From an uncultured Woeseiaceae bacterium (GTDB lineage Bacteria > Pseudomonadota > Gammaproteobacteria > Steroidobacterales > Woeseiaceae): a DNA stretch of 64,000 bases. The position numbers and the translations under genes were made by a program. Location of the stretch: positions 1-64,000 of the forward strand of contig CAJQPL010000010.1 in NCBI GenBank assembly GCA_905480215.1, written 5' to 3'. Each line of letters opens with the position of its first letter. Position 1 is the first letter of the stretch. Under the pieces are notes generated by a model, which was given only the letters and a program-made list of their open reading frames with translations, had not been told where the DNA came from and did no database searches. Shown one piece after another: positions 1 to 64,000 of the stretch.

Positions 1-26
1 CGCCAGGTGAACTCAATCCATTTTTT

Positions 27-1721
27 TCAGCCGTCATGAATGTGTTTCCCTTCGCTTACATTGGGAACAACTCCGGTACGTACAAGAAAATCACCAAAAT
101 GCTCACCCACCGCACGGGATGCCGCAAATTTCGCGAATAAGGGCTCCACAACATCCAGTATTTCTGCCTCGTTAGCATTGTCCAGGTAAGGCGCGCCCAA
201 GCGATCGCCGGCGAAGCCCGCGCCGAGAAATAGTGTGTATCGTCCAGGACCCTTGCCAACCAGACCAATCTCCGCAATGTAGGGTCTTGCGCAGCCGTTT
301 GGGCACCCGGTCATACGAATAGTGATTGGCTTATCTGCCAGAGCTTGTTTTGTCAGCGCTGCATCCAACTTGTCGATAAGTGACGGCAGATAGCGCTCAC
401 TTTCCGCCATCGCCAGACCACAAGTTGGAAAGGCCACACAGGCCATTGAATTCAAGCGTAACGGACTCGCCTGAGCGTTATTTTCTATCCCATACTGACG
501 CAACAACGCCTCGATAATCGGCTTGTCGGACTCGGTAACCTTGCTGATGATGAGATTTTGATTTGGCGTTAAGCGAAATTCGCTGTTGTGCAGAGCTGCG
601 ATCGCGTGCAGGCCACTCAAGAGTCGCCGCTCGCCGACGTCGCTAACACGTCCGCCTTCAACAAAAAGTCCGTAGTGCCAGGCAGCCGTATCGTCTTTTT
701 GCCATCCATAAACGTCACCGTTGGCGACGAACGCAAACTTTTCTGCAGCTGCGAACACGACCCCGGAACGCGTTTCAATTTCGCTTCGAAACCAGTCAAC
801 ACCGCGATCGTCGATAGTATATTTCAAGCGTGCATGCTTGCGATTACTCCGATCACCATAGTCACGCTGGGTTGTGACCACCGCTTCCGCTACAGCAAGC
901 AAATCATCCGGTTTGATGAAACCCAGCACATCGCCAAGTCTTGGGTAGGTGTCAGTTTCGCCATGGGTCATGCCCATTCCGCCGCCCACAGTTACATTGA
1001 AACCGACGATGCGGCCATCCTGCACGACTGTTATCAGGCCCATGTCCTGAGAGAATACGTCAACATCATTTTGCGGCGGAACCACGAACGCGACCTTGAA
1101 CTTTCTTGGCAGATAGGTATCGCCATAGATCGGCTCGACCTCGGTTTTGGAAGACTCGATCTTCTCGCCGTCCAGCCAAATTTCATGATATGCCCGACTT
1201 TTTGGCATCAGATGTTCGGACAATGCTTCAGCGTGATTTTGAACTTCACGATGTACCGATGACAATGCGGGCAGCGGTGGCGACATCACGTTGCGATTGA
1301 CGTCGCCACAAGCGGCGATCGTATCCAAAGTTGCGTGGTTGATGTCTGCAACGGTTTTCTTGAGGTTGCGCTTTACAACACCGTGATACTGAATCGCCTG
1401 ACGAGTCGTCAGGCGAATTGATTGATTGGCATATGTCTTTGCGATGTCGTCAAGGCCAAGCCATTGCGACGTCGTCAAAAGGCCTCCGGGAATGCGAGCA
1501 CGAATCATGAAACTGTAGGCGGGCTCGAGTTTTTGCCGCTTGCGCTCACTGCGAATATCGCGATCGTCCTGTTGATAGATGCCGTGAAACTTTGATACTT
1601 GTGTATCCGCATCAGCGATGGCGCCCGTCAACGGGTCTTGGAGTCCCTCTTCCAGCGTGCCTCGCAAATGACGACTCGCCGCCTTGATGTCCTCAACTTC
1701 AGTCAAGCTTGACTCACTCAC
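27..1721 (-). CDS. cysI: Sulfite reductase (NADPH) hemoprotein beta-component
   Basis: Catalytic subunit of assimilatory sulfite reductase; reduces sulfite to sulfide with six electrons supplied by CysJ. The 564 aa length matches the family (about 570). The siroheme/[4Fe-4S] ligands are visible as C-x5-C (CVAFPTC, residues 428 and 434) and C-x3-C (GCPNGC, 473 and 477), with the same spacing as E. coli CysI. The start is a GTG sharing one base with the TAG stop of cysJ (TAGTG), so the two are translationally coupled in the order cysJ-cysI. The gene ends 26 bases from the window edge, so whether cysH follows cannot be seen. Identification is firm. Confidence 0.97.
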   Translation of the reverse strand: MSESSLTEVEDIKAASRHLRGTLEEGLQDPLTGAIADADTQVSKFHGIYQQDDRDIRSERKRQKLEPAYSFMIRARIPGGLLTTSQWLGLDDIAKTYANQSIRLTTRQAIQYHGVVKRNLKKTVADINHATLDTIAACGDVNRNVMSPPLPALSSVHREVQNHAEALSEHLMPKSRAYHEIWLDGEKIESSKTEVEPIYGDTYLPRKFKVAFVVPPQNDVDVFSQDMGLITVVQDGRIVGFNVTVGGGMGMTHGETDTYPRLGDVLGFIKPDDLLAVAEAVVTTQRDYGDRSNRKHARLKYTIDDRGVDWFRSEIETRSGVVFAAAEKFAFVANGDVYGWQKDDTAAWHYGLFVEGGRVSDVGERRLLSGLHAIAALHNSEFRLTPNQNLIISKVTESDKPIIEALLRQYGIENNAQASPLRLNSMACVAFPTCGLAMAESERYLPSLIDKLDAALTKQALADKPITIRMTGCPNGCARPYIAEIGLVGKGPGRYTLFLGAGFAGDRLGAPYLDNANEAEILDVVEPLFAKFAASRAVGEHFGDFLVRTGVVPNVSEGKHIHDG

Positions 1722-3517
1722 TAGTAGACGTCTCGCTGGTAACGACCTGCGGCGCGTAGAGCTTTAAGCTTCTGGGCTGCAGCCTCGGTATCCAGTCCAC
1801 CGTGCTTCGCTAGCACTGCAATCAGCGCATCATTTACATCGCCCGCCATATGCTTGGCGTCGCCGCAGACGTAGACTGCAGCGCCGTTCTCAAGCCATCG
1901 ATACAGCTCTGCGCCGTTTTCGCGAATCCGGTCCTGTACGTAGATCTTGCTGCGTTGATCACGCGAGAACGCGGTATCAAGACGTCGCAGGTGTCCTTGC
2001 TTGAGGTGCCGCTGCCACTCAAGCTGATAGAGGAAATCGCTATCGAAGTTGCGATCTCCAAAGAACAGCCAATTATCACCTTTTGCGCCCTGCTCGGCGC
2101 GCTCCTCTACAAACGCTCTAAATGGCGCAACACCAGTACCGGGGCCGATCATAATCAATGGAACATTAGCCGCGGGTAATCGGAACCGTGAGTTTTTCTC
2201 AACGAATACCGAAACGATATCGCCGACCGATAGTCTATCGATGAGGTGTGTAGATGCAGCACCCCAGTGCTCAGTACCAAATGCATCGTAGTGAACCGCA
2301 GCGACAGTCAGATGAACTTCATCCGGATTCGCCGCGAGGCTCGACGCTATCGAGTACGATCTTGGGCTCAGGCGCCGCAGCATGTTAACGAAATCTTGCG
2401 CAGCAACTTCCGCTGGATACTGCCGGACGACATCCACGATCTGATACTTGTCTACAAATTCTGCTAGAGCGTCATGATCGTTGCCGCTAAGCAATTCGCT
2501 CAAGGCCGCATCCTTCACGAGCTCTGCCCAAGCGCGCAGGAAGGTTAGATTCACCGCGGTGATCTCCAACTCGTTTTGCAGCGCCGCAGACAGCGGCAAA
2601 GAATTGTCGCGAACCGTGACGAGATTGTTACCGTCAATGCCAAGCAAGACCAACAGCTCGTCCACCAACTGCGGTGGGTTCGCGACTAGCACTGCAAGTG
2701 AATCGCCCGGCTCATAGCTGAGGCCGGAACCCTCAATAGACAGTTCGATGTGTCGGACATCTTTACCTGATTTTCCGCCTGTAATTTTCTGATTGACCAG
2801 AATTTCCGCGGGAAATGGATTCGACTTGTTGTAGGTCGTAACTGTTTCTACCGCACGCAGCAGCGGCGCAGATGCCACCTGACCGGCTTCAAGATGCTCG
2901 GACAAAGCGGCGACGATGTTTGCAGACCAGGCATGCGCTGGCTGCTCGTAATCGAGATCACATTCTGTAAGCGGCGCTACGCGACTGGCGCCAAGTTCAC
3001 TCAAGCGAGCATCAAACTCACGACCTGTCTCGCAAAAATTAATGTAGCTGCTATCGCCTAGTGCCAACACCGAATACTTCAGGCCAGCGAGCTTGGGTGC
3101 TTTCTCTGACATCAGGTATTCGTAGAAGAGCTCAGCATCATCGGGCGGATCACCCTCACCGTGTGTACTGATGACAAAGCTCACCAATGACTCACGTTTG
3201 AGATTGGCCGGCTTGTAGTTTGCGAGACTGGTTGCCTGCGCAGAAAACCCCTTATCCCTGGCTTGTTTCGCCAGGGCCTCTGCAAGCTGTTCACCGTTAC
3301 CGGTTTGCGAACCGTACAAAACGGTGAGTTTCTCGCCGCTGTCGACAACGGGCGCATTAGCAACAACTGCCGGTCCGCTGCCTGATGCGGCCAGTCCGGC
3401 AACATAGCCAGAAACCCATTGCAGCTGATCAGATGTCAGCCCGCTAACGGCCGTCTCTAACTTGTTTGTTTGATCAAGATCCAGCGGCAATACGCCGGCG
3501 GGCAAACCAGTCATCAC
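1721..3517 (-). CDS. cysJ: Sulfite reductase (NADPH) flavoprotein alpha-component
   Basis: Diflavin reductase that passes electrons from NADPH through FAD and FMN to CysI. An N-terminal flavodoxin domain (about residues 60-200) has the FMN phosphate loop YGSQTGN. A connecting domain follows, then an FAD motif (RSYSIASS), an NADPH-binding GPGTGVAPFRAF segment and the C-terminal RDVY that is conserved in CysJ. At 598 aa it is full length. It is the first gene of cysJI, and the 140-base upstream gap holds a tandem repeat that may be an activator site. The other diflavin enzyme it could be, a P450 reductase type, is ruled out by the adjacent cysI. Confidence 0.97.
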   Translation of the reverse strand: MMTGLPAGVLPLDLDQTNKLETAVSGLTSDQLQWVSGYVAGLAASGSGPAVVANAPVVDSGEKLTVLYGSQTGNGEQLAEALAKQARDKGFSAQATSLANYKPANLKRESLVSFVISTHGEGDPPDDAELFYEYLMSEKAPKLAGLKYSVLALGDSSYINFCETGREFDARLSELGASRVAPLTECDLDYEQPAHAWSANIVAALSEHLEAGQVASAPLLRAVETVTTYNKSNPFPAEILVNQKITGGKSGKDVRHIELSIEGSGLSYEPGDSLAVLVANPPQLVDELLVLLGIDGNNLVTVRDNSLPLSAALQNELEITAVNLTFLRAWAELVKDAALSELLSGNDHDALAEFVDKYQIVDVVRQYPAEVAAQDFVNMLRRLSPRSYSIASSLAANPDEVHLTVAAVHYDAFGTEHWGAASTHLIDRLSVGDIVSVFVEKNSRFRLPAANVPLIMIGPGTGVAPFRAFVEERAEQGAKGDNWLFFGDRNFDSDFLYQLEWQRHLKQGHLRRLDTAFSRDQRSKIYVQDRIRENGAELYRWLENGAAVYVCGDAKHMAGDVNDALIAVLAKHGGLDTEAAAQKLKALRAAGRYQRDVY

Positions 3518-3613
3518 ACAACTCCTATGTGTCGAAGTCGTGCGAAATGACGCGACTTACAGGAGTTACCTTAGGGATACGCACAGAGGGCGTGAACGGT
3601 TTGTTGGTTATCG

Positions 3614-3646
3614 GCTTATAACGGTCGCTTATAACGGAAACTTATA
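3614..3646 (-). promoter_or_regulatory. Tandem 11-bp repeats upstream of cysJ (candidate CysB-type site)
   Basis: GCTTATAACGG occurs twice at a 13-bp period (3614-3624 and 3627-3637), and a third partial copy, CTTATA, starts at 3641. The repeats lie about 100 bp upstream of the cysJ start. Sulfur-assimilation operons are usually activated by the LysR-type protein CysB from sites in this position. The repeat is directly seen; assignment to CysB is inference. Confidence 0.45.
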
Positions 3647-3658
3647 TCGTATATGGAA

Positions 3659-4258
3659 TCAGTAAACTCGAAAGCCGCCATGACGCCTGCGGCTGCTGCG
3701 ATCTACCCACCACATGGCAAGGAGAAAGCCGGCTATAAGGCAAACAAGTGTCGCTGCGGCAACCCAGCTCAACGGCAGGCTGCCTTTGTATTCTTCCTTG
3801 AGTCCCTGATAGCTCGCATTTTGGCTTTGCAGCTCTTCTATCGTGGTTTTAGCTTCGGCAAGCTGGGCGTCAAACTGGGCGACGTCGCTGCGTAGCGCAT
3901 CAATCGTTGCGGCGGGAGCCGCAAACGACTGTTTGGCTGCGGCCAGCTCAGCGAGCAGCGCGTCGCGTTCTGCAATGGTTTCAGCGACGATCAATTTGGC
4001 AGGCTTATCATCCACCAGGTAGGCGTTTTTTACCCAGCCTTCAGTGCCATCGGGCAGGCGCACATTGGCATAGTTTCGATCGCGGGACAGAATCTCCATC
4101 TCCTGACCGCTTTCCAGCATCTGGAACGCACGTCCGCTGGTATCGGCCGCTTCGTGAATACCGAGTCGCAGGTTGTCAGTTATGTACGCTGTTTCGGCCA
4201 TCGCCGCGAGCGGTAGCAGCGCCAGAACCCAAATCAGACCGCAATATCTTGCGCGCAT
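3659..4258 (-). CDS. SH3-domain, coiled-coil membrane protein (TIGR04211/YgiM-like)
   Basis: 199 aa. A Sec signal peptide (residues 1-21, ending AMA) is followed by a bacterial SH3 domain (about 25-85), which includes the family-typical GTEGWV stretch. A helical coiled-coil region (about 95-155, rich in Leu, Glu and Gln) leads to a C-terminal membrane segment (about 163-183) and a basic tail. This order is typical of the TIGR04211/YgiM family, which are envelope proteins of unclear function. The product should be periplasmic and anchored by its C-terminus. It lies upstream of cysJ on the same strand, with the repeat-bearing gap between them, so I treat it as a separate unit. Confidence 0.85.
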   Translation of the reverse strand: MRARYCGLIWVLALLPLAAMAETAYITDNLRLGIHEAADTSGRAFQMLESGQEMEILSRDRNYANVRLPDGTEGWVKNAYLVDDKPAKLIVAETIAERDALLAELAAAKQSFAAPAATIDALRSDVAQFDAQLAEAKTTIEELQSQNASYQGLKEEYKGSLPLSWVAAATLVCLIAGFLLAMWWVDRSSRRRHGGFRVY

Positions 4259-4314
4259 TTTCTATCTCCCAAGCCGGACGCGAGTGTACTACAGGGACCA
4301 CATATATCGCGGAC

Positions 4315-5739
4315 CTACTGCTCGAATAGCCAACGCAGCAACGCCTCTTGCGCCTCTTCGCCCGGACCGCGGTGGATATCGGGGTGATTCTGCATCGCGG
4401 CGATCGCAAATCGGCGCCCTGATCTCGACTGCAGGTAACCGGAGATTGCCGTGACATGATCCAGCGAGCCTGTTTTGAGATGTGCCTGACCAACAAGCGC
4501 CGAATCGTCGAATCGTCGGCGCAAGGTACCATCAAGCCCCGCCAGCGACATCGATGCGAGAAATTCTGGCATGTATGGCTGCCGCCAGGCGAAAGACAAA
4601 ATCGTTGTCATATCGGATGTTGTCGTTCTGGTTTGACGCGACAAACCCGCACCGTTCTCAATCCGCGTGTTCTCCGACGCCAGGCCATTGCTCGATAACC
4701 ATTCCGAGATCACTGCTTTACCATTTGCTTCGGTTCCTGGCGGGCCGCTCGACTCAGCCGCCAGCGTATAGAGAAGTTGGCGCGCCATAACGTTATTACT
4801 GTGCTTGTTGATACGAGCGATAATTTCGAGCAACGGTAAGGATTTGAATGACAGTAAAGCGTCCTCGTCCTCAGTCAATACGACTTTGCGATAAGTACCA
4901 TCAAAACCACCACCGGACTGGCGCCACATTTGACTAAAAAGCCCGAATACAAATTCATTGTGCGACAGTGCTGTTCTGCTCATCGTGTACACGTCGCAAC
5001 CGCTGGGAAAGCGACCGGTGAATGTCGCTTCGTCCAAGGACTCACTCATCGTGATAGTGATGCCGCGCTGGAAACCTCGGCAGCTCGAATTCCCGATCCT
5101 CAAGCGATTATCTAATGTGATGTTCTCCAGAGGGGGTTCCATGCGGACCTTGACAGACCCATTGGCGCGATCATTCTCAAACCAGTAACGCACAACCTTG
5201 AGGTTCATCATCAATGCATTCGGTGCCACATTGTAGGCGCGCAAGGGTTGTCGATCGAATGCACCTGGATCATACGCGCCAACCGAAAACCAACTGTCGT
5301 CGAGCAACAGATCTCCATCGATATGCGTGACACCAGCACCGCGAATTTCCTGCACCAGTTGCCAGATTCGCTCCTTAACCAGAAACGGGTCACCATAGCC
5401 CTTGATGGCTAAATCTCCATCCAGGCGACCATCGACAATCTCGCCGCGCGCGTAAATATCAGTGCGCCAGCGGTAGGCCGGGCCCAGAACATCAAGCCCA
5501 ACCAAGGTTGTCAGCAGTTTTATTGTTGATGCCGGATTTCGAGACTGTTGCGGCAGCCATTCCAGAATCGATTCGCCGCTATCAACATCGACGACTGAGA
5601 TACTGAGGCTATTGTGCGGTACGTTGCGCGTATTGAGCGCATTCTGCACGCTGAGTGGCAGCGTAGTCTCAGCTGCGTGCATGTTAAGACCAGTAAACAG
5701 CAGCGTTATTGCTATCCACCTCATTTTGCTACATCCCAT
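4315..5739 (-). CDS. dacB: D-alanyl-D-alanine carboxypeptidase/endopeptidase, PBP4 type
   Basis: Periplasmic penicillin-binding protein of the S13 family, which trims or cleaves peptide cross-links in peptidoglycan. The three active-site motifs are present: SxxK in NPASTIKLL, SxN in HSNNVMARQ, and KTG in LKTGSLDH. I start it at 5739, where ATG overlaps the stop of the upstream VTT gene as TGATG. That gives 474 aa with a signal peptide (RWIAITLLFTGLNMHAA). The longer 508 aa reading in the ORF track starts inside the neighbour and lacks a signal peptide. It is the last gene of a run sigma-54 activator, VTT protein, dacB. Confidence 0.93.
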   Translation of the reverse strand: MGCSKMRWIAITLLFTGLNMHAAETTLPLSVQNALNTRNVPHNSLSISVVDVDSGESILEWLPQQSRNPASTIKLLTTLVGLDVLGPAYRWRTDIYARGEIVDGRLDGDLAIKGYGDPFLVKERIWQLVQEIRGAGVTHIDGDLLLDDSWFSVGAYDPGAFDRQPLRAYNVAPNALMMNLKVVRYWFENDRANGSVKVRMEPPLENITLDNRLRIGNSSCRGFQRGITITMSESLDEATFTGRFPSGCDVYTMSRTALSHNEFVFGLFSQMWRQSGGGFDGTYRKVVLTEDEDALLSFKSLPLLEIIARINKHSNNVMARQLLYTLAAESSGPPGTEANGKAVISEWLSSNGLASENTRIENGAGLSRQTRTTTSDMTTILSFAWRQPYMPEFLASMSLAGLDGTLRRRFDDSALVGQAHLKTGSLDHVTAISGYLQSRSGRRFAIAAMQNHPDIHRGPGEEAQEALLRWLFEQ

Positions 5740-6434
5740 CAAACTTCTGTATCCAATTGTTTTTCCAAAACCCGCGATGCGGTTCGATGTATCACCCAAC
5801 TGAGGATCGCGATCGCGATCAGACCCGCTGCAAAAAGCCAATAGCCCAACTCAGAGGGTGCGGCATCACCTGCAAGGATCTGACTAACATTTCGCGCGAG
5901 AGTGCCAAGATACGCAAACAGGGCAACCGCGGGCAACATGCCGACGGCAGTCGCTAACAAATGGCTCCCCGCTCTTACCGACGTCGCACCGTAAACATAA
6001 TTCAGTAAATTGAAGGGAATGATCAGCGACAGGCGCGTCAAAATAATAATGAGAATGGGTCGTTCCTGCAATGCGCCTTCAATCAATTGCATGCGGCGAT
6101 TGTCCGCCACCTTGCGGCGAATCCACGGCCGCGCTACCCATCGACCAAACTCGAACGCACACTGTGCGCCAAGTGGAATAGCGATCGCAGCGAATATCAG
6201 TCCGGGCAGGAAACCGAATACGAAGCCGCCAATCATCATTGCCACAGAACCCGGCAAGAATAGTACGGTAGCCAACACTACGAATAGAATATAGGCCAAT
6301 GGTCCGGCGACGGGGTGTTCGCGGCCCCAATTGGCCAACACTAAAACCCAATCGGCGACCGGCAGAACGTAAGCGCTGCCGACCACAATGAAAAAAAACA
6401 CTGCAAAATAGAATCTATTACGCGCAACCATCAT
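5739..6434 (-). CDS. TVP38/TMEM64 family (VTT domain) membrane protein
   Basis: 231 aa inner-membrane protein with about five or six hydrophobic segments. The VTT/SNARE-associated domain is recognised from the GGFVFGFLPG stretch and the later RLSLIIPFNLLNYVYG segment, which matches the family pattern R-x4-P-x2-x2-NY-x-xG. Family members (YdjX/YdjZ, DedA relatives) are implicated in lipid scrambling or transport at the envelope; no specific substrate can be read here. It overlaps the upstream regulator by four bases and dacB by one, so the three are probably cotranscribed. Confidence 0.88.
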   Translation of the reverse strand: MMVARNRFYFAVFFFIVVGSAYVLPVADWVLVLANWGREHPVAGPLAYILFVVLATVLFLPGSVAMMIGGFVFGFLPGLIFAAIAIPLGAQCAFEFGRWVARPWIRRKVADNRRMQLIEGALQERPILIIILTRLSLIIPFNLLNYVYGATSVRAGSHLLATAVGMLPAVALFAYLGTLARNVSQILAGDAAPSELGYWLFAAGLIAIAILSWVIHRTASRVLEKQLDTEV

Positions 6435-8233
6435 CGACGAACCGGCTTACGAATCTTTAGGGTTCGAATTCTGTCGGCCAACGTCGTTGGTTTTACGCCA
6501 AGTGCCTCTGCAGCACCGCTGACGCCGGAGACTTTCCAATTAGCTCGTTGCAGCGCTTTGACAATATTGTTGCGTTGAAATTCGCGCATCTCTTTTTCCG
6601 TTAACACTTCATTTTTCGATACCGCAACTGCCGCGATATCATCTATGCCAGCTTTCAGACCCGGCATTGAAAGGTCGAGTCGCAAAACTTTTCCGGTAGA
6701 CAGAATAACTGCGCGTTCGATCACGTTCTTCAGCTCTCGAATATTGCCCGGCCAGGCATAGGCTCGCAAATTTGCAGCTTGTGCCTGAGTCAAAGTCAGG
6801 TTTTCGCGACCGAAGTTTTTACAGGTCTGTTCCAAAAAATGCTGCGCTAGCTGCACAATATCCTCACCGCGCTCACGCAATGGCGGCACGTCCACTGGAA
6901 ATACGCTCAAGCGATAAAATAGATCTTCGCGAAACTCGCCATCAACAATCAGTTGCTCAAGGTTTCTATTGGTGGCTGCTACAATCCGCACATCGACACT
7001 CCGTGTTACGTCATCACCAACCCGTTCGAACTCGCTTTCCTGAAGAACGCGTAACAACTTTCCCTGCAGCTCTATAGGAATTTCGCCGACTTCATCAAGA
7101 AATATCGTACCACCATCCGCCAATTGGAAGCGGCCAATCCTGTCACGATGCGCACCAGTAAATGCACCTTTGACATGACCAAAAAATTCACTTTCGAATA
7201 ATTCCTTTGGAATTGACGCACAGTTAACTTTAACGAGTGGACCGTCGGCCCGTGGGCTTTGAACATGAATGGCATGAGCTATCAGTTCCTTCCCCACACC
7301 TGACTCCCCTTGCACCAGAACGCTGGCCGGTGTCTGAGCAACTGCCTCGACCCGGTTCAGCATTTTTCGTAACGCCTTGCTAGTGCCGACTATTTGCCCG
7401 AAGTTCATCGCGACGTTGACTTCTTCACGAAGATAATCACGCTCGCGTTCCAACTCTTCACGCAAGCGCGCGTTCTCGGCCAGGCTGCGCCGTAAGTCAC
7501 GTTCCGCGCGACGGCGTTCCGTTACGTCTTTCGAGGCAACCAACATTCGATCAACTTTACCGTCGTCATTACGATGCGAGATTGCGGACATCACCAGATT
7601 CAAAACTGTGCCGTCGCTCGCCAGCATCTGACGTTCCAAATTGTTGAAGTCACCCTCGCTGATGAGCTCCTGCATTCGACCGTCAGCATAGTATTTTTGA
7701 TCGCGTGAGCTAAAGAAGTCTGTAATTGGTCGACCAACAACGTCTTCGCGTTTATAACCCAACTTCTGCAGCCAATGATCAGTGACAGTGACTAACAAGC
7801 CGTTGCCGTCGACTGTGTGCAACATGGCGGGCGTCGCACGGTAAAGGGTTCGGTATTTGAAATTTACCCGAGCCTGATCGGATACTTCCGAGTACATCGC
7901 AACAGTGCGCAGAAACTCCCCTTCCTGATCGTATTCAACGATTGCATTGCTTAGGCAGTCGACCACGTCTCCTGATTTGGTGACAAAGCTGATCGGTTTG
8001 TTTTCGAGCTTGCCAGTGCGACGTAAGGCTGGTCGTAATTCATCGCGAACTCGCGCGGCACTTTCGAGGGTTGTGAAATCCTCCGGAGAGCGGCCCACCA
8101 TTTCTTCTCGATCAAACCCAAGCCGCTCGAGCATCGCATCGTTCACATCGAGATAGAGGCCCTGTTCAGAAATTGAGGTTGCCATCGCCGGTGACTTCCG
8201 AAAAAGCCATTGATAGTCATCTTGTATAAGCAT
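6431..8233 (-). CDS. Sigma-54-dependent activator with two PAS domains and a Fis-type HTH
   Basis: 600 aa enhancer-binding protein. Two PAS sensor domains (about residues 5-120 and 130-245) and a short coiled coil precede an AAA+ domain with Walker A GESGVGKE (about 309), the sigma-54 contact loop GAFTGA (about 356), and Walker [13 protein letters not shown] Fis-like HTH ends the protein (about 550-595). It has no receiver domain, so it is a one-component sensor; the PAS ligand or cofactor cannot be deduced. The first ATG is needed to complete PAS1, although its Shine-Dalgarno is weak. Three ACGA-N4-TCGT-like sites lie directly upstream and also face a divergent sigma-54 promoter, so this protein is the likely activator there and may regulate itself. 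Confidence 0.93.
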
Positions 8234-8246
8234 TTTTATACTTTAT

Positions 8247-8302
8247 ACGATTTTTCGTTAAAAGTATTACGATATTTCGTTATTACCGAAATATCGTAAT
8301 AC
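8247..8302. promoter_or_regulatory. Three repeated activator-site candidates (UAS)
   Basis: Sites with the form ACGA-N4-TCGT occur at 8247-8258 (ACGATTTTTCGT) and 8269-8280 (ACGATATTTCGT), with a slightly altered copy at 8286-8297 (CCGAAATATCGT). The last two form a perfect 16-bp inverted repeat (8264-8279 and 8287-8302) around 7 bp. They lie roughly 80-120 bp upstream of the predicted start of the sigma-54 promoter at 8345, a normal enhancer distance, and the first is 14 bp from the activator gene's start codon. Binding by that activator is inference. Confidence 0.75.
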
Positions 8303-8344
8303 CCAATAATAGCTTAACTTATTGTTATTTAAGGTTTTATAGAG

Positions 8345-8363
8345 TTGGCACGGTATATGCAAT
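8345..8363 (+). promoter_or_regulatory. Sigma-54 promoter (-24/-12)
   Basis: TTGGCACGGTATATGCAAT matches the TGGCACG-N4-TTGCA consensus, with exactly 10 bases between the invariant GG (8347-8348) and GC (8359-8360). Transcription should start near 8372, about 60 bases before the exported-peptide ORF. Its position between a sigma-54 activator gene and repeated upstream sites makes a chance match unlikely. Confidence 0.85.
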
Positions 8364-8433
8364 ATAACGATTAATTAGACTACATTAACAACCCGCCTTC
8401 CACCAGGTAGCGATGAAAACACAGGACTACACC

Positions 8434-8571
8434 ATGAAAATCAAATATTTTGAAAACGGGCTCGCCCTTGTCGGCGCGATTTTGATCCTTGCCAGCGTAA
8501 CGGTCGCGGCTAATACAGCGCTGGCTGGTGACATCGGCACACTTGAAATTTACTACTCAGCCCAGAAATAG
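8434..8571 (+). CDS. Short exported peptide precursor, sigma-54 controlled
   Basis: 45 aa if translation starts at 8434 (AGGA seven bases upstream), or 52 aa from the in-frame ATG at 8413; too short for the ORF track. The sequence is a basic N-terminus (MKIKYFENG), a hydrophobic core (ALVGAILILASVTVAA) and a signal-peptidase-like NTALA site. Cleavage there would leave a mature peptide of only about 14 residues, GDIGTLEIYYSAQK. I recognise no family. It is the only ORF after the sigma-54 promoter, and a long structured RNA segment follows its stop. It could be a secreted signal peptide, a small membrane protein, or a minor ORF within a regulatory RNA. Confidence 0.6.
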   Translation: MKIKYFENGLALVGAILILASVTVAANTALAGDIGTLEIYYSAQK

Positions 8572-8585
8572 ATATATGAACCCCC

Positions 8586-8795
8586 TCCGGTAGCAGTCCG
8601 GCTAAGTCTCTCCCCCCAGAATATATGCTTGGCTGCCCCCGGAACTCACCCGCAAGGACTTGGGTGAAAAAACGAGCCAGGAAGGCTCGGCGGCATCCCC
8701 CTGCCGTTATCTCTGAGGCGCCGGAGACCGCTCCGTTTCGGACCGACTCACTGGATCAATCTTAAGATTCCAGTTCTTCGGCGCCTTTCTTTTTA
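8586..8795 (+). ncRNA. Structured RNA segment after the peptide ORF, four hairpins plus terminator
   Basis: This stretch between the peptide stop and the convergent gene has four stems. GGCTAAG/CTTGGCT (8600-8634) carries a CCCCCC-containing loop. TCACCC/GGGTGA (8646-8667) has the loop GCAAGGACTT. CGAGCC/GGCTCG (8673-8689) has the loop AGGAA, and CGGCA/TGCCG (8691-8706) has the loop TCCCCC. GGA occurs about six times, including in two hairpin loops, as in CsrA/RsmA-binding RNAs; the C-rich loops could pair with Shine-Dalgarno sequences. Whether it acts as an sRNA, a 3'-UTR-derived RNA or only a stable 3' end is not known. No Rfam family was recognised by eye. Confidence 0.5.
8716..8795 (+). 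terminator. Branched intrinsic terminator
   Basis: An outer 11-bp stem pairs AGGCGCCGGAG (8716-8726) with CTTCGGCGCCT (8776-8786) with one G-U, and is followed by TTTCTTTTT. The long loop contains its own hairpin around GGATCAATCTTAAGATTCC. It ends the transcript from the sigma-54 promoter at about 420 nt and sits against the end of the convergent gene. Confidence 0.75.
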
Positions 8796-9059
8796 CTAGT
8801 CTTGTTGACGATGCTCTTCAGCACGCTCGCCACGCGTCTCGGCACCGCGCTGGCTTATCATTGCGCGCAGTTTCTTCAACCAACGGCGCGCCCAAACGAA
8901 CTCGATGGCAAGGATGGCGAGGCCGGCAGGAATCACAATAAACGCCGGGCCGGGCGTCACAATCATTGCGACGCCAATTAGCAATACGCTTGTACCAACT
9001 ACTGCTACAACAATGCGCCTACCTGCCAGGTAGGTAAGATTGGCCGCTCTCTTCAGCAT
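8796..9059 (-). CDS. PGPGW-family small membrane protein (TIGR02611-like)
   Basis: 87 aa with two membrane segments (about residues 16-35 and 38-57) linked by the VTPGPAFIVIPAGLAIL stretch that defines the PGPGW family; here the W is replaced and the motif reads PGPA. A basic, charged tail (about 60-87) should be cytoplasmic. The function of the family is unknown. It ends directly at the terminator of the convergent sigma-54 unit, and its start lies 18 bases past the end of the upstream hydrolase gene, so the two could form an operon. Confidence 0.75.
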   Translation of the reverse strand: MLKRAANLTYLAGRRIVVAVVGTSVLLIGVAMIVTPGPAFIVIPAGLAILAIEFVWARRWLKKLRAMISQRGAETRGERAEEHRQQD

Positions 9060-9077
9060 CGTTTAAAGATCAGTCGT

Positions 9078-9986
9078 CTAGGGTACGCGTATCGAAAGAT
9101 GCAGATCCAGAAATTGCAGTGTTCTTGTCCAGGCATCTTCTGCACTCACCTCATCGTAATTCTGGCCTGTCGGATTGGCGAACGCATGGCCGACACCTGG
9201 ATAGATATGGACCGCATGATTCTTACGCAGGCGCTCAAGCGCTTCTGAGAAAGCGTTTACTGAAGCAACACTAATGCCCCGGTCTTCGGCGCCGAACAAA
9301 CCCAGAATAGGAGTATTGATGGGTCGCAACAGGTCTTCATCGTTAGTCACGGCGCCGTAGTAAATTACCGAAGCGTCAAGCTCATCGGGAAATAGTTTAG
9401 CGGTATTCAGTGACCAGGCACCGCCAAAGCACCAGCCAATTGAACCAATTCGAGGCGCGCCGACCGTGTTGTCCAAAAAATCGTATGCAGCTCTGATATT
9501 TGTCTCTGCGGCTTCAGGGCGTTCAACCACCTCGGTCATCAGCGCTTTAGCCTCAGCAGCCGAAGCGGCAATCTTGCCACCGTAAAGGTCGACGGCGAGT
9601 ACGATGTAGCCCTCTGCCGCAAGACGATCTGCCATCGCGCGAATATTATCGTTCAAACCCCACCACTCATGGATCATGATGACAGCCGGTAAAGGCTCGA
9701 ACATATCTGCGGGCGCCGAGAAATAACCATAGACCAATTGGTCGTCATACTCAGTGTAAGCCATGGTCTGCGAGGCCACCGTGGACGATGGTGCCACCAA
9801 TGCCCCGGGGCTGGCATCGGTCGTATCGTTAGCGTGCTCTTTTGCCATCGCCTCTACGTTTGCGCGGCCCGCTTCTTTGCCAGCCTCATCGGCGTCGCCT
9901 TGACCGGCTCCACAACCGGCGAGCATTAGCACTAAGATAGTGACTGTTGGTAAGAGCAGTTTGTGTCGGGACTTGACTGTATGCAT
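9078..9986 (-). CDS. Dienelactone hydrolase family lipoprotein
   Basis: 302 aa alpha/beta hydrolase. A lipoprotein signal ends in LMLAGCGAG (lipobox Cys about residue 25), followed by an Ala/Asp/Glu-rich linker to about residue 70. The dienelactone hydrolase triad is visible: nucleophile Cys in GWCFGG, Asp in GAEDRG, and His in VGHAFAN. Unlike cytoplasmic DLH enzymes it should sit in the periplasm on a lipid anchor. The natural substrate cannot be named; the family cleaves lactones and small esters. A divergent promoter region separates it from the antiporter gene. Confidence 0.9.
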   Translation of the reverse strand: MHTVKSRHKLLLPTVTILVLMLAGCGAGQGDADEAGKEAGRANVEAMAKEHANDTTDASPGALVAPSSTVASQTMAYTEYDDQLVYGYFSAPADMFEPLPAVIMIHEWWGLNDNIRAMADRLAAEGYIVLAVDLYGGKIAASAAEAKALMTEVVERPEAAETNIRAAYDFLDNTVGAPRIGSIGWCFGGAWSLNTAKLFPDELDASVIYYGAVTNDEDLLRPINTPILGLFGAEDRGISVASVNAFSEALERLRKNHAVHIYPGVGHAFANPTGQNYDEVSAEDAWTRTLQFLDLHLSIRVP

Positions 9987-10084
9987 GCCTGTTCCTGTGA
10001 AGAGTGTCGCTTAGTTGTCGATAGATATGCCCAATTGTAATAGATAATTACAGTAATTTGGACGCCTGCATTAAACTGCACTAT

Positions 10085-11854
10085 ATGAGTCTCCTCACAC
10101 AATCGCTGATTTTCCTGCTTGCCGCCGTTATCGCTGTGCCCCTAAGCCGCCGTCTCGGGCTGGGTTCGGTACTTGGATACCTCGCTGCAGGCATCATCAT
10201 CGGGCCCTTTGGCCTGAAATTCGTCCGTGATCCGGACAGTATCCTGCACTTCGCCGAGCTTGGGGTCGTATTTCTGCTGTTCCTTGTCGGACTTGAGCTG
10301 AAACCATCGCGGCTTTGGGTCATGCGCCGCATGGTGTTCGGTCTCGGCGCCGGGCAAGTGATCGTCACAACGCTTGCGATCGCTCTGGCTGCCAAAGCCT
10401 TTGGCTTTAGCACCAACACGGCCATCGTGTCCGGTTTGATTCTTGGCTTGTCGTCGACGGCATTCGTGCTGCAAATGCTCGCGGAGAAAAAACAGATCGG
10501 CACAATTCACGGCCGCGCGGCTTTCTCGATACTGCTCTTTCAGGATCTCGCCGCCATCCCGATGATCGCGTTCTTGCCGTTGCTTGGTGCCAATGCGACT
10601 TTCAATGAAGGCGCAAGCTTTGCTCAAATTGGACTGATGATCGCGACCATCGCCGGACTCATTATCGCTGGCCGCTATCTGTTACCGCCAGCGTTCAAAA
10701 TCGTAGCGCGCTCGGGGATCCCGGAGATATTCACAGCTATCGCACTTTTGGTCGTCATCGGTTCTGCGCTGCTCATGCAGCTTGCCGGCATGTCGATGGT
10801 CCTTGGAGCATTTATTGCCGGAATGATGCTTGCCGAATCTGAGTTCCGACATCAGCTGGAAGGAGACATAGCGCCATTTAAGGGCTTACTGCTCGGATTG
10901 TTTTTCATCGCTGTCGGCATGTCCGTCAACGTCGGATTGTTGCTGGAGATTCCGGCGCGAATCATATTGATCGTGTCCTTGCTGATGGGAATAAAAGCTG
11001 CGGTTATTTATCCGCTGGCCCGACTATTTGGAATGCACGACCACAAGGCAGCGCTGAAGCTTTCGGCGGTTCTCGCTCAGGGTGGCGAGTTTGCCTTCGT
11101 ACTGCTGTCGATTGCAGCAACTGAAAAAGTCCTGCCGCAGGCCAACCTGGACGAATTAGTTCTCGCCGTGGCGATATCCATGCTTATGACACCATTTTTA
11201 TACACTGCTGTAGAAGCGCTCACCAATCGCGAGAATATTGCCGACGAACCCGAATTTGATAAAATGGAAGACCATCATCACGAGGTGCTAATCGTCGGTT
11301 TCGGCCGGGTGGGTCAAATCGTCGGCCGCCTACTGAACATTGTTGGCAAGTCGTTCACCGCATTGGAACGGGATTCAGCACAGGTGGACTTCGTTAGGCG
11401 CTACGGCGCGACCGTTCACTATGGCGACGCAGCCCGTCTGGATCTGTTGCGCGCCGCAGGTGCTGAACACGCTAAATTGTTCGTCTTGGCCGTTTCTAAC
11501 CTCGAGGAATCGATGAAGATTGCCGAATCCGTACAGCGTAATTTTCCACACTTGAAAATTATCGCGCGGGCACGAAATCGACGCCACGCGCATAAGCTGA
11601 TGGATCTGGGTATCGAACATATTTTTCGTGAGACGCTTCTGTCGAGTCTCGCCATGTCGGAACAAGTACTTATGCAGCTGGGCAAAAGCTCTGATGATGC
11701 GAAACACGTTGTGCAAGCCTTCCGCGAGCGAGATGCTCAACTGCTAAAGGAACAACATGAGATTCACGACTCGGAAGAGAAGCTGATTCAATCTTCAAAG
11801 GACACACTGACAGAGCTGGAAACACTGCTGCGTCGTGACGAGCCGCTCGACTAA
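10085..11854 (+). CDS. CPA2 monovalent cation:proton antiporter, KefB/KefC-like
   Basis: 589 aa from the ATG at 10085; the upstream start in the ORF track adds nine unlikely residues. The first 380 residues hold about 12 hydrophobic segments of the Na+/H+ exchanger fold, including the early GYLAAGIIIGPFGL and VGLELKPSRLW stretches. A C-terminal RCK/TrkA-N domain begins with VLIVGFGRVGQIVG, an NAD(H)-type Rossmann loop. The combination is that of the Kef potassium efflux group, though substrate specificity is not certain. A charged helical tail closes the protein. It stands alone, with no KefF/KefG partner nearby. Confidence 0.92.
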   Translation: MSLLTQSLIFLLAAVIAVPLSRRLGLGSVLGYLAAGIIIGPFGLKFVRDPDSILHFAELGVVFLLFLVGLELKPSRLWVMRRMVFGLGAGQVIVTTLAIALAAKAFGFSTNTAIVSGLILGLSSTAFVLQMLAEKKQIGTIHGRAAFSILLFQDLAAIPMIAFLPLLGANATFNEGASFAQIGLMIATIAGLIIAGRYLLPPAFKIVARSGIPEIFTAIALLVVIGSALLMQLAGMSMVLGAFIAGMMLAESEFRHQLEGDIAPFKGLLLGLFFIAVGMSVNVGLLLEIPARIILIVSLLMGIKAAVIYPLARLFGMHDHKAALKLSAVLAQGGEFAFVLLSIAATEKVLPQANLDELVLAVAISMLMTPFLYTAVEALTNRENIADEPEFDKMEDHHHEVLIVGFGRVGQIVGRLLNIVGKSFTALERDSAQVDFVRRYGATVHYGDAARLDLLRAAGAEHAKLFVLAVSNLEESMKIAESVQRNFPHLKIIARARNRRHAHKLMDLGIEHIFRETLLSSLAMSEQVLMQLGKSSDDAKHVVQAFRERDAQLLKEQHEIHDSEEKLIQSSKDTLTELETLLRRDEPLD

Positions 11855-11867
11855 AACCTAAGCAGGG

Positions 11868-12023
11868 TTAGTCGTCATCATCTTCCCAGTCGCGCAGCTT
11901 GCTCTTGTCGACTTGCTGCCACTGTTGCTCGCTCTTTCGCATATAGCCGACGACCTTGACTATCGTGTAAACGATGACTACGGCGATAAAGAGTAGGAGA
12001 AATTTCAATCCATCAGGCATCAT
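11868..12023 (-). CDS. Small single-pass membrane protein (51 aa)
   Basis: This ORF is not in the track. It starts at the ATG at 12021-12023 with a GAGGG ribosome binding site upstream, and reads MMPDGLKFLLLFIAVVIVYT, one membrane helix (about residues 7-24), then a basic/Gln-rich segment and an acidic end (WEDDDD). Good start signals, a typical small membrane protein composition and the lack of any competing gene support it. It is convergent with the antiporter gene (14 bases apart). I do not recognise a family. Confidence 0.65.
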   Translation of the reverse strand: MMPDGLKFLLLFIAVVIVYTIVKVVGYMRKSEQQWQQVDKSKLRDWEDDDD

Positions 12024-12095
12024 ACGACCCTCGCACTATTCACAAACATTGTAACGGTGTTTTGCACCGAAAAAGACCAAACTCAGGACAGTTCG

Positions 12096-12629
12096 ATGAC
12101 GGATTTATCAAGACTTGCCAACATGGCCGAAATTTTCAGCGCACTTGTCGTTGTCGGCGGCATTATTTTCGCGGTTCTGCAAATGCGACAAACGCGGCAG
12201 CAACGCCGCGAGTTAGCGGCTATCGAATTGTTTCGTTCATTTGGCAGCCCCGAGTTCGCCGATGCATACCAAACGGTTTTGCATTTCCCGCACGGCCTGA
12301 CCGCGGCTGAAATGAAGGCCCAGTTTCCGGAGTGCGAGCGTTGCGCCATGCTGATCAGCACCACAATGGAAAGCATCGGTGTGATGATGTACCAAAGAAT
12401 CGTTCCGGCAGCCGTTGTATACAATCTGATCGGCTCGAGCACCGTTATCCTGTGGAAAAAACTGGAAGTATGGGCAAATGACTTGCGTGAAGAAGTTGAT
12501 AGCCCGTACGCTTTTGAATGGTTCCAGTGGCTGGCGATCCAACTCGAGGAGATGCAGGATGATTCGGTGAAACCAGCGTACGAGTCGCGCCGTGACTGGA
12601 AGCCGCTGAACTTCGGCAACGAACTCTAG
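12096..12629 (+). CDS. Hypothetical membrane-anchored protein
   Basis: 177 aa from the ATG at 12096 (CAGGACAG upstream); the longer track start has no better signals. One N-terminal membrane helix (about residues 9-30, AEIFSALVVVGGIIFAVLQM) is followed by a basic QTRQQRRE junction and a soluble, mainly helical region rich in Trp and Phe. This layout is common among small uncharacterised anchored proteins (DUF4760-like), but I cannot assign a family. The next gene, an ABC ATPase, starts 16 bases later, so they may be cotranscribed. Confidence 0.75.
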   Translation: MTDLSRLANMAEIFSALVVVGGIIFAVLQMRQTRQQRRELAAIELFRSFGSPEFADAYQTVLHFPHGLTAAEMKAQFPECERCAMLISTTMESIGVMMYQRIVPAAVVYNLIGSSTVILWKKLEVWANDLREEVDSPYAFEWFQWLAIQLEEMQDDSVKPAYESRRDWKPLNFGNEL

Positions 12630-12645
12630 CTCCGGCAGGTCGGGC

Positions 12646-13449
12646 ATGTCAGATTCCAAGCTGATTGAGATACATGATGCGACCATCTGGCGTGGCAGCA
12701 CGCGTGTATTCGAACATCTGACGCTTGATATCGAGCAACACGAGCGAGTTGCTATTCTGGGCCCGAACGGCTGCGGTAAGACGACACTCCTGAAGACGAT
12801 CAATAGGGAGTTGTACCCAGTCGCGACTCCCGGTACCTACTTGCGTGTGCTCGGCAGAGATAAATGGAATGTATGGGAGCTACGTAAGCAGATCGGTGTC
12901 GTCTCGAACGACCTGCATCAACGATACACGCCGACGACAACAGCGCTGGAAGTTGTGGTGTCTGGATTCCATTCCAGTATTGGCATTCACGGAACGTTGG
13001 CCGAGCGCATCAGCCAGGTTGAAATCGACGCGGCGATGAAAACGCTGCGCGAGCTTGGTGCCGCAGATTTACGCGATACGGAGCTCAAATATATGTCCTC
13101 GGGTCAACAACGACGGTGCTTGCTCGGTCGAGCGCTGGTCCACGATCCGGCGACGCTGATACTCGACGAACCGACGACAGGCCTCGATTTCGCTGCCAGT
13201 TTTGACTACTTACAACGTATTCGGCGCCTTGCCAGAGCGGGCCGCAACATCGTCATGGTGACGCACCACTTGAACGAGATCCCTCCCGAAGTCGACCGGG
13301 TAGTGCTGCTCAGAGCAGGGCAGGTAGTCGCCGATGGCACGAAGAACGAGGTCCTGACGGCCGCGATGCTGAGCGATGTGTACGAGACCCCCATTCGAGT
13401 CGCTGAAGTGGATGGTTTCTACCTCGCGTATCCTGGAGCGGACGCCTGA
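12646..13449 (+). CDS. ABC transporter ATP-binding protein, orphan
   Basis: 267 aa nucleotide-binding domain. Walker A is GPNGCGKTT (about residue 39), the signature is MSSGQQRR in place of LSGGQ, Walker B is ATLILDEPTTGLD, and the H-loop His lies in VMVTHHLNE. The sequence resembles iron-complex or ModF-like ATPases. No permease or binding protein is adjacent, so it works with components encoded elsewhere or in a non-transport role. The S-for-G change in the signature leaves SGQ intact and is compatible with activity. Confidence 0.88.
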   Translation: MSDSKLIEIHDATIWRGSTRVFEHLTLDIEQHERVAILGPNGCGKTTLLKTINRELYPVATPGTYLRVLGRDKWNVWELRKQIGVVSNDLHQRYTPTTTALEVVVSGFHSSIGIHGTLAERISQVEIDAAMKTLRELGAADLRDTELKYMSSGQQRRCLLGRALVHDPATLILDEPTTGLDFAASFDYLQRIRRLARAGRNIVMVTHHLNEIPPEVDRVVLLRAGQVVADGTKNEVLTAAMLSDVYETPIRVAEVDGFYLAYPGADA

Positions 13450-13512
13450 ATGTCAATAATGTGACCTGCTTACGTTACTTAATATCGGATTCGACATATT
13501 CTTGACTGAGTG

Positions 13513-14220
13513 ATGAATACGACGAAAACAATTCTAAGTGGCCTGCCGCTGATCGGGTTGCCGGCATTTTCGGCTGCACAAGGTGAGTTGCAAACTGGCA
13601 TCACCAACGTCGGGCCGGCCAAGTTTATGTTTACACTGGCAGTTGCCCTGCTTCTGACCTTGATTTTTCGTTCAACCGCCAATCACCTGGCGCGTTTCGC
13701 TACTGCAAAGATCGGACAATGGCGTATTCGCTCGGCCCTGGCTAAACGCAGCCCTGATGTCCTGCACGATTTCATTCTGCCCGGAGCCTACGGCGGCCTC
13801 GCAAAGATCGATCACGCTATCCTTACTGCCGGCGGCATTCTTTGTATACTGACCAAGCACTGCAACGGTGTTGTATTCGGTGAGCAAGACGAAGCGCAGT
13901 GGACCAACGTCGACGGCGTTAATCGACAGCGATTCCTGAATCCAATCATTCAGAATGAAGGCCGCACTCGAGCCCTGCAAAAAGTCGTTGCCGATGTTCC
14001 GGTTACCAACCTTGTCATATTTACAGGCTCTGTAGAGTTCACTTCAGAGCCGCCAAAGAACGTAATTCACGTCGACAATCTCGAAAGTTTCGTCGCCAAG
14101 CATGTATTCGGACCAAGCAAAATCGACGATTGGCACGCTGTTTGGCTAACGTTAAACGCCGCTGCGATGACCGACATTGACACGCGCAAAGATTTGCAGG
14201 CTCAGATCGGTTTCGGCTAG
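13513..14220 (+). CDS. NERD (nuclease-related) domain membrane protein
   Basis: 235 aa from the ATG at 13513, directly preceded by an in-frame GTG. An N-terminal hydrophobic segment (about residues 34-55) anchors the protein. The NERD domain runs from about residue 85 (PGAYGGLAKIDHAILTAGG) through the GEQDEAQW and FLNPIIQNEGRTRAL stretches to about 195; it keeps the Asp of the ID-H element and the Q-x-E/N-type core. NERD proteins are restriction-like nuclease relatives, often membrane attached, with poorly known roles. No helicase or kinase partner is adjacent. Confidence 0.8.
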   Translation: MNTTKTILSGLPLIGLPAFSAAQGELQTGITNVGPAKFMFTLAVALLLTLIFRSTANHLARFATAKIGQWRIRSALAKRSPDVLHDFILPGAYGGLAKIDHAILTAGGILCILTKHCNGVVFGEQDEAQWTNVDGVNRQRFLNPIIQNEGRTRALQKVVADVPVTNLVIFTGSVEFTSEPPKNVIHVDNLESFVAKHVFGPSKIDDWHAVWLTLNAAAMTDIDTRKDLQAQIGFG

Positions 14221-14284
14221 TCAGGCACGGCGGCTTCGCTGATGCTCTATACTCAGCCCCATCGCAAAGGCTGAGACCTAAAGA

Positions 14285-14551
14285 ATGGCACCCGCTCAAG
14301 CTCTGATTTCATCACCGATTGGTGTGCTTGCCGTGTTAGCTGCGGTCGCAGCGTTTTTCTTTCTGCTCGCACAAGTTAGCAAGGCGAAGTTGTTCAACAT
14401 CGGCGCAGCGGCATCCGCACCTATTGTGGCCGCACATCACCGTCCGAACCTGGTTCCTGCGTCAATTTTACTGGCGCTATTGGGCTATGCACTGGGTAAC
14501 TATCTAGCGCCATTGACAGGTCATCTGGCGCGAATCGCGGTCGGTCAATAA
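14285..14551 (+). pseudogene. DUF819-family gene collapsed by internal deletion
   Basis: 88 aa. The first 30 residues (SPIGVLAVLAAVAAFFFLLAQ) resemble the N-terminus of DUF819 membrane proteins, which are about 380-420 aa. From FNIGAAASAPIVAAHH to GYALGNYLAP it resembles their extreme C-terminus, where NIGGPATA.. and GYAIGN.. occur. The middle, about 300 residues, is missing and the reading frame is kept. I therefore read it as an in-frame deletion remnant. The match is from memory of the family, not an alignment. It could still be expressed as a two-helix membrane protein, ending two bases before the next gene. Confidence 0.55.
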
Positions 14552-14553
14552 TT

Positions 14554-15582
14554 ATGTGGGCGACATATGCAAAACGCAGCGCAAAGACGGCTGCCGCCGT
14601 CTTCATCTTGCTTGGCGTCCTGCTTGCTTTGCTGTGGAAGGACCGCCCCGAAATCGAGACGATCGATTGGCCCGCACCCACAGAAGCATCTGCAGCAACG
14701 CCTGATTCCGTCACCGTGACCTGGCTGGGCGTTAGCACTTTGCTTTTTGATGATGGCGAAACGCAAATTTTGATCGACGGTTTTTTCTCACGACCATCGT
14801 TAGCGGATCTTTTACTGAGAAGCGACCTCGGCAACGACATAGCAAAGATAAACTTTGCTATGAACAAGTATCGAATGCGCAAGCTTGCCGCAATAATTCC
14901 TGTGCATGGACACTTCGATCACGCCATGGACATCGGCGCCATCGCGAATCGCTCCAGCGCGTCGATTCTTGGCTCAGAATCAACAGCGAATATCGCCCGC
15001 GGTGCCGGCGTGCCAGAGGATCAGATCACTGTTGTTGATACAGAGGACGTTTTTGAGTTTGGCAATTTCAAGGTCACATTACGCCCCTCAAGTCACGCAG
15101 CATATGCTTGGCGGGGATCGGTACCGTTTGATGGTGTGATTGAAGAACCGCTGCAATTGCCGCAACCGGTAAGCGCCTGGCGTATGGGCGGTGCTTACAC
15201 GATCGTCATCGAACATCCGCAGGGAACCGCGCTAGTCCAGGGAAGTGCAGCCTATAAGAAATACGATTTGCAGAACGTTACGGCAGACGTTGTGTTTCTG
15301 GGGATATCGCAGTTGGATACTCTTGGCCGCGACTACGCCGAGCTGTATTGGCAACACATTGTGACGGCAAGCGGCGCACATAGCGTCTATCCAATGCACT
15401 TTGACGATTACACACAGCCATTCGGTGTCATCAAGCTGCCACCGAGGTTCGTCGATAATATCGTCAAGACGACAACCTGGCTCTCGGAGTTTCGGCGCCG
15501 CTGGGACAGCGATGTGTCGTTATTTATGCCGGAGTTTGGCAAACCGATAGCCATCTATGCGCAACCTGCTTCTGAATCCTGA
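14554..15582 (+). CDS. MBL-fold metallohydrolase, membrane anchored
   Basis: 342 aa. An N-terminal membrane helix (about residues 11-28) precedes a metallo-beta-lactamase fold with the metal motif HGHFDH (about residue 118) and a later SSHAAYAW region. The fold suggests an UlaG- or NAPE-PLD-like group acting on an ester or phosphodiester, on the outer face of the inner membrane if the helix is an uncleaved signal. No substrate can be inferred. Its start follows the DUF819 remnant by two bases, and its end overlaps the convergent GIY-YIG gene by 28 bases. Confidence 0.85.
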   Translation: MWATYAKRSAKTAAAVFILLGVLLALLWKDRPEIETIDWPAPTEASAATPDSVTVTWLGVSTLLFDDGETQILIDGFFSRPSLADLLLRSDLGNDIAKINFAMNKYRMRKLAAIIPVHGHFDHAMDIGAIANRSSASILGSESTANIARGAGVPEDQITVVDTEDVFEFGNFKVTLRPSSHAAYAWRGSVPFDGVIEEPLQLPQPVSAWRMGGAYTIVIEHPQGTALVQGSAAYKKYDLQNVTADVVFLGISQLDTLGRDYAELYWQHIVTASGAHSVYPMHFDDYTQPFGVIKLPPRFVDNIVKTTTWLSEFRRRWDSDVSLFMPEFGKPIAIYAQPASES

Positions 15583-15863
15583 TCGGGGATAAGCGCCGCC
15601 AACGTTTCTCGACCATCGATCAAAGCTTGCTTCTCCACACGTCTGAGTTTTTTTACGCGATATTCAAATCGTGACGCCAGAGCTCTGTCTCCAACCACCT
15701 GTGAAAACACCAGCGTCAAAGGTCCACGACCTTTGAGGTACTTAGCGCCACGCGGACTGCTCTCATGTTCGCCGAGGCGGCGCTCGACGTCTGCCGCAAT
15801 TCCGGTGTACAACGTGTCGTCCGCGCAGCGCACGATGTAAACGCTATATTCTGTTTCAGCCAT
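15555..15863 (-). CDS. GIY-YIG nuclease family protein (YhbQ/UPF0213-like)
   Basis: 102 aa single-domain protein. The GIY-YIG core reads YSVYIVRCADDTLYTGIAAD with the catalytic Arg following in VERRLGEHE, then GAKYLKGR and a C-terminal helical part rich in Arg and Lys. Length and order match the stand-alone YhbQ family, whose biological role is uncertain. It lies just downstream of the small gene at 15960-16331, on the same strand. Confidence 0.92.
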   Translation of the reverse strand: MAETEYSVYIVRCADDTLYTGIAADVERRLGEHESSPRGAKYLKGRGPLTLVFSQVVGDRALASRFEYRVKKLRRVEKQALIDGRETLAALIPDQDSEAGCA

Positions 15864-15959
15864 GCCTAGCTACTACTATTGACGCGCTTCGTAGACGGTG
15901 AATATTTCTGCGGCAAATGTGCTGGGCACATTGGACGCTGTCCGAAGTTGCAACATTGT

Positions 15960-16331
15960 TCAGGCATTGCCGCCGACCAAGCTGTCGCCGAACACACGAA
16001 ACGCCCCCGCTTCAATACTGTCAAGGTTCTCAGCGGTGTCTGCCCAAGTCAGCACGATTTCGCTGCTTCCATCCAGTTCCATTGCTGGTTCATACAAGCG
16101 CAGCGCAAGCACATTTCCGGTGAGCGCCGCTTCTCGAATAAGATTGTGGCCGCCGAATTTTTGTTCGTTGATTTCGATATAGATGGATTCGCTAAACTCT
16201 TCGTCGACGGTGCGCATCAGTAACAAGTAGTCAGAAATATCGCCTTCTTCGGTGGTTTTCGCAAAAAACAGCATAGAGGCGTTATCGCGTACATCGAACG
16301 CAACGGTATCGTAGTTTCGACTCTCAACCAT
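15960..16331 (-). CDS. Hypothetical protein, possibly truncated by a nonsense codon
   Basis: 123 aa soluble protein of mixed alpha/beta composition with no signal peptide and no recognised family. Its ATG overlaps the end of the upstream acyltransferase by eight bases, which suggests coupling. It stops at TGA (15960-15962), but the frame stays open for 27 more codons of ordinary protein composition (ending FTVYEARQ) to three tandem TAG codons at 15870-15878, six bases before the next gene. That spacing is what an intact operon would show, so the TGA may be a recent nonsense change. Confidence 0.7.
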   Translation of the reverse strand: MVESRNYDTVAFDVRDNASMLFFAKTTEEGDISDYLLLMRTVDEEFSESIYIEINEQKFGGHNLIREAALTGNVLALRLYEPAMELDGSSEIVLTWADTAENLDSIEAGAFRVFGDSLVGGNA

Positions 16332-17220
16332 AAGCCTTACCCATTTCGGTGATTATCTGATCTTTCTCAGCCCAGGTCTCGCCTAACCAGGCGTGCATCC
16401 GCTTGCGATGTTCCCTATCGCCCTGATAGTCACCGGCTACCAGCCACTGCTCGAGCGGCTGTTCGCGTACATCGACAATTACGGGAACCGGTGTGCCGCA
16501 GCACATATCCCAAAAACTGGCTGCACCATTCGGATAGAACATGGTGATGTCGACCAGGCTGGTAAACAGTTCACCCATTGATGACAGCGCGATGGCCAGA
16601 CCACCAGGACGTGGTTGTAGAAGGTGTTGATAAGGCGATTTTCGATCGATACGTTTTTGATCTGAAAAACGAGTGCCCTCAACGAAGTTGATGACCGACG
16701 TCGGCGTATCAATAAATTTCTCGCAGGCACGCCGAGTGGTCTCGAGATCCTTGCCTTTCATATGCGGATTCTTGGCAAGGTAGGATGCTGAATAGCGTTT
16801 CATGAACGGCATATCCATCGCCCACCAGGCAAAACCCAGTATTGGAAACCAGATCAGCTCTTGCTTGATAAAAAACTTCAGAAACGGCACGCGTCGATTG
16901 AGTGCTGCCTGCAACACAACGATATCAACCCAGGTCTGGTGGTTAGCGATGAGTAGATACCAGCCATCCCGTCGCAGACCCTCAATGCCGCGAGTTTGCA
17001 CGTCAAGCGATGCCCCGGTGCGAAACCAGAACGAATTGAAGGTGACCCACAGTTCGCCCACCCCCATGAGCAGCCGCGACGTCAGACGCCGCACCGCAGG
17101 GATCGGTAGCAGAAGCTTAATAACAGCCAGTATGAAAACCGGAATAACGGCGATAATTGTGTTGAGCGTAAGGACACCGAAGAACAGGGTGCCGCGGATA
17201 TTTCGCAGGATCTTTTTCAC
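16324..17220 (-). CDS. Acyltransferase of the PlsC/YihG family
   Basis: 298 aa membrane-bound acyltransferase acting on lysophosphatidic acid or a related acceptor. An N-terminal hydrophobic segment (about residues 12-35) is followed by the catalytic H-x4-D box NHQTWVD and the acceptor-binding box FVEGTRFS. The length and the long C-terminal part match YihG-type acyltransferases rather than the shorter PlsC. It is followed by an overlapping small gene of unknown function. Reaction class is secure, exact acyl acceptor is not. Confidence 0.9.
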   Translation of the reverse strand: MKKILRNIRGTLFFGVLTLNTIIAVIPVFILAVIKLLLPIPAVRRLTSRLLMGVGELWVTFNSFWFRTGASLDVQTRGIEGLRRDGWYLLIANHQTWVDIVVLQAALNRRVPFLKFFIKQELIWFPILGFAWWAMDMPFMKRYSASYLAKNPHMKGKDLETTRRACEKFIDTPTSVINFVEGTRFSDQKRIDRKSPYQHLLQPRPGGLAIALSSMGELFTSLVDITMFYPNGAASFWDMCCGTPVPVIVDVREQPLEQWLVAGDYQGDREHRKRMHAWLGETWAEKDQIITEMGKAYG

Positions 17221-17382
17221 AGGGGTATTTTAACCTGATTCTTGCCGAGCGTTTTGGCTTGCAGTACTTTGCATAGTTGACTGAACGCATAACACCCGAA
17301 AAAAACGCTATTGGCTTTTCGCTTGCTGGTTCTATGACGAATGTGAAGCAGCGGCGATAAATTTTCCAATGACGAAAATTAA

Positions 17383-17575
17383 TTGCTAAACCTGCGGTCA
17401 GTGAGCTGGCGAGCGGCAATCCTGAGTTCGGTGACGCTCGTGATAGTCGCAGGCATCGCGTCGCTGGGCGCGATTCCACAGGATCCGAACTATCATATTT
17501 TTGCTGACCAACGCGATTTCGGCGAAGCCCCCAACTTTCTAAACGTCATATCGAACCTGCCGTTTCTGCTAGCTT
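17383..17575 (+). pseudogene. Truncated ceramidase-like membrane protein gene
   Basis: From a TTG or GTG start the frame encodes one membrane helix and then IPQDPNYHIFADQRDFGEAP followed by NFLNVISNLPFLLA, the characteristic beginning of bacterial alkaline-ceramidase-like proteins. After LLA (about 17575) the sequence becomes unrelated, Cys/Ser-rich text. The rest of the gene, about 150-200 residues in the family, is absent. An inverted repeat (GCTTGC-GCCA-GCAAGC) sits at the junction. It is read as a 3'-truncated remnant between the acyltransferase and folD. Confidence 0.6.
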
Positions 17576-17652
17576 GCGCCAGCAAGCCTTGTATGTATCC
17601 TGATACAGCGTCGCAATTCTGCCTAACAAGGGCGCAACCGTCGCTAGAATCT

Positions 17653-17705
17653 GGCGGTGTCGAGGGTTACCATGCGTCCGCCGGCACTAATGGTTGCCGA
17701 ACCTC
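17653..17705 (+). promoter_or_regulatory. Structured 5' leader of folD
   Basis: Complementary segments nest here: GAGGGTT (17662) with AACCTC (17700), ACCAT (17669) with ATGGT (17690), and an alternative GGCGG (17653) with CCGCC (17678). The alternatives are mutually exclusive in part, as in some attenuators or riboswitches. I could not match it to the THF or SAM/SAH riboswitch consensus. It may be no more than a stable leader. Confidence 0.3.
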
Positions 17706-17722
17706 CACTAAGGACCTAACGC

Positions 17723-18619
17723 ATGACAGTTGCAAAACGCATTGATGGTAAAGCCAAAGCGGCTGAGCTAGCTGAGTCAATCACGAAACAATCAGCGGCA
17801 TTGCTCGCCGAGCACGGCATAAAGCCGGGCCTTGCAGTCGTGATTATTGGCGAGGATCCGGCGAGCCAGGTATACGTGCGCAACAAGAAACGTACTGCCG
17901 AGGCGTGTGGTTTTCATTCAGTGCAGCACACCATCGCAGCCGATACGTCGCAAAGCGATGTTTTACAGCTCATTAATGATTTGAATAACGACGACGCCAT
18001 TCACGGCATCCTGGTGCAACTGCCGTTGCCCGCTCATTTGGATGAACAGGTAATCACACAAGCTATTAAGCCCTCGAAGGACGTTGATGGTTTTCACTTC
18101 ATCAATATTGGCAAGCTGACAGCCGGTCTGACCGCGGATGCATTCGTGCCCTGCACACCTGCTGGCTGCATGTTAATGATTGAAGACGAAATGGGCAGCG
18201 ATTTATCCGGAAAAAATGCCGTAGTCATTGGCCGCTCTAATATTGTTGGCAAGCCGATGGCCTCTTTGCTACTGCAGGCAAATGCGACAGTCACCATCAC
18301 TCATAGTCGCACGAAGGATCTGCCGCAGGTCGTCGCCGCTGCCGACATAATCGTTGCCGCTGTCGGTCGACCAGACATGGTTAAAGCTGATTGGGTAAAA
18401 CCAGGCGCCGTAGTTATTGATGTGGGTATCAATCGCGTAGAGAAGACGGTTGATGGTGAGACTAAGATGGGCCTGACTGGTGATGTTGATTACGACGATG
18501 TCTGCACGGTCGCAGGCGCAGTTACACCGGTACCGGGTGGTGTCGGCCCAATGACAATAATTTTATTGATGGCCAACACGCTTCGTTCAGCTCGCCTAAA
18601 TTGCGGACTAAAGGGATAA
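17723..18619 (+). CDS. folD: Methylenetetrahydrofolate dehydrogenase/cyclohydrolase
   Basis: 298 aa bifunctional enzyme of one-carbon metabolism: oxidises 5,10-methylene-THF with NADP+ and hydrolyses methenyl-THF to 10-formyl-THF. The catalytic Lys lies in the [10 protein letters not shown] segment; KDVDGFH, the NADP-binding GRSNIVGKP and the C-terminal [10 protein letters not shown] are all present. Length is normal. mtnA follows after seven bases, so the two are probably cotranscribed, linking the folate and methionine cycles. Confidence 0.96.
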
Positions 18620-18626
18620 GCACAGC

Positions 18627-19733
18627 GTGTTACCTGAGAACGCAGAAGATTTTCGAACTATCTGGCTAAGTCCGGACGACGCATCTGTCGTGCAAATCAT
18701 CGATCAGCGTTTGCTCCCGCATGAATATCGAATTCACGATCTACGACACTGGCAAGACGGCGTTGTCGCGATTTCCGAAATGTATGTACGCGGAGCGCCG
18801 CTCATTGGTGCAACAGCAGCATGGAGCTTATATTTGGCGTCCCTCGGAAACGGCGATGTCGCAAAAGGAATCGAAACCGCCGCCGAAGCCCTCGTGAAAT
18901 CAAGGCCAACTGCAGTCAATCTCGTTTGGGCTGTGAATCGTGTTCTCGAACGCTTAAAAACTGCTAACAGCGCAGAAGAGATGATCGCGCTTACTCGAGA
19001 AGAAGCTGAAAATATTTGCGACGAGGACATTGAGATCAGCCGTGGTATTGGTAATCACGGCTTGAAGCTGATTGAAGCGATCTCGGAGAAAAAAAACGGC
19101 GATACGGTGAACGTCTTAACGCATTGCAACGCTGGATCTCTGGCAACGATCAATTGGGGGACAGCAACGGCACCCATTTACTTCGCGCAGCAAAAAGGAA
19201 TCAAGGTACATGTTTGGGTCGATGAAACGCGCCCCAGGAACCAGGGCTCACAGCTCACCGCCTGGGAGCTCGCGGCGAACAAAGTGCCACACACGCTGAT
19301 CGTCGACAACGCCGGTGGCCATCTAATGCAACATGAAATGGTTGATATGGTCATCACCGGAACCGACAGGACCACCCGTTGCGGTGATGTAGCCAACAAA
19401 ATCGGCACGTATCTGAAGGCATTGGCTGCTCACGACAATGACATCCCTTTTTATGTGGCGTTGCCGTCAACAACAATTGATTGGAATAGCCGCGACGGCG
19501 TGGCAGAAATTCCTATTGAAGAACGCGACCCGGATGAAGTCACCAACATCTACGGCGTTAGCAATGGCGAGACAACCCACGTGCGGACAATTGGCTCGGA
19601 TACGCCAGTGAGTAACTATGCATTCGACGTAACGCCAGCCAGACTCGTCACAGGCTTGATAACGGAACGCGGGCTGTGTGCTGCAAGCGAAGACGGCCTT
19701 TTGGGTTTATTTCCAGAGATGAAGAGCAGCTGA
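18627..19733 (+). CDS. mtnA: S-methyl-5-thioribose-1-phosphate isomerase
   Basis: 368 aa enzyme of methionine salvage that isomerises 5-methylthioribose-1-phosphate to the ribulose form. Landmarks are the RGAPLIG loop, THCNAGSLAT with the catalytic Cys (about residue 168), and the ITGTDRTTRCGDVANKIGTY stretch with the active-site Asp and the substrate-binding NK. It uses a GTG start and lies seven bases after folD. No other salvage gene (mtnB, mtnD, mtnP) is nearby, so the rest of the pathway must be elsewhere. Confidence 0.95.
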   Translation: MLPENAEDFRTIWLSPDDASVVQIIDQRLLPHEYRIHDLRHWQDGVVAISEMYVRGAPLIGATAAWSLYLASLGNGDVAKGIETAAEALVKSRPTAVNLVWAVNRVLERLKTANSAEEMIALTREEAENICDEDIEISRGIGNHGLKLIEAISEKKNGDTVNVLTHCNAGSLATINWGTATAPIYFAQQKGIKVHVWVDETRPRNQGSQLTAWELAANKVPHTLIVDNAGGHLMQHEMVDMVITGTDRTTRCGDVANKIGTYLKALAAHDNDIPFYVALPSTTIDWNSRDGVAEIPIEERDPDEVTNIYGVSNGETTHVRTIGSDTPVSNYAFDVTPARLVTGLITERGLCAASEDGLLGLFPEMKSS

Positions 19734-19931
19734 GAACAATTTTTCGCACCTCTGTCTGACGCAGATCCAGCAACATCGGCACTTACCGCGTTAGGGCAGC
19801 CACAATGTCGGATACAAGAATTGCCGATGTGGTCGGAATACTGGCTGCAACACTAATTAGCTCGAGCGATGGTTTTTCGGGGGGGGGTTCCGTTTTTCTC
19901 ATATGACTCCAATCCCGTAGCGCTGCTATCA
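19734..19931. other. Gene-free gap with a G9 tract
   Basis: No ORF in this gap has protein-like composition or a start signal; the ORF at 19783-20067 mainly shadows the next gene. The only notable element is a run of nine G (19879-19887) directly after TTTTTC. Confidence 0.5.
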
Positions 19932-20555
19932 CTACCGACTTTCCGTCCATATCTTTAGATCCGCCGCAATATCGTCCACCAGCATTTTCTGATAGTAATC
20001 GAGCTGACGTGCTTTCGCCTGCGTTAGAAAGCTTTCTATTTCGATCGGCGTAGCGTGCAACTCGCAAGCATCGAACAGGCCGCGAGCAACGTGATGCGGA
20101 TAGCTAACCAACGCAGCTATTCGTCCACTTCTTGCGGACTTTAGCCAAAGTAATTCCGCTCGGCAAAGGTCAGGTTGCACGCCACCTCTACCACCAGCCA
20201 GTATATATCCCAGCACAAACTGCGCCTGGCGGTAGTCACCAGCGGCGGCCGTTTCCAGGTACGGGATCGCCGCGTCAGTCTGTCCATCATAAAAAAGCAC
20301 CCGCGCGAGAAGATAGTTGAGTCGCGGATTTTCCGAGTCATTGGCTACCGCCGTTTTGCAGGCTGCAATGCCTTGCTTGTTATCTACAGCAGACGACGAA
20401 ACGCCGTCGGTCACTCGATCCGGATCGGACGGGTGCGACACCAGAACATCGCATTCAGTCACTTCACTTGATGCTCTAGCCTGCAGCGTGAAAGCACTAA
20501 CAGCCGCGCAAAGTATTACGCTAACTACGAAACTGCGAGATAATATTGATTGCAT
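19932..20555 (-). CDS. Secreted Sel1/TPR-like repeat protein
   Basis: 207 aa from the ATG at 20555, which begins a clear signal peptide (QSILSRSFVVSVILCAAVSA, cleavage near ARAS). The track's longer form adds 50 residues with no signal. The body has Sel1/TPR-like helices: NPRLNYLLARVLFYDG, then AIPYLETAAAGDYRQAQFVLGYIL and AELLWLKSARSG, consistent with a periplasmic scaffold. Several Cys residues may form disulfides. No partner is evident. The 225 bases upstream hold no gene I can support. Confidence 0.8.
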   Translation of the reverse strand: MQSILSRSFVVSVILCAAVSAFTLQARASSEVTECDVLVSHPSDPDRVTDGVSSSAVDNKQGIAACKTAVANDSENPRLNYLLARVLFYDGQTDAAIPYLETAAAGDYRQAQFVLGYILAGGRGGVQPDLCRAELLWLKSARSGRIAALVSYPHHVARGLFDACELHATPIEIESFLTQAKARQLDYYQKMLVDDIAADLKIWTESR

Positions 20556-20780
20556 ATTGTCGCCTCGGTAATGAATGCTCCGGGTATTGTAGATGACATA
20601 GCTGTTCAACAGGCAACGGCGCCCGCCAATACGCTGCGCTCGCGAACCCCCATTCAACCCAAGCAAGAGGTCGTTGCCGAGCTCGCTGAGAAAATGCCAA
20701 TTCAAAGGCGGAATTCAGCAACCACTAAATTTCGTAGCCCCGGGGAAGAACAACAAGACTACGAACTCCTGGATAAGCTA

Positions 20781-21317
20781 TTAGTCATTCGCTTGCCTGA
20801 TTTCATTTATATACTCACGCCAGATGTCATATTCATTCGGATCCCACACATCAGTCATATCCTTTCTGGCCTCATCTTCTGCTACGTCTTCCACAGCAAT
20901 ACGATACAGATAGGTCATCGTTGATGCGCGATAGTTCGCTGCGCACTGGACGAGAACATGATCGCCAGAATACTCGCGCATCACCTCACTAAAGCGATCA
21001 AAATTCGCGCCTGTTGGGTTCAGCCATTCGATCGGAACATTCGTCCACTTAATGCCACTCTCTAGAAACTGTTGTTGTTCTTCTTTCGGTGGATCATCCA
21101 GAAGATTGATAACGACAGTCACACCCTCACCCTTCAATACGGCTGATCCGCCCTCAAGAAGGCGTCCGCCAGTCACCAGTCGATCATTTATTCGATGATA
21201 ATTCAGCACCGGCCCGGCATCTGCGTCTTCCATCTGTGTCCCGCCAGAAGCGCCACTGAACAACGCTAGCGATACGGCGACGCACATAAAAAACGTGTGT
21301 CTGGCTTTCTTTAACAT
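20781..21317 (-). CDS. Periplasmic dual-specificity/PTP-like phosphatase
   Basis: 178 aa from the ATG at 21317, which opens a signal peptide (KKARHTFFMCVAVSLALFSG). The catalytic loop is VQCAANYRAS, a C-x4-R-type P-loop like that of the BLH-type (CRSGTRS) phosphatases rather than the canonical C-x5-R. Upstream, GEGVTVVINLLDDP gives the expected beta strand and a possible general-acid Asp. It should act in the periplasm, which is unusual for a tyrosine phosphatase fold. The substrate is unknown. Confidence 0.75.
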   Translation of the reverse strand: MLKKARHTFFMCVAVSLALFSGASGGTQMEDADAGPVLNYHRINDRLVTGGRLLEGGSAVLKGEGVTVVINLLDDPPKEEQQQFLESGIKWTNVPIEWLNPTGANFDRFSEVMREYSGDHVLVQCAANYRASTMTYLYRIAVEDVAEDEARKDMTDVWDPNEYDIWREYINEIRQAND

Positions 21318-21464
21318 CGGTTTGACTCCACTGTTATTGCGCTGATTGTATACCAAGGATCTGCACGTTTCGTCTGCTTCAGGCAGCCGAAATGCCGTTG
21401 CCACAAGCCAGGCGTGTGCTAGATTAGAATGCTAGCGAGAAGCGACAAATAACGGAGAACTGAC

Positions 21465-21881
21465 TTGCGTACTCGACAGATTGTCATCACAACAACCGCC
21501 CTCTTGGCGCTCGGTCTGTCTGCATGTCAATCTGAAGTCGAAGAAACATCCGCCGCTCAAAAGGCAATGGATGAACTGCAGAAAAAATACACCGAGCTCG
21601 TTGATGACAACATAGACGTACCTATCGATTGGGCGACAGAGGACATTGAGAACATTGGTGATTGGGAGTATCGCGTTGAGAACCTTGCCTTCTCGACGCC
21701 TGAAGAACTCACATCAAAACTCAACGAACTGGGCAACGATCGGTGGGAAGTTATTTGGCTGCAACGCACACCTGAAGGCTACTTCGCCGTTATGAAAAAA
21801 CCTTCGATTAGCTACCTGAGTAAAATCCCGTTGTCACAACTTGGAAAACTTATGATTGGCGGTTCGGACGGATCGGAATGA
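21465..21881 (+). CDS. Lipoprotein of unknown function
   Basis: 138 aa. The start is TTG with GGAG upstream. The signal ends in a lipobox, LGLSAC (Cys about residue 21), and is followed by a short helical linker (AQKAMDELQKKYTELV). The globular part contains WEYRVENLAFSTPEELTSKL and NDRWEVIWLQRTPEGYFAVMKKP, a pattern seen in small DUF4177-like proteins where a Trp-rich strand precedes an F-MKK ending. Function unknown; location should be the outer or inner membrane leaflet facing the periplasm. Confidence 0.8.
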   Translation: MRTRQIVITTTALLALGLSACQSEVEETSAAQKAMDELQKKYTELVDDNIDVPIDWATEDIENIGDWEYRVENLAFSTPEELTSKLNELGNDRWEVIWLQRTPEGYFAVMKKPSISYLSKIPLSQLGKLMIGGSDGSE

Positions 21882-21951
21882 GAAAACCGTTCAATTGAGG
21901 ACGCGGGCGCGCACAGGTCAGACGGTATCGCGATCGATCAGGTAGAAGACC

Positions 21952-22329
21952 TTACTCCTTTTCTACCGGCTGCAGTGAAAACCTGAATGTGCGGCAAGAC
22001 TTTATAGGTTGCATTTCCTGATCATCTTCCAATGGGCGAAAAGTTGAAGCTTTAACCGCACGAATCGATGGTCGCTCGAAAGCTCGATTTGAACTGTGTC
22101 GTACTGCAACCCGCCGTGTCCGGCCTTTTCTATCGACATCGAAACAAACCTGCACTTCTCCCTCCACCCGATCACGTCGCGCTTTCCTTGGATACTCCGG
22201 GGCGACAACAGTCTGCGGAATACGTCCTGATTCCGTATCAATAACTAGAGCGCGTATCACTTCGTTTTCATCGCCTAAAGCGAAGCTTGCTGCAGCAATC
22301 GCAAGCCCAAGAAAAATCAGGCGCTTCAC
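21952..22329 (-). CDS. Stand-alone TonB C-terminal-like domain protein
   Basis: 125 aa with a signal peptide (MKRLIFLGLAIAAASFA) and a TonB C-terminal domain: APEYPRKARRDRVEGEVQVCFDVDRKG followed by SIRAVKASTFRPLE. There is no long Pro-rich spacer or cytoplasmic anchor, so it is not a classic TonB; such isolated domains occur as periplasmic proteins of unclear role. The GTG start overlaps the TAG of the upstream TPR gene by one base (TAGTG), so the pair is coupled. Confidence 0.82.
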   Translation of the reverse strand: MKRLIFLGLAIAAASFALGDENEVIRALVIDTESGRIPQTVVAPEYPRKARRDRVEGEVQVCFDVDRKGRTRRVAVRHSSNRAFERPSIRAVKASTFRPLEDDQEMQPIKSCRTFRFSLQPVEKE

Positions 22330-22856
22330 TATTCTTGCTCCGGTACTTCAGTCGACGCCTCATACCTTCGATCATCAATAGTGATCTCCTCGCGAACGGG
22401 CTCGACCTCGTCAAGATACATGCCCTTCACTTCCTTCAAGTTTGTATTATTGGGTCTAAGCGCCTGACCTTTTTTGATATCCGAATCGGATTCTTCGAAA
22501 CGCTCAAGCTGCAAATACACGAGCGCTCGATTGTTATAGGTACGCCAATGATAGGGGTCCTGCTCGATGACCCAATTGCAATGTTGCAAGGCCGTTTGCA
22601 ACTGATTTATCAGCAAAAATCCGGCGCAAAGGTTAGCGTGCGCGACTTTCTTCTCGCGCATTCCTTGCGCATACTGCAGCCCTAACAGCGTCAATCGCAC
22701 CCCCTCCTTGCCATCGTTTGCCATCAAGGCGTGCGCGCCATCATACAAATGGATGTTCGTTGGTCCGAGAACGGTCTTATTACTGGCGTCTTCCTCGGCG
22801 CGCGCGCTGACTACCGCCAACGAGCATATCGCGAGCAGAGTCAGGTACTTGATCAT
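22329..22856 (-). CDS. Periplasmic TPR protein
   Basis: 175 aa with a signal peptide (IKYLTLLAICSLAVVSARA). Three TPR-like helical pairs follow, most clearly HANLCAGFLLINQLQTALQHC, then YNNRALVYLQLERFEESDSDI and the end of a third. TPR repeats mediate protein contacts, and the coupled downstream TonB-like domain protein is a likely partner. The end of the gene carries an acidic tail. Confidence 0.82.
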   Translation of the reverse strand: MIKYLTLLAICSLAVVSARAEEDASNKTVLGPTNIHLYDGAHALMANDGKEGVRLTLLGLQYAQGMREKKVAHANLCAGFLLINQLQTALQHCNWVIEQDPYHWRTYNNRALVYLQLERFEESDSDIKKGQALRPNNTNLKEVKGMYLDEVEPVREEITIDDRRYEASTEVPEQE

Positions 22857-22905
22857 TTGCGAGGTCTCCGGGTTCTAGGCGCCTGGCGAGGAATTTGATG
22901 GTTCG

Positions 22906-23337
22906 TTATTGGCCACTGATGTAGTGCTCGAGGTGTTCTATCTCTTCTTTTTGATCAGAGATGATTGCCTGTACCAGATCGCCGATTGAAATCAGACCGA
23001 TCACGGAATTTCCATCGACGACCGGTAGATGACGAATTTTCCTATCCGTCATCACGTTCATGCATCGATTAACGGTTTCAGTCGGCGTAGCTGTGAGAAC
23101 ATCCGACGTCATGATCTCGCCCACTGCCGTTGATTCTGATGAGCGGCCCTTTACGATGACTTTTCGCGCGTAGTCGCGCTCGGTTACGATGCCGACAAGT
23201 TTATCGCCTTCCATTACCAGCAAAGACCCTACGGCCTTGTCAGCCATAAGCTTAATTGCATCAAGGACAGATGATTCTGCGCTTACGGAGATGATCCCAT
23301 GCTCTTTCGCGTCAAGCAGTTGCTGAACCAATTTCAT
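22906..23337 (-). CDS. Two-CBS-domain protein
   Basis: 143 aa made almost wholly of two CBS domains (about residues 8-60 and 75-130), with GIVTERDYARKV and DRKIRHLPVVDGNSVIGLISIGDL as the clearest landmarks. Paired CBS domains bind adenine nucleotides or SAM and usually sense energy state. There is no enzymatic domain attached and no obvious partner next to it. ATG start with GGAGG nearby. Confidence 0.92.
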   Translation of the reverse strand: MKLVQQLLDAKEHGIISVSAESSVLDAIKLMADKAVGSLLVMEGDKLVGIVTERDYARKVIVKGRSSESTAVGEIMTSDVLTATPTETVNRCMNVMTDRKIRHLPVVDGNSVIGLISIGDLVQAIISDQKEEIEHLEHYISGQ

Positions 23338-23421
23338 AACACCTCCCCAAATACGCGTCCGACGGATGGACGCTCTTATAGGGAGATATTAGCGTATTTA
23401 GGCTTGGTTTTCTTGTCACAA

Positions 23422-24771
23422 CTAGCCACCGCTGGCAACTTCGTAGGTCTTCAGACGGGCTTCGAGCTCACTTGCCGGCAGCCAATGACCGCGCAGCATG
23501 ACACCGTGAATCCTGTTGCTATTGCTGATATCCATCAGCGGATTGGCATTAAGTAGAACCAGATCGGCAGCCCGTCCTGTGGCGACCACACCAGTATCCG
23601 CGTCGAGAAACTCAGCAACCGCAACCGTACCGGTGCGCAAAGCTTCATACGGTGTCAGGCCCGCAGCAACCAGCACTTTAAGTTCACGATGCAATGAATA
23701 GCCGGGTACGTTGAATACCTGTGGTGCATCGGAACCAAGCAGCAGGCCAGCACCAGCCTGGTGAAGTTGCAGAATCAGGCGGCGGCGTAACTCGATTGCC
23801 AGCGCTGCCGTTTCGGGACTGAAATCACGATCCGCGAGTTGTCGTTCTTTCGTCGCGACCCAGTCATCGACTACGCTGCGAGAAATAAAGCGCATTTCGG
23901 GGCGCTGTCGTAGCTCAGCAGTCGGTGTCGCATCGATGATCTGCTCCACCAGCACCTCAGTTGCCACGTTCCAGGTGCCCGCAGCAGCTGTCGCCGCTGC
24001 AATAGCTGGGATACGGTCGGCTTCAAGGTCTGCCGCAAGCATAACGTCGAAAAAGCCGCCAAATTCGCCGTCACCACCGTTACCGGCAGGCAGTAATGTC
24101 AGGAAATAGCCATCCAGGTGATCAATAGTGGCCATCCGATGCGTCAAAGCGGCGCCAACTCCAGCAGCAACTGGCACGTGACCGGCAAATGGAATACCTA
24201 GTTCATTTGCGGTACTGGCCACTGTGGCAAATTCGTCGGCAGTCAGGCCAGGATGAATTTTTACAAAGTCATAACCCGCGGCATGCTGTGCACGAACGAA
24301 CCGCGATGCGTCGACCGCGCCGCTTACAGACCGTCCGTTGACCGATGGTCCGGAAGTAATAAGCCGTGGCCCAAATATTTCACCGTCGGCTAACTGATCG
24401 CGAAGCAGCAAATGCTCTGGCCGCCCCAACATGCCGCGAATCGTCGTAACGCCATTGGCGACAAACAGGGTCGCGAGCCTGTCAAATTGCTGCGGCGCTG
24501 TGCTCGTTACGTGCGCGTGCATTTCGGCGAGTCCGGGCATCAGAAATCGATCTGTGCCATCCACTACAAAGGCGCCTTTTGGTACTGGCACCGAATCAAC
24601 GCGACCTATTCGAATTATTTTGTCGTTTTCAACGACGACGGTTCGTTGCTCGAGGATAACTTCGGACGACATCGGAACAACATTGACATTAACGAAGACC
24701 GTGACGCGGGCTTCGGCGGCTGCCGGTAAAAACACGTGAATGCACAGCAGCACGATGACAGCTCTGATCAT
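23422..24771 (-). CDS. Secreted amidohydrolase-family protein
   Basis: 449 aa. A signal peptide (VIVLLCIHVFLPAAAEA) puts it in the periplasm. The amidohydrolase barrel shows PGLAEMHAHV (HxH), a Lys-bearing strand DFVKIHPGL, a GHVP His strand, TIDHLD, and LLGSDAP with the catalytic Asp, all expected for metal-dependent imidazolonepropionase/prolidase-like members. Substrate class is not predictable; related proteins hydrolyse cyclic amides or dipeptides. It overlaps the PLP enzyme upstream by four bases (ATGA) and is the last gene of a three-gene run with ypfJ. Confidence 0.9.
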   Translation of the reverse strand: MIRAVIVLLCIHVFLPAAAEARVTVFVNVNVVPMSSEVILEQRTVVVENDKIIRIGRVDSVPVPKGAFVVDGTDRFLMPGLAEMHAHVTSTAPQQFDRLATLFVANGVTTIRGMLGRPEHLLLRDQLADGEIFGPRLITSGPSVNGRSVSGAVDASRFVRAQHAAGYDFVKIHPGLTADEFATVASTANELGIPFAGHVPVAAGVGAALTHRMATIDHLDGYFLTLLPAGNGGDGEFGGFFDVMLAADLEADRIPAIAAATAAAGTWNVATEVLVEQIIDATPTAELRQRPEMRFISRSVVDDWVATKERQLADRDFSPETAALAIELRRRLILQLHQAGAGLLLGSDAPQVFNVPGYSLHRELKVLVAAGLTPYEALRTGTVAVAEFLDADTGVVATGRAADLVLLNANPLMDISNSNRIHGVMLRGHWLPASELEARLKTYEVASGG

Positions 24772-25781
24772 GTTAAGCCTTTCACGAGCGCTATAGTTTC
24801 CTCGCTCACATTGCCGCCGCAGATTATTGCCACAATATTCTTGCCCGCAATCTCTTCGCGGCGCGCCATCATAGCGGCGATAGCAACGCCCGCTGCGCCT
24901 TCTATGTACTGTCCTTCCAGTTCCATAAACAGACGCATTGCGGCGGCGATTTGTTCCTCATCAACTACAACAAACTCGTCTACCACAGCCTGATTAAGTT
25001 CGAATGTAATTGCGCCCGCCTCAATACCGCCCGCCGTGCCATCAGAGAGAGTCGGTTCGCTGGGCAAATCCAGTATCTCGCCTGCTGCAATGGAATGCGC
25101 CATAACCGCGGAGGCTTTTGGCTGACAGCCATACACCTGAATTGCCGGGTTGTGCGCCTTGAGGACACTACCGACGCCGCCGATCAGGCCTCCTCCTCCC
25201 ACCGCGACAAAAACGGCATCGATCTCCGGGAGTTGCTCGAGAATTTCAACACCGCAGGTGCCCTGCCCGGCGATCACTTGCGAATCATTGTACGGGGACA
25301 AATACAGCATGCCGTTCTCTTCGGCAAACTCGCGTGCGTGTTGTTCAGTGTCGAGGCCATCAGTGCCAAAAAGTCTAACATCGCCGCCGTAGCTCTCAAT
25401 TTTACCAATCTTTACACTTGAGGTTTGCTCAGGCACAAAGATAACGCCTTTGGCGCCGAGTTTTTGCATGGCGCAGGCGACAGCCGCACCGTGATTGCCA
25501 CTCGATGCCGCGACGCAGCCTTTGGCGCGCTCGTCAGCGCTCAAAGTCATTAGCCGGTTGCTGGCACCGCGCAACTTAAACGAGCCAGTCGTCTGCATAT
25601 TCTCGAGTTTTAAGAATACGTCTGCACCAAGATCAGAACTGAAAGCCTCTGACTTTCGCAGCTCAGTGCGTTCGATCTGATCGCCAATGCGCTTCGCCGC
25701 GCTCGCCGCTGCGGCGGCCGTTGCTACCAAGTTATCGTCCACCCGACTAGCCGAAGGTATTACATCTATCCGGATCACCAT
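24768..25781 (-). CDS. Threonine/serine dehydratase or serine racemase (fold type II PLP)
   Basis: 337 aa from the ATG at 25781 (VIRIDVIPSASRVDDN); the longer track start reads back into ypfJ. PLP Lys lies in TTGSFKLRGA, with the substrate loop SSGNHG and the phosphate-binding GGGGLIGG. It has no C-terminal ACT-like domains, so unlike IlvA at 42.5 kb it should not be inhibited by isoleucine; it fits catabolic threonine dehydratase or serine racemase. It overlaps ypfJ by 35 bases and the amidohydrolase by four. Confidence 0.88.
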   Translation of the reverse strand: MVIRIDVIPSASRVDDNLVATAAAAASAAKRIGDQIERTELRKSEAFSSDLGADVFLKLENMQTTGSFKLRGASNRLMTLSADERAKGCVAASSGNHGAAVACAMQKLGAKGVIFVPEQTSSVKIGKIESYGGDVRLFGTDGLDTEQHAREFAEENGMLYLSPYNDSQVIAGQGTCGVEILEQLPEIDAVFVAVGGGGLIGGVGSVLKAHNPAIQVYGCQPKASAVMAHSIAAGEILDLPSEPTLSDGTAGGIEAGAITFELNQAVVDEFVVVDEEQIAAAMRLFMELEGQYIEGAAGVAIAAMMARREEIAGKNIVAIICGGNVSEETIALVKGLT

Positions 25782-26592
25782 GATCCAGACCGATACGGAA
25801 CCATTTTTTGCGCTGCGCCGATGTGCCGTGCGTGAATGATTCCGGAACGATCGCCCGACCGCTCTGGCGCTGCAATGTATCATCACCAATCGCACTGGCC
25901 GCATTCAAAGCCTCGTCAACATCGCCGCTCTCGAGAATACTCCGGGCACGGTTCGCGCGATTGGCCCAGACCCCTGCGAAACAATCTGCCTGCAACTCGA
26001 GACGAACCGACAATGCATTTCCGTCAGCCGTACTCATTTGCCGTTTCATCGAATGAACCTTGCCCGATACGCCCAACAAATTTTGAACATGATGACCAAT
26101 TTCATGAGCGATGACGTAGGCCTGCGCAAAATCGCCAGGCGCTTTGAAGCGCGTACGCATTTGATCGTAGAAACTCAGGTCAATATAAGCGTTCTTGTCG
26201 GCTGAGCAATAGAACGGACCCATCGCTGCCTGACCAGTACCACATGCAGAATGCGTTGAACCCGTGAACATCACGAGCGTCGGAACTTCATAGCGCTGCC
26301 CTTGCTCCGCAAAAATCTCTGTCCAGACATCCTCGGTATCGGCTATGACGACACTGACCATATCCGCGAGTGGATCGTTCTTCAGATCTTCAGCACTCGG
26401 ACGCGTACCAGTTGATGACGCCTGTCCTCCCGACTGCATGCCCTCGAGTAACGGTGTTGGGTCGATGCCGAGATACCACGCAACCAACACCAGAGCGATC
26501 GTGCCGATCCCGCCGCCGAGCATTCTCCCTCCCGTGCGTTGCCCACGCCTGTCTTCAATATTTGAACTGCGTCTACCGCCACGCCACTTCAT
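25747..26592 (-). CDS. ypfJ: Neutral zinc metallopeptidase, YpfJ family
   Basis: 281 aa. A short basic Gly-rich N-terminus (MKWRGGRRSSNIEDRRGQ) is typical of the family, followed by one membrane helix (about residues 26-46) and a periplasmic peptidase domain with the zinc motif HEIGHH (about residue 167). The preceding FCSADKNAYIDLSFYDQM stretch is also family-specific. A glutamate ligand is expected in the LELQADCFAG segment. First gene of the run ypfJ, PLP enzyme, amidohydrolase. Confidence 0.92.
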   Translation of the reverse strand: MKWRGGRRSSNIEDRRGQRTGGRMLGGGIGTIALVLVAWYLGIDPTPLLEGMQSGGQASSTGTRPSAEDLKNDPLADMVSVVIADTEDVWTEIFAEQGQRYEVPTLVMFTGSTHSACGTGQAAMGPFYCSADKNAYIDLSFYDQMRTRFKAPGDFAQAYVIAHEIGHHVQNLLGVSGKVHSMKRQMSTADGNALSVRLELQADCFAGVWANRANRARSILESGDVDEALNAASAIGDDTLQRQSGRAIVPESFTHGTSAQRKKWFRIGLDHGDPDRCNTFG

Positions 26593-26689
26593 CGTTGCCT
26601 CCTCAACCGTCTGCAGAACGCCACTTTACAATAATTGACGTTGTATCTTGTTTGCATTGCATCTTAATACTTCGCTGTGCACAGATAGT

Positions 26690-27186
26690 AGTTCAATTGA
26701 AAAAGGCACAGTTGCTGAAAGGCAATCTCGCAAAGCCACCGGTCTACGGAGCGCGCCATCGGCGGCGCTATTTCATCACCTTGTGTGGGGCCTGGAATCG
26801 GCGATAAGGCGTCAATGTTGTCGGCGCAGCTTGTTAGTCTGAAAGTCGTTACAGCAAGCGGCAAACTTATGAAGGTGAACGATACGCAACGTCACCTTCT
26901 AAACGCGTTTCGCCTGAGTTACGGCATGTTGGGGATCATCTACGAAGTAACGCTGCGAGTACGTCCGATTATGAATTTCGCTGCGAGCCACCGCAGTATG
27001 GATGTCGATGCGTTTGCAAATATTTCAGACCGACTCGCGACGCTTATGTCGAGCAAACCTATGCCGGGCGAATGGACTTTTTTCGCAAGATCAGGCGACA
27101 ACTTGACCCTGAAGATAGGCTGCTTAACCCATATTTGGCGCGATACTTTAAGTAAGAGCGAAGCTCGAAACATTCGTAGCTTCTGA
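26690..27186 (+). pseudogene. Remnant of an FAD-linked oxidase (PCMH-type)
   Basis: The frame from about 26740 to 27186 reads IGGAISSPCVGPGIGDKASM, then LSAQLVSLKVVTASGKLMKV and SYGMLGIIYEVTLRVRP, the standard middle of FAD-binding_4 oxidases such as arabinonolactone or gulonolactone oxidase. Just upstream another frame gives GNLAKPPVYGA, which would precede it in an intact gene, indicating a frameshift near 26750. The N-terminal flavinylation region and the C-terminal substrate domain are missing. I read it as a decayed fragment with no intact start. Confidence 0.65.
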
Positions 27187-27261
27187 TGAATCCTCATAAA
27201 TACCTGTTTTTATTAGAAATTATGCTTCATAGCAGCAATTCTTCTATCTGTGCACTGGTTT

Positions 27262-27300
27262 TTATATATCGGACTGATAGTATGCATCGCCCCGATATAT
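27262..27300. promoter_or_regulatory. Inverted repeat upstream of padR (candidate operator)
   Basis: A perfect 10-bp inverted repeat, TATATATCGG (27262-27271) and CCGATATATA (27291-27300), has a 19-bp spacer and ends 15 bases before the PadR start codon. PadR regulators usually repress their own operon from such a site. Binding is inference. Confidence 0.6.
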
Positions 27301-27315
27301 ACTCACGAGCTCAAG

Positions 27316-27858
27316 ATGGATGTCAAAACAGTTTGCCTCGGAATGCTAACGGACGGTCCTGCTTCTGGCTATGACCTGAAAAAGCAATTCGAATCCACGT
27401 TCGCACATTTTTTTGCGGCCGGCTACGGGTCGATCTACCCCGCTCTCTCATCGTTGGCAGAAAAAGGTTTCGTTACTTGCGAACACGTTCCGCAGGACGG
27501 CAAGCCCGATCGCAAGGTGTACGAGATCACCGATACTGGTCGGGCATGTCTTCTGAGTTCGCTCGATGATCCGGCACCTGGCCACAAAGTTCGATCCGAT
27601 TTTCTGGCAACGATGTGTTTCTCGCATTTGATGACAAACAGTCAGGTCGAAACGGTCTTGAATAATCTTACTGGAGAGATTGAATTTCAACAGAAGTTGA
27701 TTGCTGACATGCAAGCCACATGCGCACACGACTGGCCCGTCGGCAAATGCTTTGTTGCCGGTTTTGGCGAGACCATGACGGCGGCCATAAAGAAATATAT
27801 CGAAGATAATCGACATACGCTTACAGAAGATACGGCACCAAAAGTCGCTGCCCGTTAG
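27316..27858 (+). CDS. PadR-family transcriptional regulator
   Basis: 180 aa from the ATG at 27316; the earlier start in the track lies before the inverted repeat. A winged helix (about residues 5-80: LGMLTDGPASGYDLKKQFE, then YPALSSLAEKGFVTCEHV and GKPDRKVYEITDTGR) is followed by a C-terminal dimerisation region typical of PadR subfamily-1. It precedes an RND adaptor by eight bases, so it most likely represses that efflux pair. PadR proteins more often control ABC or MFS pumps, which makes this pairing uncommon. Confidence 0.92.
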   Translation: MDVKTVCLGMLTDGPASGYDLKKQFESTFAHFFAAGYGSIYPALSSLAEKGFVTCEHVPQDGKPDRKVYEITDTGRACLLSSLDDPAPGHKVRSDFLATMCFSHLMTNSQVETVLNNLTGEIEFQQKLIADMQATCAHDWPVGKCFVAGFGETMTAAIKKYIEDNRHTLTEDTAPKVAAR

Positions 27859-27866
27859 GAACGAAC

Positions 27867-29000
27867 ATGCAACAAAGTACTTATAACAAATACAAATCCT
27901 GGCTGGTCTCTGCGGGCATCGCTGTTGCTGTTGCTGTCTGGCTGGCCTCGGGACAAATCGGTGACGACGAAGCGCCTCCTGCTACGGCTGCGGCCACAGC
28001 CACTTCTAGCGAATCCAAAAATGCAGTTCGAGTTCGACATCAAACAGCGGAATTGGTGCAGCGAACGATCACCGTTAACGGCAAGACGGCGCCCGCACGG
28101 TCGGTGGCGTTAGCCGCCCAGACGGAAGGACGTATTGACAGCATCGGCGCAGAGCGTGGATCCAACATGGAACGCGGCGACCTAATCGTGCGTCTTGATG
28201 AACGCGACCGCACAGCCAGGCTTCTGCAATCTGAGGCAACCGTCAAACAACGCGAGGTCGAGTACGAAGCAAGACTCAAACTGAAGTCGTCAAGTTATGT
28301 ATCAGAATCCCAACTACAGGAAGCTGTAGCTCTTCTAGAGGTGGCAAGAGCCGACCTGACCCGGGCTAAATTGGATTTGGACTACATGACCATCCGTGCG
28401 CCCTTTGGCGGCGCGCTTCAAGACCGAGCAGTTGAAGTTGGTGATTTCGTGAAAGTAGGCGAGGCCATCGCTACTTATGTCGACAACCGCATGATTATTG
28501 TATCTGCGAATTTGTCAGAATTTGATGCTCATCATGTCAGTGTCGGCGATCAAGCGGAGGCTCAGCTGGCAACAGGAGAGACTGTAGAAGGTCGTATACG
28601 CTATGTCGCGCCGGTTGCAGATGAAGCCACTCGGACTTTCGGCGTTGAGCTTGAAATAGACAACTCGGACGGTGAGTTGCGGATAGGAGGAACAGCTGTC
28701 CTCAAAATTCCTGCTGAAGAGACTCTGGCGCATCGCGTGTCACCGTCGCTCCTCACACTCGACGATGCTGGCAATATTGGCATCAAGATTATTGGCGAGA
28801 ATGGCTTGGTCGAGTTTGTTGTCGCAGACATAGCATTGTCCACAAACAATGGCGTCTGGCTGGCCGGATTACCACAGGATGCAACCATCATCACCGTAGG
28901 CCAGGGATACGTCTCAAATGGCGCGCGCGTCAATGCAGTGCCCGAAGACGATATAGATACTGCGGTCGCGATCAAGTCAGGTACTGAGGCCAACGACTAA
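27867..29000 (+). CDS. RND efflux periplasmic adaptor (membrane fusion protein)
   Basis: 377 aa. An N-terminal hydrophobic helix (about residues 10-26), with no lipobox, anchors it. The biotinyl-lipoyl half-motifs (ALAAQTEGRIDSIGAERGSN and LDYMTIRAPFGGALQDRAVE) flank a short coiled-coil hairpin. Beta-barrel and membrane-proximal domains follow. The adaptor links the inner-membrane RND pump to an outer-membrane channel. Its TAA stop overlaps the pump gene as TAATG. Confidence 0.93.
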   Translation: MQQSTYNKYKSWLVSAGIAVAVAVWLASGQIGDDEAPPATAAATATSSESKNAVRVRHQTAELVQRTITVNGKTAPARSVALAAQTEGRIDSIGAERGSNMERGDLIVRLDERDRTARLLQSEATVKQREVEYEARLKLKSSSYVSESQLQEAVALLEVARADLTRAKLDLDYMTIRAPFGGALQDRAVEVGDFVKVGEAIATYVDNRMIIVSANLSEFDAHHVSVGDQAEAQLATGETVEGRIRYVAPVADEATRTFGVELEIDNSDGELRIGGTAVLKIPAEETLAHRVSPSLLTLDDAGNIGIKIIGENGLVEFVVADIALSTNNGVWLAGLPQDATIITVGQGYVSNGARVNAVPEDDIDTAVAIKSGTEAND

Positions 29001-32000
29001 TGAGCATCATTGAGACAGCAATGTTGCGGTCACGAACTGTGATCTTGTCATTGCTTATCGTTTTGATCGGCGGCGCCGTCACCTACACGACCATCCCCAA
29101 GGAAGCCGAGCCGGATATAGAAATTCCGATCGTTTATATAAGCATCAATCACGACGGAATTTCGCCCGAGGATGCAGAGCGTCTCCTGGTTCGTGTATTA
29201 GAGCAGGAATTGCGATCCATCGAAGGCATCAAGGAAATGACTGCCAATGCCTACGAAGGCGGTGCGAATGTACAGCTGGAGTTTGATGCAGGCGTTGATA
29301 CGAAGGTCGCACTGCAAGATGTTCGTGAAAAAGTTGACATGGCGAAGGCGGAGCTGCCTGGCGACACCGATGAACCGACCGTAAGCGAAGTCAAAGTGTC
29401 CCGCTTCGATCCAATGCTCGTCCTTAATCTTGCTGGCAACGTTCCAGAAAGAATGCTCACCAGAATAGCTGTCGATCTGAAAGAAAAAATCGAGAGTATC
29501 GTTGGCGTACTTGAAGTGAACCTGATCGGTACTCGTGAGGAGCTGATGGAGGTTGTGATTGATCCATTGGCGATGGAAAGTTACGGCCTTGATCAGGCGC
29601 AGATTATTCAGTTCGTCGATCGTAACAATCGCCTGGTCGCCGCCGGAGCGCTGCATTCAAGCGAGGGCCGCTTCCCGGTAAAGATTCCCGGTGTCTTTGA
29701 AAGTGCCGCCGACGTTCTCGATATGCCGATAAAGGCCGTCGGCGAGCGGGTGGTTCATTTTAAGGACATCGCAGAAGTTCGGCGGACCTATAAGGACGCT
29801 GAAAGTGTGGCACGACTCAACGGCAAGCCAGCGCTCGCCATTGAAGTCGTGCAACGCGGTGGCGCAAACGTCATCGAGACTATTGCATCGATAAAGGCGC
29901 TCTTGGCTGAAGAAAAGAAAATGTGGCCTCAGACCATCGAGATAGTCGCATCGCGTGACAAGTCGAAAGATGTCAATGACATGTTGTCTGAGTTGCAGAA
30001 TAACGTTCTGTCCGCGGTGCTTCTGGTCTTCATTGTAATTATCGGCATTCTCGGAATCCGTTCCGCATTGTTGGTCGGTGTTGCGATTCCCGGTAGCTTC
30101 TTGATGGGTATTTTATTGATTGGTTCGTTTGGCGTCACGATCAATATGATGGTTTTGTTTGCCTTGATTATGGCGGTAGGCATGTTGGTAGATGGCGCTA
30201 TCGTTGTGACCGAGATGGCTGACAGGCGAATGGCTGAAGGTGAGTCCAGGCACGACGCGTATTCCCGAGCTGCCATCCGCATGTCGTGGCCAATTATCGC
30301 ATCAACATGTACAACGCTCGCAGCCTTTGTACCGCTGGCTTTCTGGCCCGGTCAATCCGGCGAGTTTATGAAATTTTTGCCTATTACTCTTATTGCCGTT
30401 TTAGCAGCATCGTTGGTCATGGCGCTACTATTCGTACCTACTCTCGGGTCCATTTTCGGCAAGACGGGTGCGAATACCGAAGAATCTCGGCGCAACCTGG
30501 CTGCCGCAGAGACCGGTGATCTAGAAACCGTATCCGGATTCACTGGTCGATATATCAGATTCTTACAAGCTTCCTTAAAGCGTCCTTGGTTAAATGTTGG
30601 TGCTGTTTCGCTGCTTTTGATATCTATCTACACAGCCTTTATCTTTTTTGGCAAAGGCGTCGAATATTTTCCTGAGGTCGAACAACCATTTGGAATGATC
30701 GACATCCGTGCGCGTGGCGATCAATCAACAGCAGAACGAGACAACCTGGTTCGTCAAGTTGAAGAGCGCGTTCTCGGTATGCCCGAGATCGAATTCTTGT
30801 ATGCGAAGACCGGCGAAAACGATCAGGGGGCCGAGGATCAGATCGGGACATTGACGTTGAACTACATTGAATGGGATCAACGGCGAAAGGCGGATGACAT
30901 TCTTGCAGAAATACGCGATCGAACTTCTGATCTTGTAGGCATAAGAATCGAACCACGAAAACCCGATATGGGTCCGCCTATGGGGAAACCGATTCGCATT
31001 GAATTTGTATCGCGCTTCGATGATGCGCTCGAAGACTCGGTCGCTGAAGTACGCAGGGTGATGGAGGCCACCAGCGGCATTGTCAATATTGAAGACAGTC
31101 GACCACTGCCGGGTATTGAATGGCAAATCAAAGTCGATCGCGCAGAGGCCGCGCGATTCGGTGCTGATATATCATTGGTTGGCGCCATGGTTCAGCTGGT
31201 AACCAACGGCATTAAGATTGGTGAGTATCGACCGGATGATAGTGATGAAGAAATCGACATTCGCGTGCGCTATCCGGAAAGTAGTCGAAGTCTTTCGCAG
31301 ATAGACGAACTCCGCATTCCGTCAGAGCAAGGACTGGTTCCGATCAGCACTTTCGTAAAACGAGTTCCCGCGCAAAAAGTCGGCAATATCCAGCGCATCG
31401 ATATGCGTCGAATGATGTCGATTGACGCCGATGTCGATGCCGAATTTCTTGTCAACGATGTCGTCGCAGAACTTCGTCAGGAAATGCCGAGTCTGAAAAT
31501 CGACCCGCGTGTCAGTATGACTTTCGGTGGAAGTACGCAGGACCAAGAGGACGATCAGGCGTTCCTCGCCAAGGCGATGCTCATAGCGCTCGCAGCCATG
31601 GCGATTATTTTGGTCACGCAATTTAATAGCATCTATCAAGCTGGCTTGATCCTGACGGCGGTAGTTTTCTCGACCGGGGGTGTAATGCTGGGACTCCTGA
31701 TAACCGGCAAAGCGTTTGGCGTAATAATGAGCAGCATCGGAGTCATCACCCTCGCTGGCATTGTCGTCAATAACAATATCGTTCTGATCGATACCTACAA
31801 CGTATTGCGCGCCCGGGGCAAGCAGCCGTTTGAGGCGATAATGCGAACCTGCGCTATTCGCCTGCGCCCCGTCCTGTTAACAACCGTTACGACGATTGTG
31901 GGTTTGATGCCAATGGTATTCGGCGTCAATATCAATCTCGTTGACCGATCGGTGTCCATTGGAGCTCCCAGCTCCCAATGGTGGTCTCAACTGGCATCTG

Positions 32001-32143
32001 CGGTCGCGGGTGGGCTGGCATTCGCTACCATTTTGACCTTGGTACTTACGCCAAGCCTCCTCATGATTCAGGCCAATGTCCGTTCCAAGATTGCGGATCG
32101 TCGGAAACGTATTGCTGGCGCCGCGACGCCCGCCACGCATTAG
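29000..32143 (+). CDS. RND efflux pump permease (AcrB family)
   Basis: 1047 aa inner-membrane proton-driven transporter. The two RND repeats each have the large periplasmic loop between TM1-2 and TM7-8. TM4 carries GMLVDGAIVV, with one Asp where AcrB has Asp-Asp, and TM10 carries GIVVNNNIVLID. The proton relay therefore keeps one of the two Asp residues and should be read with care. No outer-membrane factor is encoded here, so the pump likely shares a TolC-type channel. Regulated with the adaptor by the upstream PadR protein, by inference. Substrates not predictable. Confidence 0.93.
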   Translation: MSIIETAMLRSRTVILSLLIVLIGGAVTYTTIPKEAEPDIEIPIVYISINHDGISPEDAERLLVRVLEQELRSIEGIKEMTANAYEGGANVQLEFDAGVDTKVALQDVREKVDMAKAELPGDTDEPTVSEVKVSRFDPMLVLNLAGNVPERMLTRIAVDLKEKIESIVGVLEVNLIGTREELMEVVIDPLAMESYGLDQAQIIQFVDRNNRLVAAGALHSSEGRFPVKIPGVFESAADVLDMPIKAVGERVVHFKDIAEVRRTYKDAESVARLNGKPALAIEVVQRGGANVIETIASIKALLAEEKKMWPQTIEIVASRDKSKDVNDMLSELQNNVLSAVLLVFIVIIGILGIRSALLVGVAIPGSFLMGILLIGSFGVTINMMVLFALIMAVGMLVDGAIVVTEMADRRMAEGESRHDAYSRAAIRMSWPIIASTCTTLAAFVPLAFWPGQSGEFMKFLPITLIAVLAASLVMALLFVPTLGSIFGKTGANTEESRRNLAAAETGDLETVSGFTGRYIRFLQASLKRPWLNVGAVSLLLISIYTAFIFFGKGVEYFPEVEQPFGMIDIRARGDQSTAERDNLVRQVEERVLGMPEIEFLYAKTGENDQGAEDQIGTLTLNYIEWDQRRKADDILAEIRDRTSDLVGIRIEPRKPDMGPPMGKPIRIEFVSRFDDALEDSVAEVRRVMEATSGIVNIEDSRPLPGIEWQIKVDRAEAARFGADISLVGAMVQLVTNGIKIGEYRPDDSDEEIDIRVRYPESSRSLSQIDELRIPSEQGLVPISTFVKRVPAQKVGNIQRIDMRRMMSIDADVDAEFLVNDVVAELRQEMPSLKIDPRVSMTFGGSTQDQEDDQAFLAKAMLIALAAMAIILVTQFNSIYQAGLILTAVVFSTGGVMLGLLITGKAFGVIMSSIGVITLAGIVVNNNIVLIDTYNVLRARGKQPFEAIMRTCAIRLRPVLLTTVTTIVGLMPMVFGVNINLVDRSVSIGAPSSQWWSQLASAVAGGLAFATILTLVLTPSLLMIQANVRSKIADRRKRIAGAATPATH

Positions 32144-32901
32144 CGGCGAATCATTCGCTGCAGGCCAGTGACGCCCAACAGACCTAGCAGCAAAAACCAG
32201 CTCGTCGATCCACCACCTTCGCTGACAATGACGGTCGTTGTTCCGAGCGGTGAGTCTCTGCCTGCATCTTCAAGCGGCAAGTACGACAGCTCTGAGGAAT
32301 CGTCTGGTCCAAAGCTGGCGAGAAAGTTGCCATCATAGGCGTCGTATAATTCGATAAGGATATCGTAGTCGCCCGTTGGGTATCCGCTAACAAGCTCTGT
32401 ATCGACAATGTATTCATCATTGCTCGATGCACCGAAGATGGTGAAATCCTGCGTCGAAACGAATTCGTTCCACGGCCCCAGCTCATAGCTAAGATAGATG
32501 ACAGCATAGACATCTGCTTCGCCATAAACTGTATCGGCGTCGAACAACAAATCGATCCCGGTATAGAAGCCATCGAAATCCAGATCGGCATACAGATCGA
32601 CATCTGCATCGTAGATCCAGAAATCCGCGCTGGCTGATTGAGACCCATTGGCCGAAAGTTTTTGCTGCCCAGCAACTCTTGGCGTCAGCCCTCTCTTGCC
32701 CGTGGTTATCAGCGGCTCAAATTCGTCTCGCGACGCTATGCCGTCGCCATCCGATCCGCGTTGCATACCTTGGCCTTGCGACGTAATACTCGTACGCTTC
32801 TCTATGTTCTCAGTAGCGTATGCAGAGACTGTTCCGGCGAGCAACAAAAATGCGAACGCGGCGTACAAAATTGCGCGGATACTTCGTATTTGAGTTTTCA
32901 T
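32140..32901 (-). CDS. Secreted protein with a GlyGly-CTERM-like sorting tail
   Basis: 253 aa. A signal peptide (AILYAAFAFLLLAGTVSAYA) and a C-terminal tripartite tail (EGGGSTSWFLLLGLLGVTGL, then QRMIRR) frame a beta-rich acidic domain that contains repeated Tyr/Asp/Asp-rich segments (YDADVDLYADLDFDGFYTG). The tail has the Gly-rich, hydrophobic, basic order of GlyGly-CTERM proteins processed by rhombosortase; I cannot see the sortase in the window. Its end overlaps the RND gene by four bases in convergent orientation. Confidence 0.75.
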   Translation of the reverse strand: MKTQIRSIRAILYAAFAFLLLAGTVSAYATENIEKRTSITSQGQGMQRGSDGDGIASRDEFEPLITTGKRGLTPRVAGQQKLSANGSQSASADFWIYDADVDLYADLDFDGFYTGIDLLFDADTVYGEADVYAVIYLSYELGPWNEFVSTQDFTIFGASSNDEYIVDTELVSGYPTGDYDILIELYDAYDGNFLASFGPDDSSELSYLPLEDAGRDSPLGTTTVIVSEGGGSTSWFLLLGLLGVTGLQRMIRR

Positions 32902-33033
32902 TTTCCTGTCCTTTTGAACATTACGCGTTCATTAGAACCTCCAGTCGCTGAATCGCGGCTGAACTTGTGTCCTTGCTTGAAAACTCATGCGATCATGTTC
33001 AGCTGATATTCATGATCAACGAAAAACATAATA

Positions 33034-33909
33034 TTGAACACGACCAGGGCGGATAACATTGGAAAATCCATCACCTGGATCCTACTCGGCGTCTCGGGTG
33101 GGCTGGGTCTGGATTTGTGTGCAAAAGAACTTCTGCAGGATTATTCACTGCAAGAATTTATTTTTATACGCAGCGCCATCGGCGTGCTTGTTTTTCTATT
33201 AATAGCGCCGATCTTCTTCGGTGGCCACAAGATGCTGCACACAGCGCGTTGGAAGTGGCACGCGCTGCGATCCACGCTAGCAATCGGTGCTATGTATGGA
33301 TTCTTTTACGGCCTTTCGAAAATGCCGCTTGTTAATGCGCTGACCCTGGGTTTCACAGCACCGCTAATGGTCACAGCATTATCGAGCATCTTCCTCGGTG
33401 ACCATATCGGGCGGCACCGTTGGGGCGCTGTGGTTGTTGGGTTTATCGGTACGTTAGTCATGCTGCGCCCGGGAAGTGGCGAGTTTACCTTCGCCTCGAT
33501 GGCTATATTGATAGCTGCATTCTGCTATGCGACGCAGGCAATTACGGCACGTTATCTTAAAGATGAATCGATGCTGTCGATGGCAGTCTATGTCGTGCTC
33601 GGTCCGATGTTGGTCGCGAGTTTCTTTATCAACAACGAAACGTGGATTACGCCAGACAGCAAAGGTTGGATATTGATGCTTGGCGCCGGACTATGCTCCG
33701 TCGTAACCTGGATCGGGTTCATCAACGGCTATCGCGGAACATCGCCCGCTATTCTGGCGCCGTTCGAGTACGCAGCACTAATCGGCGGAGCAATTGCCGG
33801 CTATCTAATTTGGGGAGAAGTTCCCGACCGCTGGGTACTCGCCGGAGGAATGATCATTATCGCCTCCGGCCTATATGTCGTTTATAGAGAAGTCGGTCGA
33901 CTAAACTAG
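33034..33909 (+). CDS. DMT-family transporter (two EamA domains)
   Basis: 291 aa with about ten membrane helices in two EamA halves, the second beginning near residue 150 (FASMAILIAAFCYATQAITARYL). Drug/metabolite transporters export amino acids, nucleotides or drugs; no substrate can be read here. The start is TTG without a strong ribosome site, preceded by a 14-codon ATG-initiated ORF in another frame that overlaps it. It overlaps the convergent TerB gene by four bases. Confidence 0.85.
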   Translation: MNTTRADNIGKSITWILLGVSGGLGLDLCAKELLQDYSLQEFIFIRSAIGVLVFLLIAPIFFGGHKMLHTARWKWHALRSTLAIGAMYGFFYGLSKMPLVNALTLGFTAPLMVTALSSIFLGDHIGRHRWGAVVVGFIGTLVMLRPGSGEFTFASMAILIAAFCYATQAITARYLKDESMLSMAVYVVLGPMLVASFFINNETWITPDSKGWILMLGAGLCSVVTWIGFINGYRGTSPAILAPFEYAALIGGAIAGYLIWGEVPDRWVLAGGMIIIASGLYVVYREVGRLN

Positions 33910-34352
33910 TCAATATCTCCAGCGACAAAACCCGCGATCTCCGATGGTGTGGCCTGCAATGCAATAGCAACCCGATCAAAGAAATCAACTTCAAGCACGC
34001 TGACATTGCTATCGCTACGAAACACATCGGCAAGCGCGCCAATGACGGTAGAGCGTTGCGCGATAGATAGTTTCTTGCGCACGCTGCCAAGATACTTGCG
34101 CAACGTTGCTTCTGCATATAACTCAGAGCGCGCCGCTACCCGGATATCAGCCGAGCTGAATTCTTCGCCAGTACAATTCTTAAGAATCGCCTGAATCCTC
34201 TCGACCTCAACACTTTGAATATTGATATCAGCGTCGGCCGCACGCGCAAGCGTCATTAGCAAGACTTCTTTGAACAGCTCATTCTGCTGCTCGCCGCTGA
34301 CTTCAGCCCCGCCGAAGAGATTGAGGACGTTCTTAAGATCTGCAATTGCCAT
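33906..34352 (-). CDS. TerB-family protein
   Basis: 148 aa single-domain helical protein matching the TerB fold: NELFKEVLLMTLARAADADI, then a second metal-binding-type helix with LEVDFFDRVAIAL. TerB proteins, named for tellurite resistance, bind Ca2+ or other metals and occur in membrane-stress complexes; isolated copies are common and of unknown role. The gene starts with ATG and AGAGAACAACC upstream. Confidence 0.85.
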   Translation of the reverse strand: MAIADLKNVLNLFGGAEVSGEQQNELFKEVLLMTLARAADADINIQSVEVERIQAILKNCTGEEFSSADIRVAARSELYAEATLRKYLGSVRKKLSIAQRSTVIGALADVFRSDSNVSVLEVDFFDRVAIALQATPSEIAGFVAGDID

Positions 34353-34493
34353 GGTTGTTCTCTTTTTTTATATGGTTGGCTGAGCGGGTAATAATAACCC
34401 GAATAACACAGACTATTGAAGGCGTTTTTTAAACTTATTTTCTTTTTGGAATTTATACACTTACAGGAGATACTGGGGTCGGGCAAATAAACA

Positions 34494-34508
34494 AAAGGAG
34501 GTGATCCA
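34494..34508 (+). promoter_or_regulatory. Extended Shine-Dalgarno, 15-nt match to the 16S 3' end
   Basis: AAAGGAGGTGATCCA is the exact complement of the 16S rRNA 3' end (TGGATCACCTCCTTT) over 15 bases. GGAGG ends six bases before the ATG at 34508, the best spacing. Such a long match is very rare and would bind 30S subunits tightly. Confidence 0.7.
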
Positions 34509-34588
34509 TGTCTAGTGGGATAACAGAGGTATCTAGAAAACTCAGAGTTCTGAAACGAATGACGGAGCATCGTCACGAATTTCACTGA
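34508..34588 (+). CDS. 26-residue ORF after an extreme ribosome binding site
   Basis: Encodes MSSGITEVSRKLRVLKRMTE plus six more residues, a basic peptide with no membrane helix or signal. It is too short for the ORF track, but has the strongest Shine-Dalgarno in the window and is followed 28 bases after its stop by a strong terminator, so it forms a unit of its own on the + strand between two minus-strand genes. The product could be a tiny functional protein, or the ORF may be incidental to an RNA that binds ribosomes. No family recognised. Confidence 0.5.
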   Translation: MSSGITEVSRKLRVLKRMTEHRHEFH

Positions 34589-34616
34589 CTCTCCTTTTTA
34601 GACACCCAGTCTCACA

Positions 34617-34649
34617 GAAGGCCGCAGCGATGCGGCCTTCTTTGTTTTT
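34617..34649 (+). terminator. Strong intrinsic terminator
   Basis: GAAGGCCGCA (34617-34626) and TGCGGCCTTC (34631-34640) form a perfect 10-bp stem with the loop GCGA, followed by TTTGTTTTT. The T tract is only on the + side, so it ends a + strand transcript, which can only be that of the tiny ORF. Confidence 0.88.
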
Positions 34650-34669
34650 GGGGAATTTACTAAGAACGC

Positions 34670-35941
34670 TCAGGTAGCCAGAATTGGGCCCAGTGCTTCT
34701 AACAATTCGTCTATTTCCGACTTGCTATTGTAATGCACAGGTCCGACCCGAATTGCGCCGCCCGACTCGTGTATGCCCAGTACTTTCACGGCTTCAACAG
34801 CGTAGTTGTGGCCGCTCCAGACGAAGATATTCTGGTGTGCAAGCGCTTCGGCGACAACGTCCGGCGCTACGCTTGCATGCGTGAAGGAAACCGTGGGCAC
34901 TCGACGGTCGTACGCATCGACCGCAGTTACGCCTTGCACGGTGATACCAGCAATCGAAGTGAGTCCATCAATTAAATGGCTAGCCAGTTCTTTTTCATAG
35001 TCGAACAACAAGCTCATGGCAGCATGAACATCCCTGCGACGACCTGAGAATTGCGACCATTCGCTGGCGTATTCTGTTGCCATCGATGAACCGATCGAGG
35101 CGAAGTAGTCGATAGTTGCTGTTATCCCAGCGATCCCTTCATGACTCTGTGTTCCGGTTTCGAAGCACCACGGCAGCTCAGCTGGCGACGGACGAACTTT
35201 ATAGGGTTCGAGTTGTTCCATCACATCCCGACGACCCCACAGTATTCCCTGGTGCGGGCCGAAAAACTTGTAGGATGAACAAACAAAAAAATCGCAACCC
35301 ATATCCTGAACATCAGTTGCGATATGTGGGGCCGATTGAACGCCGTCAATGAATGACATTGCCCCGGCGGCGCGTGCTTTCGCACAGATCGTTTTGACGT
35401 CATTAATCGTGCCGATGAGGTTACTGGCGCCGCCGACACAAACCAGGCGCGTGCGCTCGCTGATGAGCTCATCCAGCACTTGCAGATCAAACTCGTAGGT
35501 CTCGGCGCTAAACGGCAACCATTTCACCTCGAGATCAAGGTCTCGAGCTAACAGCACCCATGGCCATACGTTCGCATCGTGGTCCATCTGCGAGACGATA
35601 ATTTCATCACCAGCTTGCAGCAGTCGACCAATCGATCGCGACAAGTGCAAGGTCATGGTTGTCATGTTCTGACCGAAGACGATTTCGTCAGCGGACGGTG
35701 CATTAATAAAGTCAGCCATTGCTTCTCTGGCGGACAAAACGACCGCATCTGCAGCAACTGCCGTCGCGAAGTAACCGCCGAGATTCGCATTTGTATTGAG
35801 TAAACAGTCGGACACCGCATTCGCAACCACACTGGGTACTTGAGTACCGGCCGGGTTGTCAAAATAAATTCGGCGCATGCCGTTATCACTTAGCGCTAGC
35901 GCAGGAAACTGCGCGCGCACTGCTTCAAGATCGAAAGACAT
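34670..35941 (-). CDS. Cysteine desulfurase-like class-V aminotransferase (TIGR01976 type)
   Basis: 423 aa PLP enzyme of the NifS/SufS superfamily. The PLP Lys is in SSYKFFGPHQGI, and DGVQSAPHIATDVQDMG precedes it; RIYFDNPAGTQVP is the subgroup's N-terminal signature. It lacks the Cys-bearing loop of typical desulfurases and has no isc/suf genes nearby, so it may act on another amino acid. The next gene upstream, a small hypothetical, starts four bases away and is probably cotranscribed. Confidence 0.88.
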   Translation of the reverse strand: MSFDLEAVRAQFPALALSDNGMRRIYFDNPAGTQVPSVVANAVSDCLLNTNANLGGYFATAVAADAVVLSAREAMADFINAPSADEIVFGQNMTTMTLHLSRSIGRLLQAGDEIIVSQMDHDANVWPWVLLARDLDLEVKWLPFSAETYEFDLQVLDELISERTRLVCVGGASNLIGTINDVKTICAKARAAGAMSFIDGVQSAPHIATDVQDMGCDFFVCSSYKFFGPHQGILWGRRDVMEQLEPYKVRPSPAELPWCFETGTQSHEGIAGITATIDYFASIGSSMATEYASEWSQFSGRRRDVHAAMSLLFDYEKELASHLIDGLTSIAGITVQGVTAVDAYDRRVPTVSFTHASVAPDVVAEALAHQNIFVWSGHNYAVEAVKVLGIHESGGAIRVGPVHYNSKSEIDELLEALGPILAT

Positions 35942-35944
35942 GAA

Positions 35945-36295
35945 TTAGTCCTGTGGCTTGCCGCCCCACTTCTCCATATGTGCTTCATTAGCACTCTGGC
36001 GAACTTTCGCATGGCGGCGATTTAGGTTTAGGGAGTCTGGGTCGCATACTTCAGCCCTGATTATGCCGAGATCGCTGGCTGCATCGAATAAACTCGGATA
36101 CCAGCGCTCCCAATTGGGAAGTAGCGCTTCAACTTGCTCGCGAAGGTTCATTGCCGCAATGTAACTGAGCGACTGCGACAAGACAATGGCATTTACACCA
36201 CAAACGGATGAGACGCCGAACTGGAAAGTCTTCGCGACGAACTTGGCGAAGAATGGGACAAGACCGTTTTCGCCGTTGTCACAGAATTCAGTCAC
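35945..36295 (-). CDS. Hypothetical protein
   Basis: 116 aa, GTG start with AGGAA nine bases upstream, preferred to the internal ATG, which has none. The C-terminal half (MNLREQVEALLPNWERWYPS, FDAASDLGI, NRRHAKVRQSANEAH) is helical, with a conserved-looking Trp pair; the N-terminal half is uncharged and could bury in a partner. No family recognised. It lies between the class-V aminotransferase and korB on the same strand. Confidence 0.6.
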   Translation of the reverse strand: MTEFCDNGENGLVPFFAKFVAKTFQFGVSSVCGVNAIVLSQSLSYIAAMNLREQVEALLPNWERWYPSLFDAASDLGIIRAEVCDPDSLNLNRRHAKVRQSANEAHMEKWGGKPQD

Positions 36296-36320
36296 ACAGT
36301 TCGTGTTTCCTGACAGCGCC

Positions 36321-37376
36321 CTAGCGGTAACGGTTCTGCAGTTTCTTTAGCTCTTTACCGCCGGGGTGTAGCCCGTCAAGTGGTAGTTGCGACAATGGCG
36401 AGTCAATATTACCCATTAACTCGTGCATTTCTGCTCTTGATTCGTCGAGGTACAATAGCCCAGTCGTTATTTCACCCGCATTGAAACGTTCGCGTAAAAA
36501 TTTAAACGCTGACGATCTACTTGTGAGGTCATAGTCCTTATCGACCTTGCGTAGAACAATCGTGCTGCCATCATGCATTTCGATTGGCATGGCATCGCCC
36601 TCGGCATAGGCTGCTTTGATTTCTTCGGCAGGCGGCACATAGTCCATATCGACTACGTGGTGATAGAACTGACGTGTATGCGCGTAACTCTTGGTCGAAC
36701 CCTCATGGTCATTGAATGTAACGCAGGGACTGACAATATCGAGTAGCGCGAAACCACGATGCATCAACGCGCCTTTGATCAGGGGTACCAGTTGTTCTTT
36801 GTCGCCCGAAAAACTTCGCGCGATATAGGTCGCACCAAGACTTAGTGCGGTACTGACCGGATCAATCGGTTCCTGATTGTTCGGCTCACCCTTCTTTGGC
36901 TTGCTACCAATATCTGCAGAAGCTGAAAACTGGCCTTTGGTGAGACCGTAAACACCGTTATTCTCGATGATGTAGCACATATTCAAGTTGCGGCGGATTG
37001 CGTGAACAAATTGGCCGACACCGATCGAGAGCGAATCACCATCACCCGACACGCCAACATACATCAGGTCTCGATTGGCAGCATTTGCACCGGTCGTAAC
37101 GGAAGGCATGCGCCCATGTACCGAATTGAAGCCATGCGATTGACTAACGAAATAGGCCGGCGTCTTCGAGGAGCACCCAATACCGCTCATCTTTGCCAAC
37201 ATGTGCGGCTCGATACCCAACTCAAACACTGCCTGAACGATCGCAGCGGTAACCGAATCATGCCCGCAGCCTGCGCAAAGCGTAGATACGGTACCTTCAT
37301 AATCGCGTGCTGTTAGTCCGAGCTTATTCTTCGGAATGCCGGGGTGCGTAATCTTCGGTTTGGCTATGAAACTCAT
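36321..37376 (-). CDS. korB: 2-oxoacid:ferredoxin oxidoreductase beta subunit
   Basis: 351 aa TPP-binding subunit. The TPP motif GDGDSLSIGVGQ is followed by ENNGVYGLTKGQ, and CAGCGHDSVTAAI (with the CxxC) and IGCSSKTPAYF give iron-sulfur ligands and the substrate region. It forms the catalytic core with KorA, converting 2-oxoglutarate (most likely) and CoA to succinyl-CoA with reduced ferredoxin. korA lies 15 bases upstream on the same strand. Substrate preference cannot be set from sequence alone; 2-oxoglutarate is the usual assignment for this arrangement. Confidence 0.92.
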   Translation of the reverse strand: MSFIAKPKITHPGIPKNKLGLTARDYEGTVSTLCAGCGHDSVTAAIVQAVFELGIEPHMLAKMSGIGCSSKTPAYFVSQSHGFNSVHGRMPSVTTGANAANRDLMYVGVSGDGDSLSIGVGQFVHAIRRNLNMCYIIENNGVYGLTKGQFSASADIGSKPKKGEPNNQEPIDPVSTALSLGATYIARSFSGDKEQLVPLIKGALMHRGFALLDIVSPCVTFNDHEGSTKSYAHTRQFYHHVVDMDYVPPAEEIKAAYAEGDAMPIEMHDGSTIVLRKVDKDYDLTSRSSAFKFLRERFNAGEITTGLLYLDESRAEMHELMGNIDSPLSQLPLDGLHPGGKELKKLQNRYR

Positions 37377-37391
37377 ATCTTGTGTTTGTGC

Positions 37392-39194
37392 CTAGGCGGC
37401 ACGCCCCTTTGCAATTTCTTCCAGGACACTGTCGACAACGAAGCCCGCGTTAATCGGCATGCCGTTGTAGTGCAATAAGGAAACCAGCTTCCGCTGATCC
37501 GCCTCGATGTCATTAATTAGCAATGTTCTTAGTTGCGCATCGCGATTCTGTTCGACAACGTAGATTACGTCATGCTGTTCAACAAACTCTTTTACTTCGT
37601 CAGCAAATGGGAATGCCTTGATACGGCAATAGTTCAGGCCAATATTTTGTCCCGCCAATCGATCCAGTGCTTCTTTGCACGCGCCGTCGCCGCTGCCAAT
37701 AGTAATCACACCAGCGTTATTGAATTTTGAATATTGGATATCCGGTTTCGGCAAGATCTTACGAGCCGTTTCCCATTTTACGAGCAGGCGATCAACGACG
37801 TCCTGATAGGCCGCTGAATCTTCGGTATAGCCGCCGAACTTTGTGTGGCCCGAGCCGCGAGTAAAATACGCGCCTTTCGGATGCACGCCTGGCAAGGTTC
37901 GATACGGTATGCCATCGCCATCGACATCAAGATAGCGATGAAATTTCTCCATCTCTTCAAGCTCCGCGGCACCGAGAACCTTGCCGCGATCCGGAACGTA
38001 ATTCTCGTCCCACTCCAACTCAGGAATCATCCAGTCGTTCATACCGATATCCAGATCCGACATGACGATAACCGGCGTTTGCAGACGCTCGGCCAGGTCG
38101 AAAGAATCCACCGCGGTATGAAAACACTCCGCCGGGTCAGCCGGGAAAAGCAGGACATGTTTGGTGTCACCGTGGGACGCGAACGCACAACTAATAATGT
38201 CGCACTGTTGCGTTCGTGTAGGCATTCCGGTTGATGGGCCGGTGCGTTGCACATTGAAAATGACAGTAGGTATTTCAGCGTAATACGCATAGCCGATAAA
38301 TTCGCTCATCAATGAAATACCCGGTCCACTGGTCGGCGTAAACGAGCGAGCGCCATTCCAGGCGGCGCCGATGACCATACCAATGGCGGCCAGTTCATCT
38401 TCGGCCTGGATCACGGCATAAGTCGCTTTTCCGCTATCGGGGTCGACGCGGTAGCGCGAACAAAAATTGCGGAACGCGTCCATAAGCGATGTTGAGGGCG
38501 TGATCGGATACCAGGCGCCGACCGTCGCGCCAGCGTACATGCAACCAAGGCCCGCCGCCGTGTTGCCATCGATAATGATACTGCCTGATGTGGCATCCAT
38601 CGCTTCGACGCGCATATCCAATGGACAAACGACGTGCTTCTGCGCGTAGTCGTAACCGAGTCGAATCGCTTTCATGTTGGATTCGATCAAGTGCGCCTTC
38701 GCGGCGAAGGTTTCTTCGAGAAGCGTAGTAATGATCTTTAGATCGAGATCTAGCAAAGCCGCGATGGCGCCGACATATGCGATATTCTTTATCAGAATTC
38801 TGGCGCGTGCACCGTCGAAACTCTCGTTGCACAAGCGAGAAAACGGAATGCCGATGACTGTAATGTCTTCGCGATTCAGCATTTGGCTGCGTGGCCACGT
38901 GGAGTCGTAGACCAGCCAACCGCCAGGTTCAACATCAGCCATATCCTGCGCATAGGTTTGCGCATTCATGGCAACCATCACGTCGACCCGATTGGACCGC
39001 GACTGATAGCCGTCACCGCTTACGCGTATCTCGTACCAGGTAGGCAGACCCTGAATATTCGATGGGAAGTAATTCTTGCCAACGACCGGCACACCCATTC
39101 GAAAGATGGCTTTGCGAAGCAAACCGTTAGCACTGGCAGACCCAGTACCGTTCACGGTACCTATTTTGATAACAACGTCGTTTACAGTTGCCAC
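37392..39194 (-). CDS. korA: 2-oxoacid:ferredoxin oxidoreductase alpha subunit (gamma-alpha fusion)
   Basis: 600 aa. The N-terminal gamma domain (about residues 1-180: GTVNGTGSASANGLLRKAI) is fused to the alpha domain (from about 210: DGNTAAGLGCMYAGATVGAWYPITPSTSLMD), with the C-terminal domain ending in INAGFVVDSVLEEIA. The fused form is the usual Kor architecture. Coupled to korB downstream and to the flavoprotein/ferredoxin subunit upstream (nine bases), which likely links ferredoxin to NAD(P)H. Confidence 0.93.
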   Translation of the reverse strand: MATVNDVVIKIGTVNGTGSASANGLLRKAIFRMGVPVVGKNYFPSNIQGLPTWYEIRVSGDGYQSRSNRVDVMVAMNAQTYAQDMADVEPGGWLVYDSTWPRSQMLNREDITVIGIPFSRLCNESFDGARARILIKNIAYVGAIAALLDLDLKIITTLLEETFAAKAHLIESNMKAIRLGYDYAQKHVVCPLDMRVEAMDATSGSIIIDGNTAAGLGCMYAGATVGAWYPITPSTSLMDAFRNFCSRYRVDPDSGKATYAVIQAEDELAAIGMVIGAAWNGARSFTPTSGPGISLMSEFIGYAYYAEIPTVIFNVQRTGPSTGMPTRTQQCDIISCAFASHGDTKHVLLFPADPAECFHTAVDSFDLAERLQTPVIVMSDLDIGMNDWMIPELEWDENYVPDRGKVLGAAELEEMEKFHRYLDVDGDGIPYRTLPGVHPKGAYFTRGSGHTKFGGYTEDSAAYQDVVDRLLVKWETARKILPKPDIQYSKFNNAGVITIGSGDGACKEALDRLAGQNIGLNYCRIKAFPFADEVKEFVEQHDVIYVVEQNRDAQLRTLLINDIEADQRKLVSLLHYNGMPINAGFVVDSVLEEIAKGRAA

Positions 39195-39203
39195 TGGGAT
39201 CCT

Positions 39204-41018
39204 CTAAGTGCCGGATTCGGCTACAAGCCGCGGCGTTTCTTTGGGCAATTCGTCTTTTGCATACGGAATTTTGATGGTGGACTTTTGCATGTCCCAGGCC
39301 CCGGTTGGGCAGCGTTCGGCACACAAACTGCAGTGCACACACAGGTCTTCATCTTTCACCATCACGCGACCGGTTTGCGGTAATTCAGCCGAAACATACA
39401 AATCCTGCTCATGATTCTCGGCCGGCGCGCTCAAGCGTGTACGTAAATCATCCTCATCGCCGTTGCTCGTCATCGTCAGGCAATTGACCGGGCATATATC
39501 AATGCACGCGTCGCACTCGATACAAAGATCCGCAGTGAACACAGTTTGAATATCGCAGTTCAGACAGCGCTCGACTTCCTCCACCGCCTGTTCCGCGGTA
39601 AAGCCAAGCTCCACTTCGATATTTATCTGCTTGAATCGCTCTTTAAGGTCGACATGCGGCATTAGTCGGCGTGACGCCGCGTCGTAGTCATTCGAGAAGC
39701 TCCATTCGTGCATGCCCATCTTCTGACTTGCCAGGTTGAGGCCATCCGGCAAACGATCTTCGATATTCTCACCCTGGCAATAACGGTGAATAGAAATCGC
39801 TGCCTGGTGACCGTGCTCAACGGCCCAAATAATATTTTTCGGTCCAAACGCCGAATCACCGCCAAAGAATACGCCGTCGCGGCCGCACATCATTGTGGTT
39901 TCGTTAACGATCGGGCAATCCCATTCGTCGAATTCTATGCCTATATCACGCTCAACCCATGGGAAAGCGTTATCCTGACCAATCGCCAGTACCACATCGT
40001 CGCAGGGAATAATTTTCTCGCCGACGACAGTGCCACGATCGATGCGGCCATTTTCGTCGATGTTGTATTCCATCATTTCGAACGTCATTCCGACCAAACG
40101 CCCGTTTTCGATGACGAAATCTTTCGGCGAGTGATTGATAAGAATCTCTACGTTCTCTTCTTCCGCATCCTCAAGCTCCCAATCGGACGCTTTGAAGTAG
40201 CCGCGCGGTTTTCGCGCCATGACTTTTACATCATCAGCGCCTATGCGCAGTGATGTCCGGCAACAATCCATGGCGGTGTTACCGACGCCGATAATAAGGA
40301 CTCGTTTGCCAATGCTCTTGGTATGTTCGAACGCAACCGATTCCAGCCAGTCGATGCCAATATGTATGTTTTCGGAATCGTAACGACCGGGGATTTCCAG
40401 ATTTTTGCCGCGCGGCGCTCCGGTACCTACGAAAACCGCATCGAATTTTTCATCCAGCAAGCCTTTCAGACTATCGATCGGATGATTCAGCTTGAGATCC
40501 ACGTCCATATCGAGGATGTAACCGATCTCCTCGTCCAGAACTTTAGGCGGTAGCCGAAATTGCGGAATATTGGTTCGCATGAGTCCGCCGGTTGTTTGCA
40601 GCGCCTCAAATATCGTGACCTCGTAGCCAAGCGGTGCGAGGTCATTCGCAACCGTCAGCGATGCGCAACCCGCACCGATCAGGGCAACCTTCTTGCCGTT
40701 GCTAGTATCAGGTGCTTTCGGTAGCCGCGCAGTAATATCGTCACGATGATCTGCCGCAACTCGCTTCAGGCGACAGATAGCGACCGGCTTGTCTTCAACT
40801 CGCCCACGACGACAGGCAGGTTCGCATGGGCGATCGCAGACACGGCCTAAAATACCCGGAAAAACGTTGGATTTTCGGTTCTCCATGTAGGCATCGGAGA
40901 ACTCGCCCTGCGCGATCATACGGATGTAAGCAGGTACGTCGGTGTGAGCGGGACAGCCACGCTGACAATCGACGACTTTGTGAAAGTAATCAGGGTTGGA
41001 AGTATCTGTGGGCTTCAT
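39204..41018 (-). CDS. GltD-like NAD(P)H oxidoreductase fused to a dicluster ferredoxin
   Basis: 604 aa. An N-terminal domain with Cys-rich CQRGCPAHTDVPAYI and VCDRPCEPACRRG provides [4Fe-4S] ligands as in the glutamate synthase small subunit. FAD (IGAGCASLTVANDL, about residue 113) and NAD(P)H (IGVGNTAMDCCRTSL) Rossmann motifs follow. The C-terminal part carries two more clusters, CIECDACIDICPVNC and CVHCSLCAERCPTG. With korAB it would let the oxoacid oxidoreductase exchange electrons with NAD(P)H, forward or reverse. First gene of the three-gene operon. Confidence 0.9.
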   Translation of the reverse strand: MKPTDTSNPDYFHKVVDCQRGCPAHTDVPAYIRMIAQGEFSDAYMENRKSNVFPGILGRVCDRPCEPACRRGRVEDKPVAICRLKRVAADHRDDITARLPKAPDTSNGKKVALIGAGCASLTVANDLAPLGYEVTIFEALQTTGGLMRTNIPQFRLPPKVLDEEIGYILDMDVDLKLNHPIDSLKGLLDEKFDAVFVGTGAPRGKNLEIPGRYDSENIHIGIDWLESVAFEHTKSIGKRVLIIGVGNTAMDCCRTSLRIGADDVKVMARKPRGYFKASDWELEDAEEENVEILINHSPKDFVIENGRLVGMTFEMMEYNIDENGRIDRGTVVGEKIIPCDDVVLAIGQDNAFPWVERDIGIEFDEWDCPIVNETTMMCGRDGVFFGGDSAFGPKNIIWAVEHGHQAAISIHRYCQGENIEDRLPDGLNLASQKMGMHEWSFSNDYDAASRRLMPHVDLKERFKQINIEVELGFTAEQAVEEVERCLNCDIQTVFTADLCIECDACIDICPVNCLTMTSNGDEDDLRTRLSAPAENHEQDLYVSAELPQTGRVMVKDEDLCVHCSLCAERCPTGAWDMQKSTIKIPYAKDELPKETPRLVAESGT

Positions 41019-41101
41019 TCGGTCGGTTACGCCAAGACTTTCGCTCTTGATTTTGGGCTAGCATAGCGGGATCGCAGGGAAAGTAAACAATTTCCGAAAA
41101 T

Positions 41102-42442
41102 CTAACGCGCCCGCTGAAATTCCAGCTTCTGGCCGGCAACGATTCCACTAAGATTTCCATCGCTATAGACGACATCACCATTTACGACAGTGGTATCGAT
41201 TGTCGACGAAAATTGATGCCCTTCGAAAGGCGACCACTGGCATTTGCTGAGCAGATTCGCCTTTTCGACACGATAGGCTCTGGCGGGATCGACAACCACG
41301 AGATCCGCGTACCACCCTTCGCGGACGTAGCCGCGATCCTTGACTCCGAAGATGTCCGCCGGCGCATGACACGCACGATCGACCAGCAGCTCAACACTGA
41401 TCTGGCCGTCAGCCACCAGGTCAAATAGCGTTAACAAGGCATGTTGCACCAGCGGCAGCCCGGCAGGTGACTTAAAGTACTTTTCGGCCTTTTCCTGCGC
41501 GAGGTGCGGTGCGTGGTCTGTTGCGATGATATCGATACGCTGATCATTGAGCGCGGCGATTAGTGCCATGCGGTCTTCGGCTCGCTTAATGGCCGGATTG
41601 CACTTGATGGCCGCCCCCAGTTCCTCGTATCGAGATTCGTCAAACCATAAGTGGTGAACGCAGACTTCCGCCGTTATGCGCTTTTCGGAGCGATGTGCCG
41701 TCGAAAACAAGCCCATCTCAATCTCCGTCGTCAAGTGCAGGACGTGCAGTAATGCGTCGTGTCGACTCGCAAGGCTCGTTGCCAGTGTGGAAGACGCGAG
41801 ACAGGCTTCTGCAGAACGGATCGCCGGATGCTCAGTGAGTGGAACGTCTTCACCGAATTTTTCGCGTGCCGCCGCTTCATTTGCCCAAATCATTGGCGAA
41901 TCTTCACAATGAGTGAGCACGATAATCGGGGCATGCTTGAATAAACGGTCCAGTGTTTGCGGATCATCCACCAACATATCGCCCGTTGACGCGCCCATAA
42001 ACGCTTTAATACCCGCCGCCTCACCAACCTGTAGCGCCTTTATCTCCTCAATGTTGCCGTTGGTGGCGCCAAAATGAAAACCATAATTAGCTGAGCAACG
42101 ACCTACAGCCATGTCGTACTTGTCTTTTAATGCGGCTCGCGTCGTGGTTTGCGGATTAACGTTGGGCATATCCATGAAGCTCGTAATACCGCCCGCGGCG
42201 GCGGCGGCTGACTCGGTAGCCAGATCGCCCTTATGCGTCATACCCGGCTCGCGAAAATGCACCTGGTCATCGATCATGCCGGGCAATAGGTATTTGCCGG
42301 CTAAATCGATAACGGTCATATCGTCGCTAGCAGCGATAGAAGAAGCCACTTTTGCGATTCGTTCGCCATCGATCAACACATCGGCGTCGATAGTCTGGCC
42401 TTCATTTACGAGACGGGCGTTACTGAATAGCGTCTTGCTCAA
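41102..42442 (-). CDS. pyrC: Dihydroorotase (type I-like)
   Basis: 446 aa cyclic amidohydrolase; closes carbamoyl-aspartate to dihydroorotate in pyrimidine synthesis. GMIDDQVHFREPGMTHKGD contains the Arg for the substrate and one His of the usual HxH pair; the first His is Gln here (QVH). SFMDMPNVNP, ILLTHCEDSP-like THCEDSP, HVLHLTTEIE and TDHAPH fill the other metal positions. The QVH form is widespread in a Bacteroidetes/gammaproteobacterial subgroup, so it is not decay. The reaction is still likely, but hydantoinase-like activity cannot be excluded. Confidence 0.85.
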   Translation of the reverse strand: MSKTLFSNARLVNEGQTIDADVLIDGERIAKVASSIAASDDMTVIDLAGKYLLPGMIDDQVHFREPGMTHKGDLATESAAAAAGGITSFMDMPNVNPQTTTRAALKDKYDMAVGRCSANYGFHFGATNGNIEEIKALQVGEAAGIKAFMGASTGDMLVDDPQTLDRLFKHAPIIVLTHCEDSPMIWANEAAAREKFGEDVPLTEHPAIRSAEACLASSTLATSLASRHDALLHVLHLTTEIEMGLFSTAHRSEKRITAEVCVHHLWFDESRYEELGAAIKCNPAIKRAEDRMALIAALNDQRIDIIATDHAPHLAQEKAEKYFKSPAGLPLVQHALLTLFDLVADGQISVELLVDRACHAPADIFGVKDRGYVREGWYADLVVVDPARAYRVEKANLLSKCQWSPFEGHQFSSTIDTTVVNGDVVYSDGNLSGIVAGQKLEFQRAR

Positions 42443-42544
42443 CGGATTATTCCCAGAGTATTGGATGACGCATTATGGAAGCCTCAATCGACGATTACCA
42501 TTGCTACCTTTGCGGGCGGCCGTCGGGTGTGCGATAACCGCGCT

Positions 42545-44062
42545 ATGGATGCTCAGAAATACCTGGATTTAATTCGCGATGCGGACGTCTATGACGTCGC
42601 GATCGAGTCTCCGCTTGAGCTGGCAAAAAACCTGTCGGCCAAAATTCAGAATACAGTGCTCCTGAAGCGCGAAGACCTGCAACCGGTGTTCTCCTTCAAG
42701 CTACGAGGTGCTTTCAATAAGATCTCCAAGTTGAGCGATGCTGAGCTCACCAACGGCATCATTTGCAGCTCGGCCGGCAATCATGCCCAGGGCGTGGCGC
42801 TGGCAGCGCAATCACGGGGTATTCGGGCAGTGGTCGTCATGCCGATTACGACGCCGAGTATCAAGGTGAATGCCGTTCGTGAACTGGGTGGTGAAATAAT
42901 TCTTAGCGGCGATGCTTATGACGACGCCTACGCCCATGCGCGCGAAATTGCGGACCAACAGGCGTTGACGTTTATTCACCCTTTTGATGATCCACTCGTT
43001 ATCGCCGGCCAAGGCACAATCGGACTTGAAATTCTCAAGCAGGCCGACGGCGACATAGACGCCATTTTTGTACCGATCGGCGGCGGCGGCCTGATTGCCG
43101 GCATCGCCTGCTGCATCAAACTGCAACGCCCCGATATCCGTATCATCGGCGTAGAGCCCGAAGATTCTGCGGCCATGCGCGATTCCCTGCTTGCTGGCGA
43201 GCCGGTTTCTCTCGACCACGTGGGTATATTCGCAGACGGCGTTGCCGTGCGCCGAGTAGGCGACGAAACATTCCGACTTTGCCAAATGTTTGTCGACGAA
43301 ATCGTCACAGTGGACACCGATCAATGTTGTGCGGCGATTCGCGATATTTTCGACGACACACGCTCAATTGTAGAACCCGCAGGTGGTCTGGCGGTTGCCG
43401 GTGCGAAAAAGTACGCAGCGGAGAATAATCTAAGCGGGCAAACGTTTGTCGCGATTAATTGCGGTGCCAACGTCAACTTCGACCGCTTGCGTCATATCGC
43501 AGAACGCGCGGCGGTAGGCGACCAGACTGAAATGCTGATCGCTGCCGAAATCCCGGAGAAGCCAGGAAGTTTCCGGCGTTTTTGCGAAGTCCTCGGGAGA
43601 CGCAGCATTACTGAGTTCAACTATCGCTACACCGATACAAAAAAAGCGCATATTTTCGTTGGCATACATTTATCGGACGGGCAAAGCGAAAGCAGAGCTT
43701 TACTCGAATCATTGACAGCCGCCAAATATCCGGTGGTCGATCTCAGTACAAACGAAATGGCGAAGCTGCACGTTCGGCATATGGTCGGTGGTCGGGCTGC
43801 GGAGATTCCTAATGAGCGTTTGTTTCGGTTTGAATTTCCGGAACGTCCGGGCGCGCTGCTGGATTTCCTGAATGCCATCGGCACCGACTGGAATATCAGT
43901 CTTTTCCACTATCGAAATCACGGTTCAGACTACGGTCGCGTACTGGCGGGAATTGACGTGCCCAATACGGAGACCGACAAACTCGAAGCCCATTTGGCTG
44001 AGCTCGGATACCCACACTGGGAAGAGAGCGATAACCCCGCCTACACGATGTTTCTATCTTAA
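42545..44062 (+). CDS. ilvA: Threonine ammonia-lyase, biosynthetic
   Basis: 505 aa from the ATG at 42545; the track start at 42461 is upstream of a better-placed start and adds 28 residues. Converts threonine to 2-oxobutyrate, first step of isoleucine synthesis. PLP Lys lies in VFSFKLRGAF, with SAGNHAQG and GGGGLIAG loops. Two ACT-like regulatory domains follow (about 330-415, EKPGSFRRFCEVLG; and 425-500, ERPGALLDFLNAIG), so it should be inhibited by isoleucine, unlike the shorter enzyme at 24.8 kb. Confidence 0.95.
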   Translation: MDAQKYLDLIRDADVYDVAIESPLELAKNLSAKIQNTVLLKREDLQPVFSFKLRGAFNKISKLSDAELTNGIICSSAGNHAQGVALAAQSRGIRAVVVMPITTPSIKVNAVRELGGEIILSGDAYDDAYAHAREIADQQALTFIHPFDDPLVIAGQGTIGLEILKQADGDIDAIFVPIGGGGLIAGIACCIKLQRPDIRIIGVEPEDSAAMRDSLLAGEPVSLDHVGIFADGVAVRRVGDETFRLCQMFVDEIVTVDTDQCCAAIRDIFDDTRSIVEPAGGLAVAGAKKYAAENNLSGQTFVAINCGANVNFDRLRHIAERAAVGDQTEMLIAAEIPEKPGSFRRFCEVLGRRSITEFNYRYTDTKKAHIFVGIHLSDGQSESRALLESLTAAKYPVVDLSTNEMAKLHVRHMVGGRAAEIPNERLFRFEFPERPGALLDFLNAIGTDWNISLFHYRNHGSDYGRVLAGIDVPNTETDKLEAHLAELGYPHWEESDNPAYTMFLS

Positions 44063-44177
44063 TTGAAAAGCCTGCTTAGCCAGCCTGATTTGCTAGTCGC
44101 GAAATGACGCGTCTCGTCGATCGAGTTTGCGTAACAAACCTTTATATCCCTTATATTGTTTGTCTCGTTCCCATTAG

Positions 44178-44203
44178 CGGTAGCGATTGCGACCGTTTTT
44201 TTT
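44178..44203 (+). terminator. Probable terminator after ilvA
   Basis: CGGT-A-GC-GATT-GC-G-ACCG (44178-44195) forms an interrupted stem and is followed by eight T. The stem is weak, but position and T tract fit. Confidence 0.45.
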
Positions 44204-46298
44204 ACCACATATCGCGCATTCGCGCGGCGACATCGATTTGCCGATTGGAGCGCTGGCCAAACTGCGCGGCTGTCGATTCCGGCCGGCCCTCAAAACACTG
44301 TTCCATGGTATCCATAAGTGCATCAGTCATGAAACGGCTGCGCGCACCGTAGACATGCTTATCGCCATCTCGGCGTTGCTGAGTAACGTGATAGCGCAGC
44401 GGCGAAACCAGCGATAATGACTGTTTCGCTCGGGTCATCGCGACATACAGCAGACGACGCTCCTCCTCAATCATCTGCGGCTTGCCAGTCGCAAACTCGG
44501 ACGGGAAGTTGCCATCAGAAACATTGAGGACAAAAACCGATTCCCATTCCTGCCCTTTCGCCGAATGCACCGTCGACAAGATCAAGTAGTCTTCGTCTAG
44601 CAGCGGGTCACCGGCGAGATCGCCGGCTGCTGACGGCGGGTCGAGCGTCAGCTCAGTAAGGAATCGCTCGCGAGTCGGATAGCGACCTGATATTTGCTCG
44701 AGTTGTTCAAGATCGGCCTCGCGCGTATCCAGACCGTCGTACAGGCGTTCCAGATGCGGCTGATACCAGCGCCGCGCAGCACCTAGTTGAGACTGCCAGC
44801 CATGTTCGTCTTCATCACCACTAAGCATTTCTAACAAGTCACAAAATGCCGGCCACTCCGCGCTGCACGCAGCCGGCGCCCGATATTCTCGCAGCGACGA
44901 AAACAAGTAGTCACCCACCGCCAACTGCTCAAAACATCGGGCAGCATTCGCTGGCCCCATGCCTGGTAGAAGTTTTAAAACCCTGAATGCAGCAATTTCA
45001 TTTTTCGGATTTTCTGTCCACTTGAGAACGGAAAGCAGATCTTTAACGTGCGCCGCTTCGAGAAACTTCAAGCCACCGTATTTAACGTATGGGATATTGC
45101 GTCGTACTAATTCCAACTCCAGACGATCGCTATGGTGAGAGCCGCGAAACAATACCGCCTGATCTTTAAGCGCCAGCCCCAGCTCCCTATTATCAAGAAT
45201 GGCCCCTACAACAAACTCCGCTTCCGCATCACCGTCTTCGACCGTAACGTAGCGAGGCTTGCCGCCTTTCAGAGTTTCCGAAAAGAGATTTTTGCGATAC
45301 TGCCGATCACTCTCCGCAATCAAGCAGTTAGCACTATCAAGAATCGCCTGGCATGAGCGGTAATTTTGCTCCAGCGTGATGACTTTTGCGGACGGCATAT
45401 ACTGATCCGGAAATCCGAGAATATTTTCGACTTCCGCGGCGCGAAACGAGTATATCGATTGCGCATCGTCACCAACCACGGTGACGCCCTTGCCGTCGGG
45501 TTTCAGCGCATTCAGGATTTGCGCCTGCGCAAGGTTGGTGTCCTGATACTCATCGATAAGAACATGGTCAAAAGATGAACCGATCAACTCTGCAAATTCT
45601 GTCTCCCGAACCAAGTGGCACCAGTACAACAGCAGGTCATCGTAATCGAGCGACTGTGTTTGTTGTTTGCGGATAACGTACTGTCGAAACAGCTCGGCAA
45701 GCTCGTCGCTCCAGTCAGCACACCACGGGTAGGTTTGGTCCAGAACTTCTGCCAGTGGTCGCTGCGTATTGACGCAACGCGAATAGATGGCGAGACAGGT
45801 ATCCTTTTTCGGAAATCGCCGTGCCGTTCGTGTCAACTTCTGCTCATGGCGAATAACATCCAGAATATCGGCAGCGTCACCACGATCGAGAACCGAAAAA
45901 CCCGCATCAAGACCGAGGTTGTGCGCAAAGCGTCGCAACAGACGGTTGGCAATCGAATGGAAAGTGCCTGACCACGGCAGTCCACCTGAAGGCAATGGCG
46001 TAAATGACAATTCCCTGGTCGCTGTTCGAACGATCGATTCAACTCGCCGCGTCATCTCCTGGGACGCACGACGCGTAAATGTCAGCAACAAGATTCGCTC
46101 TGGCGATACACCGGAAATCAGCAAATGCGCCACCCGATGGGCGAGCGTCATCGTTTTGCCGGTACCCGCACCGGCTATTACCAACAGCGGGCCGGCGGTA
46201 AATACTTCTTTCTCCGTCGACTCGCCGTACTCTGCCGCCATACGCTGCGCCGGATTGAGCATCGCCAAATGATCGAATTCCTGCTTCGCAGCCTGCAC
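44202..46298 (-). CDS. UvrD/PcrA-like superfamily I DNA helicase, SOS controlled
   Basis: 698 aa 3'-5' helicase, shorter than UvrD (about 720). Walker A is GAGTGKTMTLA (about residue 43), motif II is LIDEYQDTN, motif III GDDAQSIYSFRAA, motif IV with QNYRS, and motif VI VAMTRAKQ; a Rep/UvrD-type 2B region lies between. The GTG start has AGGGAA seven bases upstream. A LexA box covers the promoter, so it should be induced by DNA damage. It could be a UvrD paralogue rather than the housekeeping copy, which is not settled here. Confidence 0.9.
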   Translation of the reverse strand: MQAAKQEFDHLAMLNPAQRMAAEYGESTEKEVFTAGPLLVIAGAGTGKTMTLAHRVAHLLISGVSPERILLLTFTRRASQEMTRRVESIVRTATRELSFTPLPSGGLPWSGTFHSIANRLLRRFAHNLGLDAGFSVLDRGDAADILDVIRHEQKLTRTARRFPKKDTCLAIYSRCVNTQRPLAEVLDQTYPWCADWSDELAELFRQYVIRKQQTQSLDYDDLLLYWCHLVRETEFAELIGSSFDHVLIDEYQDTNLAQAQILNALKPDGKGVTVVGDDAQSIYSFRAAEVENILGFPDQYMPSAKVITLEQNYRSCQAILDSANCLIAESDRQYRKNLFSETLKGGKPRYVTVEDGDAEAEFVVGAILDNRELGLALKDQAVLFRGSHHSDRLELELVRRNIPYVKYGGLKFLEAAHVKDLLSVLKWTENPKNEIAAFRVLKLLPGMGPANAARCFEQLAVGDYLFSSLREYRAPAACSAEWPAFCDLLEMLSGDEDEHGWQSQLGAARRWYQPHLERLYDGLDTREADLEQLEQISGRYPTRERFLTELTLDPPSAAGDLAGDPLLDEDYLILSTVHSAKGQEWESVFVLNVSDGNFPSEFATGKPQMIEEERRLLYVAMTRAKQSLSLVSPLRYHVTQQRRDGDKHVYGARSRFMTDALMDTMEQCFEGRPESTAAQFGQRSNRQIDVAARMRDMW

Positions 46299-46316
46299 AA
46301 TGATTCCCTGTAAAAG

Positions 46317-46334
46317 ACTGTATTTTTATACAGT
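46317..46334 (-). promoter_or_regulatory. LexA (SOS) box
   Basis: ACTGTATTTTTATACAGT contains CTGT-N8-ACAG exactly and is palindromic at its ends. It lies 19 bases before the helicase start codon and overlaps a TATAAA-type -10 on that strand, so repression by LexA is the obvious reading. Confidence 0.85.
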
Positions 46335-46345
46335 ACTGGATGTAT

Positions 46346-47230
46346 TTACAAGGTTTTTCTCAAGAAAGCCTCAATTGCCGCGGCAAGTTGCTGCGGTGCT
46401 TCAAAGTGCAGCATATGCCCGGATGCAGCGATTTCAATCGAACTCGAGTTGGGAAATTCTAGCTCCGCAATCCCGCCCGCCTGCTCAGCGAATGGACTCA
46501 ACTCGCCATGCACCAACAGGACAGGCGCGCTGATCGCCCGCCAACAAGCCTCCGCTTCCGCGAGCCGATAAAGCACAGGATTGGGCAGCTTGTGTGCTGC
46601 ATCAGCCCGTAAGTGAACCGAGCCGTCGTCGCGCTCACTGCCCCACTCTCGAGCCACGAACTCGGCCATTGCCGGACTAATACTGGGACTTCTTTTTGCG
46701 ACTCGGACGGCAAGACTCGTGTAGCTCGAGTAGTGCGTGAAAACGGGCCGCTTCCTGCCGCTCTCCAGCCACTGTCGATAACGAGCCGGCGCATCGGATG
46801 GCGATGAGTCTGATAGTCCAAAGCCCTCAATATTGACAAAGGCATTGATCCGCTCGGGCATTGCACCCGCGTATAGAGAAGCAATATTTCCACCCATACT
46901 GTGCCCGATTATCGGCACGGCAGCATCTGGCGAGAAGTGTTCCAATAATTCATGCAGATCAGCAATGTAATCGGGAAACCAGTAGCCCTCTGCCGCATGC
47001 GTAGTGCGCCCAAAGCCCCGCCAGTCCGGAGCGATGACATGCCAATCCTCCTTAAGCTCATCGATAACGAACTGAAAAGTCGAACCCGTGTCGGCCCAGC
47101 CATGCAAGTAGATCAAAAGTGGTGCGTCTTCATCGCCCCACTCACAAATCGAGTAGTCGATACCGCGAATTGCTAAGACTTTTCTTCGAATTGGGGTTCT
47201 GGCTTCGTAGGGAGCGATTTCGTTCATCAT
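46346..47230 (-). CDS. Alpha/beta-fold hydrolase
   Basis: 294 aa. Nucleophile Ser lies in IGHSMGGNIA, the oxyanion strand is HGWADTGS, and the catalytic His is in ASGHMLHFEAP near the C-terminus; the acid is expected in the PVLLVHGELSPF region. The fold covers haloalkane dehalogenases, epoxide hydrolases and esterases, and there is no sign of the halide-binding Trp pair, so esterase or lipase-like activity is the default. It precedes the helicase on the same strand, with the LexA box in between. Confidence 0.88.
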   Translation of the reverse strand: MMNEIAPYEARTPIRRKVLAIRGIDYSICEWGDEDAPLLIYLHGWADTGSTFQFVIDELKEDWHVIAPDWRGFGRTTHAAEGYWFPDYIADLHELLEHFSPDAAVPIIGHSMGGNIASLYAGAMPERINAFVNIEGFGLSDSSPSDAPARYRQWLESGRKRPVFTHYSSYTSLAVRVAKRSPSISPAMAEFVAREWGSERDDGSVHLRADAAHKLPNPVLYRLAEAEACWRAISAPVLLVHGELSPFAEQAGGIAELEFPNSSSIEIAASGHMLHFEAPQQLAAAIEAFLRKTL

Positions 47231-47337
47231 TCAAATAATTACGCCGTCATGCGGCACTCATTACTATGTTACGTCAGGTCGTGTATAAACAGAATGAATC
47301 GTTCACTGACAAAAAACCACCGCAAAGTAAAGACAGC

Positions 47338-49698
47338 ATGACAGGCGATATCTTACTGGTTCTGGGCATATTGGTTATTTCACTAATACTCTTTATTAGT
47401 GAAATCGTGCGCATGGACGTGGTCGCATTGATGGTGCTGGGCTCTCTGTTTATCGCCGGGCAAATCGACGCGAACCAAGCCTTCGCTGGCTTCAGCAACA
47501 GCGCCGTTATAACCGTCTGGGCTATGTTTATTCTCAGCGAAGGCCTCACTCGAACGGGCATTGCGGACATTATCGGTCGTCAGGTGATGCGTGTCGGTGG
47601 CAATACTGAGGTCACATTGATTTTCGTCATTATGGTTACTGGCGCAGTGCTGTCGGCATTCATGAATAATATTGGTGTCGCCGCGTTGATGTTGCCAGTG
47701 GTCGTTGAGGTCGCGCGACGGACCGGGGTGGCGGCCTCACGCCTCTTGATGCCACTCGCCTATTCCACTTTGCTCGGCGGCCTCATGACGCTGATTGGCA
47801 CACCGCCCAATCTATTGATCAGCGAGTCACTGGTACTTGGCGGTTACGAGCCGTTCGCAATGTTTGATTTCCTACCCTTGGGTGGCGCGGTCATGGTGAT
47901 TGGGGTGTTGTTCGTCGTATTGGGCGGTCGCTTTTTGCTGCCCAAAATTGTCGCCAAGCGCGGCAAGCATGTCAGTCAGCGTAGCTTGCGATCGCGTTAT
48001 AAGCTGCAGGAACGCACCTTCATGCTGCACGTTCCGGCAAGTTCGGTTCTGGTTGGCAAAACGCTGGCGGATTCACGCATCGGAGTATCGACGGGCCTGA
48101 TCACTCTGTCGTTGTTGCGCAATGGTCGCACCGAGACGCTTCCCGGCCGGCAAACGGTGATTCGTGGTGGTGATGGCCTGCTGGTTCAGGGCCGACTCGA
48201 ACAATTCCGCGAGCTCCAGCGTTGGAGCGATCTGATTATCGAGCGCGAGGCGCCGGTACTCAAATCCATGGTTGCTTCGAAAGTTTCCTACGCCTCGGTA
48301 GTCATAACCGAAGGCTCGCCGGTGGTCTCCGAGTTAATTCGTCACGCGGCGTTTCGCACTCGCTTTGAAGTCGCCGTCGTCGGCGTATTGCGTAAAGGGC
48401 AGTATCGGTTGACGAATCTCGCCTATGTACCGCTACGAGCTGGTGACCGGGTTTTGGTACAAGGCGAACTTGAGGTAATCCAGGGAATTAACAAGTATCC
48501 GGATTTTGAGCAGATCGAAATATTCACGCCGCAGCAATTGCAGGAAGCCTATAAAACAGACGAGCGAATGTTCGTCGTACGCCTGCCGAAGCACAGTGAT
48601 CTTGCAGATGAAACTTTGAAAAAGAGCCGGCTGGCCGATGTCTTCGATTTTCGTGTTCTCGCAATATTTCGCGCCGGTGAGCTCAAGATCATGCCACGTG
48701 GTGATGAGGTCCTGGTGGGCGGCGACCTGCTGCTAATCGAAGGCCAGCAAAGTGATCTCGATGTATTACGCGGTATGCAGGAGCTTGAGATCGATACTAA
48801 AGTGCCCGGCAACCTCGGGTCACTTGAGTCCGAGCGGCTAACATTGATGGATGCCACACTTGATCCTCGTTCATCGCTCGCCGGTCGATCCGTGGGCGCG
48901 CTAAATTTTCGCGAACGCTACGGTATCGAGTTGGCCGGTATTTGGCGTGAGGGCGAAACCATTGGTTCGGATCTTGCTGAAGAGCGCCTGCAAATTGGCG
49001 ACGCACTGCTGCTGCTTGGACCAAGGGACCGTCTACAGTTGTTGTCGTCAGATTCCGACTTCCTGATGCTTACACCGCTTGGCCAGGACCCTCCGGATAC
49101 TCGTCGAGCGCCGTTGGCTGCACTGATTATGGCATCTGTTGTCGGTTGCGTAATGATGGGTTGGGCACCCATCTCGATTGCCGCCGTCATTGGCGGCACA
49201 GTGATGGTGCTGACTCGCTGTCTGAACATGGAACAGGCGTACAGGGCTATCGACTGGCGCGCCATATTTCTGATCGCCGGTATGTTGCCATTAGGCACTG
49301 CCATGCAGGACAGCGGCGCTGCGACATTTCTCGCTACCAAGGTTATGGAACTATTAGGAGATGCAGGGCCATGGCCAGTGATCATGGGTTTGTATATTTT
49401 GACGGCGATGGCCACGATGATTATTCCGACGGCAGCACTCGTTGTACTGATGTCGCCGATTGTTCTGTCAGCTATGTCCGACATGGGATTGCGGCCGGAA
49501 ACAGCGATGATGGCTGTCGCAGTCGCCGCATCTGCAAGTTTCACGAGCCCAATCTCACACCCCGCCAACATCCTGGTCATGGGCCCCGGCGGCTACCGTT
49601 TTGTCGACTACCTGAAAGTTGGCGTTCCACTAACTATTGTTGTATTTATAACGGCAATGATCCTCATGCCTATCCTGTGGCCCTTAGAGGCACTGTAG
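47338..49698 (+). CDS. SLC13-family permease with RCK_C (TrkA-C) domains
   Basis: 786 aa from the ATG at 47338. About ten or eleven membrane helices (residues 1-210 and 600-785), with GTPPNLLISE and SHPANILVMG, the paired hairpin motifs of anion/ArsB-NhaD transporters, surround three or four soluble RCK_C domains in the middle (about 220-590), recognised from VLVGKTLADSRIGV and RVLVQGELEVI. Such SasA/YbhI-like proteins take up dicarboxylates or sulfate. Near-start TrkA-C domains suggest gating by small ligands. The next gene starts nine bases later. Confidence 0.9.
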   Translation: MTGDILLVLGILVISLILFISEIVRMDVVALMVLGSLFIAGQIDANQAFAGFSNSAVITVWAMFILSEGLTRTGIADIIGRQVMRVGGNTEVTLIFVIMVTGAVLSAFMNNIGVAALMLPVVVEVARRTGVAASRLLMPLAYSTLLGGLMTLIGTPPNLLISESLVLGGYEPFAMFDFLPLGGAVMVIGVLFVVLGGRFLLPKIVAKRGKHVSQRSLRSRYKLQERTFMLHVPASSVLVGKTLADSRIGVSTGLITLSLLRNGRTETLPGRQTVIRGGDGLLVQGRLEQFRELQRWSDLIIEREAPVLKSMVASKVSYASVVITEGSPVVSELIRHAAFRTRFEVAVVGVLRKGQYRLTNLAYVPLRAGDRVLVQGELEVIQGINKYPDFEQIEIFTPQQLQEAYKTDERMFVVRLPKHSDLADETLKKSRLADVFDFRVLAIFRAGELKIMPRGDEVLVGGDLLLIEGQQSDLDVLRGMQELEIDTKVPGNLGSLESERLTLMDATLDPRSSLAGRSVGALNFRERYGIELAGIWREGETIGSDLAEERLQIGDALLLLGPRDRLQLLSSDSDFLMLTPLGQDPPDTRRAPLAALIMASVVGCVMMGWAPISIAAVIGGTVMVLTRCLNMEQAYRAIDWRAIFLIAGMLPLGTAMQDSGAATFLATKVMELLGDAGPWPVIMGLYILTAMATMIIPTAALVVLMSPIVLSAMSDMGLRPETAMMAVAVAASASFTSPISHPANILVMGPGGYRFVDYLKVGVPLTIVVFITAMILMPILWPLEAL

Positions 49699-49707
49699 AG
49701 AACTAAG

Positions 49708-50919
49708 ATGCCTCATAGAATTGTCATCGCGGGCGCAGGCCACGCAGCCGGTCAGCTTGTTGCGACGCTTAAACAGCAAAAATTTGCCGGACAAATTGTG
49801 CTTGTTGGCGACGAACCGTACCTGCCGTATCAACGTCCGCCGTTGTCGAAGAAATTTCTATCAGGTGAGTTGGACGCCGAACGCTTGTATGTAAAGCCTG
49901 AGAGTTTCTATGCGGACACGCAAATCGAAACTCGCCTCAACTGCAGCATTTCTACGCTCGATCGTGAGTCGAGAGTATTGATAACAGAAAGTGGCGACAC
50001 TATTGGCTACGACAAACTCGTACTGGCTCTCGGTTCACGAGTCCGAAAATTATCCATTGATGGCGCTGATCTTAATGGCGTGCACTATCTTCGCAGCATT
50101 GCCGATGTCGACGCTATTCGGGCCGAGCTCGGCGAGCGCAAGAAAGCGGTGATTATTGGCGCAGGATATATAGGTCTCGAAGTGGCGGCGGTACTACGCC
50201 AACTGGGAGTCGAAGTCACCGTCATTGAAATGGCCGAGCGCGTAATGAGCCGCGTCGTGTCCCCTGAAATTTCCGATTTCTACCAAATTGAACATGCAAA
50301 TCATGGCGTCAAATTGCGCCTGTCGACGGGAATTACCGCTTTCCATGGCGAGTCACGAGTCAGCGCCGTTGAAACGGCTGACGGTGAAATGCTAGCAGCT
50401 GATTTTGTCGTCGTCGGCGTTGGGGTTTTGCCGAATACCGAGCTAGCGACAGCGGCGGGGCTGCAGGTCGAAAACGGCATCGTCGTCGACGATCAATGCC
50501 AAACCAGCGATCCCGACATCTATGCCGTCGGTGACTGTACAGCACATCCGAACGCCATCTACGAGCGCCGCTTACGACTTGAATCTGTTCAAAACGCTCT
50601 TGAACAAGCGCGTACCGCTGCGAGCAATATCTGCGGCAAGGAAGCGCACTACACTGAAGTGCCCTGGTTCTGGTCTGATCAATACGATCTGAAACTGCAA
50701 ATAGCCGGGCTATCAACGGGCTACGATGAGGTCGTCATCCGGGGAAATCCGGCCGACCGTGCATTTGCCTGTTTATATCTGAGAGACGGCAAACTAATCG
50801 CTACGGATGCCGTGAATTCACCGAGAGACTTCGTTCAATCAAAGGCCATAATCGCAGCGCGCTTGCCGGTCGATTGTCAACAACTGGCAGACGTTTCGAT
50901 AGCCCTCAAGGATTTATAG
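49708..50919 (+). CDS. NAD(P)H:ferredoxin/rubredoxin reductase, FAD dependent
   Basis: 403 aa. FAD motif GAGHAAGQLVATL, then the putidaredoxin-reductase-type DEPYLPYQRPPLSKKFLSG, NADH motif IGAGYIGLEVAAVL (about residue 150), and the C-terminal FAD element DIYAVGDC with a thioredoxin-reductase-like C-terminal domain (VPWFWSDQYDLKLQ). No P450 or ferredoxin lies adjacent. It follows the SLC13 gene by nine bases. Electron acceptor unknown. Confidence 0.92.
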   Translation: MPHRIVIAGAGHAAGQLVATLKQQKFAGQIVLVGDEPYLPYQRPPLSKKFLSGELDAERLYVKPESFYADTQIETRLNCSISTLDRESRVLITESGDTIGYDKLVLALGSRVRKLSIDGADLNGVHYLRSIADVDAIRAELGERKKAVIIGAGYIGLEVAAVLRQLGVEVTVIEMAERVMSRVVSPEISDFYQIEHANHGVKLRLSTGITAFHGESRVSAVETADGEMLAADFVVVGVGVLPNTELATAAGLQVENGIVVDDQCQTSDPDIYAVGDCTAHPNAIYERRLRLESVQNALEQARTAASNICGKEAHYTEVPWFWSDQYDLKLQIAGLSTGYDEVVIRGNPADRAFACLYLRDGKLIATDAVNSPRDFVQSKAIIAARLPVDCQQLADVSIALKDL

Positions 50920-51642
50920 CTGCGGCTCAGCGCGGTCTTCCTGCAACTCATTGTCGACTGCAGTTTCATTCGGAGGCAATTCAATAGTCAGGCGACCATC
51001 AGCCGCCAGCACACCGCCGTCGACGCGCCACGCCCTTACAGAGAGAGATTCAACGCCAAGCATTTCAATGCCGGCGAATTCCCCTGTGCCACCCGATACT
51101 TTTGCGGTTCCGAGTGTTTCCGGTCCGACGGTGGTATTACCAAGCCAAGTGCCCGCCCAGGTTTTAGCCGAGCTGCGGTAACCCGGAATGACTACTTCTT
51201 TAAAGTAGTCCCAGTAATTCTCTGTTTGCTCGATGAATATTCCACCCCTGCCAGGCAGGTAGGCGTACCAAACGCTATTCACCAATGCGCGTCCCGACAA
51301 CAATGCCGTATCTTCCGAGGCGGACGAAAACTTGATACCGAGACCTGCAACCTGATTGCGTCCATCGCGAAGCGTAGTCGCCATCGCTTGCGTCTGTCTG
51401 ATTGGTCGCTCCCATAATTGCAGCACAGTCTCGGGAAACGGTTTGTCTGTTGATTCGCCATCATTGGTATAGATGATGCTGTCTGTGGCAACACCGGAGA
51501 AAGATAAGCTTACGGTTTGCGCCTCGGTTACAGCGAGCGGAGAAAGGTTTTGCTTGCTAAGAAACGGGTTATACGCAACGCCGGCCGCAAATACTGTCGC
51601 TCCAACCAGCACACCAAGAATCAGCACTAATATGTATTTCAT
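50914..51642 (-). CDS. Membrane-anchored hypothetical protein
   Basis: 242 aa. An N-terminal hydrophobic segment (YILVLILGVLVGATVFAAGV) anchors a beta-rich extracytoplasmic domain (TKVSGGTGEFAGIEMLGVES, WRVDGGVLAADGRLTIELPP). It overlaps the next gene by four bases (ATGA) and the ferredoxin reductase by six, convergently. The layout and helix resemble the gene upstream. I do not recognise a family. Confidence 0.7.
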   Translation of the reverse strand: MKYILVLILGVLVGATVFAAGVAYNPFLSKQNLSPLAVTEAQTVSLSFSGVATDSIIYTNDGESTDKPFPETVLQLWERPIRQTQAMATTLRDGRNQVAGLGIKFSSASEDTALLSGRALVNSVWYAYLPGRGGIFIEQTENYWDYFKEVVIPGYRSSAKTWAGTWLGNTTVGPETLGTAKVSGGTGEFAGIEMLGVESLSVRAWRVDGGVLAADGRLTIELPPNETAVDNELQEDRAEPQL

Positions 51643-52208
51643 TCGTCTGACTCCAACGTGCTGATATAGATGGTAGCCAACTCAAGGTGGCCTGTCGGAG
51701 CATCTGCTTCACCTGACGTATCTGCAACCCAGCGCTCTGTAACGACACCGCTTATCGATGCAAGCTCTCTTGATCCTGCACGTATTTCACCCGAGCGGTA
51801 ACCATATTCATCCGCAACCGGGTTCATATTGACGTACATCGATCCGCGCGCCGGAATATGAATAACCCAGTCGAGAACTATCGACTCACCTTCGCGTGCT
51901 GACGTTCTTGCAGCAACCCCGATGACCGAGTTGTGAGCATTTCGAACTTTGAATAACTCGGCGTTGATGCTGCCAAACATCTCGTCTTGCGGCCACACCA
52001 AACCCGCCGGTAGAGGCGACTGCTTCGATCCACCGACCATAATGCGATCCGTTGGAATATTGATATTAAATACTTCCGCGCTACCACCATTAGGCGCCAC
52101 AGAAATAATTGAAGCTTCGCGGTGTTGATCTACAACGGGTAACGCATACAGCGCCCCGGCGGCAACTGCGATTCCCAAAATGATTCCGAAAAAGAATGTT
52201 TTTATCAA
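51639..52208 (-). CDS. Membrane-anchored hypothetical protein, related to its neighbour
   Basis: 189 aa with an N-terminal helix (TFFFGIILGIAVAAGALYAL) and a periplasmic domain of beta strands (VFNINIPTDRIMVGGSK, SIVLDWVIHIPARGSMYVNM). It ends in the start of the next gene (ATGA) and shares with it the anchor, length class, and the pattern of a central RG-S/G-M-Y segment followed by a R-W-x-D near the end. The pair probably forms one functional unit. Confidence 0.65.
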   Translation of the reverse strand: MIKTFFFGIILGIAVAAGALYALPVVDQHREASIISVAPNGGSAEVFNINIPTDRIMVGGSKQSPLPAGLVWPQDEMFGSINAELFKVRNAHNSVIGVAARTSAREGESIVLDWVIHIPARGSMYVNMNPVADEYGYRSGEIRAGSRELASISGVVTERWVADTSGEADAPTGHLELATIYISTLESDE

Positions 52209-52332
52209 AACGTTTCCACCGCCCAGAATTCGAAAGGCTTAGTCATAGGATCAGGTGAGTTTAGTTAAGTAGGTCCCACTGCAACAATGGTGGCGGGCTA
52301 TTTTGTGACAGAGCGCACACTAGTCGAGTGGT

Positions 52333-53895
52333 CTAGCCGAAATAGTCGGCCAAATATTTGTCGAGACTGACCGAGTCCGAGGCTTCTAATTCGGCCTGAC
52401 GCTGCACTGACGCAGCCGCTTCTTGTAAATATTGGGCGTTTGCAGCCTGGTTAGGTTGCGCGATCAATGCGAAATAATCGCGATGACTTTTTGCCATCGC
52501 CAACGCAAAGTCGAAAAAACCGCTGCCGGATTGATCAAGCTCATCGAGAATTCGAGCCGATGGCGTTTCATCGGGATGATCGATCAAACCTTGCATCTGT
52601 CTCACCGCCTCCGAGTAGCTGTCGTTGTGGTCATGGTGATCGATTTCGGCAGCCACAGCGAGGATGCCATCTGTGATTTCACTAGCCCAGTCATTAACCG
52701 ACACGGATCGACCATCACGCTGCAATCTAAAGTTCGGGTCACGCCCATATTTCGCCGTTTCAACTTGATTACGATTGATCTCCAGCAGACCTTCGTCGCC
52801 GAGCGCAGGACTATCCTGCAACAGGCAATAGATGAGCATCGCTTCCATAAAACGCATCGTATTTTGATTGATGCCGCAAGGATCAAACAGATTGATATCC
52901 AAGGAACGAATTTCAACATACTCGATACCGCCGCGGCGCAGCGCCGCGGTCGGTCTTTCCCCGGATCTCGCGACACGTTTCGGTCGAACAGAAGAGTAGT
53001 ACTCGTTTTCTATCTGTAATAGATTCGCGTTCAACTGACGATAGTGGCCATCCACCTTGACACCGATACCCTCGTAAGCTGGCTCCGGCGTTTCGATCGC
53101 GCTGCTAAGTCCCTTGACGTATTCGTCGAGGCTATTTAGCGAAATATTCAAGCGCGATTGACTTTGGTTGCTATAACCGAGATCACTCATTCGTAGCGAA
53201 GTACCGTAGGGCTCGTAATAAGTATCATCGGTTAAGGATTTCATCGTCTTGGCTTTACCGCCTGCAAACGATTTGCAAAGCGCTGGGGAAGCGCCAAACA
53301 AGTACAACACCAGCCAACCCATGCGCTGAAAGTTTCTGATCATGCCTAGATACTGTTCAGAGCGAAAAGCATCAACACCTGAGTCATCAGCGAGCATTGA
53401 TTGGTAAGATGCCCAAAAGCGATCCGGTAGCGAGAAATTGAAATGCACGCCTGCAATCGTCTGCATTTGTCGCCCATAACGAAATCCGAGGCCGCGCCGA
53501 TAAATCGTCTTCATCTGCCCGACGTTTGAACTACCGTAGCGCGCAAGCGGTATTTTATCGTCGCCTGGAATCCGGCACGGCATACTGGCGGGCCAAAGCA
53601 TTTCATCACCTAGCTGGGAATACGTAAATTGGTGAATATTGCAGACGCAGTTCAGGGCTTCCCAGGTAGTTGCGAATGCCGGCGTTACAAACTCCAAAAG
53701 CGCTTCAGAGAAGTCTGTTGTGATATATCGGTTGGTAAGGGCCGAGCCCAATCCCGCTGGGTGCTCAAGCAAAGATAGTGCACCATCTTTTCCGACTCGC
53801 AGCGCCTCTTTCTCGATGCCCTTCAGCCCGCCATATAAGAGGTCGCCGCCTTCAGCAGCAATAGCGGTCAATCGATTCTCAAAAACTTGCTTCAC
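52333..53895 (-). CDS. gshA: Glutamate--cysteine ligase
   Basis: 520 aa, first step of glutathione synthesis, proteobacterial type. EKEALRVGKDG, the substrate region GVHFNFSLP, RPKRVARSGERPTAALRRGGIEYVEIRS and DINLFDPCGI are all GshA landmarks. GTG start. Downstream two anchored proteins share the strand but are 125 bases away. With cysJI at the other end of the window it indicates a full sulfur-to-glutathione pathway. Confidence 0.95.
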   Translation of the reverse strand: MKQVFENRLTAIAAEGGDLLYGGLKGIEKEALRVGKDGALSLLEHPAGLGSALTNRYITTDFSEALLEFVTPAFATTWEALNCVCNIHQFTYSQLGDEMLWPASMPCRIPGDDKIPLARYGSSNVGQMKTIYRRGLGFRYGRQMQTIAGVHFNFSLPDRFWASYQSMLADDSGVDAFRSEQYLGMIRNFQRMGWLVLYLFGASPALCKSFAGGKAKTMKSLTDDTYYEPYGTSLRMSDLGYSNQSQSRLNISLNSLDEYVKGLSSAIETPEPAYEGIGVKVDGHYRQLNANLLQIENEYYSSVRPKRVARSGERPTAALRRGGIEYVEIRSLDINLFDPCGINQNTMRFMEAMLIYCLLQDSPALGDEGLLEINRNQVETAKYGRDPNFRLQRDGRSVSVNDWASEITDGILAVAAEIDHHDHNDSYSEAVRQMQGLIDHPDETPSARILDELDQSGSGFFDFALAMAKSHRDYFALIAQPNQAANAQYLQEAAASVQRQAELEASDSVSLDKYLADYFG

Positions 53896-54032
53896 GTAAA
53901 CTTCCAGCGGCTGACATTGGCATTACTTGCTGTTTTACCATAACGGTCAGAACTACGCGCTATTTAGAAGCTAGACGTTGGGCAGTCCCATAAGCTCGGG
54001 TTTTGGTCTAAACTCAGTAGCAGAGACAGTTT

Positions 54033-54431
54033 ATGAATATCAATACAAAACGTCATTCGATTATAGCCGTCACCGCGCTCGCATTGCTTGTTACCAGCAG
54101 TTCAGCATTTGCGTTTCGCTGTGGTCAGAAAATCGTCATCGAGAACATGCATGAAATGCAGGTTCGTAAGGCTTGCGGTACACCGACGACAGAGCGTCAG
54201 ATCGGCACCACTTTGCGCAGTGTCGACGTGCCGATACGGAGCGTCCGATCAGGTGGCTTAACAGTCGAGCGCTTTCGCGGCTACGGCGCGCTGGTGGAAG
54301 AGGTTGTCCTAACCGAATACGTATACAACTTCGGACCACGCAAGTTGATGCGACGGTTGCTGTTTGAGGGCGGAGTGCTCGTCAGTATCGAAACCATCGG
54401 CTACGGTTATCACGAGAAGAAGAGCAAATAA
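54033..54431 (+). CDS. DUF2845 secreted protein
   Basis: 132 aa. A signal peptide (SIIAVTALALLVTSSSAFA) is followed by FRCGQKIVIENMHEMQVRKACG with the paired Cys typical of DUF2845, and a beta-rich C-terminal part with KLMRRLLFEGGVLVSIETIGYG. The family is periplasmic and of unknown function. 64 bases separate it from the bactofilin gene. Confidence 0.85.
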   Translation: MNINTKRHSIIAVTALALLVTSSSAFAFRCGQKIVIENMHEMQVRKACGTPTTERQIGTTLRSVDVPIRSVRSGGLTVERFRGYGALVEEVVLTEYVYNFGPRKLMRRLLFEGGVLVSIETIGYGYHEKKSK

Positions 54432-54494
54432 GGTTATATTTGCAGGATTATTGCTGTTCTTATTTCCTGATTCTACAGGCGGAGCCCAAACTGC

Positions 54495-54890
54495 ATGAAC
54501 GATTCCAAGCTAAGACGAATGCGTGACCAATCCTCGACCAAAGCCACTCTCATCAGCGAGGGCTGCAAAATCAGCGGCGAGATAACTGGCGACGGCAATT
54601 TCATGGTGAATGGCGAAGTCGTCGGAGATTGCGATGTCAGTGGCATGATCACACTGGCACGGGGCGGTGTTTGGCAGGGGTCTATTCGCGCGGCGAACGT
54701 CATCGTCGCTGGTCAGATTGAAGGAGACATAACGGCGAATGGCAAGGTCGAAATCACAGATACTGCCCGAATATCAGGAACCGTTACCGCTGAAGCAATC
54801 GCCGTTGCTGAAGGCGCAGTCGTAGAAGGTGTGATGAAAACAACCGTTCAAGCGGCACCGCTGGAATTTACCGAGAAACGCGAAACCTAA
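54495..54890 (+). CDS. Bactofilin (polymer-forming cytoskeletal protein)
   Basis: 131 aa. The bactofilin core is a beta-helix of repeated 17-20-residue turns: CKISGEITGDGNFMVNGEV, GDCDVSGMITLARGGVWQG, then VIVAGQIEGDITANGKVEI and ARISGTVTAEAIAVAEGA. Short charged ends flank it. Bactofilins self-assemble into filaments at the membrane and help shape or localise envelope enzymes; the GGDEF/EAL protein lies 88 bases downstream on the same strand. Confidence 0.93.
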   Translation: MNDSKLRRMRDQSSTKATLISEGCKISGEITGDGNFMVNGEVVGDCDVSGMITLARGGVWQGSIRAANVIVAGQIEGDITANGKVEITDTARISGTVTAEAIAVAEGAVVEGVMKTTVQAAPLEFTEKRET

Positions 54891-54978
54891 TATTTTTTAC
54901 ACTTGAAAAAGGTCTCCGCCTGAAAGCATCGTAGATGGTACACTCAACAGTTCTATTAGCCGAATAAAAATAACGAGA

Positions 54979-57429
54979 ATGATCGGCAAGAAAACACCAC
55001 GTTGGCCTTTGCTTGCGTTAGCGCTTGGTGTTGCTGTGTCCTGCATTTTGCTGTCCGTCTTCTACGGTCAGTATCACTGGCTCGCAAATCAAATTGTCGC
55101 AACCAGCTCGATGGAATACCGGCGGTTAATAGAGGCTGACTTCGAGCTGTTGGCGAGCACTGAGATTCGTGCCGCGGCTGACGGCATGCGCGAGATTGCT
55201 GTTGGTGGCCAGTTATCCGCAATCAATCGCGCGCTGAATACCATTCTTATTGACAACCGTTCTCTCACCGGAATGCGTTTTGTGGACCTATCAGGCAACA
55301 CATTTGTGGCGGGGTCTATCCCTCAATCCCGTGATGGTGCTGCGACGATCTGGCTTGAACAGCTGCTTCTCATCACGAATCCAGTTATTGCTGACGGAGT
55401 GGAGGTCGGCCTGTTAACGGGCGCATTCGATCTCGCTAACCTAAGTACCGAATCGGCACGCTTCATGACAGCTCTTGGCGATAAAGAACGAGAAAGTCGG
55501 CACGTCAGCTACATCTGGGTAGGCGCTGGAACTCTGGCAGCATTGTTACTTTGTGGCGGGGTCATCTGGTTGTCCGTTCGAAGTCAGAACAGACGCATTA
55601 GGCAGCTGAAAACTCAGGCTGCGAAACTCCGCGATTCGGATTTCGGCGAACCACTGTTGGTTTCGAGTCACGATGAATTAGGCGATCTTGCTTCCGTCTT
55701 TAATGAACTGCGCCATCGACTGCGCAAGACGACGCACTCTCGCGACTACGTCAACAATATTTTCTCTGGCATGAACGAAGCCATCATCGTTACCAGTAAC
55801 GATGGCAAGATTACCCAGACCAATAAGGCCACTTCGCATCTACTTGGCTACGAGGAAGATGAGCTACTCAATGTCGATATTGATTACATCGTCAATACAA
55901 GCAAGGGGCCATCATTGGCAGACGATTCGCCATCTGGGCTCCCTAAGGAAGCGATTTTTGAGAGCAAGTTCGGTGAGTCAATTCCCGTTTCCTACACGTG
56001 TTCCGGTATTGACGCCGCTGATGGCATATCGGCACGGCGTATTTACGCAGCGCAGAACATTACAGAGCGGCGTCGGGCTGAAAAGAGAATTCGTTACCTC
56101 GCGCAAATTGACCCGCTAACCAAAATTCCAAATCGGATGCAGTTTCAACACTTGCTGCAACGCGGCATCGCTCGCGCAAGACGTTCCGACAAATCACTGT
56201 GTCTATTCTACGTTGATCTCGATTACTTCAAAGAAATTAATGACACCTTTGGTCATCTGGCAGGCGACACCACGCTTGAAACTACGGCCGAGCGCTTGGC
56301 TGCTGTATTGCCTAAGAACACAGTTGTTGGGCGCCTTTCGGGCGACGAGTTTGCGATTTTCATTGACGGGCTGGGCCCCAATGAAAAAGGCATTGTAGAA
56401 ACAAGTGATCTGGCACAGAAAGTGTTGGACCGCCTTGCAGAACCGTTCTTCGTTCAAGGCAACGAAGTTTTTATGACTACTAGCCTCGGCATCGCCTACT
56501 ATCCGAAGGATGCACCGAACGTCATCGACCTGATTCGAAATGCCGATGCCGCGCTTTACCATTCGAAGAAATCCGGCGGCAATGTTTTTTCATACTATGC
56601 GCCGAAGATGAACGAAGCATCTGTCGAACGTCTGATGACAAAGAGCAAGCTGAAGCGCGCCTTTGAAAGAGACGAATTGCTAGTCCACTATCAACCCAAG
56701 TACAACCTGGAGACTGGCGAAGTATTCGGCGCTGAGGCATTAGTTCGGTGGGAGTTACCTGATCGCGGCATGGTATTACCGGCGGATTTCATCCCAATCG
56801 CTGAGGACTCCAGCCTCATCATCGAAATCGGCGAATGGGTGCTCGACAAAGTTTGCGAAGATTTTCGCACCTGGCAATTGTCAGTCACATCGCCTGGCCG
56901 CGTCTCCGTCAATCTATCGTTAAAACAATTGCGGCAGATAAATTTCATCAGCCGCATCAGTGCTATTTTGCGTAGTCATGAAGTATCGCCCACCTCGCTC
57001 GAGCTTGAGATTACGGAAACAACCTTGATGGAGAATCCGGAGCGCACGATCAAGATGCTCGACCAACTGTATGGCCTGGGCTTGCACATGGCTATTGATG
57101 ATTTTGGCACCGGTTACTCGTCCCTGAGTGCGCTACAACAATTCCCAATTAGTACCCTCAAGATTGATAAGTCTTTCGTTCGCGACGTGGTAACCAGCCC
57201 GGACGATGCAACCATCGTCGACACAATCGTTCAAATGGGCCAGAACATGAACATGGATGTCGTCGCAGAGGGCGTTGAGACCGAGGAACAACTTATGTTT
57301 TTGCAGAAATTGGGCTGTACTTATGTTCAAGGCATGCTGTTCGGTCAGCCGATGAGCGCTGATAACTATTTGAAATTACTACTCGCACAGGCTGACGGAA
57401 CCGATACATACCAATCTTTGTTTGCCTGA
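54979..57429 (+). CDS. c-di-GMP enzyme: HAMP-PAS-GGDEF-EAL
   Basis: 816 aa. An N-terminal helix (about 8-26), a periplasmic sensor region (to about 175), a second helix (about 180-197), HAMP (about 200-255), PAS (about 260-365) and GGDEF (about 375-540) lead to EAL (from about 550). The GGDEF motif reads RLSGDEF (SGDEF, an accepted active form) and the phosphodiesterase motif is EALVRW; DFGTGYSSL and AEGVETEEQ keep the catalytic acid and metal ligands. It could make and break c-di-GMP; net activity not predictable. Confidence 0.92.
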   Translation: MIGKKTPRWPLLALALGVAVSCILLSVFYGQYHWLANQIVATSSMEYRRLIEADFELLASTEIRAAADGMREIAVGGQLSAINRALNTILIDNRSLTGMRFVDLSGNTFVAGSIPQSRDGAATIWLEQLLLITNPVIADGVEVGLLTGAFDLANLSTESARFMTALGDKERESRHVSYIWVGAGTLAALLLCGGVIWLSVRSQNRRIRQLKTQAAKLRDSDFGEPLLVSSHDELGDLASVFNELRHRLRKTTHSRDYVNNIFSGMNEAIIVTSNDGKITQTNKATSHLLGYEEDELLNVDIDYIVNTSKGPSLADDSPSGLPKEAIFESKFGESIPVSYTCSGIDAADGISARRIYAAQNITERRRAEKRIRYLAQIDPLTKIPNRMQFQHLLQRGIARARRSDKSLCLFYVDLDYFKEINDTFGHLAGDTTLETTAERLAAVLPKNTVVGRLSGDEFAIFIDGLGPNEKGIVETSDLAQKVLDRLAEPFFVQGNEVFMTTSLGIAYYPKDAPNVIDLIRNADAALYHSKKSGGNVFSYYAPKMNEASVERLMTKSKLKRAFERDELLVHYQPKYNLETGEVFGAEALVRWELPDRGMVLPADFIPIAEDSSLIIEIGEWVLDKVCEDFRTWQLSVTSPGRVSVNLSLKQLRQINFISRISAILRSHEVSPTSLELEITETTLMENPERTIKMLDQLYGLGLHMAIDDFGTGYSSLSALQQFPISTLKIDKSFVRDVVTSPDDATIVDTIVQMGQNMNMDVVAEGVETEEQLMFLQKLGCTYVQGMLFGQPMSADNYLKLLLAQADGTDTYQSLFA

Positions 57430-57520
57430 CTTCACTAAAGCGGCACAACATGATTAAATTACCCTCCTACTCACTAACCGCCTGCCGCCATGCGCTGGGC
57501 CTACAGACGAAGTTGACTCA

Positions 57521-57874
57521 ATGAATAAAATGACCAAAATAGCTATTTCAATAGTTCTTACATTTTGCGCATCAAGCGCGTTTGCCTGTGACTACCCAGC
57601 AACGCCAAAGGATCTTCCTAACGGTGCGGTAGCCAGCAAGGATGAAATGCTCGAGGGAGTCAAAGTCATTGCTGCGTATCAAGAAGTCATGGCGACCTAC
57701 TTGTCCTGCATCGAGTCGGAAGAAATCGTTGCTATCCAGGCGCTCGGCGATGACGAGGAAGCCAAGGAACAGCGCGAGACCATGTTCGAGAAGAAGTACA
57801 ATGCGGCGGTAGACGAGCAAACACGAACCGTCGAGCAATTCAATGCTGAAATTCGAGCATTCAAGGCTCGCTAG
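57521..57874 (+). CDS. Secreted hypothetical protein
   Basis: 117 aa with a signal peptide (KIAISIVLTFCASSAFA) and a Cys right after it (CDYPATPKDLPNG). The rest is helical and strongly charged (EEIVAIQALGDDEEAKEQRETMF, DEQTRTVEQFNAEIRAFKAR), with no domain I recognise. It ends before a bidirectional terminator shared with the psp operon. Confidence 0.72.
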   Translation: MNKMTKIAISIVLTFCASSAFACDYPATPKDLPNGAVASKDEMLEGVKVIAAYQEVMATYLSCIESEEIVAIQALGDDEEAKEQRETMFEKKYNAAVDEQTRTVEQFNAEIRAFKAR

Positions 57875-57910
57875 TCAGAGCGCAGCTGTCTTAGACTTAG
57901 ATAAGCGAAA

Positions 57911-57937
57911 ACGCCCGTCAATGACGGGCGTTTTTTT
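57911..57937. terminator. Bidirectional terminator
   Basis: ACGCCCGTC-AAT-GACGGGCGT, with AAAA before and TTTTTTT after, so it works for the + strand gene and for the end of the psp operon. Confidence 0.9.
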
Positions 57938-57966
57938 ACGTGCAGTGATGTCACTAGAAAATGTGA

Positions 57967-58185
57967 CTACAAATGATCGATTTCTTCGCCGAGGTCGCGC
58001 TTGCTTTCAGTAACAATTCGCTCCAGAACCTGAATACGCTCCTCGAGCGAGTCTATTTTCTTGAGTGACTCCTCAAGTTCCGGGTTATTTTCTTGCTTCT
58101 TCTGCTTCACATTCAAGTATTTCTTAAAAGCGTCTGCGAGTAACACTGCGACGACGATACAAACCACATAAAACATTGTGTTCAT
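57967..58185 (-). CDS. pspB: PspB-like phage shock membrane protein
   Basis: 72 aa with one N-terminal helix (about residues 4-21) and a coiled coil ending LEERIQVLERIVTESKRDLG, which matches the PspB C-terminal pattern (ERIQTLERIL). PspB acts with PspC as an inner-membrane sensor that releases PspA from PspF under envelope stress. Last gene of the minus-strand psp operon. Its tail resembles that of the adjacent PspC. Confidence 0.8.
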   Translation of the reverse strand: MNTMFYVVCIVVAVLLADAFKKYLNVKQKKQENNPELEESLKKIDSLEERIQVLERIVTESKRDLGEEIDHL

Positions 58186-58216
58186 TGGCGAATCCTTTTG
58201 CGTATCCCTTTTGCTA

Positions 58217-58630
58217 TCAAAGTTTACTCAGCTCCTGATCGAGCTGGAAGCGACGTGACGTAACGTGCTTTTCCAGCCGAATCAATCTTTCATCCAGTGT
58301 GCTGCAACGCCGATCAATTTCCTCCGCGCCCGATGGAGCAGGCGTATCTGCAGAATGTTCCCTGCATCGCCTTCGCTTCCGCGGCGGCTCATCGCGTTCG
58401 CCTGCCACAGCGAAATCTCGGTGCGATTCCGCTGGAATCAAGAAAACGGCGGCTAAATAGCCAATGACTGCGATCGGCATGGCCATTAGAAACGTGATGA
58501 AAGCCAGGAAGCGAGTCATCTTAAGGTTAAATCCCAGATAGCCGGCAAGCCCTGCACATACTCCGCCCAGGACGGCGCGATCTGTGTCTCTGTAGAAACT
58601 TCGCCTCGTTCCTTCACCCATTGTGCTCAT
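58217..58630 (-). CDS. pspC: PspC-domain protein with PspB-like coiled-coil tail
   Basis: 137 aa. PspC domain at the N-terminus (about residues 10-70: DTDRAVLGGVCAGLAGYLGF) with two hydrophobic stretches, a basic linker, and a C-terminal coiled coil LDERLIRLEKHVTSRRFQLDQEL. The tail closely follows the pattern of the PspB-like tail downstream (L-D/E-ER-x3-LE-K/R-x-VT). The ATG overlaps the previous gene by four bases and has AGGAG upstream. Membrane sensor with PspB. Confidence 0.88.
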   Translation of the reverse strand: MSTMGEGTRRSFYRDTDRAVLGGVCAGLAGYLGFNLKMTRFLAFITFLMAMPIAVIGYLAAVFLIPAESHRDFAVAGERDEPPRKRRRCREHSADTPAPSGAEEIDRRCSTLDERLIRLEKHVTSRRFQLDQELSKL

Positions 58631-58920
58631 AAGCGGCTCCTGTAGTCATATCTGTTGCGATCCCAAAATGCACTTTCGGAACGGCGGCCGGAGTACACCA
58701 GCGGCTTCTCCCGTACGAGCAACGTGGCGCCAAGATATAGTGCAGCGCTCAACCAGAAAGACAACAACAAGGAAATTATTGCAATCACCCTGACCGTTCC
58801 AACATGGAAGTTAAATCTATCGGCGATGCCAGCACAGACTCCGAAAATCCAACCATTCTCGCGGTCACGGTAGAATCCACGTAAGGGTCCATATTCCAAA
58901 TTCCAGTTATCTCGATTCAT
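58627..58920 (-). CDS. pspC: PspC-domain protein
   Basis: 97 aa from the ATG at 58920, chosen because GGAGGAGGACACA precedes it directly; the track's GTG start lies inside that ribosome site. The PspC domain (about residues 15-70: ENGWIFGVCAGIADRFNF) has one membrane hairpin. A second, shorter PspC copy than the neighbour, without the coiled coil. Both would be exposed to envelope stress. Confidence 0.85.
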   Translation of the reverse strand: MNRDNWNLEYGPLRGFYRDRENGWIFGVCAGIADRFNFHVGTVRVIAIISLLLSFWLSAALYLGATLLVREKPLVYSGRRSESAFWDRNRYDYRSRL

Positions 58921-58942
58921 TGTGTCCTCCTCCACATCCCGA

Positions 58943-59629
58943 TTAGTCTGCCTCCGCTACAAGCGGCTTGTCAGCCGCAAGGCGAGACTTCAGGGCATCA
59001 AGTTCTTCTTTTATGGATTCCTCAGCTTCGAGGCTGGCGAATTCATGGTTCAGATCTTTCGGCAAACCCAGGTCGTAGACCTCAACACGACCCTCGACGT
59101 CATCGATGCGTCGCGTGTACTGCTCAAACCGCACCATGGCATCGTCAATTTTGTAGTCGTAAATCTTCTTGCGTACTGCAAGTCGGCTACTTGCGGTTTT
59201 GTGCCGCGCCAAAAGTGATTTCTGGCGCGTCTTGGCATCCTCAAGCTTGCTTTCCAGACGCGCGATGTCCTCATTCAGTTTTGCCAGCCCCTCATCAACG
59301 GATAGATAATCCTGCTTTAGAATATCGACCCCCGACGAAACCCGAGACTTTTCAACCAATGCTGCCTTGGCCAGATCCTCGCGGCCTTTACGCATCGCCA
59401 GCTCGGCCTTCTGACTCCAGTTGTTGGTGTCCCGCTCAAGACTCTCAATTTTCCGATTCAGATCCTTTTTGTCTGCGATCGACCGAGCCGCTGCCGATCG
59501 GACTTCAACCAGCGTGTCTTCCATTTCCTGAATCATTAGCCGGACGATCTTCTCCGGATCCTCGGCTTTATCCAGTATCGCGTTGATATTGGAGTTCACG
59601 ATGTCGCTGAATCTCGTGAATATGCCCAT
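58943..59629 (-). CDS. pspA: Phage shock protein A
   Basis: 228 aa, entirely alpha-helical coiled coil of the PspA/IM30/ESCRT-III family: FTRFSDIVNSNINAILDKAE at the N-terminus (amphipathic membrane helix), MIQEMEDTLVEVRSAAARSIA, and ARHKTASSRLAVRKK. It inhibits PspF in the cytoplasm and coats stressed membranes. GAGGAAAAACC lies upstream. First gene of the operon after a sigma-54 promoter. Confidence 0.95.
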   Translation of the reverse strand: MGIFTRFSDIVNSNINAILDKAEDPEKIVRLMIQEMEDTLVEVRSAAARSIADKKDLNRKIESLERDTNNWSQKAELAMRKGREDLAKAALVEKSRVSSGVDILKQDYLSVDEGLAKLNEDIARLESKLEDAKTRQKSLLARHKTASSRLAVRKKIYDYKIDDAMVRFEQYTRRIDDVEGRVEVYDLGLPKDLNHEFASLEAEESIKEELDALKSRLAADKPLVAEAD

Positions 59630-59666
59630 GGTTTTTCCTCTCGTGTGATTGAATCTTATGAATGTA

Positions 59667-59686
59667 ATTGCAGAAATCGTGCCAGA
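59667..59686 (-). promoter_or_regulatory. Sigma-54 promoter of pspA
   Basis: On the minus strand CTGGCACGATTTCTGCAATT has GG and GC exactly 10 bases apart and matches TGGCACG-N4-TTGCA well. Transcription starts near 59658, about 30 bases before pspA. PspF is divergent just beyond, the classic psp layout. Confidence 0.9.
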
Positions 59687-59704
59687 TTGGCTAAAAATTC
59701 ATAA

Positions 59705-59785
59705 CTTATTAATTAATAAGGTATTATTTCTTAAAGCGCGAAAATTGGGAGTCACTATAATCTGGCGAAAATAACTAATTATTAG
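59705..59785. promoter_or_regulatory. PspF binding-site candidates and shared pspA/pspF promoter region
   Basis: A perfect palindrome CTTATTAATTAATAAG (59705-59720) and a second, CTAATTATTAG (59775-59785), lie between the pspA promoter and the pspF start, at enhancer distance. They are candidate UAS I and II. PspF would also autorepress from there. Confidence 0.5.
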
Positions 59786-59817
59786 CATTTTTTACTACCT
59801 TTTGGCTTAATAGACCA

Positions 59818-60834
59818 ATGCTCGCCACTGCCGCATCACAGCAAATCATTGGAGAAGCCCCAGCATTTCTGGAAATGCTCGAGCACGTCTCGCGCGCCGC
59901 ACCACTCTCGAAGCCTGTATTGGTCGTTGGCGAACGCGGCACTGGCAAGGAGCTAATAGCGTCTCGCCTACATTTCCTATCCGAGCGCTGGGAGCAAAAG
60001 CTTGTAAAGGTAAATTGCGCGGCATTAACCGAATCGATTTTGGAATCCGAGCTATTTGGTCACGAATCCGGTGCTTTTACAGGCGCAGCAACGACCCATA
60101 TTGGCCATTTTGAACGAGCAGATGGCGGCACGCTGGTGCTGGATGAATTGGCAACCATTTCACTACGCATGCAGGAAAAGATCCTGCGAACGATTGAATA
60201 TGGAGAAGTACAACGAGTTGGCGGCACAGAAACGCTGCAAGTCGACGTGCGCATAGTAGGCTCGACAAATGCCGACCTGAGGAGGCTCGCGGCGGATGGA
60301 CGCTTTCGCGAAGACCTTCTTGATCGACTCGCTTTCGATGTAATTACAGTACCGCCATTGCGAGAGCGCATAGAAGACATCATGCCATTGGCAAATGCAT
60401 TCGCGATCAATATGGCGAGTGAACTGAAGTGGAGTTATTTTCCGGGGTTTGACTCCAAAGCATCGTCAGCATTATTGCGGAATCGCTGGCCTGGCAATGT
60501 GCGGGAGCTAAAAAATGCCGTCGAGCGCTCCGTCTATCGCTCTCAAGATCAGACACAGGCTATCGCGACACTTGCTCTTGATCCGTTTGATTCGCCGTTC
60601 ATGATTGATGAGTCAACGAGCGCGCCCAGCCCTGTTGCAACACGCAAACGCCCGCCGCTTTTACCTACTCATCTTAAGCAGCGCTTACTGGACACGGAAG
60701 TAGATTTGCTTAACGCCGCTCTGGAAAAGGCGCTTTTCAACCAGCGCCTTGCGGCCGACTTGCTTGGACTCAGCTACCATCAGTTCAGAGGCAAGTTGCG
60801 AAAATTCAATATTCGCAGCAAGCCTCGAAACTGA
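59818..60834 (+). CDS. pspF: PspF, sigma-54 activator of the psp operon
   Basis: 338 aa, without any N-terminal sensor domain, as in PspF, since PspA provides the control. AAA+ domain starts at the N-terminus: Walker A is GERGTGKE (about residue 39), sigma-54 loop ESGAFTGA, Walker B GGTLVLDELAT. The C-terminal Fis-like HTH (about 305-335, ADLLGLSYHQFRGKLRKF) ends the protein. Divergent to pspA over a 188-base gap. Confidence 0.95.
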   Translation: MLATAASQQIIGEAPAFLEMLEHVSRAAPLSKPVLVVGERGTGKELIASRLHFLSERWEQKLVKVNCAALTESILESELFGHESGAFTGAATTHIGHFERADGGTLVLDELATISLRMQEKILRTIEYGEVQRVGGTETLQVDVRIVGSTNADLRRLAADGRFREDLLDRLAFDVITVPPLRERIEDIMPLANAFAINMASELKWSYFPGFDSKASSALLRNRWPGNVRELKNAVERSVYRSQDQTQAIATLALDPFDSPFMIDESTSAPSPVATRKRPPLLPTHLKQRLLDTEVDLLNAALEKALFNQRLAADLLGLSYHQFRGKLRKFNIRSKPRN

Positions 60835-60857
60835 TGCAGAAAGACTCGCTTAATAGC

Positions 60858-61775
60858 TTAGCTTTCATCGCGGAAGCGACGAATGTAGATGGCGCCGAAC
60901 GTCAATAGCGCGCAAATAAGAACACCGGCCCACATCGAGCCACTACTCAAGAATCGTCCAATATCGATCTGCGCAAGAACGCTCACCATCTGGTCATTGA
61001 GCTCAAACTTATCCTCATCGAAGAGGTTTTCAATACCGACGCCAGAATGAATAGGAATCATCGCCAATCGTCCCCACACCGCTTTCGCAAATTCGTTGCT
61101 GTGGGCGAAAATCCCTTCAAGCATTGGAATCAACACTAACGGCAGGAACGCCATGAGCAGAGGTGATCGCTTGGTATAGGCAGAGACTAAGAGAAACCAG
61201 CCAACAAAGGGTGACATCCAAATAGACGCTGCGAAGATCATGATGATCATCGACAGCCAATTGTCTATCAAAGGCACCGAGCCCCAAATCAGGAGTCCGG
61301 CATCGCCACCCTTCATTGACACCCAAATACCGGTAACAACGAGATTCACCAAATGCGTGCCAATGATCGCGACAATTGCAGCAACCGGAATCACCAGTAA
61401 GGCCGTAGCCAATTTTGATATCACCGTTTCCGCATCGGTAACTGGCAGCGATCGCCAAAATAATATGCTCTTGTCTTTTCTTTCCGCGTACAAGGAATCA
61501 AGCGAGTAGAAAACAGTCAAAATCCCTAGCGCCAGAAAGAAAATCCCGGAGGAGCCAAAGAAGAGTCCGGCCATGACGGCTTTGCGCTCAGTGTCACCCA
61601 CGAGGTTTTGTGCACCGAATAGCGCCACATCAAGCTCCTGTGCGTACTCTCCGGCAAATATCAACGCCGTTAATGTTCCCAAGATTACGATGCTGGATAT
61701 CGCGAGTGGCGTAAGCCAAATTGATCGATGCTCCCAGATCTCTCGCTTTAGGAGTGCCAGATGATGATTAATCAT
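60858..61775 (-). CDS. ABC transporter permease (ABC-2 type)
   Basis: 305 aa with about six membrane helices. It starts inside the upstream ATPase gene (ATGA, four-base overlap). The layout GntR - ATPase - permease is that of YtrA/YtrB-type antibiotic- or cell-wall-stress transporters. Substrate unknown; exporters of the ABC-2 type move lipids, polysaccharides or drugs. Confidence 0.88.
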   Translation of the reverse strand: MINHHLALLKREIWEHRSIWLTPLAISSIVILGTLTALIFAGEYAQELDVALFGAQNLVGDTERKAVMAGLFFGSSGIFFLALGILTVFYSLDSLYAERKDKSILFWRSLPVTDAETVISKLATALLVIPVAAIVAIIGTHLVNLVVTGIWVSMKGGDAGLLIWGSVPLIDNWLSMIIMIFAASIWMSPFVGWFLLVSAYTKRSPLLMAFLPLVLIPMLEGIFAHSNEFAKAVWGRLAMIPIHSGVGIENLFDEDKFELNDQMVSVLAQIDIGRFLSSGSMWAGVLICALLTFGAIYIRRFRDES

Positions 61776-62629
61776 TTCCGCTCCCCCGTTACCTTGGCAA
61801 CGAAGAGATCGGACACCGATGGCGTTCTTATCTCCCCGAGGCCCTCCAGAAGCTCACGGCCAACACCCTCGAACAACATTACTGACTTGCCGAACATTTG
61901 ATTTTCCGCAATCGGCCCAAGTCCTCGGGCACGAGTCGCCTCATCACCGGCTGTCGACACTTCAGTGTAAGTATCGCCGAGAGATTCCATTGTTGAGCTG
62001 AGGAGAATTTTGCCGTCATTAATGAACATGATGTCGGTTAGCAAATTCTCGATTTCTTCGACCTGATGAGTGGTAACAAGAATGGTGCGTTCCTCGTCAA
62101 AATAGTCATTCAACAGATTGGCGTAAAACTCTTTTCGAAATATGATGTCCAGGCCGAGTGTTGGTTCATCCAGCACCAGGAACTTCGCGTCGACTGACAT
62201 GATGATCGACAGGTGCAACTGCGTGACCATACCTTTTGAAAGCTCTTTCACTTTCGATTTGGCCATGATCTTAGTTTGTTGCAACAATTCCTCGGCACGT
62301 TTACGAGAGAAATTCGGATGTACCGCTGCAACGTAATCGAGAAGTTGCGACACCCGGATCCAGCGCGGCAAAACAGCGACGTCGGCTATGAAACAAATGT
62401 TTCGCATGAGCTCCTTGCGTTGTCTAAACGGGTCTAGCCCCATGACCGACAGTTGGCCCTCACAGTCGGTCAGACCCAACATCGCTTTTAGCAAGGTCGT
62501 TTTGCCAGCGCCATTTGGACCGATCAAGCCAATAATTTTACCGGCATCGATCTCGAAACTGACATTGTCGACTGCCCGAAACGAACCGAACAGCTTGGAT
62601 ACTCCCTGAGCGCTGACCAGACTATTCAT
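61772..62629 (-). CDS. ABC transporter ATP-binding protein
   Basis: 285 aa. Walker A is GPNGAGKTTLLKA (about residue 37), the signature is ELSKGMVTQ in place of LSGGQ, Walker B is FLVLDEPTLGLD, and the H-loop is VTTHQVEEIE. The LSKG variant (serine and glycine kept) is common in this ABC-2 group. Overlaps the GntR gene by eight bases and the permease by four. Confidence 0.92.
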   Translation of the reverse strand: MNSLVSAQGVSKLFGSFRAVDNVSFEIDAGKIIGLIGPNGAGKTTLLKAMLGLTDCEGQLSVMGLDPFRQRKELMRNICFIADVAVLPRWIRVSQLLDYVAAVHPNFSRKRAEELLQQTKIMAKSKVKELSKGMVTQLHLSIIMSVDAKFLVLDEPTLGLDIIFRKEFYANLLNDYFDEERTILVTTHQVEEIENLLTDIMFINDGKILLSSTMESLGDTYTEVSTAGDEATRARGLGPIAENQMFGKSVMLFEGVGRELLEGLGEIRTPSVSDLFVAKVTGERK

Positions 62630-63020
62630 TCTCTTCTCCAGAATCTTTCACGTCTTTTTTCTTATTTAATTCATGTTCTGCGAGCAATTGTGAAACGTCG
62701 AGATCCAAACGCTCGATGGTTGCAGTAACCTGTGGCCATTCCTTATCGAGAAATCTCTGTCGCTCCGCTTTGAGAAGCTTCAAGCGCGCCCCATCATTGA
62801 TAAACATGCCGCGACCGCGCTTTTTCTCTACCAGGCCTTCATCGACCAGTTCCTGATAGCCCTTTAGTACAGTGAGCGGATTCAGTCGGTACTCAGCCGC
62901 AACATTCCTGACCGAGGGCAAGGCATCGCCATCTAGCAGAACACTCTCGAGAATCATCGCAACAACCCGGTCTCGCAGTTGCCGATAAATCGGCTGGTCA
63001 TCATTCCATTTCGGATCCAT
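62622..63020 (-). CDS. GntR-family regulator, YtrA subfamily
   Basis: 132 aa. The winged HTH (about residues 10-75: PIYRQLRDRVVAMILES, LPSVRNVAAEYRLNPLTVLK, ELVDEGLVEKKRGRGMF) is followed by only about 55 residues, the short C-terminal helical region of YtrA regulators with no ligand-binding domain. It represses the ABC genes downstream in most known examples and senses cell-envelope stress indirectly. First gene of the operon. Confidence 0.9.
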   Translation of the reverse strand: MDPKWNDDQPIYRQLRDRVVAMILESVLLDGDALPSVRNVAAEYRLNPLTVLKGYQELVDEGLVEKKRGRGMFINDGARLKLLKAERQRFLDKEWPQVTATIERLDLDVSQLLAEHELNKKKDVKDSGEENE

Positions 63021-63066
63021 TACTTATCCGTATCCCGTCGGCTTTCATTTATCGATGCTGGCTTAT

Positions 63067-63101
63067 GTAAAAAGGCACCGGTCCAAAATTTGGACCGGTG
63101 C
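63067..63101 (-). terminator. Terminator after the small secreted protein gene
   Basis: GCACCGGTCCAAA-A-TTTGGACCGGTGC (63075-63101) is a perfect 13-bp inverted repeat; on the minus strand it is followed by CCTTTTTAC. Confidence 0.85.
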
Positions 63102-63119
63102 AAGATTTCCGTCGCTACT

Positions 63120-63371
63120 TTACTCGTCTTCGCCACGGAAATGACTAAATTCTGTAGCGACTGCAAACCTTATTCGCAGCGCTTTATCCTCAAAATGATG
63201 CTCCAGATTGAGCCGCACCTGGTCATCTGAAAATGGCGTAGCCGCGAACCGCGCCGGGGTTTCGAGGTGGCGATCCGATGCACCTGATTCGCCGCTTATC
63301 AGCGCCGCTGCCATTAGCAGCATTACACCAATGCTAATTACGCTAGTAGATTGTATGTTTGCTCTCGACAT
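63120..63371 (-). CDS. Small secreted hypothetical protein
   Basis: 83 aa with a signal peptide (VISIGVMLLMAAALISGESG) and a mature part of about 50 residues containing FSDDQVRLNLEHHFEDKAL, then RIRFAVATEFSHFRGED. No family recognised. It has its own promoter (TTGCAT-16-TATAGT) with an overlapping palindrome and its own terminator, so it is monocistronic and divergent to the sigma factor. Confidence 0.65.
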   Translation of the reverse strand: MSRANIQSTSVISIGVMLLMAAALISGESGASDRHLETPARFAATPFSDDQVRLNLEHHFEDKALRIRFAVATEFSHFRGEDE

Positions 63372-63406
63372 TTTGATCCCGGCTTGGTCCGGCCTCTTGG
63401 TGACTT

Positions 63407-63430
63407 GGTGTTGTAGTTGACTATAACACC
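63407..63430. promoter_or_regulatory. 24-bp palindrome over a divergent promoter
   Basis: GGTGTTGTAGT-TG-ACTATAACACC is an 11-bp inverted repeat with one mismatch. It covers the -10 (TATAGT) of a minus-strand promoter for the 83-aa gene, so it is a plausible operator. No regulator can be named. Confidence 0.5.
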
Positions 63431-63522
63431 ATTTTCTAATTATGCAACAAGTTTCTCAAACGTTTAAAACCCAAAGTCGCTCATCGGTCCGTTTGTACAG
63501 GCTAACGGGATGAGGGTTTTCG

Positions 63523-64000
63523 ATGGCATCTAGTAGAGAAACGACGGCAGACCACATGCCCACAAGCGTGACAGCACTTTGCAGCGCTTCCGTGCTGCCC
63601 TATGCTCGGCGAATGGACCACGCTCCGGAAGACAGCGCTTTGATGCTTCGCTATAAAGATGGCGATAGTGCGGCGTTTGAAACGCTCTACCGACGGCACA
63701 ACGACGCCTTGTATCGCTACTTGTTGAGACTTTGCCAGCACCGAGATGCTGCGGAAGACGTATTTCAGGATGTGTGGGGCAAGATAATCAAGTCTCGCGC
63801 TAACTATCGACCGACGGCGAAATTCACCACTTTCATGTATCGAGTTGCCCACAACTGCTTCATAGATCACGTGCGACGCAATAAGCGACACGCAAACGGC
63901 ACTGAGCTGGATCCGGAACTCCATGCCGACACGTCTGAAACCCTGGAAACAAGCACAGAACGCAGCCTGGCGCGGGAGCGCCTCCTAGTAGCCCTGGACG
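63523..64000 (+). CDS. ECF sigma factor, 3' end outside the window
   Basis: Open from the ATG at 63523 to the window edge, 159 codons; not in the ORF track. Region 2 is clear: ALMLRYKDGDSAAFETLYRR, then AAEDVFQDVWGKII (2.2), and FTTFMYRVAHNCFIDHVRR (2.3-2.4). Region 4 begins at the edge (ERSLARERLLVAL). An N-terminal extension of about 35 residues precedes region 2. An anti-sigma gene may follow but is not seen. It regulates an unknown regulon. Confidence 0.85.
   Translation, partial: MASSRETTADHMPTSVTALCSASVLPYARRMDHAPEDSALMLRYKDGDSAAFETLYRRHNDALYRYLLRLCQHRDAAEDVFQDVWGKIIKSRANYRPTAKFTTFMYRVAHNCFIDHVRRNKRHANGTELDPELHADTSETLETSTERSLARERLLVALD

Follow-up and report, generated by a model that had tools for sequence, protein, structure and literature searches.

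A candidate ribosome-operated small RNA with a near-maximal Shine-Dalgarno sequence and a mini-ORF in a Woeseiaceae bacterium and across Alphaproteobacteria

Here, we describe a tiny gene at positions 34494-34649 of a 64,000-nucleotide stretch of DNA from an uncultured Woeseiaceae bacterium, hereafter the window. The gene is real and, as stated in the original prediction, which was made from the letters of this stretch alone, it stands isolated between minus-strand genes, namely those for a TerB protein (33906-34352) and a class V aminotransferase (34670-35941). It would give rise to a free-standing, structured small RNA of about 170 nt (34481 to about 34649) with the following parts:

34446 to 34474, forward strand: sigma70-like promoter read from the sequence, with -35 element TTGGAA (34446-34451), a 17-nt spacer and -10 element GATACT (34469-34474)
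34481 to 34493, forward strand: putative RNA 5' end, placed by promoter spacing, and A-rich leader GGGCAAATAAACA
34494 to 34508, forward strand: extended Shine-Dalgarno sequence (SD), 15 nt complementary to the 16S rRNA 3' tail, its last base being the A of the ATG
34508 to 34588, forward strand: mini-ORF MSSGITEVSRKLRVLKRMTEHRHEFH, 26 codons for 26 amino acids, from ATG to TGA
34515 to 34521, forward strand: 5' strand of helix P1, GTGGGAT, equal to codons 3-5 (from the fold and a cross-lineage partner-swap test)
34560 to 34575, forward strand: apical hairpin TGACG-GAGCAT-CGTCA (from the fold), in the place of the motif GGAGCARCCTY seen in relatives
34609 to 34615, forward strand: 3' strand of P1, GTCTCAC, directly 5' of the terminator (from the fold and the partner-swap test)
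34616 to 34649, forward strand: intrinsic terminator, an 11-bp stem and a T tract (from terminator prediction; the stem covaries in the genus)

The promoter elements TTGG and (C/G)ATACT occupy the equivalent position in most same-genus copies, and the leader GGGCAAACAA is kept across 31 aligned copies; an automatic promoter scan returned only an unrelated match and did not report TTGGAA-N17-GATACT. The terminator stem (34616-34641) consists of 11 pairs, seven of them G-C, followed by TTGTTTTT. The original proposal of a functional unit that carries a terminator of its own is borne out, with one pair more than the 10 bp first counted. The fold of the 172-nt region is more stable than its shuffles (z = -3.9). 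Elsewhere in the window, a c-di-GMP-I riboswitch at 26695-26775 on the forward strand (38.8 bits, above the Rfam threshold) lies upstream of genes that we named from their translations as a PadR-like regulator (27250-27858) and a membrane-fusion/RND efflux pair (27867-32143).

The sequence AAAGGAGGTGATCCA at 34494-34508 runs into the ATG at 34508, with its GGAGG core 6 nt from the start codon, which confirms an exact 16S-tail complement of 15 nt that reaches into the ATG. Complementarity is stated against the near-universal ...UGGAUCACCUCCUU(U) 16S tail because a reverse-strand match search found no 16S 3' end in the organism's own assembly; one 16S end from a same-genus genome is presumably a contaminant, judging by its signature sequences. 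The earlier description of this SD as far beyond normal holds as well, given a predicted pairing energy of -26.8 kcal/mol as compared to -12.3 kcal/mol for an 8-nt SD. The genome-wide search for copies that had been proposed found the 15-mer once in the 2.17-Mb assembly (random expectation about 0.004 occurrences; none for the reversed control), and the 64-kb window holds no further perfect AAGGAGGTG.

A DNA search of 36 other same-genus genomes with the 221-nt region as query recovered the RNA locus in most of them, often with the same neighbours. Among the 34 copies, GGAGGTGAT is invariant, and the few changes in the SD are A to G or C to T and retain G-U pairing with the 16S tail. The ORF has 26 codons in 33 copies and is 15 nt longer in the remaining one, with three stop codons in use. 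When conservation of the ORF and of the SD were compared, as the original prediction had advised, the SD proved to be the best-conserved part of the locus; start, stop and frame are also kept, while the peptide sequence, apart from weakly conserved codons 9-22, is not. The terminator stem covaries within the genus, while P1 is almost invariant and thus offers little information at this level. In seven same-genus copies, one or two extra, near-identical tandem hairpins follow the terminator.

The locus appears, from sequence comparison, to be one branch of a large RNA family that occurs broadly in Alphaproteobacteria and sporadically in Gammaproteobacteria. The exact-pattern matches listed from GTDB contigs are nearly all alphaproteobacterial (Rhodobacterales, Sphingomonadales, Rhizobiales, Caulobacterales, Acetobacterales and other orders among them) and include a copy from a Woeseiaceae MAG. 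Exact matches were present in 9 of 369 sampled Gammaproteobacteria genomes, 36 of 200 sampled Pseudomonadota genomes and 50 of 91 sampled Rhizobiaceae genomes, the last sample comprising nearly one genome per genus; exact matching overlooks diverged copies, and a few single matches are non-members. A search that left codon 2 open matched 43 of 190 alphaproteobacterial genomes; of the 30 loci read, about 25 clearly represent this RNA. Conversely, in a broad sample of Alphaproteobacteria, sites with an anti-16S match of at least 12 nt right before a start codon almost always belong to this family. Outside the genus, members were detected via their SD, so that SD conservation among them is partly due to selection of the sequences; this bias is lessened by the genus set and by the search with codon 2 open. 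Normally there is one copy per genome. Plasmids gave no match to the Rhizobiaceae-type copy; ten matches fell on viral contigs, about half of them recognisable family members and the others ordinary phage genes or unclear. No study of the family was found in the open-licence articles searched. The family seems to be widespread and almost unrecognised, combining the strongest possible ribosome-binding sequence with a very short ORF in a conserved RNA structure.

Members follow one layout. An A-rich leader comes first, then the SD, which matches the complement of the 16S tail over about 14 nt, then RTG-UC, P1, a variable domain that contains the stop codon, the return strand of P1 and the terminator. 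The ORF spans 11-31 codons and ends inside the fold, the stop ending at nt 69 of a median 148 nt between RTG and terminator (medians). P1 starts directly after codon 2 and closes against the terminator foot. Its letters vary by lineage, for example GUGAG/CUCAC, CAUUGUC/GACAAUG and CAUGGU-CAGC/GCUG-ACCAUG. Across 143 non-redundant members, a member's own P1 strands pair at -13.5 kcal/mol as compared to -8.6 ± 0.26 kcal/mol for permuted partners, and none of 2000 permutations came close, although this is not a formal probability as the member sequences are related and not independent. P1 is strongly supported by this cross-lineage covariation and has the best support of all the parts. Near the ORF end, the hairpin motif GGAGCARCCTY occurs in distant lineages (six loci and the Rhizobiaceae copies) in differing frames.

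Single-sequence folding leaves the SD unpaired 40% on average. In Rhodobacterales and Bradyrhizobium, the SD or the start codon is predicted to lie within internal hairpins, with no free tail. Both predictions count against the gated RNA proposed below. Stretches resembling the 16S 3' tail (CACCTCGCTGGGATCGCC; CCTGGATCGTCGCCTCC) were also seen inside the ORF of three Bradyrhizobium copies and one Methylobacterium copy, and might base-pair in cis with the SD. Masking of the SD by an internal copy of the 16S tail was not adopted as a general feature; mean z by clade ranges from -2.3 to -0.7, the signal being clearest in Rhodobacterales and Bradyrhizobium and weak in the window's genus (z -1.2) and in Sphingomonadales (z -0.7).

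Start, stop and frame of the mini-ORF are probably under selection. ORF length is constant in four clades while the spacer after the stop varies (two exceptions, +15 and +6 nt). All of UAA, UAG and UGA serve as stops in these clades, and UGG, of which about six instances are expected from the clade counts if two letters varied independently, was not observed at the stop columns. None of 44 matches had a CTG start when the start letter was left free. In a Bradyrhizobium-type copy on a viral contig, the stop lies two codons later; its position can therefore shift slightly. A small mRNA for a functional micropeptide, equipped with a very strong SD, would account for this conservation of start, stop and frame, and in the window's genus also for the constant 26 amino acids in 33 of 34 copies, a recognisable GL-R-MEH core and weak purifying selection over codons 9-22 (pN/pS 0.63; 4 of 60 shuffles equally low). 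The weak conservation of these codons means that a local peptide role may exist in this genus. For the family as a whole, we consider a micropeptide unlikely: pN/pS values of 0.75, 1.35, 0.81 and 1.21 in the four clades, two of them above 1, all lie inside column-shuffle controls, peptides of different orders are unrelated, one and the same RNA motif (GGAGCARCCT) is read in different frames, and the ORF start is built into the covarying helix P1. The peptide sequence thus does not appear to be conserved, and the family would give a case of conserved translation without a conserved peptide.

These features suggest a ribosome-operated RNA switch over an ordinary peptide gene. Our explanation, for and against which we hold the chances to be about even, is a structured small RNA in which ribosome loading and translation gate the fold, the peptide itself being irrelevant. 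Ribosomes would be engaged through the SD, whose complementarity to the 16S tail is near-maximal. As P1 closes immediately downstream of codon 2, joining codons 3-5 to the terminator foot, the rest of the ORF and its stop would be held in the folded domain, and an initiating ribosome would have to open P1, a cost that SD:16S pairing should easily pay. In the window, the modelled cost of keeping the SD single-stranded is 4 kcal/mol, to which the opening of P1 and the first codons adds about 8 kcal/mol; set against a duplex of -26.8 kcal/mol, the ribosome can thus win against P1. With an ordinary SD, its advantage over P1 would be much smaller. Ribosome loading would thereby toggle the RNA: it would be closed while few SD-competent 30S subunits are available, and open and translated while there are many. 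Either the stability of the RNA or its pairing with other RNAs would in this way depend on free 30S subunits that are SD-competent. It is tempting, if rather doubtful, to go further and propose a widespread proteobacterial switch that responds to how many 30S subunits are free or to the state they are in. In such a switch, the 16S tail would act as ligand, the maximal SD as sensor and P1 as gate; translation of the mini-ORF, whatever its peptide, would be the trigger by which a trans-acting domain becomes exposed or protected.

An alternative is a 30S sponge or hibernation RNA, which would bind the 16S tail with its SD tail and so prevent initiation, translation being incidental. The near-maximal complementarity and the position of P1, which adjoins the start codon and opposes accommodation, would fit such a role; the selected start, stop and frame would be superfluous for a pure sponge, and a single gene copy would face thousands of ribosomes, which makes it a distinctly unlikely reading. 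The original prediction had suggested that the SD could sequester 30S subunits or slow ribosome escape, but conserved start, stop and frame argue for ribosome passage. That prediction is supported in part, namely in its claims on SD strength and on a unit with a terminator, less so in those on sequestration or slow escape, and it did not include the fold on the ORF start, the homology to RF01867, the promoter or the missing peptide conservation. Very unlikely, too, is an ordinary trans-acting sRNA that pairs with mRNAs and is merely protected from decay by ribosome loading: size, orphan promoter and terminator and the annotation of RF01867 as an sRNA agree with it, but besides the SD we noticed no conserved unpaired seed. 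That the SD arose by chance or with an inserted 16S fragment, which SD divergence in relatives was to indicate, has a negligible probability and was rejected, as the opposite was found: all SD changes in the 34 same-genus copies keep pairing via G-U, the same SD block recurs across Alphaproteobacteria, same-genus genomes carry the locus in the same position and with neighbours in common, and the 16S match is limited to 15 nt.

The gated small RNA that we favour is not a leader, since flanking genes differ between orders. A leader of a downstream gene, UpsM and CcnA were ruled out by position and neighbours, and a leader peptide or attenuator by the lack of a co-directional gene 3' of the terminator, the next gene (34670-35941) being on the reverse strand. 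A gene resembling the ribosome-rescue factor ArfB lies near the RNA, on either side, in five loci (three of Rhodobacterales, two of Hyphomonadaceae); this proximity possibly reflects shared ancestry or chance. Identity with SEP1 of Sinorhizobium, a 23-aa product with the highest translation efficiency among unannotated sORFs (PMC10117765), is not supported, as neither the sampled genome nearest Sinorhizobium nor the other Rhizobiaceae tested gave a match, except for one already-positive genome. The Bradyrhizobium member may be identical with a BjsR sRNA (PMC5082802).

The window RNA is a remote homologue, and no formal member, of the Rfam family RF01867 (sRNA CC2171, function unknown per Rfam), which it matches over the full length of the model (positions 1-159) at 29.8 bits (E 5.7e-5) as compared to a gathering score of 75. 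Seven of the eight other subgroup copies tested likewise score 28.8-54.6 bits, full length and below the threshold, and copies from Bosea and Brevundimonas pass it. RF01867 has the same order of parts, AAAGGAGGUGAUCCA, (G/A)UGUCU, closing helix and terminator, and covers only the Caulobacter-type subfamily of the wider RNA family. To our knowledge, the entry records neither the SD match nor the ORF. This little-studied entry is hereby widened to a family with members in two classes. According to a 2018 survey (PMC5988900), CrfA alone among the 27 Caulobacter RNAs reported in 2008 was characterised further.

UpsM of Rhodobacteraceae is an abundant alphaproteobacterial sRNA with a possible sORF and is the leader of mraZ; its sORF extends past the terminator (PMC5089854), whereas the ORF of our Rhodobacterales members ends before it, and they lie next to an ArfB-like gene and a VUT-like transporter. 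Among dual-function sRNAs, rnTrpL/peTrpL and Spot 42/SpfP (PMC10117765) are also small RNAs with a very short ORF. In its sequence, the window RNA shows a conserved putative promoter and terminator and an ORF with selected start, stop and frame, and may be of this kind; the dual-function sRNAs differ from it in that their targets are known or their peptide is functional, and in lacking a maximal SD fixed beside a closing helix. In Flavobacterium, rpsU (bS21) is autoregulated through an extended SD, and one exceptional SD per genome (below -13 kcal/mol) reports ribosome state (PMC9976891). The window RNA likewise has an exceptional SD (-26.8 kcal/mol) whose 15-mer occurs once in the assembly. 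The rpsU ORF encodes a ribosomal protein that closes the loop, whereas the 26-aa ORF encodes neither bS21 nor any other ribosomal protein, and the family has 11-31 codons, no conserved peptide and a structured, stand-alone RNA. The Flavobacterium gene is nonetheless a precedent for one extreme SD per genome reporting ribosome state, and the idea of an RNA that senses ribosome availability via SD strength can now be tested in tractable strains of Caulobacter, Bradyrhizobium, Sphingomonas and Rhodobacterales.
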